Assembly (NCBI GenBank): GCA_025617745.1
Contig: CM046863.1
Location: forward strand, 14,574,875-14,638,874
Source: Heliocidaris erythrogramma
Lineage: Eukaryota; Echinodermata; Echinoidea; Camarodonta; Echinometridae
DNA: 64,000 bases
Direction of reading: 5' to 3'
In this document: positions 1-64,000 of the stretch, piece by piece
Numbering within the stretch: the stretch's first letter is position 1
Layout of the letters: each line of letters begins with the position of its first letter
Program-made: the position numbers and the translations under genes
The notes under the pieces: model-generated
Seen by the model: the letters and a program-made list of their open reading frames with translations, nothing else
The model's database searches: none
Told to the model about the DNA's origin: nothing

Positions 1-225
1 GGACACTAACGTATCATAACTTATTTTAGTAAAGGGGTGATGGATGTTTCCATTGGAACAGTAAGAACAAAACTGATATTTGAGCAACCGGACACTAACT
101 TATCATAACTTATTTTAGTAAAGGGGTGATGGATGTTTCCATGGGAACAGTAAGAACAAAACTGATATTTCAGCAACAGGACACTAACTTATCATAACTT
201 ATTTTAGTAAAGGGGTGATGGATGT
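1..225. repeat. Tandem repeat, 89-bp period, about 2.5 copies
   Basis: Units start at 1, 90 and 179 with ggacactaac and differ by only a few bases. The third unit diverges after about 225. The first two units each carry a near-palindrome of the form GTTTCCATnGGAAC (46-59 and 135-148). The array runs off the window start, so total copy number is unknown. Its sequence is related, in reverse complement, to the block at 38.78-38.85 kb. Confidence 0.9.
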
Positions 226-430
226 GACTACTAAATGTATCGGCCATTACCATGGTAACACATATATTTATTGTGTTGTATTTCTAACAAAATAATGTGG
301 TTGTTTTCAGCATGAAATAATGGTAAATATCTAATAATTTTTGCCGTCTGTTTGATTATATCAAAAATTGTAGTTAATTGGAGTAGAGCAAAATTTGATT
401 TATAAAAACTGTTGCCATGGAAACAGAATG
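226..430 (+). repeat. Dispersed repeat with GTTnCCATGGnAAC palindromes
   Basis: This stretch aligns in reverse complement with about 38430-38640: shared blocks include the palindromes at 246-259 and 411-424, a CATGAAATAATG block and a TGTTTGATTATAT block. With the tandem units before it, it forms one repeat family present twice in the window in opposite orientations. No coding potential is visible. Confidence 0.75.
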
Positions 431-600
431 TTAATGAAGATGAAATCTTTCAACCAATAAAAGAAATGTGACCTACCAATACAAAATAAATGTTAAACAA
501 ACTAAATTTGAACAATATCAAATGAATGATAGCTATCAGAATCAGCTTGTTTGCCTTAAAAGCCAAGTACACCCAAATAATGAGTTGAGTTGAATGAATA

Positions 601-889
601 GAGTAAAATTAAATAAACAAAAGAGTAAAAAATATCAAAATCGGATCAAAATACGAAATTTACGGCATTTTGAAGTTTTGCATTGTTTCGTAAAACAGTG
701 ATATGCATAACATAGGCTGTATGCAAATTGGTGATCCGATGATGTCATAAGCTCACTTTCCTTTTGTATTTTATTATATGAAATACCATTTTGCCATACA
801 TTCACAATACTTAAATTGTTATATTAAATCATATAGAACAAGATCATCGATACAAGATACATTCATGAACACTTAGTAACCCCCCCCCC

Positions 890-923
<34 letters not shown>

Positions 924-1188
924 TTCATTAATCATATCACTCAATCACTCAATGGTCATAGAAAAATAATCTCAAATTAGACATGATTATACAATTTTTC
1001 CCCAAATAAAATACAAAAGGAAAAGTGAGCTAATGACATCATCGGCTCAATAATTTGCATACAGCTCATGTTATTTATGCACATCACCGTTTCATGAAAC
1101 AATGCAAAACATTAAAATTCCATAAATGTCTCGTTTTTTATCCGATTTTTGATGAATGTTTAACCTTTTTTGGTTTAATTTTACTTTA
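601..1188. mobile_element. Foldback/MITE-like inverted-repeat element
   Basis: Arms 601-776 and 1004-1188 are inverted copies of one another (about 80% by eye, with small indels). Shared blocks include TTTTGCATTGTTTC, GCTGTATGCAAATT and CCGATGATGTCAT. The interior is AT-rich and contains a C11-A30 homopolymer junction (880-920). No ORF is present, so this looks non-autonomous. I could not find a clear target duplication. Confidence 0.75.
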
Positions 1189-2714
1189 CTGATTTAAATC
1201 AATTTTGAGAGGTGAACCTGGCCTGTAAAGTTGGTTGCGGATGTGTTCCTCATTGGCGAAACTATTGGAAATTGAAAATTACCACACATTCCTAACTGAA
1301 CAACATTGAAGAAAACGTCAGATTCTTAATATATATAACATGAGCTTTCAATTCAAATCTTTCTAGATATTAGAAAGAAGTGTTTTGACTAAACAGTATC
1401 AAAATTGTTGCTCGCTTACAAACTGTAAAAACTGACATTAGCGCCCAACCCATCAACATTATGTCTGCATGGCTTTCATCATTTGGTCGACCACTCGAAA
1501 GTCGGTCTCGCCAAGGTATATTGATAATGTATCAAAATCATATTGAATATGTAAGAAAACCTGCCTACATGTACGTTATAGGATGGATGGGCCGATCACA
1601 TAGCAGTTTCCTATAACCGAATTGCAGTCCCAAATCTGCCCCTGGTAGTGTCCAACTATTTTATTGTACTGAAAATCGGTGAAGTCTTATCGGGCCTTTA
1701 CTGTCAAAGACACATAGCTTATGGATGATTAACCCTCTCGTTACCACAAGACTAAAATACTATTCACTTTGTACATAGTGTTGTTGACTTTGGTCCTGAT
1801 AGGGTTAAAACTCCTCTATTTTAGGCGCCTTACGAAAAGTTTTTACAGCGGCGCCGAATGATTTGGCGTGCCTGCGGAGCGGCTTTGTTCCCAACACGCC
1901 GACTGAGCGATGCGGCGGAAGTTCTAATTTATCTCGTTTAGCAGGTGGATGGCCGCAATAGCCCACACTGACATTGGGGGACAGTTTTTGAGATGGTAAT
2001 TGTTGAATACCCCCCTCTAGTGTTTGGTTTATGTGTATGCTTGAAGCCAAATTAATACATGAAAAATACGGCAAACAGCGACGACTTTATAGGAATGCAT
2101 GTCAACTGGTATAGGCTATATATATATTACTTTTGTTAAATATCTAGTACTAGTGTTTATGGCTATAGTTATGCTATCAAAAGATGCCGAAATCTTAATT
2201 GCCTAAAAGGAGGGCTAGAGAAAATCATAAACTGCCGGAGGCAGTGCAACACCCATGAATAGAAAATAATATAATTATATAGTATGTCGAGTAATTCCCT
2301 GCTTTAAAAGAGTTATTTCAAATTAATTGAAATCGCTAATACAACAGCCATGAATTATTTCTTCTCCTTAACTACTTTATGTTTCTTCTTCTTTCTTTTT
2401 ACCATAAAATAGTACGAACAAAAAGAGGGTGAATGTATTTTTCGTTTGGTGTTATTCCCTCGTGCTACACAAAACTAAGCTATGAAGAATAGGTACTAGA
2501 AAATCTAATTTGATTAATTACTTATCTAAATTTATAATCAAATATTTACTATTCTGCCTTCATGCTAATATATTTTTGTAAAATGTAAATGTAATCGTTG
2601 GCCATGTTTATCGTAGAGCGCGTTCGATTCATTGTGTATTAATGTTTTAAACTGCTCATGACGCTTTTGCATACAGCAGAGACACTATTGTTTTTGACGG
2701 GTTAATCTATACCT
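1189..2714. other. Unassigned AT-rich DNA with one GC-rich pocket
   Basis: No recognisable gene. A short minus-strand ORF (1805-2074, 89 codons) overlaps a GC-rich pocket near 1830-1990 but resembles nothing I know. An 18-codon plus-strand reading from ATG 1461 ends at a GT-like donor (1516-1517), with no confirmed partner exon. The rest is simple AT-rich sequence. Confidence 0.5.
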
Positions 2715-2885
2715 GGGGGTGTTTCATAAAGCTGTTTGTAAAGTTACGAATGACTTTACGAACAACTGGAACATGTTCTTGGGTGCTATACTAATCAGAT
2801 TCCCAATCATTTAGTGCAAGAACTGATCACCAGTCATGCGTAAAGTCGTGCGTAACTTACGAACAGCTTGATGAAACCGCCCCCC
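2715..2885. mobile_element. Short palindromic MITE
   Basis: The left end (2715-2761) and right end (about 2838-2885) are inverted copies; both carry GTTTCATnAAGCTGTT, GTTACG and GACTTTACG blocks, with G-rich/C-rich tips. Total length is about 170 bp with no ORF. This pattern is common in non-autonomous elements of marine invertebrates; family not assigned. Confidence 0.75.
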
Positions 2886-3307
2886 CCCCTCCCCCATGAA
2901 GATTTTTACTATTTAGATATTTATCTATTCTATCACGTTTAACGTTTACAGTAGCTTATAAGAACATTTGCTTGTGTTTGATAACAAATGTTATTCGTTT
3001 CAGTGGCATATCTACGGGAGGAGGGGGGGGGGGGGGGGGGGAGGGGGCACGTGGCACGTGCCCCAGCCGCGCATTTTTTTGTACACAACTGTTTAGCCAT
3101 ATCGCGGAAAAATTCGTTCCATTACTACGCAGAAATATATAAAAAAGAAATCCCCCCCCCCCAACAAAAAAAACTATACAATGTATTAGGAAAGAGAAGA
3201 GTGCAGAAAAAAGGAAAACCGAAGAAATGCATGAAAAAGGAGAAGGGGAAGATTTTAAAAAAAGTTGTTTCCTTATGTATTTCTTTGTTTTTCTTTAAAT
3301 CCATCCT
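2886..3307. other. Poly(G)/poly(C) and A-rich stretch
   Basis: Begins with C-rich sequence, then contains a long G run near 3025-3045, a CACGTGGCACGTG block and an 11-C run followed by A-rich DNA (3152-3173). The long plus-strand reading here (2988-3317) is low-complexity Lys/Gly sequence and is not credible as a gene. Confidence 0.5.
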
Positions 3308-3800
3308 CAGTGCGTAGCCAGGATTTCATTTTAGTGGGGAGAGCGGTAATTGTCGGGTGCAGGGAGAGGGGAATTTCCCCTCCCGCCCGAAGCGCGAAAG
3401 CTATAACATTTTATATCAAATTAGAAAGATAAAATAGGCTTGTAGCACCTTCTTTAGGCGAAAAGTAAGTTTGACGCCCGGACCGGACTGCTTTTCAATA
3501 ATATGGAAGGAATAGTACGCTGTATGTAATAGGGGTGGAGCTGGAATGGGAAGTTTGCCCCCTTCCCGCGCGAAGCGCGAAAGCTCTGACTTTTTTAAAA
3601 GCAAATTTCAGAGAAATATACGGCTCGTACGTAGCACCTTTTTTAGGCGATAAAATAGTTCGACGCCAAAAAGTGGGTTTTTTCTATGGCAAAAAATGTT
3701 GAAAAAGTAGGAATTCCTACTTTTGTCTTAAAAGTGGCATCCCTGAATACTGTACTGTATGTAACAGGGGTGGGTGCAGAGATGGACGGACGCCGTAATT
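3308..3800. repeat. Degenerate tandem/dispersed repeat with CGCGAAAGC motif
   Basis: Two to three diverged copies with spacing of about 180-235 bp share four landmarks: GAAGCGCGAAAGCT (near 3390 and 3570), GTAGCACCTTnTTTAGGCGA (near 3440 and 3632), a CGACGCC block, and CTGTATGTAA followed by AGGGGTGG (near 3520 and 3755). It opens with GCGTAGCCAGGATTT, a motif also seen at the tips of the 60.27-kb foldback element. Non-coding. Confidence 0.65.
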
Positions 3801-3976
3801 CCCGGGCTCCGATTTCATATTCATTTTTTGGGAAATTTTGATGGAAATGAAGTGATTGCAAACATGGACTAGAAGCAGATACCAGTTTACATCACCGGAA
3901 GCCATTTCTTGCCAAACCTTGCAGTTCTGAATCTAGCTGGAAAACAAGACGGTTACGTAACACTAAGCCAAGTACA

Positions 3977-4870
3977 ATGCCAAAGCCCAATCTTAGACAA
4001 AGGCCACCCATCTCATCAACGAATGATTCATCGGGAGCAGTTAAGTCCGGAACTTCAGCTGACTCTATTAAAATGTCAACTGACATACCCACCGACACGC
4101 CAGCTATTTCATTTGATCATCTTCTCCAAAGCTCTAAGTTTATGAAGTGCATTGACCGCGTTGTTCAGGCTGCAGTCCAGCAAGCGATGGAGAAAGAAAT
4201 GCTACGGTTTGCAACCAACATGGAGAAACGTGAATCCAGGCTTTCAGACATAATTGAGGAAAAACTTGGTCGTCCTCATGATCTGGAAATATCAGTTGAT
4301 TCAAAGCTTCATGAATTCCGTGCTGTGACGGAGTAGATGGAAAAGGTGAAAGATGAAATGAGTCGCGTTATTCATGAAGTGGATCATCTCGAGCAATATT
4401 CGCGCTGGAATAATGTCCGCATTCTTGGTATGCCAGAGTTGCCGAATGAAAAGACCGACCAGGTTGTTTGTGACCTGGCGAAGAGCATTGGAGTAGATCT
4501 TACAGCAAGTGACATCGACAGATCTCACCGTGTATCCCGACGTCCTACAGGGGTTCAACACACTGAAGGCAGTCAGTCATATGCTGGAGTATCTTGTTCT
4601 ACAGATACACGTCCTCGCGCAATCATTGTCAAGATGACATCTTACAAATTTAAAGAAGCCTTAATCAAGAATCGGCGAAAGTTGAAAGGTACCGGTAAGG
4701 TGATTGTTGAAGACCTTACAAAGCGTAACTCTGAGCTACTATCAACAGTGTCCAGGATGAAAGACAAGGTCAGCGCTGCATGGTCAACAGACGGGAGGAT
4801 CATCGCCATACTGAAATCTACAGGACGGAAAAAGCTTGTTTCGTCATTATCAGATCTCAGAAACACCTAA
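3977..4870 (+). pseudogene. LINE-A1 ORF1 protein, interrupted by one stop
   Basis: One reading frame of about 298 codons is broken only by an in-frame TAG at 4334-4336. The N-terminal third is Ser/Thr/Pro rich, the middle (around the stop) looks like a coiled coil, and the C-terminal part has features of L1-like ORF1 proteins: an RRM-like segment around VRILGMPELP, a SHRVSRR patch, then RAIIVKM, EALIKNRRKL and WSTDGRIIAI. ORF1 proteins bind element RNA and form the retrotransposition RNP. The same C-terminal block recurs in LINE-B at 18.8 kb, supporting a common ORF1 type. Start 3977 is the first Met giving this frame; an upstream start is possible. Confidence 0.8.
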
Positions 4871-5052
4871 AATGCTATCGATAACTTAACTCAAATCCTA
4901 TATCATTATAATGATCTATGGCTTCCGGTCACCACTTTTATCCTCTGTTTTGCACTTCCTATTTTTGGACTTGTAAATATAAATATTGTATTCTGATTTG
5001 TGAATTTTAATCTTTATTGTTTATATGCTCTTGATTTAATGTTTGTATATTT

Positions 5053-7361
5053 GTGATGTCTCTTCATACTCGTTACCAAAATGCTTTGAATAGATTAGAT
5101 TTGAATTCAATCTCACATGCTCTCTCGCCAATCAATGAAAATGATGATATTTTTGGAATAGATCAATCTTTCTACTTACCTAATGAATTGAATAATAATA
5201 TCGCTCGTCACGCATTGGATTCAATAAATTTTTCTGTGTTACATATTAATTGTCGTAGTATATTGAAAAATATGGATGGTATTACATCATTACTAGATAG
5301 TTTGTCTTTTCAATTTTCTATAATAGGGGTGACCGAAACCTGGTTAAAAGATGATATGTCTGCTGGTATATGTCATATTCAAGAATATAACTTTCTGTAT
5401 AACAATAGGGTAGGCAGAAGAGGTGGTGGCGTCGGTGTTTTCCTAAAGAATTCGCTACGTTTTAAACCTAGACATGATTTGGATGTGAATAATGATATTT
5501 TCGAAAGTTGTTTTACTGAAATAGAAAATGTATCTGGTAAAAATATAATTTGGGGCGTCATTTATAGATCTCCTGACCAACCATTGACTATTTTTTGTGA
5601 TTCATTACGCTCTATTCTTAGTATTGCTAATAATGAAAATAAAGTTTTGTATTTCATGGGTGATTATAATGTTAACTTACTATCCGCCACCTCTTGCCAT
5701 GAATCAAATGAATTTTTGAATATGTTTTCTACATTCTCTATATATTCAGTTATTCACCACCCTACAAGAATGACAGACCATTCATTTACATTATTAGATA
5801 ACATTTTTACAAATGACGTGATGAACAAGTTTAGTGGTGTTATTGTGGTGGATATTAGTGACCACTTCCCAGTATTCAGTGTTTGTCATAATAATAAAAT
5901 ATTTGAAAAAAGATATTCGGTATTTAAAAGAAAAATTCATGAAAATAACATCAATGTTTTCAATCAGCGTTTAAAAAAGTCTGTTGGAATTTAAAATCTG
6001 ATGAGCCTAATGTTAGTTAGGATCCGTTTTTGGCAAAGTTTTTGCGCATATATGACGAATGTTTTCCTTTACAAGAAACAAATATAAAAAATAAACGTAA
6101 AAATAAAGTTTGGATTAATGGTGAACTCGCGAAAATGATAAAGAGAAAATGGCGATTATATAAAAAATTTATTAAAAATCCATCTCAATACAGGAAATGT
6201 GTATATAAACAGTATAGAAATAAGGTCACTAGTGAGATAAAAAAAGGCTAAATTTCAATATTACAAGAATAGATTTAACAATGATAAAGGTAATATGAAA
6301 GCAACATGGAAAACAATCAATGAAGCATTAGGTGTCAAGTCCAGTTCTAAGCAGTGTGTTGAAAAACTTATCGTGGACGGTGAGATAGTTACAAATAAAC
6401 AAGAAATATCTGAAACGTTTAATAATTATTTTGTAAATATTGGTTTTAACTTAACAAATAATGATCGTTATTGTAACAACAATTACCGCCAACAGTTACC
6501 GAGAAATGATAAATCCGCCTATTTCCCCCCTATCACTTGTAAAGAAATTATTAATATTGTAACTGCTTTAAAGAATGGAACTAGTGCAGGATATGATGGT
6601 ATCGACATTTACGTTGTGAAACGAATAATTAATTTGATTTCTGTACCTCTTTGTTTTATTTTTAACTCATCTATTACAAATGGTATATTTCCAGACAAAC
6701 TAAAATTAGCAAAGGTTATTCCAATTTTTAAAAATGGTAATATCAATGATATGACAAATTATCGTCCTATTTCTGTTCTTCCGTTATTTTCGAAGATTTT
6801 TGAAAAATGTTTGTACAAACGATTATATAAGTTTTGTTCTTCATGTAATATTTTATTTGACAATCAATATGGGTTTCGCTCTGGTCACTCCGCATCGTTG
6901 GCTCTTCTTGATTTTATTGATAAAGTTTCACATGCGATAGATTCCAAGAATTATATGATTGGTTTATTCCTTGATTTAAGTAAAGCCTTTGATACCTTGG
7001 ATCATTCTATTTTGTTGAATAAATTAGAAACTTACGGTGTTCGTGGAATTTTGTTATCATTATTTAGAAGTTATTTATCTAATCGCTCTCAGTTTATTAA
7101 TTTTGACAATCATCAATCTGGATATATGCCGATTCGATGCGGAGTGCCCCAGGGTTCTATACTTGGCCTGTTACTTTTCTTGATTTATATTAATGACATT
7201 ATTAGTTCCTCGCAACTTCTGCATTTCATTTTATTTGCAGACGACACCAGTGTGTTCATGTCAAACCCAGATTTAGGTTTATTGATAAGCATATTTAATA
7301 ATGAATTAATTAAACTGAATGATTGGTTGGTGAACAATAAATTGGTATTAAATGTAAAAAA
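5053..7361 (+). pseudogene. LINE-A1 ORF2: endonuclease plus reverse transcriptase, frameshifted
   Basis: The endonuclease domain (5200-5890) shows HINCRS, TETWL, GRRGGGVGVF, WGVIYRSP, GDYN and SDHFPVF, the usual APE-family landmarks. A one-base shift in an A-run near 5975-5990, plus a TAG near 6019, moves the linker to another frame (6030-6251). A second shift in the A-run near 6238-6248 restores the first frame. The reverse transcriptase follows: NYRPISVLPLFSKIFEK, DLSKAFDTLDH, GVPQGSILG, and the catalytic FADD at 7234-7245. The reading is lost at 7361 where Penelope sequence begins, so the thumb and C-terminal part are missing. It nicks target DNA and copies element RNA in functional relatives; this copy cannot be active. 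Confidence 0.88.
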
Positions 7362-7580
7362 GGGGCCTGAGCTTTCGATCCTAGCAGAATCTTCGTCAGA
7401 GGCAAAAAGACAAACATAAAAAGCAAGACAAGCATATATATAGACTACAGACACAAAACAGTATACATGTAACAGGAACTGTAAGGGAGGGGCTGGGGAC
7501 ACAAAACAATGGGAACAAAAGGGGAGTATCAAAAGCCATGAGTCAAGTAGGTGTGGAGGGGGATTAAAGCAAATGAAATT
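7362..7580 (-). mobile_element. Penelope-like element 3' fragment (PLE-0)
   Basis: On the minus strand this ends with a hammerhead-type core next to the LINE-A1 break. No coding region survives, only about 200 bp of presumed 3' UTR. Assigned to Penelope because of the ribozyme core, its terminal position and its similarity in layout to the 12.6 and 13.85 kb ends. The distal boundary is uncertain. Confidence 0.55.
7365..7403 (-). ncRNA. Hammerhead ribozyme motif of PLE-0
   Basis: Reading the minus strand: stem I GCCT (7400-7403), core CTGACGA (7393-7399), stem II GATTC/GGATC with a five-base loop, GAAA (7373-7376), a self-complementary AGCT as stem III, cleavage-site C (7369), then stem I AGGC. 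One extra A sits before stem II. The loopless palindromic stem III suggests it would act as a dimer, as known for Penelope hammerheads. Confidence 0.65.
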
Positions 7581-7721
7581 AGTGGTATGTCTAGGCCTAC
7601 TGTATTCGTAATTACACTTTCAACTTTGAATTCTTGACGTCATCGCGCGTGCAATCAAATAATGCCGCTGTTTTATCGCGGGAAGGGGTCATGAGCCCCC
7701 CCCCCCCCAAAAAAAAAAAAA

Positions 7722-10304
7722 TCAAATGGATAATAAAATAAAAGCAAAATGTTAGAAATAAATAGATGAAAATCTTTTGGGGGCATTTCTTCTACTTTTT
7801 TTTACATTCATAGGTTTATTATGGAGTTCACGATTTCTCATCATCAGCATCATACATACTTTCATTATTGCTTCGTCTGCTGAATTGTTTTTCTGTATAA
7901 AAGAGTAACATTATTTACATTTTATTGAACTCAATATATTCAGCCAGTCGACATACATTACAAACGGTAAACTGAACACAGCTTGGGTTCTAATGGTTTC
8001 AAAAGCATGGATAGATGTCTTGTCTTTTCATTGCAGATGAGAACAAAGAAAATACGAACGAAGGTCGCCAACGCCAGTTCAGATAATCCCCAATTTTGTC
8101 AGTGGAGCTCCAATTCAGGCATTTTACACGCTGTATAGTGTTTGATTTCTTTACACATCCATTGTCGGGGGGGGGGGGGGCACTGCCATGACAAGGTGGG
8201 CACCATGCTTGTACACAAAAAACACGTTAAAAGGGTTGTTTTTCAATACCCGGCGATGTACGTGCGTACAGTGAAATGGGTATCAAATCTGCTAAAATCA
8301 GGGGGGAAAAGGATATACTTTTCACAGCCTGACATTATCCCCGCTTCATGTTTAGGGTGGTGAACACATTACAAAATACTTGTTTCGGGTATTCTGAGTT
8401 CGAAGGCTGATTACCTTTTAGGGCCCATTTTGTAAGTTCATGTTGTTATAACAGTGGTCCCCCCCCCCCCGTTTTGGGAAAGTCATATAACTCAGCAAGG
8501 GCATCTAACAAAATAAAACCATCACCGATTACTCGCTTTTCCAAAGGCGAATCGGAGTTGGTGGTTATAAAAACGAATAATCCCGAATAAATAAATATAT
8601 ATATATATATACTTGTACCAGCGTACCGATCATAACAGAGGAGTTATTATTGAACATTTTCCCCTATTTTATATTTTTAGACGTTAGCGAAAATTGAACT
8701 GATTAAGTCCGGTTTGAACTCTGTGATTTCATAAGTCTTCCGACCGCTGAGAGCTTATAATTTGCGGCAAAAATGAGAATAGATAACGACGGAATACACA
8801 CGAAACGACAAACACATGAGCACTGTGAAAATGGTAGTTTTTTTCTTATTACGAGGCGGCTAAAGTTATAAATATTAATTTCTTATACATGTAATAATCA
8901 GTCTATATACTGTAAACTCAACAAAATTGAATAAATTGGAAATCGAAAAAAAAATGGAAAATACAGAAGGAATCGGAGAAGTGTAAGTAGTCTCGCTAAA
9001 ATAATAAAACACATTTCCCAAAATAAATAGTAACCCATAATGATGATATAATAATGACTACTAGAAATAGTTTTTGAGGGGAAAAAATAAGAATGGAAAA
9101 TAAAAATATAAGTAAATGAATTCATTCATTAATTGTTAAATCAGCTTGAATCAGCATAAGACGATTTATTCAAATACATATAAAACAATAAATAGAAAAT
9201 ATGATAATAATTATATATTACAGCAAATACTTTTAAGAGTTATGTTAGCAATACTATCTTAGGAAAATACATGAATAATACATTAAAAAAAAAGAATTAT
9301 GAGGATAATAGAGAAAGCGGTGGACGAAGAAAGAAGGAAAAAAATAAAGGATGACGAAATGGAAGGAAAAGATAAAGGAATAACTCTAGGATAAATGAAG
9401 GAGAAAAAACAAAAGGAATAACCATAGGATAAATGAAGAAAAAAGAAAAGAAAATAACATTGATGAAAATAAAAAAAAAAACATTTCCCCAAAAAAATAG
9501 TAACCCATAATGATGATATAATAATGACTACTAGAAATAGTTTTTGAGGGGAAAAAATAAGAATGGAAAATAAAAATATAAGTAAATGAATTCATTCATT
9601 AATTGTTAAATCAGCTTGAATCAGCATAAGACGATTTATTCAAATACATATAAAACAATAAATAGAAAATATGATAATAATTATATATTACAGCAAATAC
9701 TTTTAAGAGTTATGTTAGCAATACTATCTTAGGAAAATACATGAATAATACATTAAAAAAAAAGAATTATGAGGATAATAGAGAAAGCGGTGGACGAAGA
9801 AAGAAGGAAAAAAATAAAGGATGACGAAATGGAAGGAAAAGATAAAGGAATAACTCTAGGATAAATGAAGGAGAAAAAACAAAAGGAATAACCATAGGAT
9901 AAATAAAGAAAAAAGAAAAGAAAATAACATTGATGAAAATAAAAAAAAAAAACAATCATGAATCATGTGAATAAGTGAGAAATAGGAAACTACAACGGGA
10001 ATTCAGAATTGATAGAAATTTAAAAAAAACCCACCAATATGCCAAAGGAGGGTCAAAATGAAGGGGGGAGGGCGAAATACAAAAAATACAATCAAAAGAA
10101 AGAAAAAAGGACGAATGGAAGTAATAGTATTTACTCTCGGAAAAAGAATTCAGGCAGTACTCAACGCAGGAAATTAGGATGAAACAGATGAATTTCATGG
10201 AGGAAACAAAGTTGGGGTGGAATTGATATATCGTATAACTGCACCAACCCCCTGTCCCTCTGTCTAAAGAGAGAGAGAGGGGGGGGGGGCAAAATACAAT
10301 ACCG
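7722..10304. repeat. Dispersed repeat R1, copy 1
   Basis: Aligns collinearly with 11957-17252 once that copy's Penelope insertion is removed. Shared blocks run from TAGAAATAAATAGATGAAAA at the left to CTCTGTCTAAAGAGAGAG and a G run at the right. Relative to copy 2 it has about 340 extra bases (8116-8459, poly(G) at one side and poly(C) at the other) and an internal 470-bp duplication. The uninterrupted (TA)n tract is at about 8597-8612. No coding region or terminal inverted repeat was found, so this is either a non-autonomous element or a segmental duplication. A third fragment lies near 27536-27580. Confidence 0.8.
9011..9950. repeat. Tandem duplication, 470-bp period, two copies
   Basis: 9011-9480 and 9481-9950 are nearly identical; I found only a handful of differences, mainly at the two ends and one at about 9904. 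R1 copy 2 has this segment only once, so the duplication is younger than the R1 split. Long minus-strand Phe/Ser-rich readings here are artefacts of the A/G-rich plus strand. Confidence 0.92.
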
Positions 10305-11956
10305 GAATAGAGAGAAACAAGAAACAATGGGAGAACCAGGATGACAGAACGACGGCAATAAACTGATTTAGGCCTATTTCTTTTCAATTATTTCAATTAT
10401 CATACAAAATTCTCCAGTCCGACAAAATATATTCATGTAGCTTGGCAGACGCTTACGGTAAGAAATCATCATGGGGGGGGGGGGGGGCATAAAAGGATAA
10501 GCGATCGATCAACAGGATGGTAAGGAGTATATAATGCCAACTGCTAAGTGTGATTGCATTTTTGCACCTCCATTGGCCATTTTTGTTTGTTGCTGTTTTT
10601 GCTTTCTGAAACCATCGATCTTCATTTAGACCATCTCACTATCGCTGTTTAGAAATTAGGAGTAAGCGGAGCGAGTGAAGATATGGAGAATCTCTTTCGT
10701 AATAAAAGTGTTAGTTTATCATAAAACTACGCTATGTATTATACATATCAAATTTTGAAATGCATATGATGGTAGTTTAGGGGGCTTTAGCATTTTTTTT
10801 TTTGTGGGGGGTGATTTGAGTCCACAAGCAAAGCCCCTTCTCCGTAGAACCTCGCCTTTGCGCCTGTAACATCAGCAGAAACATAAGAAGAACATAAATG
10901 GGATACTGGCAAATACCCCCCCCCCCCCCCAAAAAAAGGGAGAAAGTCCGAAGACCGAAAATTCTGCTCGGTTACAACCACGAAATGCATAATAAAACGG
11001 AATAACTGTTATATGAAAGGTAACCAGGGGCGGCAATACAGTGGGGCGTGGGTTAGGGGGCGAGCACCCCTACGATATTTTTCAAGTAGGCCCAAGTGAA
11101 AGCAAAGAACAAAAATTAGGAGAAAAGGAACAAGAACAAGAAAAAAAGATCAATAAAAGGAAGAAAGAAAATACAGTATCACAAAAGAGAGCCCTGTGTA
11201 CTGTAGCCCTATATTACCCGTTATTCAGTTGAGAAAAAAAAATGGCGTCAAGTTTTGTTCGTCTTGCCTCTCCTATCAAAATACCCGAGCGCTACATCTG
11301 AAGGTTACATTATAGAATAGTCTGGGCAAATGAAATTTGCGCGATAAATAACTCGGGTACCAACCGAAGTCCCCCCCCCCCCCCCCAAAAAAAAAAAAAA
11401 GGTATGTTTTACATCCATCCTCATCTGACACAGGCCAATCTCTTTTCTTTCTAAACGGGTCTACAATGTAATGTATTATTTTCAATAACAACAAGAACAA
11501 TAGTAATTATAATGATGTAATTATATGATGAATATGATGTTGATAATGATGATGTTGTTGATAATGCTGATGATCATGATGATAATAATAATAACAACAA
11601 CAGCAACAAAAACATGATTATTTGTAAGACCATACCGAAACCTACATGCTTTCTATAAAAGTTCCATCTTTTTCTTCATTATAAATCTAACATTTGGAAC
11701 ATCCCATTCACGCCATTATTTTCATATCTTTGTCTGGAATTACACTTTTCCCATCAATTGTTCTGTCTTCATTTCTGACCTTCTTTATTACCGTCTATAA
11801 TTATGAGCACTCTATTTTATATTTCTCTCTTCAACAACAATTTCGTCTTCTGTGCTCGTCTATTTGTTTAGAACAGAACAGAAAAAACACCAACAGGAAA
11901 AGTGGAAACAAAGAGTACGATCAAAACTCATGAAGCCAAAAAAAAAAAATGAAATG
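10305..11956. other. Unassigned DNA rich in homopolymer tracts
   Basis: Contains G/C runs at about 10472-10487, 10916-10930 (C then A) and 11371-11400 (C16 then A14), an A/G-rich stretch near 11090-11190, and a GAT/AAC microsatellite. The short ORFs (10787-10990, 11041-11232, 11276-11500, 11694-11933) are low-complexity or cross homopolymers. No gene supported. Confidence 0.5.
11510..11615. repeat. Trinucleotide-type microsatellite (GAT/AAC)
   Basis: Impure runs of GATGATGTT, GATAAT and AACAACAAC make up this stretch. No other signal. Confidence 0.8.
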
Positions 11957-12510
11957 TCAAATGCATAATCAAATAAAAGCAAAAGGTTAGAAATAAATAG
12001 ATGAAAATCTTTTGGGGACGTTTCTTCTACTTTTCTTTTTGTTTTACATTCATAGGTTTATTATGGAGTTCACGATTTATCATCATCACCATCATACATA
12101 CTTTCATTATTGCTTCCTCTGCTGAATTGTTTTTCTGTATAAAGGAGTAGCATTATTCACATTTTATTCAGTTAGTCGCCGTACTTTACAAACGATAAAC
12201 TGAGTCCAGCTTGGGTTCTAACGGTTTCAAAAGCATGAATGGATTTCCTGTCTTTTCATTGCAGGTGAGAACAAAGGAAATAAGAACGAAGGTCAATAAG
12301 AACGCCAATTCAGATAACCCCCCATTTTGTCAATGGAGCTCCAATCCAGACAATCCAGGGGGCGGGGGGGGGGGGGCACTTCCCCGTTTTGTGAAGGTCA
12401 TAAATGTCTATAACTCAGCAAGAGGATCTAACATAATAAAACACTCATCGATTACTTTCTTTTCCAAAGACGGATCAAAGTTGGTGGCTGTAGAAAAGAA
12501 TAATACTGAA
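11957..12510. repeat. Dispersed repeat R1, copy 2, left part
   Basis: Matches 7722 to about 8600 of copy 1. It runs into the (TA)n tract at 12511, where the Penelope cluster begins. Sequence identity looks about 85-90% by eye outside the extra 340 bases of copy 1. Confidence 0.85.
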
Positions 12511-12534
12511 TATATATATATATATATATATATA
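12511..12534. repeat. (TA)n tract at left edge of Penelope cluster
   Basis: Twelve TA units. In copy 1 of R1 the equivalent tract continues directly into CTTGTACCAGCGTAC. Here that sequence is found only at about 15672, after the next 3.1 kb. Confidence 0.95.
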
Positions 12535-12595
12535 GAAAAATAAAGTTCACAACATCATATAGAATACACACACAAGAAGCATGTTTTTATAAAAA

Positions 12596-12631
12596 TTCAC
12601 AAGCGCTTTCGATTCAATCTCTTCAGGTGAA
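12596..12631 (-). ncRNA. Hammerhead ribozyme motif of PLE-A
   Basis: Minus-strand reading: stem I TTCAC (12627-12631), core CTGAAGA (12620-12626), stem II GAT-TGA-ATC (12611-12619), GAAA (12607-12610), self-complementary stem III AGCGCT, cleavage-site T (12601), stem I GTGAA (12596-12600). All invariant core positions fit the CUGANGA...GAAA hammerhead consensus. Stem III without a loop suits dimeric folding. Confidence 0.75.
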
Positions 12632-13389
12632 TGAGCCATTGATAGTTTTGACATGCTTTTATATACACGTATAGTACAGTAATATGCAAATGGACAATGT
12701 GTGTGGTATTGTCCAGTAGTTCTTTTGACGGCTTAATAAGTCTTTGTTTAAATCTTAGACTAAGCGTTGTACGATGAGAACTCTAAAATGTTAGGATTCT
12801 CAGAGAATCCTATAATCCGTACAATCCAAACCTTTGTAAAGTCACACAAGGATCATCGTATAATGATTCACGAGGCCTACACATGATAATAGTAAGCGAG
12901 GATGGGTATTTGTAAAACACATAATGAAATGTAGGCTTTAAGGAATAGTTTTGTTACAAGTATGGTACAATGATATTCTTAGGACAAGATTGAAATATTG
13001 TCCTGTATCTGTTTTACGACGTATTGAATCTTAGTTCTAATCTCATATTAAATGATGCAAGTAGGAAGTTCTTTGTTGCCAGTTTCTTTGGAAGTCTTAA
13101 TCTGTACAACTCAACAAATCATAAAGTTATATAACAATTCTTATTAATCTGTGACCGTGGGAAAGGCAAATAAAAATGGGAGTCAGTAGAGAAAGAAAAT
13201 GGAATAAACTAATATATTGACAGGTGTCCAGGATGCAGTGTCTTAAGGGAGAGGGAGAGAGATATATTGAAATACTTGTACACAAAGAGATAGAGTAGGA
13301 TGGGGGGGGGGGGGGGGTTGTTGTTTGGAGTTTCGGGGGATAATGGTAAATGTGGATGTGGGTGAGAAGGAGTAGTAGGAGAAGCAGTT

Positions 13390-13642
13390 TTCCTACAAAG
13401 CATTCAGAGAAGGCATAAATTTTGAAATGAAGTGTTTTTCTTTCAGACATCTTTTAATTTTGTCGTCTTCTTTCATTTTGTAAAAGGGTATTATATCGAA
13501 ATTTGGTTCCTTTGAGCCCGCACAACAATCGATGTGAGCGCTCACTTTAAGTTGTCGATATTCTTTATGGCGTATTTGTTGCCTATGCACAGTGAGTCTG
13601 TGTCGGAGTGTGTCCCCTGTTTCGCCAATATATTGTTCCCCA

Positions 13643-13676
<34 letters not shown>

Positions 13677-13724
13677 TGGGTTATCAATCCTGCAGTTAAA
13701 GTGCTCAATGCAGGAGCAGAGCAT
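13390..13724 (-). pseudogene. PLE-A GIY-YIG endonuclease, C-terminal part
   Basis: After the (TA)n tract the minus strand reads EQYIGETGDTLRHRLTVHRQ, then a His-containing stretch and an acidic/basic tail ending FISKFMPSLNAL (stop near 13393). The YIGETG and R-R-L-xxH pattern is the Penelope GIY-YIG core. Upstream of the tract a CSCIEHFNC segment fits the Cys pairs that normally precede it. A (TA)14 expansion at 13646-13673, flanked by an inverted CCCAATGTA/TACATTGGG, now separates the two parts and shifts the frame, so the domain is broken. In active elements this endonuclease nicks the target for primed reverse transcription. Confidence 0.75.
13646..13673. repeat. (TA)n tract inside GIY-YIG coding sequence
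   Basis: Fourteen TA units lie exactly before the YIG motif, itself encoded by TA-rich codons. Flanks form a 9-bp inverted repeat, CCCAATGTA and TACATTGGG. Confidence 0.92.
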
Positions 13725-13744
13725 TAATATAGTATAACTGAACT

Positions 13745-13905
13745 AATCTCGAAGTGCCGACATAACAACCCTAAACCACCGGACCGGAACCGCAAAAAGA
13801 ATGATCCATAAGCCCTTGCAGAAGTCTCAGACTGTTCATTCGTCTTATTCGCCTGATGATCGCTTGACTGCGTGAAACCGACGGTAGCGAAGACCGAATT
13901 AGTTA

Positions 13906-13908
<3 letters not shown>
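13745..13908 (+). mobile_element. Penelope-like element 3' end PLE-B
   Basis: About 160 bp on the plus strand with a hammerhead motif (13848-13891), ending GTTATACTA directly before the next (TA)n. The left boundary near 13725-13744 carries AGTATAACTGAACT, an inverted echo of AGTTATACTA at the right end, which may be a second terminal repeat. No coding region. Confidence 0.65.
13848..13891 (+). ncRNA. Hammerhead ribozyme motif of PLE-B
   Basis: Stem I TTCGC (13848-13852), core CTGATGA (13853-13859), stem II CGC/GCG (13861-13863, 13870-13872), GAAA (13874-13877), stem III CC-GAC-GG closed by A-U, cleavage-site A (13886), stem I GCGAA (13887-13891). The first base pair next to the core is U-U rather than the usual G-C, so activity may be reduced. 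This is the most canonical core in the window. Confidence 0.78.

Positions 13909-13940
<32 letters not shown>
13909..13940. repeat. (TA)n tract between PLE-B and PLE-C
   Basis: Sixteen TA units. The 3' ends of two oppositely oriented Penelope copies face each other across it. Confidence 0.95.
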
Positions 13941-13943
<3 letters not shown>

Positions 13944-14023
13944 AAAGTGTTCTGCGTCGGTTTTGGTAAACTATACGTAGAAAAGACAAATATAAATAAA
14001 AAAACCGTAGAGATGGCAATTAT

Positions 14024-14055
14024 CCGATATTTCGGGCATAGCCCTTTGTCAAGGA
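14024..14055 (-). ncRNA. Degenerate hammerhead-like segment of PLE-C
   Basis: The minus strand reads TTGACAA, then a GGGC-TAT-GCCC hairpin, then GAAA. Position matches the hammerheads of the other Penelope ends, but two invariant core bases differ (C3 and G8), so self-cleavage is unlikely. Confidence 0.45.
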
Positions 14056-14321
14056 ATGACAAATTTATTAAGCGTCAAGCAAAAATAAGGCAAATAAAAG
14101 ACGCGCAAAATGGTTGCGTAGAAACAAGATGAAAAAGACGCGCAAAATGGTCGCGTAGAAACAAGAAGTAAGAACGCGCCAGAAGTGACGTAACAATACA
14201 TCAAAAGAAAGAAGAAGAGCTAAGAGAGAGAGAGAGAGAAAAAAAAAGAAAAGAAAGAGAGGGAAAGAGAAAAGAGAAAGGGACAACAAAAGGAAAAAGA
14301 TAAGAAAAGAAAGAAAGAAAA

Positions 14322-15503
14322 TTACGTGATGGGAAATGAGCGGAAAGAAACATTAATTCCTCTTGGTTGGAGGCAGCCAAGGCGAAAAATCATACGTTCC
14401 TCTTCCTGCTTGCGTAGCTGGTCGGAGCTGAAAGAACTGCGTACTATGCACACTTCAAAGCTCTGGATGTCATGGTTGTGTGAGTTAAAGTGAGCAGCCA
14501 CAGGTAATCCAGGCGTGTTGAGTCGTATGGACCTCAAATGCTCTGTCACACGATCAGCTAGTCGGCGCTTAGTTTCTCCTATGTAGAGCTGAAGACACTG
14601 GGTGCAATGGATAGCATAAATGCAATCATCCGTTGTGCAGGAGAACTTTCCATGGATGGCCCATTGAGACTTGGGACCCCTAATAGTGGTAGTGGCAGTG
14701 GTGACTTTGCAGGTGTTGCATCTGGGTCTGCCACAGGGATAGGTACCGCTCTGGGAGAGGTCAGGAGTAGTAGGCAGTCGGGAAGATACCAAGGCTTGTC
14801 GCAATGAGTGATCCTTACGATACGCTATGAGAGGCGGCTCCTTGAAGATCCCTGCGGTAGTTGGGTCATCTCGCAAGAGGGAGAAGTTATCATTGATGAT
14901 CTTGGCAACACGTAGGTTGGTGGGGTGGTACGTGAGGACAAAGGGTACCCTGGAGGCGGTGGCTGCCATACGAGGTTCCAAAACGCCCACGCGAGGTTGC
15001 TTGAGAATTCTGCTCTTGGCAGAGGTGACGATGCTATCAGGATATCCCCTCTGGATGAAGTAACCACTCATCTTATCAACCTGCCGTTGGAAGTCATCAT
15101 CCTCACTGCAAAGTCGACGGACACGTGTCAGTTGAGAATACGGAATAGACCGCTTGCAAGCCGGTGGATGAGATGATGCATAATTCAAATACGCATGAGA
15201 GTCAGTCGGTTTGTAGTGGACAGAAGTCTTGATACCGGTGTCAGTAAGAGAGATGTCAATATCCAGGAACGACACGCATCTATTAGAGATCTCATGAGTA
15301 ACCTTCACCGTAGGATGAGAACAGTTGAATTTGTTGACGAAGTTAAGTAGGTTCTCCTCCGTCCCGGTGGCAATACCAAGGTAGTCGTCGATATACCTTT
15401 TGAAGAGAAGGGGCTGTTGCGTGTCATCATCAGATAGAATCTTCGTCTCGAGATGGCCCATAAAGAGACAGGCGAAGGACGGAAAAACCTCCCATCTCCG
15501 CAC
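14322..15503 (-). pseudogene. PLE-C reverse transcriptase C-terminus plus GIY-YIG endonuclease
   Basis: A 393-codon open frame with no internal stop. It opens (after unrelated junction codons) with PSFACLFMGHLE and KRYIDDYLGI, the last catalytic motif of Penelope reverse transcriptases in its usual YxDD-like form (YIDD). Then come the thumb region (VSFLDIDISL, VHYKPTDSHAYLNY), a Cys-rich linker (CGRPRCNTC), and the GIY-YIG endonuclease: IYAIHCTQC, LYIGETKRRLADRVTEHL, HFNSHNHD, and a conserved Glu near EEERMIF. Penelope enzymes need both domains to insert. The N-terminal half is missing or inverted, so this copy is dead even though the remaining frame is intact. The lack of stops suggests a fairly young insertion. 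Confidence 0.9.
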
Positions 15504-15507
15504 AGAC

Positions 15508-15643
15508 CTGATGATGACACAATCCTCCGTCTCACTGATCTGGTTCTCAGTCTCTCGGCCTTCAGCTTCGACAACTCATTCTATCGACAAACACGAGGAG
15601 TTGCCATGGGAACCAAAATGGGGCCGTCCTTCGCCTGTCTCTT
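15508..15643 (+). pseudogene. Inverted 5' piece of PLE-C reverse transcriptase
   Basis: The plus strand encodes DDDTILRLTDLVLSLSAFSF, then QTRGVAMGTKMGPSFACLF, the template-grip motif that precedes YIDD in Penelope reverse transcriptases. It then runs straight into TTTATATATA. The direction is opposite to the rest of PLE-C. Overlap of about 20 bp with the minus-strand piece marks the inversion junction. Confidence 0.85.
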
Positions 15644-15666
15644 TATATATATATATATATATATAT
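15644..15666. repeat. (TA)n tract at right edge of Penelope cluster
   Basis: Eleven TA units follow the coding sequence GTCTCTT. R1 copy 2 resumes right after with TTCACTCTTGTACCAGCGTAC. Confidence 0.95.
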
Positions 15667-17252
15667 TCACTCTTGTACCAGCGTACTACTTATAACAGAG
15701 GAATTATTATTGAACACTTCCCCCTATTTAGACTTTAGAAGTTAGCGAAAGTCGAACCGATTTATAAGGTTTAAACTCTGTGAATTCATTAGTCTTCCGA
15801 CCGCTTCATGAGAGCTTATAATCTGCGGCAAAAAAAAACAACAACAACATGAGAATATATAACACGGAATCCACACGAAACGATTCTGTAAAGATGATTA
15901 TAATAATAAAAGAAACATCGTTTTGTTTTGTTTTTGTTATGTTTTTCGGCAAAAAAAAACAAAACATTAGCGCTATGAAAATGGTAGTCCTTTTCTTACT
16001 ACGAAGCTGCTAAATTTATCAATATTAATTTCTTATAATATAATCAGCATTTTACATATACATCAACAAAAATTAATAACTTGAAAAGGCGACAAAATGG
16101 GAAAATATAGAATGATTCGGAGAAGCTTATAGTCTCGCTAAAATAATGAATTCCTATAACAGTAACCCATCATGATGATATAATAATGACTACTAATGAA
16201 ATATTGTTTGAAAGAAAATATGAAGGATAAGACTGGAAAATAAGATTGAAAGTAAATGACTTTATTCATTCATTGTTAAATCAGCTTGAGGCAGCATAAG
16301 ACGAATTATTTAAATACATATGAAGCAATAAATAGAAAATATGATATGCAAATACGTTTATGAGTTACTGTCGCAATAATGTCTTAGGAAAATAAATGAA
16401 TAATACACTAAAAAAACAGAATTGTGAGGATAATAGATATGGCCGGCGGAACCGGGGGCCCCCAATATTTTTGCCTCGGACATAGAAAATGTGTTTTAAA
16501 AAAATTGGACCCCCCCCCCCCATGTATGTGATGTTCTTTGAACCGTTTTTTTTTTGGGGGGGGGGGGGGGCTTGCCGGGAATGTCGACAACGGCGACGAT
16601 ATTGGACTTTTTGTCGGGAATGTCGACGACAGCGATGACTGGGCCCTTTTTTTGTAGCACAATAGTAACATTCCCTGCATGGTTCCCATATTTTGGCCCC
16701 ACCAATCTTAAAAAACGTTCGGCTGGCCCTGATAGAGAATGTGGTAGACGAAGAAAGAAGGCAACAAATCAAGGAGACAAAACGGAAGGATAAGATAAAG
16801 GGATAATTATATGATAAATGAAGAAAAATGGGGAAAAATAAAAGAATACCCCTAGGATAAACAACGAAAAAAGGAGAAAAAACTAAAATTTACGAACAAA
16901 AGCAGACATGAATCATGTGAATAAGTGACTTAAGCTACAACGATAATTCAGAATTGATAAAAAAACAAAACAAAACAACTCTAAAAAATTTTTTAAAAAG
17001 GGGGTCAAAGGGAAGGGGGATGTGGAAGACAAGAAATACAATCAATAAAGAAACAAATACGAATGGAGGTAAAAGTATTTACTCTCGGAAAAAGAATACA
17101 GGCAGAAAATTAGGATGAAACAGATGAATTTCATGGAGATGGAGGAAACACAAATGGGGTGGAATTGATATGTCGTATAAATTCACCAACCCCGTGTTCC
17201 TCTGTCTAAAGAGAGAGAGAGAGGGGGGGGGGGGGGGCAAAATACAACCGGT
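15667..17252. repeat. Dispersed repeat R1, copy 2, right part
   Basis: Continues the match to copy 1 (8613-10304) from CTTGTACCAGCGTAC to the GAGAGAG-poly(G) end. It carries the 470-bp segment once only and has its own 290-bp insertion (16441-16728). No coding region; the apparent ORFs at 16365-16793 fall on the insertion and its homopolymers. Confidence 0.85.
16441..16728. mobile_element. Small inverted-repeat insertion in R1 copy 2
   Basis: The 288 bp are absent from R1 copy 1. They begin GGCCGGCGGAACC and end GTTCGGCTGGCC, imperfect inverted termini of about 12 bp. The interior has a 13-C run, a T10-G15 junction and two copies of a GGGAATGTCGACnACnGCGA block. Flanks near GATA(A)TAGA hint at a short target duplication, not exact. 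Confidence 0.65.
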
Positions 17253-18813
17253 GCAAAAACATTCGTGTTGACACCCGAACCTCATAAATTATTCATTAGT
17301 TCCGTCGGCACTAGCCAATAAGGAAACAAGAAAATGAATAATGCATGAGGTATCGCGAAGTTCGGTGCACCGAAAACTATGAATATTCAGTAAGGCAGGC
17401 AAAAGCGATCAAGGCGCTGATTGGCTATGAACGCAGTAGACCACACCCCCTTCTTGACAACCAACTTCGTTGAGTTTGTCAGGAATTTCACCGTTCCCAG
17501 CCGGGGGAATCGCACTGCACTTTACCGTCTTCAACGGGTAAATATAATTCCGAATTACCCAATAGATGTTGTTGACATATAAAACGAATACGTTAAAAAT
17601 ATAGTGCAAAGCCAAAAAAGAAAGAAAGGCTACTCTTTCAACACAGGGGCCGCGGAGCGTTTTTGAAAGTGTGTGTGGGGGGGGGGGGGTGCTAATTTGA
17701 TTTCACTCATTAATGATACTTTATTAACCTAATTCATACATTTTATTAACGTGTCTACTCAAAAAAGTGTGTGTCGGGGGGGGGGGGAGGGGGGGGGGGG
17801 CTGCAGCACCTGGGCCCCGCCCCAGTTCTGGTTCCGCGACCCATGCATGCAACAGTAATGTTGTATTAATATTCGGAAATCCGGTCTTAACTCCTCATGA
17901 GAACATTAAGTTTTTCGTTCTGATATTTCAATTTCATTTTTTTTTTATACTCCGCAGCCATGACGGCTACATACTATTAAAATGTGAAAGTGAATTTATA
18001 ATTGCATTGCTTGGAAACTACATAAATAATTTTTTTGAATAGTTTTCCCGGCCATTACTTATTCGTGTATTAATTTTTATTACGTTTATCATTACTATAT
18101 ATTTTTGTGGTGGGCTCGATGTGGGAAAAATAAATGTTAGGGCCGACTTTGTCATGGCACAAACTTAGGTGGGTTTTTTTCTCAGAAAACTCTGACAACT
18201 GATACGTACGGTACTTTGACGGGGACTTTAATACATTCGTACTTTTTCCGAAGAAAATAAGAAAAAATGATAACAACGTGAATAAACTGACCCTTTGGAA
18301 AGCGAAGCAACTATCGGAAATTACATCTGGAGATAAAGTCATTTGGCATTGCTAAAGGGCGAACAGAATGAGTCACCAATTTAAACCGTAAGTGGTGCTC
18401 TTTCAAAACACTAAATGTACAACTTCCTTCAAGGCATAACAAAAATAAAGAACAGGAAGTCGGCGAAATCAAAGTAATCGCTGCGCGGGTTTCTTAACAA
18501 AAGCTCGCACTTATCCCGCGGAACGACGACTTCTTTGAGGCGCCGAGGGATATGACAAGATCCGGGAGAAAATCCCGCAAATCGGCCTTATCAACTTTAG
18601 CCGTGGCGAGAACGCTGTCAAAACTTTTCTTAAGTCGCTTTAATGTGGAGCTTATCAGAGCAACAAAATACTATCGAAGTACACTAATACATCAAGTTCA
18701 AAAAAATAAATGAATAAATAATAAATTAAGGTCTACAAATGAAATGATTATACTCATTCTGCAAAATTATTCAAGAATTAATCATCAGTTTTTAACATTA
18801 TACTTGTATCATT
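17253..18813. other. Unassigned region
   Basis: Contains poly(G) runs at about 17675-17689 and 17777-17801. A GC-richer patch at 18500-18660 has an open minus-strand reading of about 56 codons (LKRLKKSFDSVLATAKVDKA inside it) without a Met or any family I recognise. The short ORF at 17409-17615 is unsupported. Nothing else recognised. Confidence 0.45.
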
Positions 18814-19050
18814 GTGAAGCTTAAGGCATACCGAAAAAGGCACGAGATCCTTAAGAATAGGCGCAGATTGAAGGGTCATAATAACTCAATAGTAAAGGAC
18901 CTCACATCTCGAAATCAGGAACTTCTTAATCATGCAAAAGCTTGCCCTACTGTTCAAAGTGCGTGGAGCTCAGATGGCCGTATAATTGCCCTGTTCAAAG
19001 ATAAAGGTGTGGGCATGAATGTCGTTCATAACAAATATCAACTTAAGTGA
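18814..19050 (+). pseudogene. LINE-B ORF1 C-terminal fragment
   Basis: Reads EILKNRRRLKGHNNSIVKDL, then LTSRNQELLNHAK and WSSDGRIIALFKDKG before a stop at 19048-19050. This matches, position for position, the C-terminus of LINE-A1 ORF1 (EALIKNRRKL, VEDLTKRNSELL, WSTDGRIIAILK). Confidence 0.78.
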
Positions 19051-19469
19051 TTATAATTCTAGAAAGGAGAGATGAGAAGGATATTATTTTGGTAATCACT
19101 TTTAAATCTTCTTCTGGATGGATGACACATATTTCGTTTGTTTTTATTTCACCATCCCTATACGGAACTTATAGAAAGTGAACATTCTTGAATTCCCTTT
19201 TTTCCTTTTTTCCCCCGTAACTTACTGTTTTTAATAACCTATTTTAATTGTATTTTTTATGAAGTATATGTATGTTCTCTTTTTCATTCCATTTGTGTAT
19301 TATTGGATGTATGTCAGAGGAGCAGGATCAATTTTGTACTCTTGATAATTTTTTTTCAATAGTCAGTATACATGTATTTGTAAATTATGTATCTATGATT
19401 TGATGCAAACATGCATATTCACAATATCCTGATGTATTGGAAAACACAATTTTCTTTGTAATGCTATTA

Positions 19470-22330
19470 TGAATCCTCTAATAGATATTAATCCAGATTT
19501 GAATATATATAATTTATCAAATATAAATACAAATATTTACACAACAAATGAGTTTAATATAAAGTTTCATAAACGTCATGGCCTGAGTATATTACATATA
19601 AAGCCTTCATAACAATTTCGAAAAAAATTCAGAATTTATATGAACTATTCAGATTTCTTTTTTAATTATTGCAGTGTCTGAAACTTGGATTAATGATATA
19701 CCACTTTTATCTGTTGAGTAAGAAGGCGAAACATTTTCGAATTCCAACAGAATTTTGGGTCCAGGAGGAGGTGCAGCTTTTTATGTATCAAATCAGTTGA
19801 AATACAGAATAAGAAATGACATTATTTATGAGAATGAGGTAAATGATTATGAATATTTGTTTATTGATATATTAAACCATTTTAGTATCAGAACTACAGT
19901 TGGAGTTATATATAGAAAACATAGTGGCGATATTGACGATTTCTTGAAATTTTATGATTATATGTTATGTAAGATCAAATGTGAGCATTGTAAGTTTTAC
20001 ATTACTGGGGATTTTAATATTGATATTCTTAAATATCTAAGTAATCCTGATGCTGCCAATTTTCTGAGTGTTAACTCTTCTTACGGTCTCATACCCCTCA
20101 TAAAATATCCTACACGTATTACTGCCAATGCTGCTTCCCTGATTGATAATGTTTTTACCAATGTTATAGATCATACGTATTGATAGTGGAAGTTTGAGTG
20201 TTGACATTTCAGATCATTTGCCCATTTTCAATCTTTCTCAAACTGAATATAATCCAAAAGAAGCATGTACTTCTAAAATATTGTCTCACAAGATCACGAA
20301 TAGTGGCATAAACGCATTGATTGCGGAGCTGTTTGTTACAGATTGGTCTTGTATATATTGTTGTACTGATGTAAATGAATCTTATGAATTGTTTTTTATC
20401 AAAATTACTTAATGCATTTGACAAACATTTATCGTATATTAAACGAAATGTCAAGAAACCGCATATCCGTAAACCCTGGATCACTCCCGAACTTACGTTC
20501 CATTAGAAAAAAAAAAAGCTTTATAAAATATTTTTGAATGATCGTTCTTCTTCTCATGAAAATAAATACAAGAACTTTAGAAACAAAGTGAACCAAATCT
20601 TGAGGCATGCTAAGAAATCATATTACTCCAACAAATTGGAGAATGAGCTTGATGTCAAAGGCACATGGTCGGTTCTGAATAATTTATTGGAGAAAATCAA
20701 AAAATTCTCTTCCTAAGTATTTTTTATCTGATGACAAACGTGTTGATGATCCACAACAAATTGCGAATGAATTTAATAATCACTTCATTAATTCATGTGC
20801 GAAGGCAATTAATTTATTGCTTCAAGACAATAGTTATGTATCCCCTGATTTTAAAGATTATCTAACAACTCCTAGTGCTGTATCATTTATATTTAACGCC
20901 GATAGATGAAAGCGAAATTATTGAAAACTGTAAAACACTTAAAAATACCAAATCATGTGGGTTTGACACTATGAGTACTGATATTTAAAAAAAGAATCAG
21001 CCATTCAGTTGTTAAACCAGTAAAGCATATTTTTAATCAATCCCTATCTAGTGGAATTGTTCCAGATAAACTTAAGATTGCTAAAATTGTTCCTGTTTAT
21101 AAAAAAAGATGATCCTCATACTTTTGAAAATTACAGGCCTATTTCAATTTTACCTTCTTTGTCAAAAATACTAGAAAAGTGTATGCACAAACGTCTTTAT
21201 TCTTACTTGAATAGCAATAATTATGTTATCAACAGTCAATATGGATTCCGTTCAAATCATGCCACTGTACATGCAATGATGGATTTACAGGACAAAATAA
21301 TCAGGGCCATTAAACTTTATCAACTTTTGAATAGGTTTATTTATGGATCTCTCCAAAGCGTCTGATATTGTAAACCATGATATTCTTTTATATAAGCTTG
21401 AATATTATGGTGTAAGGGGTATACCATATCAGTGGTTTCAGAGTTATTTAGAAAATTGTTATCAATATACTGTATATTATGAATATTCATCAGATGGTAA
21501 ATAGCGGTGTACCACAAGGATCAATCCTCGAGCCCTTGCTCTTTTTAATATATGTAAATGATATAGTTAAGTGCTCTGAAATTGTTGATTTTACAATGTA
21601 TGCAGATGACGCAACGATATTTTATACGCAACCCAACTTTTAATCTTAGAACAGAATTTTAATTTTGAATTGAATAAAGTTTGTAATTGGTTTAAAGCTA
21701 ATAGACTTCTTATAAACAAAAAGAATTTTATGATATTTTCTTTAAATAGTACTTTTGAACTTCTAATGCATTGACAGGCATTACTATTTACATTGATTCT
21801 ATTCCTTTAAAGAGAGTTAATGTTGTAAATTTTCTAGGAGTCCATATTGACTGTAATTTGAAATGGGATACTCGTGTGAACAACATTATTTGTAAAGTAT
21901 CCAGATGTATTGGTATCTTATTCAAACTTAAATATTATATCTCAAATCATGCTTTGTTCTCATTATATAATGCACTTATATTGCCATATTTATCATATTG
22001 TGTCAGTGTCTGGGGTAATTGTGGTAAATTGAAATTAAACACTTTATTTAAGTTACAGAAAAAAACTTTGCGTATTTGCACTAGCAGCCATTATCTTGCC
22101 CACTCCGCTCCTCTCTTCAAAAAACTAAAAACTTTGAATATATTTGATTTATATCAGTATCACACAGCAGTGCTACGGTATTTATACGGTATATAATATT
22201 TTATCTATGTTCTCTACAAATCTTGATATTCATAATTACAGTACAAGAAATCGATCCAATTTCCATCGTTGGAAAGTTATATTTATGTATGAAGAAAGAT
22301 CTCCTCGGTTTAGTATACCTCTAATTTAGA
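19470..22330 (+). pseudogene. LINE-B ORF2 remnants (endonuclease and reverse transcriptase)
   Basis: The endonuclease is seen as GPGGGAAFYVSNQ, TTVGVIYRKHSGDI, ITGDFNIDIL, PTRITANAASLIDNVFTN (19755-20183) and, in another frame, VDISDHLPIF (20194 on). Reverse transcriptase parts follow in several frames: NYRPISILPSLSKILEKCMH and YGFRSNHATVH (21120-21290), a GVPQGSIL-like block near 21510, YADD at 21599-21610, and the C-terminal NFLGVHIDCNLKW region (21771-22196). At least five frameshifts or stops; clearly dead. The YADD box itself is intact. Confidence 0.85.
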
Positions 22331-22815
22331 ATTCATTACCAAATTATATTTCTGTTTGCATTAGCCAAATCTCATTTTCAAATAAATGTGAAACACTTTA
22401 CTTATCCAAATACTGACACAGTTTTATATACATCTGTTTGTACACTTATTGTAGTGGCATGTTGCTGTTCCTCTGTCGTATGTCTTTATCTTTGTTTCGT
22501 TTGAATTTGTTTGTATCCATGTCTTTCAATAACAGATTTGTTATAAATACCTATATGTCATTGTAATGTATATTTTCGGGAACTTGTTTTACAGGGCCTC
22601 GTGGCCTTATTTTAGTTTCCTTTTTTTCATTTTCGACTGGATAATTTGGTTTATCTTGCAATTTTCTTTTCTTTTATTGGAAGGCATGATATATTGTTGT
22701 ATAACTTTATTGATGTATTTTACCTTCATGAATATATATAATTTTTTATATATTGTAATGACTTGTTTTTCTTTTTTATGAAGATGGAAATAAATGAAAT
22801 GAATGAATGAATGAA

Positions 22816-23974
22816 CTATTTAAATAATGCTGAATCAGATTTACCCAAAAATTGTAAAGTTGCAATTTGCGATATTGCATACTAAATCGATGGTTGAAAT
22901 TTTCTTTGATATCTGGGTTTTTCTTTTAATTTGTCGTGCAAAAGCCAAACTTTATTTAATTTTTATCATTAAAGTTATCATTAATTATAACTGGAAACTG
23001 AATGATATATGTTATATGAACATTATAACATTTATATACAGTATATATCATTAGGGCTCATTATAAATTCACTATGCGGTCCACAAACATAGAATTTTCC
23101 TTTAAAAAAATATAAAGTCATGTGAATGCAGTGGGTCAATCTCCAGGAAGTGGAACATCATCAGAAAGTGAGAGAAATAAACAACAATATTCACTGATGA
23201 TGTGTCATGTATCCATATTGAGATAATGAAATTAACTCTTGGGAAGAGCAGACTTAAGTATTAAGAGGGTAATGTAAAGACAATACTCTGTACGATACTG
23301 CGTACTGTATTATGTAAACACAATAACACAACCAGGACTCGAGTGGAGTAATGTACATTTATCCCAATATGCAAGTCAATAAATGTGCAAATCTGTGCAA
23401 AAAATTTTACCACACAGACAGCACATTTAATCTTTGTTGGGGTATGTTTTTATCTTTTCAGAATGAAAGAGAGATGATTTTATCTTGTAATCTTGTAATC
23501 TATTACAAAAGAAATCCCTAGTTCTATACATGGAATTTAATTTATGGTCATTTATTATAACTTTCCTTGGGGTGTCGATCTGTGTTCATGATTGGGGGAT
23601 GACCGCCAAGGAGATTGTGTGGGAGGGGAGGGGGGGGGGGAATAATCCTTGCATTTTAAAGCATCCCGAAATGGTTTTCTGTGTGATTAAATGTTGTTAA
23701 ATAATGAATTTTGATAATTATTATTTTAAAGTTAATGTATCATAATTCTCACTTATTTAATCCAAAAATATTGGAGGGGGGTGGGGGGGGGATGATAATA
23801 CAGGCCACCCCCACCTGAAACTTCCGGGAGAGTATATACCCCCCCCCCCCCCCCACCCAGATCGACACTTTCTGATAACTGTTCCATGTTCTAACCAATG
23901 TTGTACATCTGACAGTCGGAGACATGCAAAAGTGGTACGTTCTGGTGGTGAACAGTTTCTCACTTAATATCCCC
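22816..23974. other. Unassigned AT-rich DNA with G-run block
   Basis: No gene. 23573-23869 is bounded by an 11-bp inverted pair (GTGTCGATCTG / CAGATCGACAC) and holds three G or C runs; it may be a small element, but evidence is thin. Confidence 0.4.
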
Positions 23975-24665
23975 GAAGTACCCCTTTCAGATAGGAAAAG
24001 TAAACCCTTTTACTTTAGAAAAGTGTCTCCTTTTTATACGGTGCCAGTTCCACGTTATTATCAAAATCTCTCTTACCAGCTATGATAAAAGCCACCTTTA
24101 AGGGGGATTACTATCCCTATATTCAAATCAAACAGATGATACATTTCCTCTTTCAAGTACCCCTTCCCCTCCCAATAGTTTCTTTATAATGTGTGTTTAT
24201 TGTTCAGTAGAATTGTTGGGAGTTCTGTTACATTACATCCAAGCACAGTAGAATAACTAATATAATAGCTAAACTATATAAATGTATCTAATTATTAATA
24301 AATATTCCCTTTTCACCTCTGAAAATGTCCCTTTTGTTAATACGTTCCTTTTTAATAAAACCCTATTAAAACCTGATAGGTGCCCCATTTCCTTTCATAA
24401 GTGCTTCTTTTCCTTTGCAACATTTTTTTAAAATTCTCATAAGCTGATAATAAGCACACCTTCATCTGTTATTCAAACTAATAATTCTGGGAGTTACCTG
24501 TTTTACTTAGACCAGAACCCATATTGTTTTTTTTTTAATAAAGTGATCCTTTCCCTTTAATAGGTGCTCCTTTTCATATCTGTTGGGTGCCCTATTTATC
24601 ATCAATAATATTGCCCATTTCATTCTGAGACATGGCGTTTTCCTTCCATTAAGTGCCGTGATAGA
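23975..24665. repeat. Degenerate GTGCCCCTTTT minisatellite
   Basis: Scattered units of the form GATAAGTGCCCCTTTTCC occur here with much divergence (near 24005, 24310-24410, 24540-24600, 24650). The same unit forms clearer arrays at 41455-41922 and 43835-44175. Low identity suggests an old array. Confidence 0.5.
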
Positions 24666-25021
24666 CCTTGCCAAAAACTTAGCAACACCTAACAAAACAT
24701 GAATACGGAGAAAAACATTTCCACGGACCACTACGTTTCGGGCAAACGGGGCGAATAGGTGTAGACGTAGCTTCGAGCGCGGTTGAGATAGCGGTTGCGT
24801 TTTATAATCGCACCTTTTTCACACCGAATCGCACCTTGTTTTTGTAAGCAGGACTAAGTACGTTTGTAACAAAATGAACGATGGTCTAGTTGTAAAACCA
24901 TGTTAGAGCAAGACATGAAAACTCCTGGTAGCGTCCCAAGAACGATGATTTACACACTTTTTGGGAAAGGATCCCAAAATTACATATTTTTTTCTTCAGA
25001 TGATACATTACAAGAGAAGGG

Positions 25022-25266
25022 GATAACACTATGAACATGACGAACAAAGAAGCGGACAATTTATGCTGCTCCTCATTGTACCCTTCACAATTGCACTGGT
25101 TAACAAAAGAACATCCATTCATTGCTATCCTGTAAAAATATGTAGAACAGGTGTCACATAATAGCAGTGAAGGGATGTCCTTTTGTCTACTAGAGATATT
25201 GTGGAGGTACAATGAGGAGCTGCATAAATTGTCCGCTCTCTTTGTCACCGTGTTCATAGTGTAAAG
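25022..25266. repeat. Long hairpin, about 105-bp arms with a short loop
   Basis: Arms of about 25022-25131 and 25160-25266 are inverted copies. Shared blocks: AACACTATGAACA, GCGGACAATTTATGC, GCTCCTCATTGTACC and ACAAAAGgACATCC. The loop is about 30 bp. By eye the arms match at roughly 80%, with small indels. The minus-strand reading 24886-25473 across it is low-complexity. Confidence 0.75.
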
Positions 25267-25635
25267 AGGATAAATAACAAATAGAATAACAACGAGGAAA
25301 AGAGAGAAAAAGGAAGAGAAAGGAATCAAGCACAGCAAATATAACGGCAAGAAAGAGAGAGAAAGAAAACAAGCGCTAAACGATAACAAGGAAGAGACAG
25401 AGACAACATCAACCAAAAATAAAAGCAAAAATGATAATAGCAAGGAAAAGAGAAAGGGGAAAAAAGAGATCAACAGAGAAACAAAGAAATAGAAGAGAGA
25501 AAAGCGATGAAAAAGGACTCTGTCAGAAATTAAGCAAATAAAAGAAAAAGGGGCTTGGAACTCTGTATATTAATTGTAAAAAAGGAAAACTCTAGATTTT
25601 CGATACACGAGTTTGCTAACCGGCTAGAAATCATA
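25267..25635. other. A/G-rich low-complexity stretch
   Basis: GAAAGAGAGAAAG-type purine-rich sequence on the plus strand to about 25550, then AT-rich sequence up to the Tc1 target TA at 25634. No gene. Confidence 0.6.
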
Positions 25636-27293
25636 CAGGGTTGGAAAAAAGTTTGGAATATTTTTTTGGCGATTAGTATGTCTGATTTTAAATGCTAGTT
25701 TCTACTATATTGTGATGAATAATTCATCCAAATCGGAATAACTGTTGAATGAAGTCTACTGTTCCATCTTGTACCAAAGATTACGTAATATTGTTAAACA
25801 TGTTACAATGGCTGACCAATGAACCACATGTTGTTAGATTTGCTCTATTTGTGGTTGAACATCTTGTTATACATTTCTGTACTTCACGTGGAATTTTGAA
25901 AAAGCTACGTGCAGTTTGTAGTCATTACCTTGTGCAAACGAAAGTTGATAACATGGTGCGTCAATTTAGCGACCACATGTACAACAGGTCATTACCCTGC
26001 GCAATGGCGGTTGGAAGCAAAGGGACATCGCTCTTGCATTAGGTATGACACAGGGGGCAGTGTCAAAAATTATACAGAGGCATCGAGAGACTGGGACACC
26101 CACTCCTAGACCAAGGTCAGGTAGGCCTCGGATTACAACAGCAAGGGAAGACCGATCCCTCTTCAGACTTTGCTGCAATGGACGCACGAAGTCTGCAAGT
26201 CATTTGAGAGAGGAGTGGATGAGGTTCATAAACATCCCTGTTACCAGGAAACTTGTGAACAATAGACTCTTAAGTGCTGGTCTTTTTGCTAGACGTCCAG
26301 TAAGAAAACCGATACTACTGCAAAGACACCGCACTGCACGCCTGCGTTGGGCACAGCGGTATCGTCATCTTCAGATTGCTCACTGGGAACATGTGATCTT
26401 CAGCGATGAGTCTCGCTTTCTCTTGCATAGGGTAGATGGTCGAATAAGAGTGCGCAGACTGACTGGGCAACAACTCCTTGAGGATTGTGTCCTACCTAGA
26501 GTACAAGGAGGTGGTGGTGGGGTCACCATCTGGGGCGCTTTTCACAGCGGAGCAAAATGCGATCTTTACATGCTCGAGGGCCATATGAACCAGGAGCAGT
26601 ACATACATGTCTTGCAAACGGTAATGCTCCCATTCGCTAGAAGGGACTTCCGAGCGAACTTTGTCTTCCAAGACGACAACGCTCCCGCACACAGAGCGCG
26701 ACGGGTGACCGAATTCCTTGATAACGAGAACGTGGATCACATGGACTGGCCAGCTTTAAGTCCTGACATGAACCCGATAGAACATTTGTGGGCAGATTTG
26801 TCTCGCCGATTAGGAGAGATGGTCAACCAACCAACAACTATAGCTGAACTCAGAGCGGCAATTGTAGCTTGCTGGCAAGATATCCCCCAGAACACCCTGA
26901 GGACCCTTGTTGCAGGAATGCCACGCCGTGTACGTGCTCTTCAGTTGGCTAGAGGAGGTCACACGAAATACTGATGTATATTTTCATAAAGAGGGATGTT
27001 TATCCGATGCAAGAATGAGACTTTTGAGGACTTCGGTATAGCAATTAAACTGTATCTGATTATTTAACTTTTTCGTTAGACATTTGCAAAAGCAGCAAAT
27101 ATACGCTTCCGAATTCCAAGTGGACCTCTGCACTGTGTGATAAGCCTGATTTTTAATGTTGTGCTTTTAAAGTTAAAAAGGGACACATATCTTTTATGTG
27201 AACCTCAAAGAAGAACTTAAAATGACGAGGGATATGTTTAAGACAAGAAATAATTCTTGGAATAAAAATATTCCAAACTTTTTTCCAACCCTG
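25636..27293 (+). mobile_element. Tc1-like DNA transposon, 1,658 bp
   Basis: Termini are perfect inverted repeats for about 30 bp beginning CAGGGTTGGAAAAAAGTTTG (25636) and ending with its complement (27293). A TA dinucleotide flanks each side (25634-25635, 27294-27295), the Tc1/mariner target duplication. The single gene lies in the middle, on the plus strand. Length is typical of the family. It is nearly intact, with one N-terminal frameshift in the transposase. Confidence 0.95.
25954..26974 (+). pseudogene. Tc1-like transposase (DD34E) with N-terminal frameshift
   Basis: From Met 26045 an open frame of 309 codons carries the second half of the DNA-binding region (MTQGAVSKIIQRHRETGTPT, GRPRITT) and the full DDE core: IFSDESRF (Asp 121), FQDDNAPAHR (Asp 211), NPIEHLW (Glu 246), counted from that Met. 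Spacing is 34 residues, as in Tc1. A Gly-rich VQGGGGGVTIWGAF lies between. Upstream, MVRQFSD begins at 25954 in another frame, while the same protein frame reads GGWKQRDIALALG just before 26045. About two extra bases (or one lost) near 25977 break the first helix-turn-helix, giving about 340 residues if continuous. It cuts and pastes the element at TA sites in functional relatives. Confidence 0.9.
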
Positions 27294-27535
27294 TAATAAT
27301 ATTGTCCGCAGGTGCGAAGCTCTTCTACGTCAACTTACTTACTTCCAATCAACTTTCGCTTTAAACAACCTCATTTCCTTTAAGGTAGTTTTTTTCATTC
27401 ACCCGTTTTGCGAATATCTACTTTTTTTCGTTGCTTCTTTTGCAGAAGTGCTCTTCCGTAGAGGCCGTACCCCCCCCCCCCCCGTCCTCATTATGAAACA
27501 GACAATAACCTTAACTCAGCGTGTGTAAAAGTTCA

Positions 27536-27580
27536 AAAGCATGAATAGATTTCCTGTCCTTTCGTTACAGATCATAACAC
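27536..27580. repeat. Fragment of dispersed repeat R1 (copy 3)
   Basis: AAAGCATGAATAGATTTCCT and the following bases match 12229-12270 of R1 copy 2 and the equivalent part of copy 1. Too short to define boundaries. Confidence 0.55.
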
Positions 27581-28415
27581 AGCAATTCCAAAGGAATGTT
27601 TAAATGGCAAGGGATCGAGCCTTCAGCTCAGATAAACCATCGATTGTTTTTATTCGCTTTCATGATAATCCCCAACTTCATCTTCTCACCTGCTACACGA
27701 TCCGCTATTACAGAACTGAAAACGTCGGTTTACTTTGGTGACATTGTATCAGTGATGGAGGTTACTGGTTAAATGAGGGGTCTTCTAAACAACAAAGCTT
27801 CTGAAATCATGAAGCTCCTGTTCTTTCAGGGCAATTGCCGACGGAAATATTTCAATCGGCAAGTACTTACAAAAAAAAAGGAATGTTACAATACGATTAT
27901 TATGATTTCCGAGTCAAGTGCACGGTGTGTCAAACACAAATAGATAATTCCCTATGCTTTTTTGTTTACACCTCGGCCCCTTTCTCATGTTCTGCATATT
28001 CGAAACCAATTATCCCCCCCCCCCCACCTCCCCAAACCATGAATACACCCATGTTGCCCCTATCATAGGACCCTGTGACCATCATGATAATAATAATCAA
28101 AATAACATTACGATGATAAGAGACGGAAGAATCCAATGGTGTAAGGACAAAAGGGGAGGGAAAAGGTGATATTCATTATCGTAATGTGTGGGGTCTTTTC
28201 TTTTCATCTGGCTTTCCTTCATAAGCCATAATATGTTCCCAAGTCACAAGAGCAGAAAATAGGGAAATGAAAACTAAGAAAAGAAAGGGAAGACGAAAAA
28301 ACGTCGAGTAACCTCCTACTCAAGCCTCATCTACCCAAACCTTCGCTACTCAATCCATCGCTGCTCATCCATCGATCATCAACCAAGTCTTCTCATCTCA
28401 TCTCATCTGGTCTAC

Positions 28416-28451
28416 AGTCCTTTTCAGGGCTTCACCCATTGTCACGAAAGA
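28416..28451 (+). promoter_or_regulatory. Histone-type 3' end signal candidate
   Basis: A 6-bp stem (AGTCCT / AGGGCT, one G-U pair) closes the loop TTTC at 28422-28425, followed by TCACCCA. Eleven bases downstream is CACGAAAGA (28443-28451), one base from the sea urchin histone downstream element CAAGAAAGA. This is the layout of replication-dependent histone 3' ends. No histone reading frame was found upstream, so it is a relic, an unrelated look-alike, or borrowed by another transcript. Confidence 0.4.
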
Positions 28452-28593
28452 ATATTTCTTCTTTTCTCTCTTGTCATCCTTTCTCGTCTATCCATTTCTA
28501 ATTTCCTTTTCCCTTTCCTCCTACCAACACACATGGTGAACCGTAAACCTTCTCCACGTTATAAGCTCCACCATGCAAACCTTCAAAGATCAT

Positions 28594-29735
28594 CTATATA
28601 AGTTTTGTTCTTCATGTAATATTTTATTTGGCAATCAATATGGGTTTCCCTCTTGTCACTCCGCATCGTTGGCTCTTGTTGATTTTATTGATAAAGTTTC
28701 ACATGCGATAGATTCCAAGAATATGATTGGTTTATTCCTTGATTTATGTAAAGCCTTTGATACCTTGGATCATTCTATTTTGTTGAATAAATTAGAAACT
28801 TACGGTGTTCGTGGAATTTTGTTATCATTATTTAGAAGTTATTTATCTAATCGCTCTCAGTTTATTAATTTTGACAATCATAAATCTTCGTATATGCCGA
28901 TTCGATGCGGAGTGCCCCAGGGTTCTATACTTGGCCCGTTACTTTTCTTGATTTATATTAATGACATTATTAGTTCCTCGCAACTATTGCATTTCATTTT
29001 ATTTGCAGACGACACCAGTGTGTTCATTTCATGATTGGTTGGTGAACAATAAATTGGTATTAAATGTAAAAAAAGACACAATTTATTATATTTACTAAGA
29101 GAAAAATTGATGGCAATAATCTGTCTGTTAGTTTCAATGGTCAAAATGTATCTCGGACTTCTGTTGTTAAATTTCTTGGTGTATACATTGATGAAAAATT
29201 GACTTGGCATGAACATATTGGTGTCGTGTGTAATCGCATTGCAAAATGTGTGGGTGTTCTTTTTCGATTAAAACATTTCCCCAGATATATTTTAATTATG
29301 TTATATCACTCAATGATTTTGTCTCACATTAATTATTGTAACACTGCTTGGGCTAATGGGAATGATTACTTCATGTCTAGATTATTAATACTTCAGAAAA
29401 AAGCAATTCATATAATTTACAATGTGCCGTATAATACCCACTCATTACCAATTTTCAATTAGTTAAATATTTTAAATGTATATGATATAAATATTGCCAT
29501 TTTTATGTTTATATGTTCAAAAGGTCTATTACCGCCTAACATAATTTCAAAATTTTCCTTAAATTGTAGTATCCATGATTACAAGACTCGTAATTCCTCC
29601 AATTTGCATTTACCCCAAATTAGAACAAATGTTTTTAAAAATTCAATCTTTTATAAAGGTCCCGTAGTATGGAACAATATCCCAATAACTTTAAGAGATA
29701 TCCCTTTTTTGAAGAGTTTTAACAATATATTTTAA
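28594..29735 (+). pseudogene. LINE-A2 reverse transcriptase C-terminal half, broken
   Basis: Shows YGFPSCHSASLALVDF, AFDTLDHSILLNKLE, GVPQGSILGPLLF and FADD (29002-29013). Of these, SCH and DLCKAF differ from LINE-A1 (SGH, DLSKAF). A 57-bp deletion and an extra A then shift the frame. The C-terminal region resumes at FLGVYIDEKLTWHEHIGVVC (29160 on), and LQKKAIHIIYNVPY, then a stop at 29460 and a last segment YKTRNSSNLHLPQ to 29735. Non-functional. Confidence 0.88.
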
Positions 29736-30070
29736 ATCCCATCATGTGAGTATGTATGAGATCGATTGATTTGATTTGCTTTCTCTCTGTATATGCTTCT
29801 TTCTCTCTGTTTGTGTTTGTGTGTATCTGATTTACTTGCTTTATGTTTTATCTAAGGTGTCAACGTTTCATAAGGCTAAATGCTCTTTTTGTTGACCCCC
29901 ATTCCCATAAAATGTCTCTCGTTAATTGTTTTTTTAATGTACATCATGTACATCATATAATCATGTACCTTAAGTTTGTTTTATGTCACAATTGTTATCT
30001 CATGCATCATAGTTATTTCTGTATTTTTATTGAGAATGAAATAAAATGAATTGAATTGAATTGAATTGAT
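28594..30070 (+). mobile_element. LINE-A2, 5'-truncated copy of the LINE-A family
   Basis: Starts abruptly inside the reverse transcriptase and matches LINE-A1 from about 6825 with few differences. It goes on past the point where LINE-A1 is cut, so it supplies the missing 3' half. It ends AATAAAATGAATTGAATTGA followed by further GAATT units. Compared with LINE-A1 it lacks about 57 bp just after the FADD box (junction near 29030), apparently a deletion between short repeats. Confidence 0.9.
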
Positions 30071-30391
30071 TTGCAGTGAAAACGTCAAACTTGCTAACAT
30101 TTTCCCACTAATTGTTTAGAGGAGGGTTTCAAAAAATAAATACATTACGCAATAGAAGGGCCTCGCATTGGTGAATCCAATAACTGGCCAAAATTATAAT
30201 AACAAGAACAATAATAACAAAATTATGAACAACAAAATATATACACAATAAACGAATACAAAAAGTTGATAAATACAAAAAGTTGATAAATACAATTACA
30301 CATTTACAGACAAACTTTCTCAATTGTGGGAATTCAAATTCAACTTTTAAAAATTATTTAAAACTTGTGACAGAGTAGGATTCTTATCATT
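30071..30391. other. Short AT-rich gap between two LINE fragments
   Basis: AT-rich, with a small repeat of AAAAAGTTGATAAATAC near 30258-30296. No gene. Confidence 0.6.
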
Positions 30392-31488
30392 GCGGGTTCA
30401 AGTGTTCATATTGCTTTTCTTGATCTTGCTAGGGCATTCGACAGTGTGTCCCATGAACTTTTAAGAACAAAACTACAAGTATACGGTGTGAAATCAACTA
30501 ATTTAAATTGGATAATGAATTTTTTACAAAAAGATCGCAAAGAGTTGTTATTAATGGTGAATTTTCTTCATGGATTGATGTTAAATCTGGTGTTGCTTAA
30601 GGTACAATTTTGGGTCCGGCGTTATTTCTATGTTTTATTAATGATATATCTACTAACATCGCCTCTACCATTATATTATATGCTGATTATTGTATTTTAT
30701 ATCGTCGTATTTCTACTTTAGATGATTGTAAAATTTTACCAAATGATCTGGACGTTTTAAATCAGCGGTCTAAGGCATGGATGCTTGATTTTAATTTATC
30801 TAAATGCAAGATCATGACGATGTCTCGGAAGCTTCATGATATAGCTTACGCATATACTATTGGTGGTCAGAAGCTACAAAATACAATGTCAGAGAAATAT
30901 TTAGGTCTTATGATCAACAATACTTTAAATTGGAATGATCATTGTTCTGAATTACATGTGAAGTGCAATAGACTTGTTGGTATTATACGGAGGAACTTTG
31001 TTGACTGTCCAAAATCTGTTTTAACAAATCTTTATGAATCTTTAGTACGCTCACGTTTGGATTATTGTTGTATAGCATGGGATCCATATAGAAATTCACA
31101 AAAACAACTGGTTGAACGAATTCAAAAACGCTATTTAAGAATGATGTGCAAAGACTGGAGCACTAGTTATGATACTTTATTACAAAAGTTAAGTATGAAT
31201 ACATTAGAGAATAGACGAAAGTACCTCCGACTTGTGTTTTATTATAAGCTTGTTAATGATTTAATAGATATAGGACATAAAGACAGGTGCACACCTGCGA
31301 ACAGAATTGGAAGAAACGATCATAACTTAAAGATGCATGTACCCTTCGCAAGAACAGATTATTATATGAACTCATTTTATCCTAAAACCATGAATGATTG
31401 GAACAAACTTCCCAAATATGTAGTCAATATGAAAACTCTTAGCATGTTTAAAAAAGCGTTAAATAACCATCTCAACCCACATAGTTAA
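30392..31488 (+). pseudogene. LINE-C reverse transcriptase C-terminal half
   Basis: AFLDLARAFDSVSHELLRTK is in one frame. A stop/frameshift near 30598 moves the rest to another, open from 30610 to 31488 (292 codons): GPALFLCFINDIST, then YADY at 30679-30690 where YADD is expected. Next come LNLSKCKIM-like and KYLGLMINNTLNWNDHCSEL blocks, then RSRLDYCCIAWDP, RIQKRYLRMMCKDWSTSY and a tail with WNKLPKYVVNMKTLSMFKK. The second catalytic Asp is Tyr (TAT for GAT), which would abolish polymerisation. Confidence 0.88.
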
Positions 31489-31752
31489 TTTCACAGATGC
31501 TATACCTCAACTAAGTAATTTTGTACTCTGCAATACTACAGTGTTTTTACTTGCAATCATCATTGTTGTCTATCGTTTACAAAATAATAATCATTTTAAA
31601 TAATACTTTGTGCAATATGTTTATGATATTGAATCTACTTGTTGTTTATATCCGGGAAACAGACTTGTATGGGTTGGTCAAACCTTTTTTTGTTTTCCCG
31701 AGACATGTTTTTATAATGTCTAAATAAATTCAAATCAAATCAAATCAAATCA
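30392..31752 (+). mobile_element. LINE-C, 5'-truncated non-LTR retrotransposon
   Basis: Begins inside the reverse transcriptase (VHIAFLDLARAFDSV) and ends with AATAAATTC and five to six CAAAT units (about 31723-31752). This is a different family from LINE-A: the thumb and C-terminal regions are not alignable by eye beyond the general motifs. Confidence 0.85.
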
Positions 31753-32993
31753 TTGCAGCATAATAAAATTCAACATAAAGACATGAATTAGATATCATAA
31801 ACAATAGGCGAGCCAGTAAGTTAAAAATGCAAATCTCATGTTGTAACATATAAATGCAAATATAATTTTAAAATATGAAATACAAGGCATCTATTACCCA
31901 TCTATAAACATGCGGGGTTCACATAAAGGAAGAGAACCCGCTGATTTCCTCTGTACGACTGGCCTCTTTATTGATAAAGGCATATCAGAAAAGACAGACC
32001 ACTTATCTCCAGTGACGAATTAAGTCCTAGTTATCGTCTGGGCGGGTGTAAAGATGCAGCAGGTAGAGGGTGACTGTTTCGTTTAGGCCGGCCGCGGCCG
32101 GACGATCTAATTGAGACACAGCTTTCTGACGCTCGGTTTCCATTCGAGAGGCGGCGGCCGGCTGCAGCCGGCTGAGCTAATGTTTTCTAGCTTTTTCTGA
32201 AGCTTGGCTTCCATCCGGGAGGCCGCTGCCGGCGCATACTTTCGGCGGCAGCCAGCTGAGCTATTAAAAAAAATGCAGCCGGACGCATAAGTGCAGCTGG
32301 CTGCAGCGAGCATGGTATAGAAATATTTGATGCCTCGCCTAAAAAAGATTCGCCAAAAGCCCCCCGGATCCACCACTGGGTGTCACAGCCCGCTATATTA
32401 TGCTCGCTTGGAAATTAAAAGAATATACAGACCCTCACACTCCACTGCACACTGTGATGTAAAGAGAGAAACAAATAGGATTATTTGAATCTATCCTGAG
32501 ATGACTTCAAAATGTAAGGTATATAATGTCTAAAACTTATGCATTCACTTAAACGTTTCCATATATACCTTTCCCTTTTCCTTAAAAGTGTGTTTTTCCC
32601 CTGTTAATGCCCCCTTGTGCATGCCCTTTCCCCCCGAAGTTCTTTTTCTGCTGATGTCTAATTTACCCCCCCCCCCCCCCCCCCCCTCCCCTCCCCAATC
32701 ACGAGACGCTTTGCCGCCCTGGTTTGTGACCAATATTGATTACTTGCCAACTCGTGATTTAATTATACCGTATTTAGTTGCCAGCTTACCTCAATGAATA
32801 TCATCCATATATATATATATATATATATGTATATGATCTTTGTGTGACTTTCAAAAATAAACTTCAAAATTACGGTCCTTATTTTAGATGTCAATCCACA
32901 AAGTTACACGAACTATTATGGGATATTTATTTAATACGGGTCATATTTTTCTTTTGCAATCCTGTAGTCTCATTAGTACATGGATGTTATCCA
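31753..32993. other. Unassigned DNA with GC-rich repeats, C run and (TA)n
   Basis: AT-rich except for a GC-rich repeat block (32080-32330). A C run of about 20 lies at 32667-32686 and a (TA)n tract at about 32806-32828. No gene; ORFs over the C run are artefacts. Confidence 0.5.
32080..32330. repeat. GC-rich degenerate tandem repeat
   Basis: Two units with spacing of about 75 bp share GGTTTCCATTCGAGAGGC or its variant, a CCGGCTG/GCGGC palindromic patch and a CTGAGCTA block. A third partial unit (GCAGCCGGACGCATAAG) follows. Much richer in G+C than its surroundings. Confidence 0.6.
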
Positions 32994-33004
32994 CATTCCA
33001 CATT
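32994..33004. repeat. Target duplication (3' side) of LINE-D
   Basis: CATTCCACATT, repeated exactly at 37554-37564 on the other side of the element. Confidence 0.85.
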
Positions 33005-33043
33005 CGTCGGCATCCGTTCGTCTCGGGAGACGATGATGTAGCG

Positions 33044-34041
33044 CTATGATATAGAGTAACATCGTCTATAGTGGCTGTGCAATCCCACTCTAGAGTGGCA
33101 GTCTCTGGAGCATTTGTTGCACACGTATGAGGTTGGGACTGAGGCAGAGACTGCCTTCCTCTTGGCTCTCATGTCTGCCAGCCGGTTGTTTCTGTTCTCA
33201 TCTGCCCTCTTGACTCCGTCGGTGACTGTGGCCCTCCAGAGCGGGCGATCGTCTGCTGTGCCTTCCCATGAGTTGGGGTCAATGCCGGCCTGTTTCATGT
33301 CGCGCTTGCAGACATCTTTGTAGCGGAGCTGCGGCCTTCCAGTGGGGCGAGCCCCCTCGCACAGTTCCCCATACAACATGACCTAGGGATGCGGCCAGCG
33401 ACCATGCGGCGAACGTGGCCCAGCCATCTCAGGCGTCTCCTGCTGAGGAGGGCAAACAGGCTTGGGATGCCGGCACGCTGGAGAACTTCGGCGTTGGTTA
33501 TCCTGTCCTGCCACCTGATGTGCAAGAGACGTCTAAGGCAGCGGAGGTGGAAGCTGTTTAGCCGCTTCTCCTGCACAGCGTATGTAGTCCAGGACTCGCT
33601 GCCGTACAGGAGAGTGCTGAGGACACAGGCCTGGTAGACTCGAAGCTTGGTGTTCTCAGTCAGCTGACTGTTGCTCCACACACGCTTGTTCAGCTTAGCC
33701 ATGGTGACGGTGGCCTTCCCGATCCTGGTGCTGATCTCTGTGTCCAGGGAGAGGGAGCTGGAGATGGATGAACCGAGGTAGGTGAAGGAGTCCACCACCT
33801 CAAGGTGCGTACCGTCGATGGAGATGTCCGGTGGGGAGGGGGTGTCTTGTGGCAGGATGTTGGTCTTCTTCAGACTAATAGTCAGGCCAAACTCCTTGCA
33901 GGCATGAGACAGGCGGTCGACTAGCTCCTGCAGTCCGGCTTCTGTGTGAGACGTCAGTGCTGCATCATCTGCGAACAGCATCTCACGGATCAGTACCTCC
34001 TGCACTTTGGTCTTGGCATGTAGACGCGCGATGTTAAAGAG
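33044..34041 (-). pseudogene. LINE-D reverse transcriptase end and C-terminal zinc-finger region
   Basis: Minus strand, from 34041 downwards: ELFNIARLHAKTKVQEVLIR, then MLFADDAALTSHTEAGLQEL (catalytic FADD), LTISLKKTNIL, FTYLGSSISSSLSLDTEIST, LLYGSESWTTYAVQEKRLNS and RRLRWLGHVRRM. A frameshift near 33385 then leads to LYGELCEGARPTGRPQLRYK, DVCKRDMKQAGIDPNSWE, and YVCNKCSRDCHSRVGLHSHY with a Cys/His pattern like a C2H2 or CCHC finger. Stop near 33044. The SWT...EKRL, GHVRRM and GRPQLRYKDVCKRDM blocks are typical of an RTE-like LINE group common in invertebrates and fish. Confidence 0.88.
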
Positions 34042-35031
34042 CTCATATCGAGAAAAGAAGTGGTATGCGTTTTTATTTGTTAATATTAAAATCTGTGTAT
34101 CAAAGAAAACAATCCTTTTAAAATTTTTCAAATAGCTTAACTAGAAAGTGCCATTTAAAAATAATAAAAATCACCTTTTGAGGGTTTGAAATTGTCTCGC
34201 AGTCCACTTTCGGCAAAATCCTAGCTTGTTTACTTTTCTATGCAAATTAGCACTGACGTCATTGAGTAGAGTCGTATGACCTCCGCGGTATACTGCTACA
34301 CAACATAGCATGGGCTGGCAACCGAGAGTGAAGAGAAACTTTGCTCGACATGATTTTGATACTTCAAAATTATGTTTCCAAATCCATCAGTTTTGTTAAA
34401 TATTATATGAAAACTAGTTTACATTTTATTCCAACAAGCAACCATTTTTCAGACAGCTCGCACAAGTTTAGATGCACGAAAACATAAAGTCGGAGCCGAC
34501 TTGCTTTCCAACTGGGCCATCAAGGCATCATCAAGATTGGATATGTGACCCTCCACCACAAAACGACCAATAAGTCGCAATGGGAGTTTTAGAGTAAACA
34601 GCTGAAAAATGTGGTTGGGGGTAGAAATTTTGATTTTAAGTTTTTTGTATTTTCTGAAAGTTCATTTATTAATTTCAGGTTAAAATTTCAGGTTAAAACA
34701 CCATCTTGAAATATGTTTTTACTCTCATTCAAAATGACCATGTTTTCCTAGAAATTCAAACCTTTTGTGTCAACTTGCTGGGATTGTACTTCACATCGCT
34801 TTTCTGGTATAGCGTAAAAAATATGCACTGTCTGATATTCAAAATTTAAACAAACATAGAAATATATCAATTCTGAAAGTATGGAAAGTTTCAACCCAAT
34901 CCAATTAGTACTTCACAGTGTATGCTAGGAAGTTTTGACGCAACCTTTTGTGCGATGAACAATAGGATACAGATTAGGCACTCTTAAATGGTCACTCTTC
35001 TTTAGAGAACCTTTTCTCTATTGTTTTGGTC
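34042..35031. other. Foreign block replacing part of LINE-D reverse transcriptase
   Basis: AT-rich DNA between LFSLLRT (ending about 35031) and ELFNIARL (starting about 34041). In related elements roughly 110 residues, including the GVKQGC-type motif, lie between these points; they are missing. No ORF inside. It contains a terminal fragment of the CATATGTGACC inverted-repeat family (34542-34580) and a perfect TGACGTCA at 34254-34261. Either a transposon plus deletion, or a larger rearrangement. Confidence 0.7.
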
Positions 35032-35945
35032 ATTAGTCTGTCTGTCCTCAGGAGGCTGAAAAGTCCGCTTCTACTGACCAGGTCGAAGGCTTTGGTCAGG
35101 TCTATGAAGGCGATGTACAGGGGCTTCTGCTGTTCTCTGCACTTCTCCTGCAGCTGGCGTAATGAGAAGATCATGTCCACTGTAGATCGCCCAGCCCTGA
35201 AGCCACACTGGGACTCTGGGTATACTCGGGAGGCGAGACTCTGCAGGCGTGTCAGGACAACGCGGGCGAAGACCTTGCCCACGATGCTGAGGAGGGAGAT
35301 GCCACGGTAGTTGTTGCAATCACTGCGGTCCCCCTTGTTCTTATAGAGGGTGACGATGTTGTCATCGCGCATGTCTTGGGGGACGTGGCCTTTCTCCCAG
35401 CACAGGCACAGGAGCTCGTGGAGATTTTGTAGTAGAGCCGGCTTCCCGCTCTTCAGAACTTCTGGGGGGATACCGTCTTTCCCAGGAGCCTTCCCGCTGG
35501 AGAGGCAGTCGATGGCTTTTCCGAGTTCTTCAATGGCGGGCAGGGCGTCCAACTCCTCCATGACTGCGAGGTCGGGTAGGGCGTCCAGGGTGGCGTCCGT
35601 CACCACGTTCTGGGTTGCATACAGCTCCAGGTAGTGTTCCACCCAGCGTTCGAGCTGCTTGCACTGGTCTGTGATGACTTCCCCTGCCTTGGACTTCAGC
35701 GGCGCGGTCTTGGTAGCAGGGGGGCAAGTAGCTGTCTTGATGCCGTCGTACATGCCTCTTGCATTTCCTGTGTCGGCGGCTATCTGGATCCTGCTGCACA
35801 AGTTCAGCCAATAGTCATTGGCGCAGCGGCGTGCGGTCTGCTGGGACTTGCTTCGTGCAGCTCTGAGGGCGTCGCGAGTGCTGGGGCAGGGGTTCTGCTT
35901 GTGGGCCAGCAGGGCATTCCTCTTGGCTTCTGTGACTGGCTGCAT
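34992..35945 (-). pseudogene. LINE-D reverse transcriptase, N-terminal half
   Basis: Minus-strand open frame of 317 codons: LERWVEHYLELYATQN, DCLSSGKAPGKDGIPPEVLK, RDDNIVTLYKNKGDRSDCNN, YRGISLLSIVGKVFARVVL, PESQCGFRAGRSTVDMIFSL, PLYIAFIDLTKAFDLVSRSG. These are reverse transcriptase motifs 0 to A, with AFD as the first catalytic site. The LINE part stops at LFSLLRT; the last codons (to 34992) come from the foreign block. Confidence 0.9.
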
Positions 35946-35966
35946 CTCGTCCCAGTGGGCTTCGAA

Positions 35967-36880
35967 CTAGTCAGCGTTGCGACGTTCCTTTCTCCCAAAT
36001 GCCGTGAAGGCTGAGGTGTAGATAGCATCACGGAGATGGCACCACTTACTGTCGATGTCGGTGACATTTGGGGCAGGAGTAGCCATCTTCTTGCTGAAGA
36101 CTTCTTGAAACTGCTGGGATCTCTCTGGGACACTGGCGCTGCAGGTGTTGATACGTGGTCGGCCCTTGGTTTTGGTAAGGTGTATCTTCTTCGTGGTCAG
36201 CCTCACTTTGCTGCCGATGAGGGAGTGGTCTGTGTCACAGTCTGCACTGTGGAAACTACGAGTATGAAGGACGCTTCCCAGGTCTGCACGTCTGGTGATG
36301 ACAAGGTCAAGCTGGTGCCAGTGTTTGGACCGAGGATGTCTCCAGGAGACTTTGTGGCGTTCCTTACACTTGAAGTAGGTGTTGGTCACACACAGGCCGT
36401 GGTGACAGCACAGCTCCAGCAGCCTCTGTCCATTCTCGTTCATCCTGCCTATGCCCTGGTGGCCGAGACAGGAAGGCCAGGTGTCGCAGTCGGCTCCCAC
36501 TCTAACATTGAAATCTCCAAGGAGATATTGCCTCATCCAGTGCCTCGTAAAACTGGTCCTTGGCCTCTGGGGTGGAGCAGAGTGTCGGCGCATAGATGCT
36601 GAGGAGATTGGCAAAGCCTGCTGTTGTTGACAGTCGCAAGCTGAGGATTCTCTCCGATCCGCCAGTTGGTGGTTCAAAGGCTGCAGATAACGAGTTCTTC
36701 ACAGCGAAGCCCACACCGTGCTGTCTGGGGCTGTCCTGTGGCAAAATCAATGTTCGGTCTTGCCAGTTCCTTGTCGATGACTGCAGTCCTGCGTGCGTCG
36801 TCAATCACTTGGAGGTCGTTGGTGAGTCCAGGGCACATGGTCCGGACGTTCCAGCTTGCTAGTCGAAGAGCTGGAGTCTT
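35967..36880 (-). pseudogene. LINE-D APE-type endonuclease, frameshifted
   Basis: Minus strand begins ASWNVRTMCPGLTNDLQ near 36860 (Asn and the WNVRT motif of RTE-type endonucleases), shifts frame, continues DSPRQHGVGFAVKNSL and LLSIYAPTLCSTPEAKDQFY (36502-36804), shifts again, and ends LLGDFNVRVGADCDTWP, GHQGIGRMNENGQRLLELCC, DLVITRRADL and SADCDTDHSLIGSKV (35967-36550). All the usual endonuclease landmarks (GDFN, SDH-like TDHSLI) are present but in at least three frames. Confidence 0.85.
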
Positions 36881-37553
36881 CTTGATTCTTTCTTTTTTGC
36901 CTGGTGCGGGGGTTTACAGCTCGCTTGTCAAGATTGACTCTTTAAGCCCTACGCACCCAGTAGGGCAGGCAAGCTGTGGCGGGACAGCACCTTACTGGCT
37001 GGGGGCTGCCCAGCTTGAGGCGGGCGGTAGCTGTCCAGTGAGACATCGCTGGAGTGTCCTCTCCAGGGCGCTACAAGCCTGGGCGGGTGATGTGGAGAAC
37101 CTGGGCTGCCCAGACGACAGGTTCCCCCTCTCGGCGTTGCTGGTCGAGTCCAACGGAAGGGACGAGCCGATACAGATGGCACCAGCGCAGCTGCAGGAGT
37201 TGCCGGAAGGTGGCGCAGGACGCCGTCCAACCGCCTTAGGGGCTCCACTCCGGATTTGTGTAGGGTTTACTCCTTAGCCTTTTCCTCTCCCGAAGATACC
37301 CACAAGGCAGTGGGACCATTTATCCATGGTTGGTGGTGCTAGATGGCCGCTGATGGCTCTCCCGAGCCGGCGCCCTTTGATATGTTTTGTTTTTAATTCT
37401 ACAGGGTGTCTAGCCACCCACCTCACCAGTCCTCTTGCGAGAGCTGGTGGGGAGTCAGTTTAGTCGCCGACGACTCGACCCTGCGGCAGGAAGTACTGGG
37501 TTACAGGGTACCAGTAGCAGACTGAAGCAGACCGAAGCCTGACCTGACCTGAC

Positions 37554-37564
37554 CATTCCACATT
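37554..37564. repeat. Target duplication (5' side) of LINE-D
   Basis: CATTCCACATT, identical to 32994-33004. Confidence 0.85.
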
Positions 37565-38429
37565 AGGCTTAGTATTACATAATATACTCAATTGGTTAGT
37601 TTTGAAATGTTTATAGCCGTTTCTTATGGTTGTTTTTACTTGTTGAGTTATTTTTTTTATTATGTGCCTATATTACCTGTATTTTTTTATAAAATTGTTT
37701 CCAATTTATGCTATACCTTATTGTTTATTCCTGTTTCAGGACCATGATGCAAAACAGTTTTATACTGACCATGGTTTTATCCTGTAATGAATAACTTCAA
37801 ATAAATAAATAAATGGATACATACATACAGTGCGTATCATACGGTGCGTATTGATAGTTTCTAATTGAAATGTTATAATCAATGTGACTTTAAAATTCAT
37901 TTAATGATGAAGAATAGCTTATTGTCTGTCTAGTGGTACCTCATTTTCATGACATGAAATTTTTGCCATGGATGACTGAGCACCAGGTTCTTTAAGGAGA
38001 GTCAAAAAGTCAAAATCTCTTTGTTCCAAGAGTGGGCTGATGCAACAAATGTGAGTCAACCCATATGAATGTGCTACTTTAGTCTAAAATCATTTTAAAA
38101 GTTAAATTCTCCTTTGTGCTTCAATGCTTCGTTGTTTAAAGTGATCCAGTGTATCTAAGCTTTCATAAATTTTGAATGAATCAAGTAGCAGATCTTGTCA
38201 TCATGTTCAATGCAAAAATTTTGGTATCACCCATTCTATTGGGGACACAAATCTTCTGGATCTAGATTTGAATCAAGTAAACAGAAATTCTGGTAGAAAG
38301 ACACCACTTTTTGTATAAGCTACCACTTTTTAGTAACATCTATAGTGGTCACATTCACAGCTGACGGTGTTTGTTAATCTAATTTGCTATATATTTTATA
38401 TTGGTTAGTTAAATTTCCTTCTTTAGTTG
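37565..38429. other. AT-rich DNA without recognised features
   Basis: Contains a short AAAT repeat near 37799-37815. No gene or element recognised. Confidence 0.6.
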
Positions 38430-38985
38430 AAAAATGTCATCTACATTAATTCTGTTTCCATGGCAAAATATATTTTTTTTAAATAAATCAAATTTATCTC
38501 TATTCCAAACTAAAGTTTTGAATATAATCAAACAGGCGGCATTATTTCATGGTGAAAACAAATACAGTTCTGTATTTTATTAGAAATGCAATAAATATAT
38601 TTGTTACCATGGTAACGGCCTACACATGTAGTGGTCTCCTCCATGATTCTTTTACTTAAACAAATTATGAAAAGTGAGTTTCCTATAAAAGAAAAGATAA
38701 TCATGTACAATACAAATGTATTAATATTCACTTTTTTCGGTAGCATCGTTGTTTTTTCTCAAATATGAGAGATTTTTTTCTTACTGTTTCCATAGCAACA
38801 GCCATTTGCAAACATGATGGACCCTTTTCATACCTCCTTATTTGGGCTTTTATCAAGTTAAAAACTTTTGATAAATTATTCTAAAATGTTACAATGTGTT
38901 AATTTGTACTTTCTTAATCACGAATACATGACATTTTTCTTAAATTCTATTGTTATTGATCCGTTGCCATGGTAATAGCCCTTGT
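38430..38985 (-). repeat. X-box-like palindrome repeat, inverted copy
   Basis: Reverse complement of this block aligns with 1-430. Palindromes of the form GTTnCCATnGnAAC occur at 38454-38467, 38603-38616 (perfect GTTACCATGGTAAC), 38786-38799 and 38963-38976. The reverse complement of 38780-38850 also matches the 89-bp tandem unit (CAGTAAGAAnAAAA...ATATTTGAG). Confidence 0.72.
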
Positions 38986-39267
38986 GGTCAAGCCCAACTT
39001 TTAATTTAGGGCAAAGAAGCATATTCTGATGGCCCCATCAAACAGGAAAAAAAAATCATTTAAGATTATTTCTAAGGGGGGGGGGGGGGGGGGGACATTT
39101 CAGTTTTGGCCCATATACTATACTGATAATACATGGGCCTTATGTGCATGTACACTCTAGATGTACCATCAAATAGTGTTTTTCTTTCAAAATGCGCATC
39201 CAGCCAGTAAAAATACACCATTCCATTTGGGATAACATAAAAAAATTATCTGTGTGTGACATGATAA
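38986..39267. other. Short gap with 18-G run
   Basis: G run at about 39077-39094; otherwise AT-rich and unassigned. Confidence 0.6.
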
Positions 39268-40248
39268 TGGGTGATTTCACCCTCGGTGTTGGTGTTTGGT
39301 GTTAGTGTCCATTTTGCCGCGAAATCGTGATCTTACACCGACTATGAAATTAAAAAAAATCAGTCGGTGTTAGGTGCTGACCTCTGATATTTTGACGTAG
39401 TTCCGGTTGCCGGTGTTTGTTTTTTGTTAATTATCGTCTGCTGAACCGAGCTCGGCCGTCGGTGTTTAATTTCATGTACCAATTCCCATTCACTAACACT
39501 ATACCCCTATAAGGACTAGGACATACCGATTTCAGGGTCGGTGTTGGTGTTTGTGTTTCTAGCTATGGGAAATTTTGCTGAGTAGGAATGAGAATTTGAG
39601 ACAGTAGGCGTCATTCGAAGTGTAATTTCATAGCTGTTAAGAGGTATTATGTTCATATAGGCCTGATATTAGATCTAGGCCAGCATTTGGTCTAACGTTC
39701 GATCTATAGCACACGGAAAGGAACTACTTTTGCTTTTTAATGGGGCTGAATGAGTGAATAAAAATTCCTACCTAATTTTCTTTTAAGATAGATTTAATAA
39801 AAATGACGTTAGATATTCCGTAGTTAAAGACCCAGAGAATCCACATCAATGACCAGGATGAGTTCTAAATCAGCATTTACCATACAAAAGTCATGAAACT
39901 TCACAGCTAATCGGAGCCAATGCCTGAAATTTGGCTGTTTGCCCTGTACGCGCTACGCCGTCCGATCCGGCGTCTAGCTGCATTAGCTACCGCAACATTT
40001 TCTGCTGAAAGTGAGCAACTCGGGAGAAATCATATATAAACTTACTGTTCCTGTCAAGACTATCCATTTCTGTGAAGTTTCTTACCGCAATCTAGATCAA
40101 ATAATTAAGCTATCGATTAAGCTATCGATGCGTTTTGTTAGGATATCGGTATCGGCTCCTTAATCTGAACAGCGGTGAGCTCGATTTTAGGAGAATATTC
40201 GCTCTAAACAACAAGAACAAACACCAACGCCGAGCGCGAAATCACCCA
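39268..40248. mobile_element. Inverted-repeat element with GGTGTTGGTGTTTG subterminal repeats
   Basis: Left end TGGGTGATTTCACCCTCGGT and right end, read in reverse complement, TGGGTGATTTCGCGCTCGGC match for about 30 bp. Inside the left half the motif CGGTGTTnGGTGTTTG or a part of it recurs at least five times (39283-39310, 39365, 39410, 39460, 39540). Length 981 bp, no ORF. Target duplication unclear. Confidence 0.78.
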
Positions 40249-40726
40249 ATATACATGATATGTGTAATCAAGAAAAGCGTTTAAATTGATAAATTTACGT
40301 AGGGTAAACAATTTTGAAATATTGGTAGTTTTCACAACCTATTATTTTGAGTAAATCATAGTTTTATGTTTCATTACGTCATACATATGTGTGTAATATC
40401 CAACTTTCAATTGCATATTAATCAGGCTTATAACTAGAAACTCAAAATAAATCTGATATCACTTGAAGGTATTATATATATTAGGTTTAAAAAATATTAA
40501 AAATTGTGATTTTTAACATTCTTTCAAATTTTGAGCCAAAAAATGGCATTTTAGACAAACATGCGCGTGGCATCCGCCCTTACCTTATTCCTCAGTATTT
40601 TTGCAAGAGTTTAAGCATGGATGCCGAGCATTACCAAAAAATGCCGTCCAAAGTAAAAAAAAAAAAACTCTTCTTGGCTGGTCTACTAAAAGATTCACCG
40701 TGTATTTGGTAACAGATAAAAGAAGA
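40249..40726. other. AT-rich gap
   Basis: No feature recognised. The ORF at 40506-40712 is unsupported. Confidence 0.55.
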
Positions 40727-40875
40727 GAATGGGTACCCGGTAGGAATTTATTCCTTGAAATGATGTGAGCACCGAATTCGGTTGCCTAGCTACAGCCGGG
40801 GTAATAATACTTCGGCGCTTAGAAACATTTGTATTAAGCGCATTATAAATGCAATGTATTATTATTATTAAGAGA
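40727..40875 (+). mobile_element. SINE 3' half, truncated
   Basis: Aligns with the 3' part of the SINE at 57.8 kb: AATGGGTACCCGGTAGGAA, ATTCCTTGAAATG, ACAGCCGGGGTAATAATACT, GTATTAAGCGCAT, ending in TTATTATTATTA. The tRNA-like head is missing. Confidence 0.8.
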
Positions 40876-41454
40876 TATTTCTGTTGCTATTCGTAAAAAG
40901 TCGTAAAGTCGTAAAATTGTTAATTACTGAACAGCGCGGGCCAAAATGGTCCGCTCTATTTTTAGAGCCGATTTTAGGAGAACTAGGAACGTACCTGGTA
41001 CGGACCAGGTGCGGAATTACTGAAACGTAGCAGCACCAAAGTCCGCCCGCACGTGTGTCGCTATACGCCAAAGAACTTCTCAAATCGAAGAAAATGATCA
41101 TTGTTTCATCATCATTTCAATGTTTTTTTTTCTTTGTTTTAATGTGCTTGGAAATTAAGTTTTGTCAAGAAACAAAAGTGTAAAACGCGAAGAAAATTCG
41201 AGCAGAAATGGTCAAACGGAACGCACCGAATACAGACAGTAGCGGTACGTATTTTAGGGCTGTCAAATGTCGCGCGCAAAACTGTGATCTCTTCCGCTTG
41301 ACTGGAAGATGACGTCATGGATATTGTGGCGTGTGCAATTACCATGGCAGTTGGTCCCTTTTGGGCTGATTATTGAAAGGGTCTTCGCAAGAGAAGCGCG
41401 GTGCACTGTGAATTACTGAACGCAAATTTTACTGCTTGGTGTCGACTCTTTTAG
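40876..41454. other. Unassigned, moderately GC-rich
   Basis: TAATTACTGAAC-like blocks recur near 40920, 41013 and 41410. A perfect TGACGTCA is at 41310-41317. Two minus-strand ORFs (40868-41101, 41139-41345) have no recognisable product. Confidence 0.45.
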
Positions 41455-41922
41455 TGTGGCACAGTACCCCCACCTTTTCAAGTACCCCAAAAGTGCCCCT
41501 TTTCATAGCTGATAAGTGCCGCCTTTTCTTCGTATAGTGGCCTTTTTTCTTTCAAAAGTGCCGTTTTACGTTCTGATAAGTGCTCCCTTTAACCTCAGCA
41601 TTACTGCCCCTTATGACATCTAATAATTGCCTAATTGTCTAATAATTGGTTCGTCTAATTAGTGCCCATTTCCCGTTCTAATAGTGCAATTTTTTCTTCT
41701 GATAAGTGCCCTTTTTCACGTCTGATAAGTGCCCCCTTTTCCTTCGTATAACTGAGCCCCTGCTTCTTTCTGATAAATGGCCTTTTCACCATCTGATATG
41801 TGCCCCCGTTAACTTTAGACATTAGTGCCCCTTTTGAAATCTGTACCTTTGTTTTTCGTCTGATTAGTGCCCATTTTCCGTTCTAATAGTACAATTTTCC
41901 TTTCTTATAAGCGCCCTTTTTC
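41455..41922. repeat. Minisatellite, TCTGATAAGTGCCCCTTTT unit, left part
   Basis: About 15 degenerate units of roughly 25-35 bp with the core CTGATAAGTGCCCCTTTTTC. The array is interrupted at 41922 by the Mutator-like element and resumes at 43835. Confidence 0.85.
41914..41922. repeat. Target duplication, left side (CCCTTTTTC)
   Basis: Nine bases, repeated exactly at 43835-43843. As the host array itself repeats similar bases, a chance match is possible, but the position at both tips is exact. Confidence 0.7.
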
Positions 41923-43834
41923 GGCTTTTGCTAAACAGTCGGGTAACGTCGCGTCGCGTTGGTAGAAATTTTCGAACATTTTTCAGGAAGGTGTCTTCAA
42001 GGGGACAAATTGAAAAAGAGTCCATCTCAGTATGATTTTTCCCGTTTCAGGCTAAAAACGACAAACAAGGGAATAAAGAAAACAATAGAAGGATAATGCA
42101 AAGAAAAACATGAACTATAAAGAGAGAATAGAAGGATAGGAAGGATGGAAGAAAATATGATGAAAGGAAACAAAGAATACAACAAAAGGAAAGTTGGAAA
42201 GTAAAAATAAGTGGATAAAAACAAAGAATAACATAAAGAAAGATAGAGACATAAATGATAGAAGGATAAAGATATTAAGAGTAACATAAGGAAAGATAGA
42301 AGAGAAGATGATAATTTGAATAAAGGAATAACATAACGAAAGAAAAGATGAAAGGAAAACAAAATGATAGGATAAAAGCAAAGAATGTTTTAAGGAAAGT
42401 AAGTAAATATGGGAAGCAGAAAATGATTTTAAAAAGAATAATATGAAAGATAGAGAAATGATAGGATAAAAAAAGTTTAAAAGAAAGACAGAGAGAGAAA
42501 TGATAGAAGGATAAAGATTAACGTGAGGAAGGTGGGGGAGAAAATGATAACAGGAAACAAAGAATATCATAACGAGAGGAAGGATGGAAAGATAATTGAT
42601 AGAAGGATAAAAGCAAGAAATGACAAAGCGAGAGATAGAGAGAAAAATGATAAAAAGATAAATATAAACATGAAGAAAGGTGGAAGAGAAGATGATAAAA
42701 GGGAACAAAGAATAACAAAGTGAAGATGGAAAGCAATAACAAAAAGAGGATAAAAAGAATAAATATAAACAGTAACATTATGAAAGATGGAAAACAAAAT
42801 GATAAAAGCAATAAAAGAATAACGTAATGAAAGAAAAGGTGGAAAGAAAAAATTAATAAAAGGATTAAAAACAACTGAATTAGTAATTACGCGACGCGTA
42901 ATATGTCCCCGCCAGAAGTGTAGATCTGTGGAATGGCTGTTAATTTATGTAATTTCTGATAGAACCTTGAAGATAAATGTGAGAAATGAATTATCAAATT
43001 AATGTTTTATGATTATAAATGCATTTTCTGTTGATTTTGAATAAATTACAATAAATTTGCATAATTAATGAATTTCAAAATTCTGTGTATAGAGGTTTGA
43101 CAGCCCTACCCAGCCCTATCAGATAAAACAATCAGAATCAAAATGGGCCAAGAAATGACGGAGAAGTAGCATTTTCTAACTTTTTGAGCACACACGGACG
43201 GACGGACACACGGACGGAGGGACGGAGGGACACACACACGCACACATGAACGGAGTTCGTTTCATAGTCCCCTCGCGAACTTCGTTCGGCGGGGACAAAA
43301 AAGAATAACACTACGAAAGATAGACTAAGGAATGATAGATGGATGAATATAAAGAGTAACATAAAAGATGGAAGAACAGATAAAATGAATCACAGAATAA
43401 CATAACGAAAGTAAAGATGGAAAGCAAAAAAATAAGTATCATTGGGAAAGAGGGAAGACAAGATGATACAAGGGATCAAACAATAACATAATGAAAGAAC
43501 AGGTGGAAAGAAAAATATTAAAGGATAAAAAAAATTGCAGAAATCATCATAATTAATGTTTGAGACAGAGTTCCAAAATCCTGTGTTTCCTTTCATCATA
43601 TTTTCTTCCATCCTTCCTACCCTTCTATTCTCTCTTTATAGGTCATGCTTTTCTTTGCATTATCCTTCTATTGTTTTCTTTATTACCTTGTTTGTCGTTT
43701 TTAGCCTGAAAACGGGAAAAATCATACTGAGATGGACTCTTTTTCAATTTGTCCCCTTGAAGACACCTTCCTGAAAAATGTTCGAAAATTTCTACCAACG
43801 CGACGCGACGTTACCCGACTGTTTAGTAAAAGCC
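41923..43834. mobile_element. Mutator-like non-autonomous element, 1,912 bp
   Basis: Terminal inverted repeats of 250 bp (41923-42172 and 43585-43834) match at about 97% by eye. They begin GGCTTTTGCTAAACAGTCGG and contain GTAACGTCGCGTCGCG. A 9-bp direct repeat CCCTTTTTC flanks the element. Long arms plus a 9-bp duplication are the hallmark of Mutator-like elements. The interior is mostly purine-rich tandem sequence on the plus strand (42050-42880, 43300-43560) with units like AAAGAATAACATAAnGAAAG and GATAAAAGGATAAA; a second element lies nested inside. No transposase, and the many minus-strand readings are low-complexity Phe/Ser/Leu. Confidence 0.85.
42905..43296. mobile_element. Small nested element with GTCCCCGCC termini
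   Basis: Bounded by GTCCCCGCC (42905-42913) and GGCGGGGAC (43288-43296). The right part has a CGGACGGACACACGGACGG simple repeat followed by CATAGTCCCCTCGCGAACTT, and CGAACTTCGTTCG is palindromic. About 390 bp, no credible ORF. It breaks the purine-rich filler of the host element. Confidence 0.6.
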
Positions 43835-44175
43835 CCCTTTTTCACCTCTGATAAGTGATCCTTTTTCTTTGTATGACTGCCCATTCTTCTTTCTTATAAG
43901 TGCCCTTTTTACCTTCTGATAAGTGCCCCCTTTTAAGCTCAGGTAAGACCAGTGTCCCCTTTGAAATCCGACAAGTGTCCCTGTTTTTGTGTGATTGGTG
44001 CCCAATTCTCGTTCTAATAGTGCAATTTTTCCTTATGATAACTGCCCTTTTCATCTCTGATAAATGCCTCTATTTAAGTGCCCCTTTTACTTCTGATCAG
44101 TGCCCCATTTTTCTTTCTAATAGTATTATTTTTTCTTTTGATAAGTGCCCCTTTTTCTTCTGATAGATGCCCTCC
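43835..44175. repeat. Minisatellite, same unit, right part
   Basis: About 11 units with the core TGATAAGTGCCCCTTTTTC, continuing the array before 41922. Opens with the second copy of CCCTTTTTC (43835-43843). Confidence 0.85.
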
Positions 44176-44754
44176 CTAGATACTCCGATGTCGCTTACAA
44201 ACTGTACCCTAAAATCCACAAAAGAGCCACACAGGCCTACCAAGCTCCAAAATAATCAGAGAGGCTTCGTATTCCCATACTGATATCAACACAATGAGAG
44301 GCAGTGGAGTAGGGGGCAGGAGGGGCACAATTCCCTAAGTTATACAAGAATGAGCAGTGCCCCTAAATCATAACAGGAAGGAGGACATTTTTTTAAAAAT
44401 TTTTCCAAAGCCCGCTCGCATTTTCCATTGTCTTCTTATCATTTTAGGAAAATCGCTGCTATTCAAAATATCTTCAATATTTAATTGAATAATCAGACCA
44501 TTGCACTGAACTGCCAAAGTAGTTCTTATCTACAACCATGTTAAGAAATAAACAATGTTTCGAAAATAATCCTCATTCGGTTGTGTATTAATCAGAATGT
44601 AACGGTATACTAATGTCTCAAAGTGGCATTTTCCACCTTGTTATCACCCTTTGTAGGGCCCCCTTTTCCCCCAAAGTGCCCCTTTTGTTGGTCCCCCCCC
44701 CCCAAAAAAAAAAAAAAAAATGAAAGACGCTCCGCCTCCCCTGCCTAGACTCAA
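44176..44754. other. Unassigned, ends in C-run/A-run junction
   Basis: Further scattered GTGCCCCTTTT-like bits near 44640-44690, then C11-A17 (44693-44720). No gene. Confidence 0.5.
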
Positions 44755-45414
44755 ATATGTGACCAGGCGCCACAAAACCACCAAAAAGTCGCCAGATATG
44801 GATTTTTAGTTAGGCCTGATTCTGAAAGAGGGGATTCTCAGTTTTAAAATGATATATAACTCATTAGCATTGGATGTTCCTAACCCACTGTACACAGAGT
44901 AAAATGCCCACTCCCACAGAACTTTACTTTGGAGAAATGAGGGTTTAAAGTTTGCAGTCTATTGAAGCACTTTGACTTGCGAAGTATTGTGCAATGGTGA
45001 CAAAAAGAGGATTATAACTCAATAGAAATATTTATGAAGAGTTTAGCAGATTGCCTTAAAACTTGGCATACTAATTAAGCATATCCTGCTCATCATAGTG
45101 AACAAGAATCAAGACAAGAACTTCATATATTTTAAAGTTATGGGAGATCAAAATGAGACAAGTATTCGGTGTTGTAAAAACACAAAAATGATAGAATAAA
45201 ATCCAGAGAAGGTCAACATAGGTCGGTCAAAAATTCCACTTTTATATAGTTAGGTGTCTCTAATTTTTTTAATTACTTAGAAAACACTCTACTTTTTCAG
45301 GAAATGCCAAAAACTAAAATTTCAAAATGCCAACCAAATACACCTTTATTGAGCTCTAACTGAAAATCTCACAGTGCGACTTTTTGGTGGTTTTTCTGGT
45401 GCCTGGTCACATAT
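44755..45414. mobile_element. Inverted-repeat MITE, 660 bp
   Basis: Left ATATGTGACCAGGCGCCACA and right end (reverse complement ATATGTGACCAGGCACCAGA) match for about 40 bp, continuing into ACCACCAAAAAGTCGC on both sides. The interior is AT-rich and without an ORF. A related left end lies at 34542-34580. No clear target duplication. Confidence 0.85.
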
Positions 45415-47228
45415 GCACATATTGGACTACTCGTATCGATTTCATATCTGGTTATATTAGTCATATTTTGTACATCTTGAAGGAAATTCATGAAAGGGTC
45501 ATTTTTAACATTCCATGGCCATTGATTATATAACTGTAATATAAATAAATCTAACCTGCTACCAGGTTAAAGGCTAAGGTCATTGTGAGGCAACATACAT
45601 CAATACATCAATACTCACCTCCTTTGCATGTAATAGTCACCGTCCTCTTGGTGGTTTGCTGTATATGCGGTATCCATGATAATACTGAACGGTCGCGATC
45701 AAAGCTAAAGTAATCTCATCCATGCAACGTACATTTCATCTATTGACGTCTGCAATGCTGTTCATGTGATCAAAATCAGTAGGCTCTAATGCGAAATTAA
45801 AACTGTGAAGGTTTGCTTGCTGAATCAAAGTACTTAAAAAAGAAAACTACAACTACAGAATAGTCTTGATGATAACATTTCGATAACATTTTCTCTTTTA
45901 AATATTCTGTGCCTGGCCTTCCCAATATGATGCTACAAGCATTGCACTAAAACACAATGTATGCTCGTACAGCATCGGTGTTTTACTATCTCCTGTGTGT
46001 GCGCACGTGTGTGAGTGCATACACAATGCAATTTACAGGGGATGAATTATAATATCAGTGTAACTCTCTTTACTGGGTACAAAGTCCATCATTATGGAAG
46101 GACAATAATGCTAGAATATTCCATGCAATTGAAATAGCTTTGTCGAGTTATTTATTGACAACAGGGATATTACTATGAATATGATAATGTCCCTGTGCAT
46201 GATTTTAATCTCGGTATATCAGCAAATGTACTATCGAAAAGCATCCTGTACCATAATTTTGTCGTACATTTATCATTTCGTATAATGCATTGTTTTCAGT
46301 TTTCTAGTTTGTTCTCTGAAATTGTTTAATAATTTGTCGTTTGGGGTTTTTTTTTAACTCGTTGCAACTATAATGACAGTTATAGTTTGTCTAACAAAAG
46401 TAATGATGACGAAAGTAATAATGAACGCAATTATGAAAGTATAATGATAATGAAACCATAATACAGTTATATTGGTGTACATATGAAAATTAAGAACAGG
46501 AACATAAACAAAATAACATACATATAACAAAACATCATTTAATGGACTTAGTTATGATTTACACGGATAAAGCGATAATTGGTATCTGTAAACAATGTAA
46601 TTACATGCATAAAGGAAAAAATAAGTTGAGGAGGTCTATTAAAGGGGAAATCAGGTCCAATATTTATTTGATTTTAATAGAAGCATAACAAATCAGACCA
46701 ACAGATCAATACATTTTTGAGGAAAATCGGACAATTAATAAGATTATTTTATTTTTTCAGTGGCATGAAAAACTAGGGAATCACTCGACAAATAGGCCCC
46801 TTCTCTGAAAAATGTCCACGCAAGAAAAAAACATGATGCGTTAATTTTCAGTTAAGTGAAGATATTATAGGTTTCCTCGGTCAATTTCATTGTTTTGCCA
46901 TTCAATTTCATATTAGATGTATTCGTTTTCGTGAAATACAGTCATGCAACGAAATATCGGCATTCAAAAGAAGTAGTGTGGCAACCGATTTCGTATAGTC
47001 GTGCATTATAATTCACAGAATGAACATACATTTTCGGCAATGGTTATTCAATTTCGTCTGCAACATGTCACCAGCTGATTCCGAATATTCAAATTCGTAT
47101 ATAGGCATACAAGTTCATAATAGCAGCATTCAAATTAAGTATGTTAGGTATCCATCGAAACTTGCATTAATTGTACAGTATTTTAAATTGAATGGTCGAA
47201 AAACCTCATGAACTAGGAGCCGTACCCG
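45415..47228. other. AT-rich DNA, nothing recognised
   Basis: No gene or element. A short ORF (47020-47211) immediately before the next transposase has no recognisable motif. Confidence 0.5.
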
Positions 47229-47230
47229 TG

Positions 47231-47238
47231 TATATAAC
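47231..47238 (+). promoter_or_regulatory. Possible TATA box upstream of IS630-type transposase
   Basis: TATATAAC lies 59 bases before the transposase ATG (47290). A second ACTATATAAG at about 47276 is too close to the ATG to serve the same start. Position is compatible with a short leader; no other promoter evidence. Confidence 0.35.
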
Positions 47239-47289
47239 AGTCATTTCAATCTAGCCTTCAAGTGAAGAACATCAAACTATATAAGAGTC

Positions 47290-48114
47290 ATGGCGGAGCC
47301 CCGTGTTAGATACAGGCGCACTAGTAACGAGGATAGGGGTAGGCTAATCAAAGCCTTCGAAGCCCCGAGAGACTACGTGCAGTTAGCAGTTACCCTATGC
47401 ATTAATCGCAACACTGCTAGGTCTATCATTGTGACCTATCTGAGGGAGGTGAGACGCAACAAGCTACCGAGGGGTGGGGAAAAGAATACCAAAATGGACG
47501 ACGAAATGAAGGCAAGACTTGAACATTTGATCGATACAAATCCTCTAATGACACTACAACAGATGAAGGATGAGCTGGCTGAATCTCTCCCAGATAAACC
47601 CGCCGTGAGCACATCAACCATTGCCAGGGCGCTAGATGGCATGCTCATAACACTCAAGTTGGTGGAGGACTTCCCAGATGCTCGAAATGTTCCCGTGTCT
47701 TGGACCAACGAGATGAGTATGCGGATTGGTTCCTGCAGATTGGCAATCTTGCCCACTGCGTCTTCGTGGATGAATGTGGATATAACATCTGGACCCGAGA
47801 ATCGCAGGGGAGAGCTCCACGTGGAGAACCAGCAAGGAGGGTAGTTCATGGCCAACGCGGACTGCAACTTTACTTTTGCAGTCTCCAATGCAGTCGGCTT
47901 GCTGCACCATACCATGTCCTGTGATACCGTCACAAGGGAGAGCTTTGAAGCGTTTCTCCTGGAGGCGGCACGCCAGTGTAACCAATTCTTTCCTCCTGAC
48001 ACGGATGTCTTCATCATCTATGACAACGCCCGCCCACATGTAAGAGCGGAACTGCCAGAACATGCCGATGGAGTCCACCCGAGAATTCACCTCAAGACAC
48101 TCCCACCATATTAA
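47290..48114 (+). pseudogene. IS630/Tc1-superfamily transposase, frameshifted and truncated
   Basis: Frame 1 gives the N-terminal helix-turn-helix region (RTSNEDRGRLIKAFEAPRDY, INRNTARSIIVTYLREVRRN) and a second HTH-like part ending STIARALDGMLITLKLVEDF. A frameshift near 47690 leads to DEYADWFLQIGNLAHCVFVD, ECGYNIWTRESQGRAPRGEP (first catalytic Asp in FVDECG). A second shift near 47850 leads to VSNAVGLLHHT and FIIYDNARPHVRAELPEH (second Asp). LKTLPPY is reached just before the third catalytic residue, then a stop at 48112. The C-terminus, with the expected NPIE-like motif, is gone, replaced by an unrelated repeat. Not functional. Confidence 0.82.
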
Positions 48115-48118
48115 CAAT

Positions 48119-48255
48119 TTTCTTCCTCTGTGTTACAACGTCAGAAAGTACATTTCTTTTCTTTATCTACCTCAGGGTATAACAAGTACTGAAAAAATAA
48201 CAAACGATGACAAAAGATTGAACATGGTTGGTCAGAGCTGAGCAATGATTATTAG
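48119..48255. repeat. Direct repeat, copy 1 (137 bp)
   Basis: Matches 48755-48891 with about two to three differences (for example GGGTATAACA versus GGGTAAAACA). It cuts off the transposase C-terminus. Confidence 0.92.
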
Positions 48256-49254
48256 CTCACTGTTTAATAGATTTAGTAAGTTACGATAATTGCAAAAAGA
48301 TACATTAGAAAAAACTCGGTCAAGGAAAACAGCTTGACAACGTAAAGCGTTACTATTTCACCAAAATGCATTCAATAATCAATTGAATAACAAAGTATGA
48401 ATAGAAAGAATGCAAGGCGCTCAGTACCTGATGACTAGTGTACGAGACACTAGTACACGGAGGCACGAAAAACCCCCATATTAGTTCATGGAGGAAACGT
48501 TGTTGCGTCCAAGGATACTGAGCGAGGGCGCACTCCCTTGCTCCTTGCTCCTAAATACTAAAAATAGAGGTTTAACGGGGGGGGGGGGGGGGGGGGGACC
48601 TTGGGGAACCAAAAGAGGAGGGGGGGGGGGGGGGGAAGTCGAGCTAATAATGCTCAACCGAGAATGAATAAAGAATGCATAAAGAATGCGTGTTAGCGCA
48701 ACAAGGAATCTCGAAAATCGCAGTTATGTAACGAACACCAAAAATAAATTTCACTTTCTTCCTCTGTGTTACAACGTCAGAAAGTACATTTCTTTTCTTT
48801 ATCTACCTCAGGGTAAAACAAGTACTGAAAAAATAACAAACGATGACAAAAGATTGAACATGGTTGGTCAGAACTGAGCAATGATTATTAGTCATCGAGA
48901 AACGCAAAAGAAGGCATTAGTGATTACAGATAAAGTAAACCATTACCAGTTACTTAAATTGGGTATTAAAACCAAAACGCAATTACAACGTAAGCAGAGC
49001 TGCTCATCCCATCCTGGTATCGAAACGTGCGCGAGCTAATAGCGCAACAAGAAATCTCGAAAATCGCAGTTACGTAACGAACACACAAGGAAACACCTTG
49101 CGGTCGATACCGAAAAGAAATTCCACTTCTCAATCCCACGGAGATGGCACACAGCGCCTTCAAAGCTGCTGTCAAACGAGACCTCGCACGTCCACGATGG
49201 CAGCGGAGGTTCGGCGACCGTATGGCAAGTCATATTACTATTTAAAGTGATTTT
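48256..49254. other. Unassigned region with G runs and direct repeats
   Basis: Holds an 8-bp-stem hairpin (ACTAGTGT/ACACTAGT, near 48434-48454), G runs at about 48580-48597 and 48620-48636, and a second direct-repeat pair: GCGCAACAAGGAATCTCGAA (48693 on) against GCGCAACAAGAAATCTCGAA (49041 on), each followed by ATCGCAGTTAnGTAACGAACAC. This suggests two copies of a longer repeat, unidentified. Confidence 0.5.
48755..48891. repeat. Direct repeat, copy 2 (137 bp)
   Basis: See the copy at 48119-48255; offset 636 bp. Confidence 0.92.
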
Positions 49255-49512
49255 GTGATATCACGAATTCGAATTTGTGATATCACGAATTGAATTTTTG
49301 ATATCACAAATTCCCATTGGTTTAGCACATAAACCCAATTTTTGATATCAAGAAATCGAATTTGTGATATCACAAATTCCCATTGGTTTAGCACATAAAC
49401 CCAATTTTTGATATCACGAATTGAATTTGTGATATCACGAATTCCATTTTGTGATATCACAAAGTCAATTCGTGATATTACGAATTTGAATTTGTGATAT
49501 CACGAATTGAAT
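49255..49512. repeat. Palindromic minisatellite, GTGATATCAC core
   Basis: About a dozen units of TTTGTGATATCACGAATTGA, period about 22 bp. In the middle a longer unit of about 80 bp, containing CCCATTGGTTTAGCACATAA, is repeated twice. The 10-bp core is a perfect palindrome in most units. Related but longer palindromes follow: GGCAACATATCA/TGATATGTTGTC near 49744-49780 and a similar pair near 49910-49950. Confidence 0.92.
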
Positions 49513-50107
49513 TTGTTGTGCAAAAAATCACTTTGATTTCGAGCATTAGTTTTGTGCAGAAATTCAGCTTGGTATTCGAGCGTTAGTTTAGTGCTCGAAT
49601 TCACTTGGTATTCGAGATTTATAGTTTAGTGCAGAATGTAGTTTAAGTTTGAATAAAAATAGCAACAGAGTTCTCGCATCCATATCCTTCACTGGAAACG
49701 ATTTTAAAATAATTTCAGATGAATTGATACATGTAAATTGATTGGCAACATATCAAGAATTCAATTAATGATATGTTGTCAATTTAAATGAAACCCGCAA
49801 TGCTGTTCCATATATTTTCGAGTTTGCATTGTTTAATGTATATATAATTGTTTTTATTAAAAAACGCAAGTAAATAGTCTCCAAATCAACTTATTTTTAC
49901 GTAGATTGGCAACTTATCAGTAATTCATTTCGTGATATGTTGTCAAATTGTAGTTAGTCGGATTGGAGTACCGAGCAGGCATAGCCACGTGGCCGCGCGG
50001 CCCGGTCGGTCGCGCGCCGTCGTCGCGTAGATTACGTTGCTGCTGGATATGTTTATAACTGAGTGTGAATTTTACACCTGTGCTTTGCCAGGGACTAGTA
50101 CCTTGCC
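49513..50107 (+). promoter_or_regulatory. Upstream region of integrase-like gene with CpG-rich pocket
   Basis: Mostly AT-rich, with repeats of TTCGAGnnTTAGTTTnGTGC (49540-49630). 49983-50030 is very CpG-rich (GCCACGTGGCCGCGCGGCCC, then CGCGCGCCGTCGTCGCG) in otherwise AT-rich DNA, about 80-125 bp before the ATG. It could be a promoter/transcription start region; no TATA box or other proof. Confidence 0.35.
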
Positions 50108-50504
50108 ATGGATAATGACGTGATACCTGACAGCGTGCTCTCCAGAATTAGTAGAACACTGAGAGATGTAGAAAGACATGAAATGGCAAGGGAAAAGTTG
50201 AACTCAGTTAATGTAAACATTCACCGAGTATCAGGTGGTCTGGCTGCTGAAGTGTATGCAATTCTTATAGACTGTGTCCAAAAATTGTTGGACTTGTGCA
50301 AAGAAGAGGACGAGCATGATGAGGCTAGTACCGGTACTCAAATGGACCAGAACTTCCAACGATTTGAAATCGAAGAAGAAGAAGACAACTCTGCACATCA
50401 CGAAAGAAGACCGGCCAGAGGCAGAGGCAGAGCTAACGACATTACATCCGACTCCGAGCCTTCCACTTCCAACGTTAGTTTTAGTGCCCCAAGAATAAAA
50501 TCAG
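50108..50504 (+). CDS. Integrase-like gene, exon 1
   Basis: Starts MDNDVIPDSVLSRISRTLRD at the first ATG after the CpG-rich pocket. Ends in phase 1 at AAATCAG followed by donor GTACAG (50505). Mostly charged, with an EEEEDN stretch and Ser-rich end; no known domain. The open frame would continue to 50566, but exon 2 joins perfectly here. Confidence 0.7.
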
Positions 50505-50579
50505 GTACAGACAGTATTCATAATAGTTTTTGTGAATTGTTTATGCTCATCTTTAATTTCAAGTAGAAAATTAGGGTAC

Positions 50580-50790
50580 TTAATCAGAAGGGTTCCTATT
50601 CATAATTATTATAATATAAATACGAAAAGAGGGTTGCTGTTTATAAAGGTTAATATTCAGAAGGGTCGCCAGTCATAAAGATGGTCGCTTGTCATAATCA
50701 AGAAGGAAATGGTCACTATTCATAATCGAAGAAGAGGGTTCTTTACTCATTATCAAAGAAGAGGTTCGCTATTCACAATTGAAGAGGAGA
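50580..50790. repeat. Degenerate 25-30-bp tandem repeat in intron 1
   Basis: Six to eight units of the form GGTCGCTATTCATAATCnAAG with AAGAGG spacers. The rest of intron 1 (50791-51252) is AT-rich with no feature. Confidence 0.7.
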
Positions 50791-51252
50791 ACATGTTACA
50801 TACATAGCCCCTCTCTGTTTGCAAAAAATCTTAACAGACACCAAGTAATCATTTGGGCAGGGTGCGGCAATAATATTCTACAATTACTAAATTTGAGAAA
50901 GCCTTATTAACATTATCAAGCTTGTCTCTTAATCTTATCCATTATGCAGTAGTGTATGGAATTTCGTAATAAGAGATTTTTATTATTAATATTGTATTAT
51001 TTACAAGATCCTTATCGTTTTGTCTTAGAAGTAGCCAATGTAATATGCCACTTTTGTTTTCTTTATTCATTCCTGTAATGACGAGCTGTCATTGATACGA
51101 TTTCTCAATATACATGTCTGCGTCACAATGTCATAGTCATCAACCCCCAAGCCAATGTCAATCCACAATCCTAAGCCAAAAGGATAAAAGTGTTGTCAAT
51201 GAATAATGTTGACCGCCCCTAATCCCTTGTGACATTTCTTTAAATTCTGCAG

Positions 51253-51488
51253 GCATGCGAGGGCGTCCCAAAGTGCACATTACCAGGGAGCAACTTTTAA
51301 CCCTTCACAAAAGTGGTTACACTGCTCGAAGGATGGCTGCACATTTTCAGTGCTCTACGTGTCTTGTCTACAAGAGGATGTATGAGGAGAATATCAGAAT
51401 TAGGGACAAGTACTCCAATATAACTGATGAAGATTTGAAAGTTGTCATCGGTGATCTTCAAAAACACTTTCCGAGCAGTGGTGTTGAG
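51253..51488 (+). CDS. Integrase-like gene, exon 2 (helix-turn-helix)
   Basis: Acceptor TTCTGCAG at 51245-51252; donor GTGATT at 51489. Encodes GMRGRPKVHITREQLLTLHK, then SGYTARRMAAHFQCSTCLVY, a helix-turn-helix, and a second helical part ending FPSSGVE. Phase 1 in, phase 0 out. Confidence 0.78.
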
Positions 51489-51735
51489 GTGATTTTTTTC
51501 TTTTGCTTTGTCCTGTATGGTGTAGACAAACACGAATTTAGTCCCGTTGGTATGCATGCAAAATAGTAGATTTTGTATTTTACTATGCTAGTTGAAACTG
51601 GAAAGCATTTAGTCTCAAGTCACCTGCAAATTTCAACTCAAAAGCTACAAATGTGATATAAAAACATTAACAAAAAACAGATAAAAAAAGATGTCATCGT
51701 CCACTTCATAATCATACCCATTTTTTCCCCCTTGG

Positions 51736-51920
51736 ATGATGTATGGCCTTTTACAATCTCGTGGTCTCACTTTGCAAAGAAGTAGAGTACGGAAATGTCT
51801 GTCTGAAGTAAATCCGTCTGCAGCAGCTGAACGATGTGGAAATTCTGTTTCACGGAGAGTGTATAAAGTTGGTTCACCAAACAGCCTTTGGCATATGGAT
51901 GGACACATGAAACTCAGCAG
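51736..51920 (+). CDS. Integrase-like gene, exon 3 (first catalytic Asp)
   Basis: Encodes MMYGLLQSRGLTLQRSRVRK, CLSEVNPSAA, VYKVGSPNSLWHMDGHMKLS. The donor GTATAC follows CAGCAG at 51921. A pyrimidine tract precedes the exon, but bases 51734-51735 are GG where an AG acceptor would keep the frame. This points to a one-base mutation, or to an error in my exon start. Confidence 0.65.
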
Positions 51921-52754
51921 GTATACATGTAGTAGCTGTTCTTCATTGTATTATTTATTCTTATCAAACTAGTCATTTAATAACCTTTGGTTGACATATC
52001 ATTCAGTCAACTCAAGGAGGTTTGAACACATAGAGTCACAACAAAAAGAAAAATTAATTCAGTCTGTTCCACCAGACCTGACTGGAGGGGGCAGAACAAT
52101 AGGTGAAGCTGTGGGGAGGCCTTCATAACCTTGAGATGACTTTGAGCTTCATCATAGTGAACGGGCCACCGGTCTGATAAAGAATTTTTTTTTTAAATTT
52201 AAAATGATTACTTGCATTTTTATAGCAAGTGCCACTGATCCTACGTTGTATGAAAAAAAGATGGCATTTATTTTTTTTTCTGATTCTGCTCTTTTCGTCA
52301 AAACATTTTTTGTAAATGTGGGTTTAATTCCATATCTTCCAATGACCAATCTCTATACTCTATCCATGCCGATCATTAAGAAACCTCAATGCAATGACTA
52401 CTGTAGGATAACTGCCAAAAAACTGATTAGATGTGTGGGACATGATGCCAAAGGTCACAAGCCAATGACTAATATTTTATAGAGCGTAAGAGCGATATCT
52501 CAAAAACCTGTAAGTTAACTTCTACATGGATGTTCCTTACGTATTTATTGCATTCATAGGTCATAGCATTATCATTAGGATTTAGGAATATATAGTGGAC
52601 TTCAACACCCAACTTAAAAGACGTTAACTCTACAAGTTCCGTGTTTTTTAAAGTTTTGGTATTGCCATTATGGAACACTGAAACAAATCAAAAACAGAAA
52701 ATATGATGTCTTATCAAAGGTACTGTTTATGTCCATATTTTTAACAGATATTCC
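51921..52754. other. Intron 3 of integrase-like gene, 5' part
   Basis: AT-rich; no recognisable feature. Small ORFs here (52204-52482, 52469-52678) show no motif. Confidence 0.55.
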
Positions 52755-55652
52755 CAAAATTGTTTATTGCATTCAAGACCCCCGAAATCCAATTTGGATC
52801 GATATATGACGTATTTTGATAAATTGTTGCAGGAACTTTGTAAAGAAAATAAACAAATATATATTCTTGGAGACTATAATATCGATCTATTAAAAATGAA
52901 TTCAAACAGGATTACTAATCTTATGAATATTATTGCATCACACGGTTTTTACATTCAAATTAAATATACCAACCCGTATAACCAAATCCACAGCTTCCAT
53001 TATAGACAATATATTGACGAATGACTGCAACGATATTACATCTGGTGTGTTATATTCTTCAATCACTGATCACATGCCAATTTTCTGTTACAAGAAAGGT
53101 TTCTATAAAAATGATTCAGATCAAACGTATACTTCCAGGAAAATCAATGACTTAACGATCAATAGATTTTTTATTGAACTGCGTGATGTTGATTGGAGTG
53201 ACGTATTTTTGTGTATGGATGCTGATATAGCTTATACATTGTTTATGAATATTTTCCTAAAATTATACGATAAACATTTTCCTTTGATATCAATAAAAAA
53301 GAGAAGAAAAAATAAGAAACCGTGGGTCACTAATAGAATGTTGAGATTGATTAGAAAAAAGAATAAATTGTTTAAAGTTTTTTGTTTAAGTCGACATAAA
53401 AGTGATGAGAGAAAATTTTAAAAAGTTCGAAATAGAGTTATTAATGCTCTTCGTAAAGCTCGTCAAGAATATTATAAAAACGTGTTACAATCGAATCGGA
53501 GTAGTATACGAAAAACCTGGAAAACAATTAACGAATTATTGGGCAAAAAGAAAACTCAAATTCCTACAACTTTTGAATGTAATGGAAAATTATTTATTGA
53601 ACCCATGGAAATAGCAAATCAATTTAATGATTATTTTATAAACATTGAAAAATCTGTTAGTGACTCAGTACCGCAATCTATTCATTCTTCTCATTTTTAT
53701 TGCCAAACAAGTGTTGTGAATTAATCAATGTAAGTAAACAGCTTAGAAGTAATGCAAGTTGTGGAATCGATAGTGTAAGTTGCAAAGTCGTTAAGCATAT
53801 TATTCATGCCATTGTCTTGCCGTTAGTTCACGTATTTAATCTTTCATTTATATCTGGTAAAGTACCCTTGAAACTTTTAAGAAAGACGACCCCGGAAAAT
53901 TTGTAAACTATAGACCCATCTCCCTACTACCATGTTTTTCTAAATTACTAGAGCGACTTGTGTATAACCGATTATATAAATTTTTAAATTACAACAATAT
54001 TTTAAGTGACACTCAATATGGATTTAGACCTAACTATTCATGTGAACATGTTCTTTTGAAAGTCCAACAAAAAATATTGGAATCATTTCAAGCTAACGAA
54101 GATATAATAGGGGTTTTCTTAGACTTGTCGAAGGCATTTGATTCTATAGATCACTCAATTCTTTTTTTAAAACTTTATCAATATGGAATAAGAGGGGTTG
54201 CATCGGATTGGTTTAGGGATTATCTTTCAAACAGAATTCAACATACTTTTGTTCACAGTACATTATCTTCTTCTTTAAATGTCTCTATCGGGGTACCTCA
54301 AGGATCAATTCTGGGTCCCTTGCTATTTCGTTTATACATAAATGACCTTTCTAAATCATCTAGTTTCTTAACTTTCTATCAATTTGCTGACGACACTAGT
54401 GTATTTTTTTCGTCTAAAAATTTGATTAATACTGTCCATGTTTTAAATAATGAAGTTGAGAATATATGTGACTGGTTAAAAGCAAATTAGCTATCACTGA
54501 ATGTTAATAAAAGTAAATGTATTTATTTTCGAAAAACAAAATCTCATATAATATCAAACATAACTAACACCAGTGGTCCCTTAATTAATACTGATAATAT
54601 TCCCATAAATATTGATAATAAACTTATTCCATTCAGTAACTCTGTTAACTTTTTGGGTGTCACATTGGATGATTTCTTAGGATTAAAAGACCATATCATA
54701 AATATAGGATTTGAAGGTTTGCATGGTGAAGTTGTAATTCAGGAAAAAGGTTTGCGGTACAACCATGTGAGTTGGAATATATGTTTTACACAAGATCAGT
54801 AGAAATACTGGTTTGATAAATAAGTTGAAATATAGTTTGTTACCAGAAAATTTAATAACATTATATCATTTCCTTATTTGAAATACTGTAATATTGTATG
54901 GGCTACAAATGCAACTCAAACTGAATTAGACACATTATTTAAAGTAAAAAAAAAATGCTAAAGAATAATTACTAATTCTGACTATTTAGAGCCATCTGCA
55001 CCTATTTTTAAGAAATTATCATTATTGAATACATCTGATATAAATAAGCAAGAAATTGCAAAGTTCATGTATAAATAAAAAATAGGTTATTACCTACCCC
55101 CTTTTTAGACATCTTTCAATATAATAGTCAAGTTCATAATTATAATACTAGATCGTCAAACAAATTTCATTTATGGTCCATTAAATCAAGTCATGAAGCT
55201 AAGTCAATGAGTTACATAGGTCCTAAACATTGGAATATTATTCCCCATGACATAACAAAAACAAAATTTGTATCTTCCTTTAGGAAACAATATAAAACAT
55301 TATAAGTAAATAATTATTAATCACACAGTTAATTTTGATGTTATATTCGAATTCCCTTATATTTTGTTCTGTTCTTCTCCCCCCCCCCTTTTTTTTTGTT
55401 TGTTTTAATTCCTGTATTCTGTTTTCTGTTGTTACAATTTAGATGTTTGTGTGTGTTTAGGTTCATATTGTTTTTATGCCTAAAATAATTTGGTTCTGTT
55501 TTTTTTTATTGTCTAATGGGCGATCCAAATTCTACAGGTTTCCTAACCTTCATGGAAAGCCCCGCATAATTTTGTATATGTATTTGAATCTATTGTTACC
55601 ATGTATATTGATTTTATCTTGCGAAATAAAATAGAATTGAATTGAATTTTTG
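52755..55652 (+). mobile_element. LINE-E, 5'-truncated APE-type retrotransposon in intron 3
   Basis: Begins within the endonuclease and ends AATAAAATAGAATTGAATTG. The protein is most like LINE-A (FADDTSVFF, GVPQGSILGPLLF, KTWKTINELLGKK) but clearly another lineage. Same orientation as the host gene. Confidence 0.88.
52767..55310 (+). pseudogene. LINE-E ORF2 remnants
   Basis: Endonuclease end: RPPKSNLDRYMTYFDKLLQE, YILGDYNIDLLKMNSNR, then in a second frame PTRITKSTASIIDNILTN and SITDHMPIFCYKK (52933-53421). Linker: KKPWVTNRMLRLIRKKN, then KTWKTINELLGKKKTQIPTT. Reverse transcriptase: SNASCGIDSVSCKVV, FRPNYSCEHVLLKVQQKILE, VFLDLSKAFDSIDHSILFLK, GVPQGSILGPLLFRLYINDL, FADD at 54383-54394; in-frame TAG at 54488. 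The C-terminal region is recognisable to about 55300 (NFLGVTLDDF, IGPKHWNIIP-like) with several further shifts. Dead. Confidence 0.87.
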
Positions 55653-55788
55653 GCAAAATCTCACTCCTAACCTTCATGGAAAGCCCCGCATAATTTTGTA
55701 TATGTATTTGAATCTATTGTTACCATGTATATTGATTTTATCTTGCGAAATAAAATAGAATTGAATTGAATTTTTGGCAAAATCTCAC
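55541..55788. repeat. Tandem duplication of LINE-E 3' tail, 124-bp period
   Basis: 55541-55664 and 55665-55788 look identical. Each includes the last 100 bp of LINE-E and about 20 bp of flank (TTTTTGGCAAAATCTCACTC). A duplication that spans the element end must postdate insertion. Confidence 0.93.
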
Positions 55789-55862
55789 TCCAATCTACCA
55801 CAGATTTATCATAGTTGATTTTTTTTTCTTTTTGTTTTATTCAATCACATGCACATCTGCAG

Positions 55863-56388
55863 ATGGGGCTTCGTTACTAATGGATGCATTGATGGCTACT
55901 CTAGACTCGTAACTTTCATCCATTGTTCAACGAGCAACAACGCAAAGACAGTATTGAACCTCTTTCTTGAGGCAACAAAAACCTACTCCATGCCGTCACG
56001 TCTCAGGTCTCACCACGGCAATGAAAACTTCCTTGTAGCCCTATTTATGAACTTGACATTCGGGACCAACAGAGGAAGCCACATCACAGGGAAGTCAGTG
56101 CACAACGTCACAATTGAGAGGTTGTGGAGAGATGTCTTCAAAGATGTTATTGAAGTATTTTACAAGGAATTCTACGAACTTGAGGATGAGGGAGTTTTGG
56201 ACCCGAGCGATGATATCCATAGGTACAGTCTGCATAAGGTCTATTTAGAGACCATTAATCAGCGCCTCTCAACATTTGAGCATGCATGGAACAATCATCG
56301 AGTCCGTACTGAAGGCAACCGAACCCCGGAGCAGATTTGGCGTGATGGTATGTTAGAATGCAGCCTAGAGAACTCTGCAGTTGGCTGA
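55863..56388 (+). CDS. Integrase-like gene, exon 4 (core and C-terminus)
   Basis: Acceptor CATCTGCAG at 55854-55862. The first base completes an Arg codon with exon 3, giving KLSR-WGFVTNGCIDGYSRL with no gap. Continues through RLRSHHGNEN, GRSVHN-type KSVHNVTIERLWRDV, an EDEGVLDPSDDIHRYSLHKV region and HRVRTEGNRTPEQIWRDGML, the expected C-terminal pattern. TGA at 56386-56388. Confidence 0.8.
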
Positions 56389-57815
56389 TTGTTTGATGAA
56401 GAGTCATGGGAGGACAAAATCGAGGAGATGTTGAGGAGGCACAACTTGACCTGGTACTGATGATGAAAGATAATTAGTTGAAGAGACGAACAATGTCGGT
56501 TCAAGATTGTCACAGATTCAGAGGGATGAGCTTCCCTTTCATATCCTGGCAGGGGAAGATGTGTTGAAGGAAAAAATTTGTCAACATTCCAGGAAGGTTG
56601 ATGAGTGTTTGTGGTCATAAAGGCAGTAGATTTGCATTGAAATGCGTTGAGCTGTTTTATTGTGAAGGGTACCACTGAAGGTGTGAAATGTAGATAACAT
56701 TTGCTGGCCATGGTTACCTACATGTACATATTATGTACTAAAAGACAATCTACAGTATGTATTAATATTCACTGGCACAGACGGACGAGATAGAAATGAC
56801 TTGTCAGTAGTCTTTTGTCTTTTCTATCTAAGCAAACTGACACTGAAGATTGACAATTTCTTTTGACTGCAATTTTGGTCAAGTAAATTGACTTCCCTGT
56901 CATATACATAGAATTTAAAATCAAGCTGTAACATTTGCTGTAGGTCAAAAAACTTTTTGTCACGGACGGACATTAAAACTGCATGTGCTCCTATCTAAAA
57001 TCAAACATACTACTTTATTCTTTTTTGTTGGAAAGTGATTTTATTTCAATAAAAGCAAAACTTAGCTTGAAAATATGTAAAACTACATGTATATGGGCAT
57101 TAAATGCTTAAGACCAAACTGAACAGCATTTGAGTAGTAAGCTTTCAAAATATAGCCCTTTAGGTGGATCTAAATCAAACATCAGTATTTAGTATTTCAA
57201 TTTACTTTACAGCTCAAGGTCATATGTCTTGTTTCAAAAATAGAGGTAATATAGGAGTAGGATTGACTATCATTACCATATAAAGTAAAATTTCTAAATT
57301 GGTTTTAAATTGCAGTTTACCAATACTCTTTATAACATCTCATATTTTTCAATAGTTCTACATGTATTTAAGAGAGTGAAAACCAAATCATGACATGCAG
57401 AGCATAGTCCAACTCTTTCTCATACAATTTAAATATTGATTCAGTGTTAATGTTGAATCTGAGACTTTTACATGTTCCTGATGACCTAAAACATCAGTTT
57501 GAATAATAACAATGATAATGAATAAGTAAGAAAATAAGTATTCAACTTCTTTAAACACCTGTAATGGATGTCCTTTGGAGACTGATACTGCATGTTGGCG
57601 CCCATGAGAGTCATAAGCAAAGCCATTAGGGTTTTAGGGCTTAAACAAATATATATATACCAGTATTCAAAAACTTGGGGGGGGGGGGGGAGTTTAGCAT
57701 TCATACTGGGGGACCACAATATCATATATTTGATATATGGGATGAAATACATTCCATGAACCAAGAAACGGTAAAACCATTCACTGGATTTGAAATCTCT
57801 TGGCATTTACCAAGA
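56389..57815. other. Downstream of integrase-like gene; candidate poly(A) signal
   Basis: AT-rich, no further coding. AATAAA at 57048-57053 is the first clear poly(A) signal I found after the stop. A G run is at about 57678-57691. ORFs at 56295-56711 and 57486-57806 (minus) have no motif. Confidence 0.5.
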
Positions 57816-58106
57816 GGTGTCGTGGTCTGGTGGATACGTCACCGGACTGTGGCTCACATGGTTCGCGGTTCGAATCCCGCCACGGCGCTAATGTCCTTTG
57901 GCAAGACATTCATCTACATTTGCCACTCTCCACCCAGGTGAAGTAAATGGGTACCCGGTAGGAAGACATTCCTTGAAATGCTTTAGCGCCTATCATGGCA
58001 GCTCGGCTAAAGCCGGGGTAATAATGTGATACTTTGTATTAAGCGCAGTAGAGTATATTCATATAGTAGCTGCGCTATATAAATGGAACATATTATTATA
58101 TTATTA
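57816..58106 (+). mobile_element. Full-length tRNA-derived SINE
   Basis: The head is tRNA-like: box A-like TGGTCTGGTGG (about 57823-57833) and a perfect box B GGTTCGAATCC (57867-57877), so an internal RNA polymerase III promoter. The body has GGGTACCCGGTAGGAAGACA, CCTTGAAATGCTTTAGCGCC, GGCTAAAGCCGGGGTAATAA and TTAAGCGCAG; the tail is TTATTATATTATTA. SINEs carry no protein and depend on a LINE. The 40.7 kb fragment is the same family. I could not fix a target duplication. Confidence 0.88.
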
Positions 58107-59144
58107 CCGTTTCAGCGTATTGCACTGTCTGTCCATGATATAATTAGTGCCCATCCACGACAGTTTTGAAATGTGTTATATTTGATTTATGAAGGTTACA
58201 TGCATACATGGTATATGTTCTCAATTTTGCCCACCATTAGATAATTAACTTTAAAAAAAAAATTATGTCCCGCACGTACAAATTTGCATCAAGATGTGAA
58301 TGGCCATGCACCACGACCATTTCTGTAGAAATATTTGAAATTATTTTGAGGGGTTTTAATGGAATGGTGTTTGATCTATAATTATATGCCAACAAAACTT
58401 ATAAAAGTTTAAATAGTGTTAACTATCTCTGTAAAGCCTTAATTGCTACTATTTTAACTGATGTGGAATGGCAGTAAGAAGGTAAGAATTATATTAATGC
58501 AGAAAAATTAGTGTTACATCATTTTTGTTCTAAAGGTAAAGGGAGTAATGATTATGATTCAAATCACTCATCGAAACATCTTGGTCAAGGAATTAGCAAC
58601 AAATTTGCCACCACATTCCCCAGCCAGCAGACTTGATCTAAAACTTTCAACAACATCAACAAAAATACATGTAAATAAAAAAGGATATCACAGTCAGTAA
58701 AGGCCGGGCCAATTTATAAGAAATTTATCTCGAGTGTGTTTCCAATGCTACGGTCACAGATGATTCTACTTCTCTACTATTTAGTAAATCATTAAATTCC
58801 CCTGAGACTTTTCAAAACGAACTGCATTTGAATGAAGATTTCTCAAATTTTACAAAATATCATGAATAAATTTAATTTGGCTGCTAAAGACCTACAGGCG
58901 TATACTAGCGTTACACCTGGAGTAGAGCCCGATTGGTTAAGAGTGAGGATTGGGGTGCAAATTTTATCTTTAGATTTATATGATGAAATCACTTTCGGAT
59001 TTTTCATTAATTTCTTAAAGTTACTAAAATTTATGTTTGTTAACTTGACATTGTACAAAAAAGTCATAGGATTGGCGCATTTTTTAACGGGTGTTGAGCA
59101 CTAATGTCACACATGGACATTTTCTAGAAGGATTGATTTGATCC
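58107..59144. other. AT-rich DNA, nothing recognised
   Basis: No element boundary seen. The short ORF 58832-59104 (90 codons) and its antisense have no recognisable motif. Confidence 0.5.
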
Positions 59145-59360
59145 TACACTCTAAAAAGTGAAGTGCTGAAAAACGAGTGCTAATTGGAAGTTTGCACTTG
59201 ACATGCTATTTCTAACACCTCACGTGTCATTTGCGTCTGGGAGATGATAAGGTGCAGAAAATTGAGTGCTAAAAGTAAGTGCTGAATGTTAGGACGCTCG
59301 TTTTACACTTCAAGTCCTGACCAACGTCCCGTGATAGCACCTGCACAATTCTGTGCTAAT

Positions 59361-59930
59361 AATTAGGATTTGCGCATGAGCAGATAAAGGTCATTTGACA
59401 TAAACTGGCATGTTCGTTTAAAATTCACTGCGATAAGAATCGACAGTGTAATGATTATTAATATATTCATTTAATTATACTTTTCATTAAATCCACTGAA
59501 AAGCAACAAAGTGTTCATTGATGGTTGGTATTTGACAGTCTGCCAAATGATAGCCAACTTGCAAACAATGGGCTTTCCCCAAGTGTTCATTGACGTGCTA
59601 TTCTAGTCACCTGGTCTACGATGTCTTTCTTTCATAAAGTTTTGCTATTAATTAGGATTTGTGCATGAGCAGATAAAGGTCATTTGACATAAACTGGCAT
59701 GTTCGTTTAAAATTCACTGCGATAAGAATCGACAGTGTAATTATTATTAATATATTAATTTAATTATACTTTTCATTAAATCCACTGAAAAGCAACAGAG
59801 TGTTCATTGATGGTTGGTATTTGACAGTCTGCCAAATGATAGCCAACTTGCAAACAATGCGCTTTCCCCAAGTGTTCATTGACGTGCTATTCTAGTCACC
59901 TGGTCTACGATGTCTTTCTTTCATAGATTT
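59361..59930. repeat. Tandem duplication, 289-bp period, two copies
   Basis: 59361-59649 and 59650 to about 59930 share almost every base, starting AATTAGGATTTGnGCATGAG. Differences noted include GATTATTAATATATTCAT versus TATTATTAATATATTAAT and GGGCTTT versus GCGCTTT. Confidence 0.93.
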
Positions 59931-60261
59931 TGAATTCTGTAGGTTGCTATGTCGGGCAAGCTTACGAATTATCTTTCTTTGAAAAGATGCCTATCCAAAC
60001 GAAAAAAGGGAAAGGTCATTTGCGAAAAGTTGCTCATGGGCCAATTACGAAATCGCTTATTACGCAACTGTAGTGCAAGAGCCATCATCTGCTGCACAGG
60101 CATGGCGTGGTAAGTAAAAATTGAAGACATTAAATTTAGAACTTCTGTAATTTTATGCGAATAAAGGTATCAAATAATATGATATTTACATTAATTTTTG
60201 TGGTGGTGGATATGAAACATGATGAAAAGCAATGAAGTGGAAATGCCATGTTTCAGCATGT

Positions 60262-60269
60262 GTGGTGTG
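60262..60269. repeat. Target duplication, left (GTGGTGTG)
   Basis: Exact match to 61070-61077 at the other tip of the foldback element. Confidence 0.88.
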
Positions 60270-61069
60270 TAGCCAGGATTAGCTTCGTGAATGTAGAAAA
60301 AAAAAATGGCTATACGCCTTCTACACACGAAGCTAGGCGTTATTACCCAGCAATCAGATTCCGCACGGGGTAGTACGACATGAAAAATGCCCTGAAATCA
60401 CACTTTTCTGATAGTTTCCGCGACCCACAGACCCTTCCCCACAGCGTTTCCTCCTAGGGAAACGTTTGTAATGACAATTTTTTTTTGATTGACTCTAATT
60501 TTGGAAATATATCCATAAAAAGATGATAAAAATTTCAGAAAACTCACCAGCGTTTGCGTATCCATGCCTCCGAGGTCATGCAGATCAAAATGGCGGCACG
60601 ATCGCCGTAATCGAAATCATGAAAACTATTAGGCGCCGTTTGTAAATTTATTATTTAGCTCAATTATTTACATATAATTCACTATTTAGCTCTTTTCTAC
60701 GATTATTATACGATAAAATGACATAAAGGATACAATGTTTTATAAATAATGAATTTTGCAATTTCCATTTTTTTTAAATAATGATTTTACAATATTCATC
60801 ATATATAAATAATGGAAACTGCAAAATTCATTATTTATATATGATGAATATTGTAAAATCATTATTTTATAAAAAATGGAAATTGCAAAAAACGCTGTGG
60901 GGAAGGGTCTGTGGGTCGCGGAAACTATCAGAAAAGTGTGATTTCAGGGCATTTTTCATGTCGTACTACCCCGTGCGGAATCTGATTGCTGGGTAATAAC
61001 GCCTAGCTTCGTGTGTAGAAGGCGTATAGCCATTTTTTTTTTCTACATTCACGAAGCTAATCCTGGCTA
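60270..61069. mobile_element. Foldback element, 800 bp, perfectly matching 180-bp arms
   Basis: Arms 60270-60449 and 60890-61069 are, as far as I can read, 100% identical inverted copies starting TAGCCAGGATTAGCTTCGTG. Within each arm a smaller hairpin exists (AGCTTCGTGAATGTAGAA against TTCTACACACGAAGCT). A second inverted pair lies inside (about 60755-60813 and 60827-60887) around a 13-base centre. Flanked by the 8-bp direct repeat GTGGTGTG, as for hAT-type elements. The unpaired part (60450-60750) includes AAAATGGCGGC, a YY1-like site. No ORF of note. Confidence 0.92.
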
Positions 61070-61077
61070 GTGGTGTG
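61070..61077. repeat. Target duplication, right (GTGGTGTG)
   Basis: Exact match to 60262-60269. Confidence 0.88.
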
Positions 61078-61600
61078 GCCAAACGTCTACGGTACGCGCT
61101 GTCGTTGACATGAAAATTGTTGATCATGCGGGGTCAGCCAGGCATGGGGCGCGATCGACCGCGCCGGCCGGGGCCGGGAAGTTTCGAAGGCGGTGTGTGT
61201 GCTTTCTTTTTCGTTACGATTGTGGATTGCCGAAATGGAACAATTAATTGCCACGTAAATCCACATGCCATGGTTTTAGTCCACATCATCATGTATACAA
61301 CCAGTTCATATCAATTAATCTAAAAATAAAATCTAGACCTTATAGTGTAGGGCTGTTTAACAGACTATAGAAGGGTGAGTTTTCAGCACTATACAGGTGT
61401 GATTTTGTGCATACTGTTTGTGTATGTTCTTTAGTACTATATTGGGTGCGAAAGTGTTAGCACTAGTAGTGCCGTTTTGGGGGCTCTAAAATGGGTTATT
61501 TAAATCACTAGAAGTGTAGTTTATGCAGCTGCATGCGTCTAATAGCACCAGAAGTGCAAAAAGGCTTACACTTAAAGTGTTTAAAGTAGCACTTGGACTG

Positions 61601-61914
61601 GTGTTGACTTATAACACTTGTACAAGGGCTACTTTAGCACAATTTGTGCAGTCCCTATGCGTGCCCTTACAGGTGCTCCTTCCTAATCTTGAGGTGCTAA
61701 AAATAGCACTTGAGTTTTTAGAGTGGACATGTAGTTTAAAAGGAGAATGAAACCCTGGTGTTGACTTATAACACTTGTACAAGGGCTACTTTAGCACAAT
61801 TTGTGCAGTCCCTATGCGTGCCCTTACAGGTGCTGCCTCCAAATCTTGAGGTGCTAAAAATAGCACTTGAGTTTTTAGAGTGGACATGTAGTTTAAAGGA
61901 GAATGAAACCCTGG
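61601..61914. repeat. Tandem duplication, 157-bp period, two copies
   Basis: 61601-61757 and 61758-61914 are almost identical. Both include the right end of the 59145 candidate element and the first 17 bases of the TTAA element that follows (AGGAGAATGAAACCCTG). Confidence 0.93.
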
Positions 61915-62524
61915 TGAAAAATCAACTTTAATGAAAAGAGAGGATAGAGGGAAGCTATTCCAAAAACAGTTATCAAAACCTGTTAAAAAAAGAAATTTAT
62001 GAGAAAATTATCAATTTACTTCCTAAGGTGATCCTCAAATTGGCAATGTTGCTCCAAAGTGGCAGGCTGAGTAGTACAACTCTCCATATGTTTTATACAC
62101 ATTTTTTTTTTCATATTTTCTCCATTATCTCTACAAGTGCTGCTTGTTTCTTTGTGAAGTTAGCATATATTGTGTCAAATACATTTTCCCATGGTATATC
62201 TTGAGCTAAGGAGACAAGCTGCACCTTGAGAGATTATGGGGAAAATATGAAATTTTGTGTGCCAAACAAATGGAGAGTTGTACTACTCCACCAGCCACAT
62301 CGAAGCAACACTGCCATTTTGAGGTTCACCAAAGAAAATAAATTGAGACTTTTCAAACTTTCTCATTACATAACCCGATTTTAATTAATAATAATAATAA
62401 TCCCACCTTTTATACTGTGCCTTTTCCATTGTGGACCAAAGCACTTTACAGAATTTTTTTTTATTGCTTCCGTTCCCTATTTTCATTAAAATTGATTCTT
62501 CCCCAGGGTTTCATTCTCCTTTAA
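61893..62524. mobile_element. TTAA-flanked palindromic MITE
   Basis: Element 61897-62520 is flanked by TTAA on both sides (61893-61896, 62521-62524), the target of piggyBac- and Kolobok-type transposases. Termini match as inverted repeats (AGGAGAATGAAACCCTGG), and the pairing goes on inside: 62028-62133 against 62230-62332 share GAGTAGTACAACTCTCCAT and CATATTTTC blocks. The right arm contains a SINE tail not present in the left. No ORF. Confidence 0.88.
62386..62455 (-). mobile_element. SINE 3'-end fragment nested in MITE
   Basis: Reverse complement reads CTGTAAAGTGCTTTGGTCCA and on to GGGATTATTATTATTATTAA, the AAGTGC...(ATT)n pattern of SINE tails. It accounts for the length difference between the two arms of the MITE. 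Family not proven to be that at 57.8 kb. Confidence 0.5.
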
Positions 62525-63059
62525 TTTAAAAACAGGAATGACCCATTAATTTAAGCAAATTGGTACTTTCATTAGGGGTAAAAAAAAATGCATTTTTTCC
62601 TTGTCAACATGATGCCTAATGATCATAAACTACCAATTTGGGGAAAAAATGTCTAAGGAATAATTACTGGTTTAACTCAGTGTTAACCAATTAAGCTACG
62701 TGGGTGTGATAGTGTGACAGTATGTTTTGATGAAATTTTATTTTGCAGTATTTGGAGTTCCATTAACAGTTTTCACTTTGCAAACCCACCAAAATCCTTC
62801 CATGAGGTTGTATATTTCCTTGCGTATATGATGCAACAGGTAAATCAATAGTTACCGGTAAATTATTTAGTTCACACTAAATAATTATCAAATATGAAGT
62901 TTGCAATGTGATAATGAATTGTAGAGTGTAGGAAAATTTTGTCAAATTAATGCACTATGTGACTTGCATCATGTCAATACATGTACAACAAAATGTATTC
63001 TAAGTAGTCACAAAGGATTCATCTTTCTTACTGGAACATTTCCTGTAATGACATAGAAA
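62525..63059. other. AT-rich gap
   Basis: No gene or repeat recognised. Confidence 0.55.
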
Positions 63060-63650
63060 TTGTGACATCTGGGAATATTATTGATGTTGGATTCAGTGAC
63101 TATTCATTGAGTCATGTTCCCTTGAAAGTATGCTGTTTTAATAATCTGAAAAATAATGCTGTTACTACAGTACTTATAGGAGTAGAGATTTGGATGCAAG
63201 TGCATTCAAAGAACACACAAGATTTCGAAAATTGGTCAAAGCTTTAAGAATGCAATAATATAAAACTGTTGGTACATCTGAAGTATTGGTTATGGATGCT
63301 GTAAATGTGCATATACCATTACAGAAACAAAAGAATAGGAAGAACTCTCCATGGCATAATTAATCAATATTTACTTTAATGAAAGAGCATGACAAAATGT
63401 TTAAAGTAGGGCTAAAACTTTGTAAGTTAGATGAAGATTGGAAAGAATAAAGATTACAAAGTATATAAGAAATTGAGAAATAAAATGACATAGGCTAAAA
63501 AGACTTATTGCAAAATAATTTAAAAGTGTGTAGGTCGATCTGACACATGGAGTGTTCTCAAATCTCTTCTACCACAGAAATTTAAATGCCGATTTGAGTA
63601 AAAATGATGATACATGTACTGTGTTGATGGATTGTGATATAAAACCAGTT
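63060..63650 (+). pseudogene. LINE ORF2 relic (endonuclease end and linker)
   Basis: Plus-strand pieces: SDYSLSHVPL (63082 on; compare SDH.L at the end of LINE endonucleases), then in other frames KNSPWHN, EDWKE...YKVYKKLRNKMT...AKKTY, and THGVFSNLF.H at about 63546. The order fits the linker between endonuclease and reverse transcriptase (compare PWFxxE...LRNKVTxxIRKAKKxYY). Very decayed. Confidence 0.5.
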
Positions 63651-64000
63651 TGGAAAAAAGAAAACATGTTTTTATTGTTTTAAATGTTATTTAAAATGTG
63701 TTTTTGTTTTTGGTTTTGTTTTTTTGTTTTTTGCTTTTTGGTCAACAAAATCGCGTATATATTTAGTTATGGTAAAGAACCTATAATAAGCCTTTTATGT
63801 TATAAATAGACCTCTTACCATGTTTAGGAAATATTTTTAGCTGAAGATTAAAAAAAACTACAATTAATATAATTTTCAAAAACATAAAATGAATAATTTG
63901 CCACTAAAAATACAGTTCAGGAAAAAGATTTACTTATAAAAACAATCTTGTATGTTTTTAATCATAATATCATAAGCAAATTGTTACATTTTCCCAAGGA
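63651..64000. other. AT-rich end of window
   Basis: Poly(T)-rich stretch near 63700-63740, otherwise unremarkable. Confidence 0.6.

Follow-up and report, generated by a model that had tools for sequence, protein, structure and literature searches.

A spliced integrase-fold gene of the sea urchin Heliocidaris erythrogramma most probably belongs to a large, dead copy of an IS3EU-type DNA transposon

IS3EU transposons are characterized by TA..TA termini, in fungal members TAYGG..CCRTA, and by 6-bp target site duplications (TSDs), as described in the accessible portions of PMC10045372 and PMC12730594. Cargo genes are known from fungal members, including an alpha-kinase gene placed opposite to the transposase, according to the available text of PMC12730594. 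Moreover, a copy of Styx with a non-functional integrase has been moved, as stated in the accessible part of PMC10853768. Here, we analysed a window of 64,000 nucleotides of Heliocidaris erythrogramma (contig CM046863.1, positions 14,574,875 to 14,638,874) that harbors an intron-split integrase-fold gene. We conclude with high confidence that a dead copy of a cut-and-paste DNA transposon, of large size and IS3EU type, occupies this locus. The termini and the duplication fit this superfamily; the putative assignment draws on these two features and on the fold family rather than on a tree.

The initial annotation had proposed four exons in one frame, with GT donors and a GG acceptor at exon 3. 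Indeed, joining 50108-50504, 51253-51488, 51736-51920 and 55863-56388 yields 1344 nt in a single frame. All three donors are GT (CAG/gtacag, GAG/gtgatt and CAG/gtatac), and the acceptors read ctgcag for exons 2 and 4 and ccttgg for exon 3. The GG at 51734-51735 is likewise real in the sequence, with AG at this site in the sister copies, the paralog comparison the annotation had called for. As long as the exon 2 donor is left unchanged, no alternative AG in 51489-51920 yields an in-frame, stop-free exon 3. The exons of the gene as originally bounded stand, its end at the TGA at 56386 does not, this being a premature stop within a longer frame. The unit to consider, rather than the exons alone, is an element of 27 kb that starts at 49221. 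The closest relatives of this copy are two copies on other chromosomes of the same genome, C6 and C14, and the features are as follows.

49215 to 49220, no strand: left flank of 6 bp, adjoining the left end at 49221
49221 to 64000, plus strand: window-contained part of the transposon with terminal inverted repeats (TIRs); TATGG left end common to the three copies
49221 to 49946, plus strand: left TIR, delimited by its pairing with the opposite end of this copy; GTGATATCAC palindromes in the outer part
50108 to 50504, plus strand: exon 1, 132 codons and one base; indels relative to the sister copy are multiples of three
51253 to 51488, plus strand: exon 2, with weak helix-turn-helix matches, all under curated cut-offs
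51734 to 51735, plus strand: faulty acceptor GG, where the sister copies have AG
51736 to 51920, plus strand: exon 3, first catalytic Asp within WHMDG
52778 to 55771 (approximate), plus strand: LINE insertion, itself broken, sense to the transposase and absent from C6 and C14
55863 to 56385, plus strand: exon 4, rva_4 core as far as the premature stop
56011 to 56013, plus strand: His codon where relatives have the second catalytic Asp
56386 to 56388, plus strand: premature TGA, an Arg codon in the sister copy, with a one-base insertion further on

The element measures 27,243 bp, is bounded by TIRs and encloses the transposase gene. Its termini read TATGGCAAG ... CTTGCCATA; the left end at 49221 recurs inverted 27.2 kb away (inverted match at 821-2465 of locus L040), with the right end at C11:14651337, the would-be window position 76463, 12.5 kb beyond the window and 20 kb past the transposase gene. 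CGACCG is present on both flanks, a perfect 6-bp target duplication. TA..TA termini, a 6-bp duplication and, as for fungal members, TIRs longer than 30 bp, all features of IS3EU elements, are found here. A right end closer to the gene was also considered (48000-50107 against 56389-59500); the single 19/24 site recovered was rejected, one in ten shuffles being as good. The outer TIR, at 49244-49534, is filled by tandem palindromic repeats with a GTGATATCAC core. Immediately left of the element, at 47266-48114, lies a transposase-like gene, itself broken, that matches HTH_32 and DDE_3 at scores slightly under the curated cut-offs.

Profile searches assign the gene to the integrase fold, as anticipated. 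Exon 4 matches Pfam PF24764 rva_4 with an E-value of 9.4e-75 (251 bits) and exon 3 with 5.5e-07 (29.9 bits), both above the curated cut-off of 26 bits, and the exon arrangement is therefore not due to chance. The triad, assigned by motif and Pfam (a structure prediction of exon 4 alone reached pLDDT 39), is Asp-His-Glu in the window copy, departing from the Asp-Asp-Glu of DDE transposases that is found in C6 and C14. The loss of the second catalytic Asp, with the first Asp and the Glu kept, had been noticed from the sequence and is borne out: codon 56011-56013 is CAC (His), and among 21 rva_4 cores, 20 have Asp at this site and the window copy alone has His, with Glu retained in all 21. These cores include the window copy and represent the 20 best plus one of at least 116 matches, comprising 12 distinct sequences. 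The at least 116 matches were obtained in the source genome of 1.06 Gb with 150 of 273 candidates scored. A PDB sequence search with exon 4 returned nothing up to an E-value of 10, viral contigs searched with six exon 4 peptides gave no match, and Rfam (gathering thresholds) and tRNA scans of the window yielded no hits.

We then turn to the sister copies. Homology of C6 and C14 to the window begins at TATGG (49221), the C14 end being TATGGGCAAG, and the three left flanks differ, with CGTACG in C6 and CGGACG in C14. C6 and C14 are 99.4% identical across 18.1 kb, with a second block of 5.2 kb at 97.8%, and their transposases are identical, unbroken proteins of 539 aa with the catalytic Asp and the AG acceptor. 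No right end was found for either copy in the stretches examined, each of which contains a 500-N gap; the two copies may therefore have arisen by transposition or by a segmental duplication starting at the left end of the element.

Measured against C14, the window copy has GG for the AG acceptor, His for Asp and TGA for Arg, followed by a one-base insertion. Relative to the C6 and C14 proteins, the TGA is thus a premature stop with a frameshift after it, while exons 1 and 2 are free of both kinds of lesion. Divergence from C14 amounts to about 2-3% of exon sites and 4-6% of intron sites. Indels in exon 1 come in multiples of three; no indel occurs in exons 2 and 3 or in exon 4 up to the stop, as against 3 to 19 in the introns. 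Across 447 codons, dN/dS is 0.33 (dN 0.020, dS 0.062), based on 21 nonsynonymous versus 17 synonymous changes, and a test against equal rates gives a one-sided p of 0.001. The paralog comparison advised in the initial annotation thus gives a ratio that is not neutral, and the C6 and C14 paralogs lack stops. Judged from these alignments, the transposase gene was evidently under coding constraint before it decayed.

The split structure had been regarded as unusual for a transposase. The core donor, AG/GT after WHxDGxxxLx, recurs at an unchanged codon position in L024, L025, L026 and L027, four loci that belong to other subfamilies, and splicing is therefore, as far as these alignments tell, inherited and not peculiar to the window copy. 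In these loci, the aligned parts flanking the donor show 34 to 46% identity to the C14 transposase (67% for one L025 piece of 18 residues), and the following aligned piece restarts at or near the same residue, in a comparison of the proteins and of the donor DNA. L023, L028, L029, L030 and L031 are uninterrupted through the donor point, with no intron.

The terminus pattern has 420 matches in the genome as compared to 48 for the reversed pattern (up to 3 mismatches). Among 100 listed terminus places, 19 convergent end pairs were hand-picked, with at least three further such pairs in the same list, and 15 of the 19 have exact 6-bp TSDs, two of these sharing CGATCA and perhaps reflecting one duplicated insertion. 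The other four have 2, 3, 3 and 1 mismatches; the C8 pair overlaps two further ends and is perhaps mispaired. With the window copy included, C occupies position 5 in 16 of 16 TSDs and position 1 in 13, and G occupies positions 2 and 6 in 12 each. CG ends 12 of the 16 and begins 10, and six have the full CGNNCG. CG-rich sites are therefore preferred, CGNNCG being a leaning and not a rule. No complete element (TANGG..CCNTA, similar ends, exact 6-bp TSD) was detected in ten loci of 7-9 kb from other rva_4 subfamilies. Two of these other subfamilies have identical cores in seven (L005-L011) and three (L015-L017) copies on several chromosomes, and hence also look recently active. Separately, an rva_4 frame of 417-421 aa (L031, L032) is present at eleven places with near-equal score, and the homology of two such copies spans most of the 7 kb examined, with ends beyond view.

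Further coding capacity is present in the form of a HECT-like frame, opposite in orientation to the transposase. In C14 it matches PF00632 with an E-value of 5.3e-10 (39.9 bits, cut-off 23.9), the best stretch covering profile positions 214-305 of 306, and its HTC, which would hold the candidate catalytic Cys, aligns with the HTC of TOM1, within a 3.3-bit stretch. The frame is also present in C6 and in the window copy, in the latter past the end of the window, between both TIRs, and broken by a stop and frame changes. Window against C14, dN/dS is 0.43 over 304 codons (p 0.015), a set from which stop codons and the unaligned start were dropped. Leaving out ten misaligned codons at the frame change, an exclusion decided after viewing the alignment, the ratio is 0.21 over 294 codons (p 0.0004). 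C6 against C14 gives 0.47 on 8 changes, too few to judge. Past coding constraint on the HECT gene is indicated by the aligned codons. Inspection by eye of some ORFs from L039 and from the C14 copy's right half revealed no upstream HECT exons; of these ORFs, the HECT frame and one LINE-like frame were run against Pfam. None of the other rva_4 loci examined, all short stretches of 3.5 to 9 kb, showed HECT. In full-text searches of the literature, no paper combining HECT with transposon terms was found, and the terms HECT and ubiquitin are absent from the available text of PMC12730594.

Intron 3 had been noted to tolerate a sense-oriented LINE, and a reverse transcriptase in this orientation is indeed recovered there (RVT_1, E 7e-31), within a LINE of 3 kb. 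At its 3' end (55541-55791), a 127-bp exact self-match with 124-bp spacing indicates either tandem duplication in the very recent past or an effect of the assembly.

From the start, two fates were considered for the gene, a dying copy of a spliced transposon or a host-owned gene that lost catalysis and kept DNA binding. The former has been substantiated by the TIRs, the 6-bp TSD and unbroken relatives on two other chromosomes. Domestication appears highly improbable. Congruent with it are the dN/dS of 0.33 and the in-frame indels of exon 1, which speak for past coding constraint, and the retained first Asp and Glu. This constraint was however measured against transposon sister copies, and the gene, still located between TIRs with a TSD, carries the stop, the frameshift, the bad acceptor, the lost Asp and a 3-kb LINE without counterpart in the sisters. 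An open frame free of transposon ends, as expected of a domesticated gene, is not what the window copy displays. TIRs, TSD and unbroken sister transposases, together with the stop and frameshift of the window copy, therefore argue for a dead copy rather than a host-owned gene.

It is also very doubtful that the locus serves as a non-catalytic repressor derived from the transposon. In that reading, exons 1 and 2, read on into intron 2, would give a truncated DNA-binding protein competing for the ends. Beyond exon 2, the frame does continue for 25 open codons within intron 2 (ORF 51213-51566), and exons 1 and 2 have neither stop nor frameshift, but plain decay gives the same arrangement, and a similar read-through is seen in the C14 copy (ORF L022 3775-4131). 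Least likely of all, to a degree that we consider negligible, is that the copy is unbroken and that the GG acceptor, the His codon and the stop stem from assembly or sequencing errors. All three differ from the sister copies by small base changes, yet with divergence from C14 of about 2-3% in exons and 4-6% in introns substitutions are expected, and the frameshift and the LINE stand as further lesions independent of them.

Within the favored reading, that of a dead transposon copy, anatomy and family knowledge suggest how working copies may operate. An N-terminal helix-turn-helix region would let the spliced 539-aa protein bind to the long terminal repeats, the Asp-Asp-Glu core would excise the element, and insertion at a CG-rich, CGNNCG-like site would duplicate 6 bp. 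The window copy inserted at CGACCG, gained the LINE in intron 3 and, as the comparison shows, is broken by the bad acceptor, the lost Asp, the stop and the frameshift. Going further, we tentatively propose, at somewhat less than even confidence, an animal IS3EU lineage of giant elements with cargo, spreading as units of at least 18 kb, preferring CG-rich CGNNCG-like targets and carrying a HECT ubiquitin ligase that is kept by purifying selection and possibly acts on host silencing or repair factors.

Aggregated, an odd broken gene becomes a bounded mobile element with relatives of unbroken transposase, in a family with near-identical copies that has kept a splicing-dependent transposase. With the HECT-like cargo and the leaning to CG-rich targets, an IS3EU-type lineage gains features that are concrete and open to test, and repression by a truncated protein is a testable idea.

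Among known systems, the prokaryotic IS481 family is echoed by weak, colinear matches of exons 3 and 4 to the NCBIfam model NF033577 (E 0.0018 and 0.0026), which however attain only 17.8 and 17.3 bits against a curated cut-off of 224; the window element further differs by its spliced gene and long TIRs. Styx, the IS3EU-derived element of Zymoseptoria, shares the 6-bp TSD and an IS3EU-like transposase with further coding sequences, but is fungal, with new insertions of about 7.9 kb, and none of four TSDs given for it (ATCGAG, CGTGAT, TGTGAT and CATAAG) fits CGNNCG, according to the accessible portions of PMC10853768. Compared to IS3EU as presented in the available text of PMC12730594, the window element differs by its length of 27 kb, four-exon transposase, HECT-like cargo and CG-rich targets, and it shares the termini, the 6-bp TSD and an IS481/IS3-like DDE transposase.
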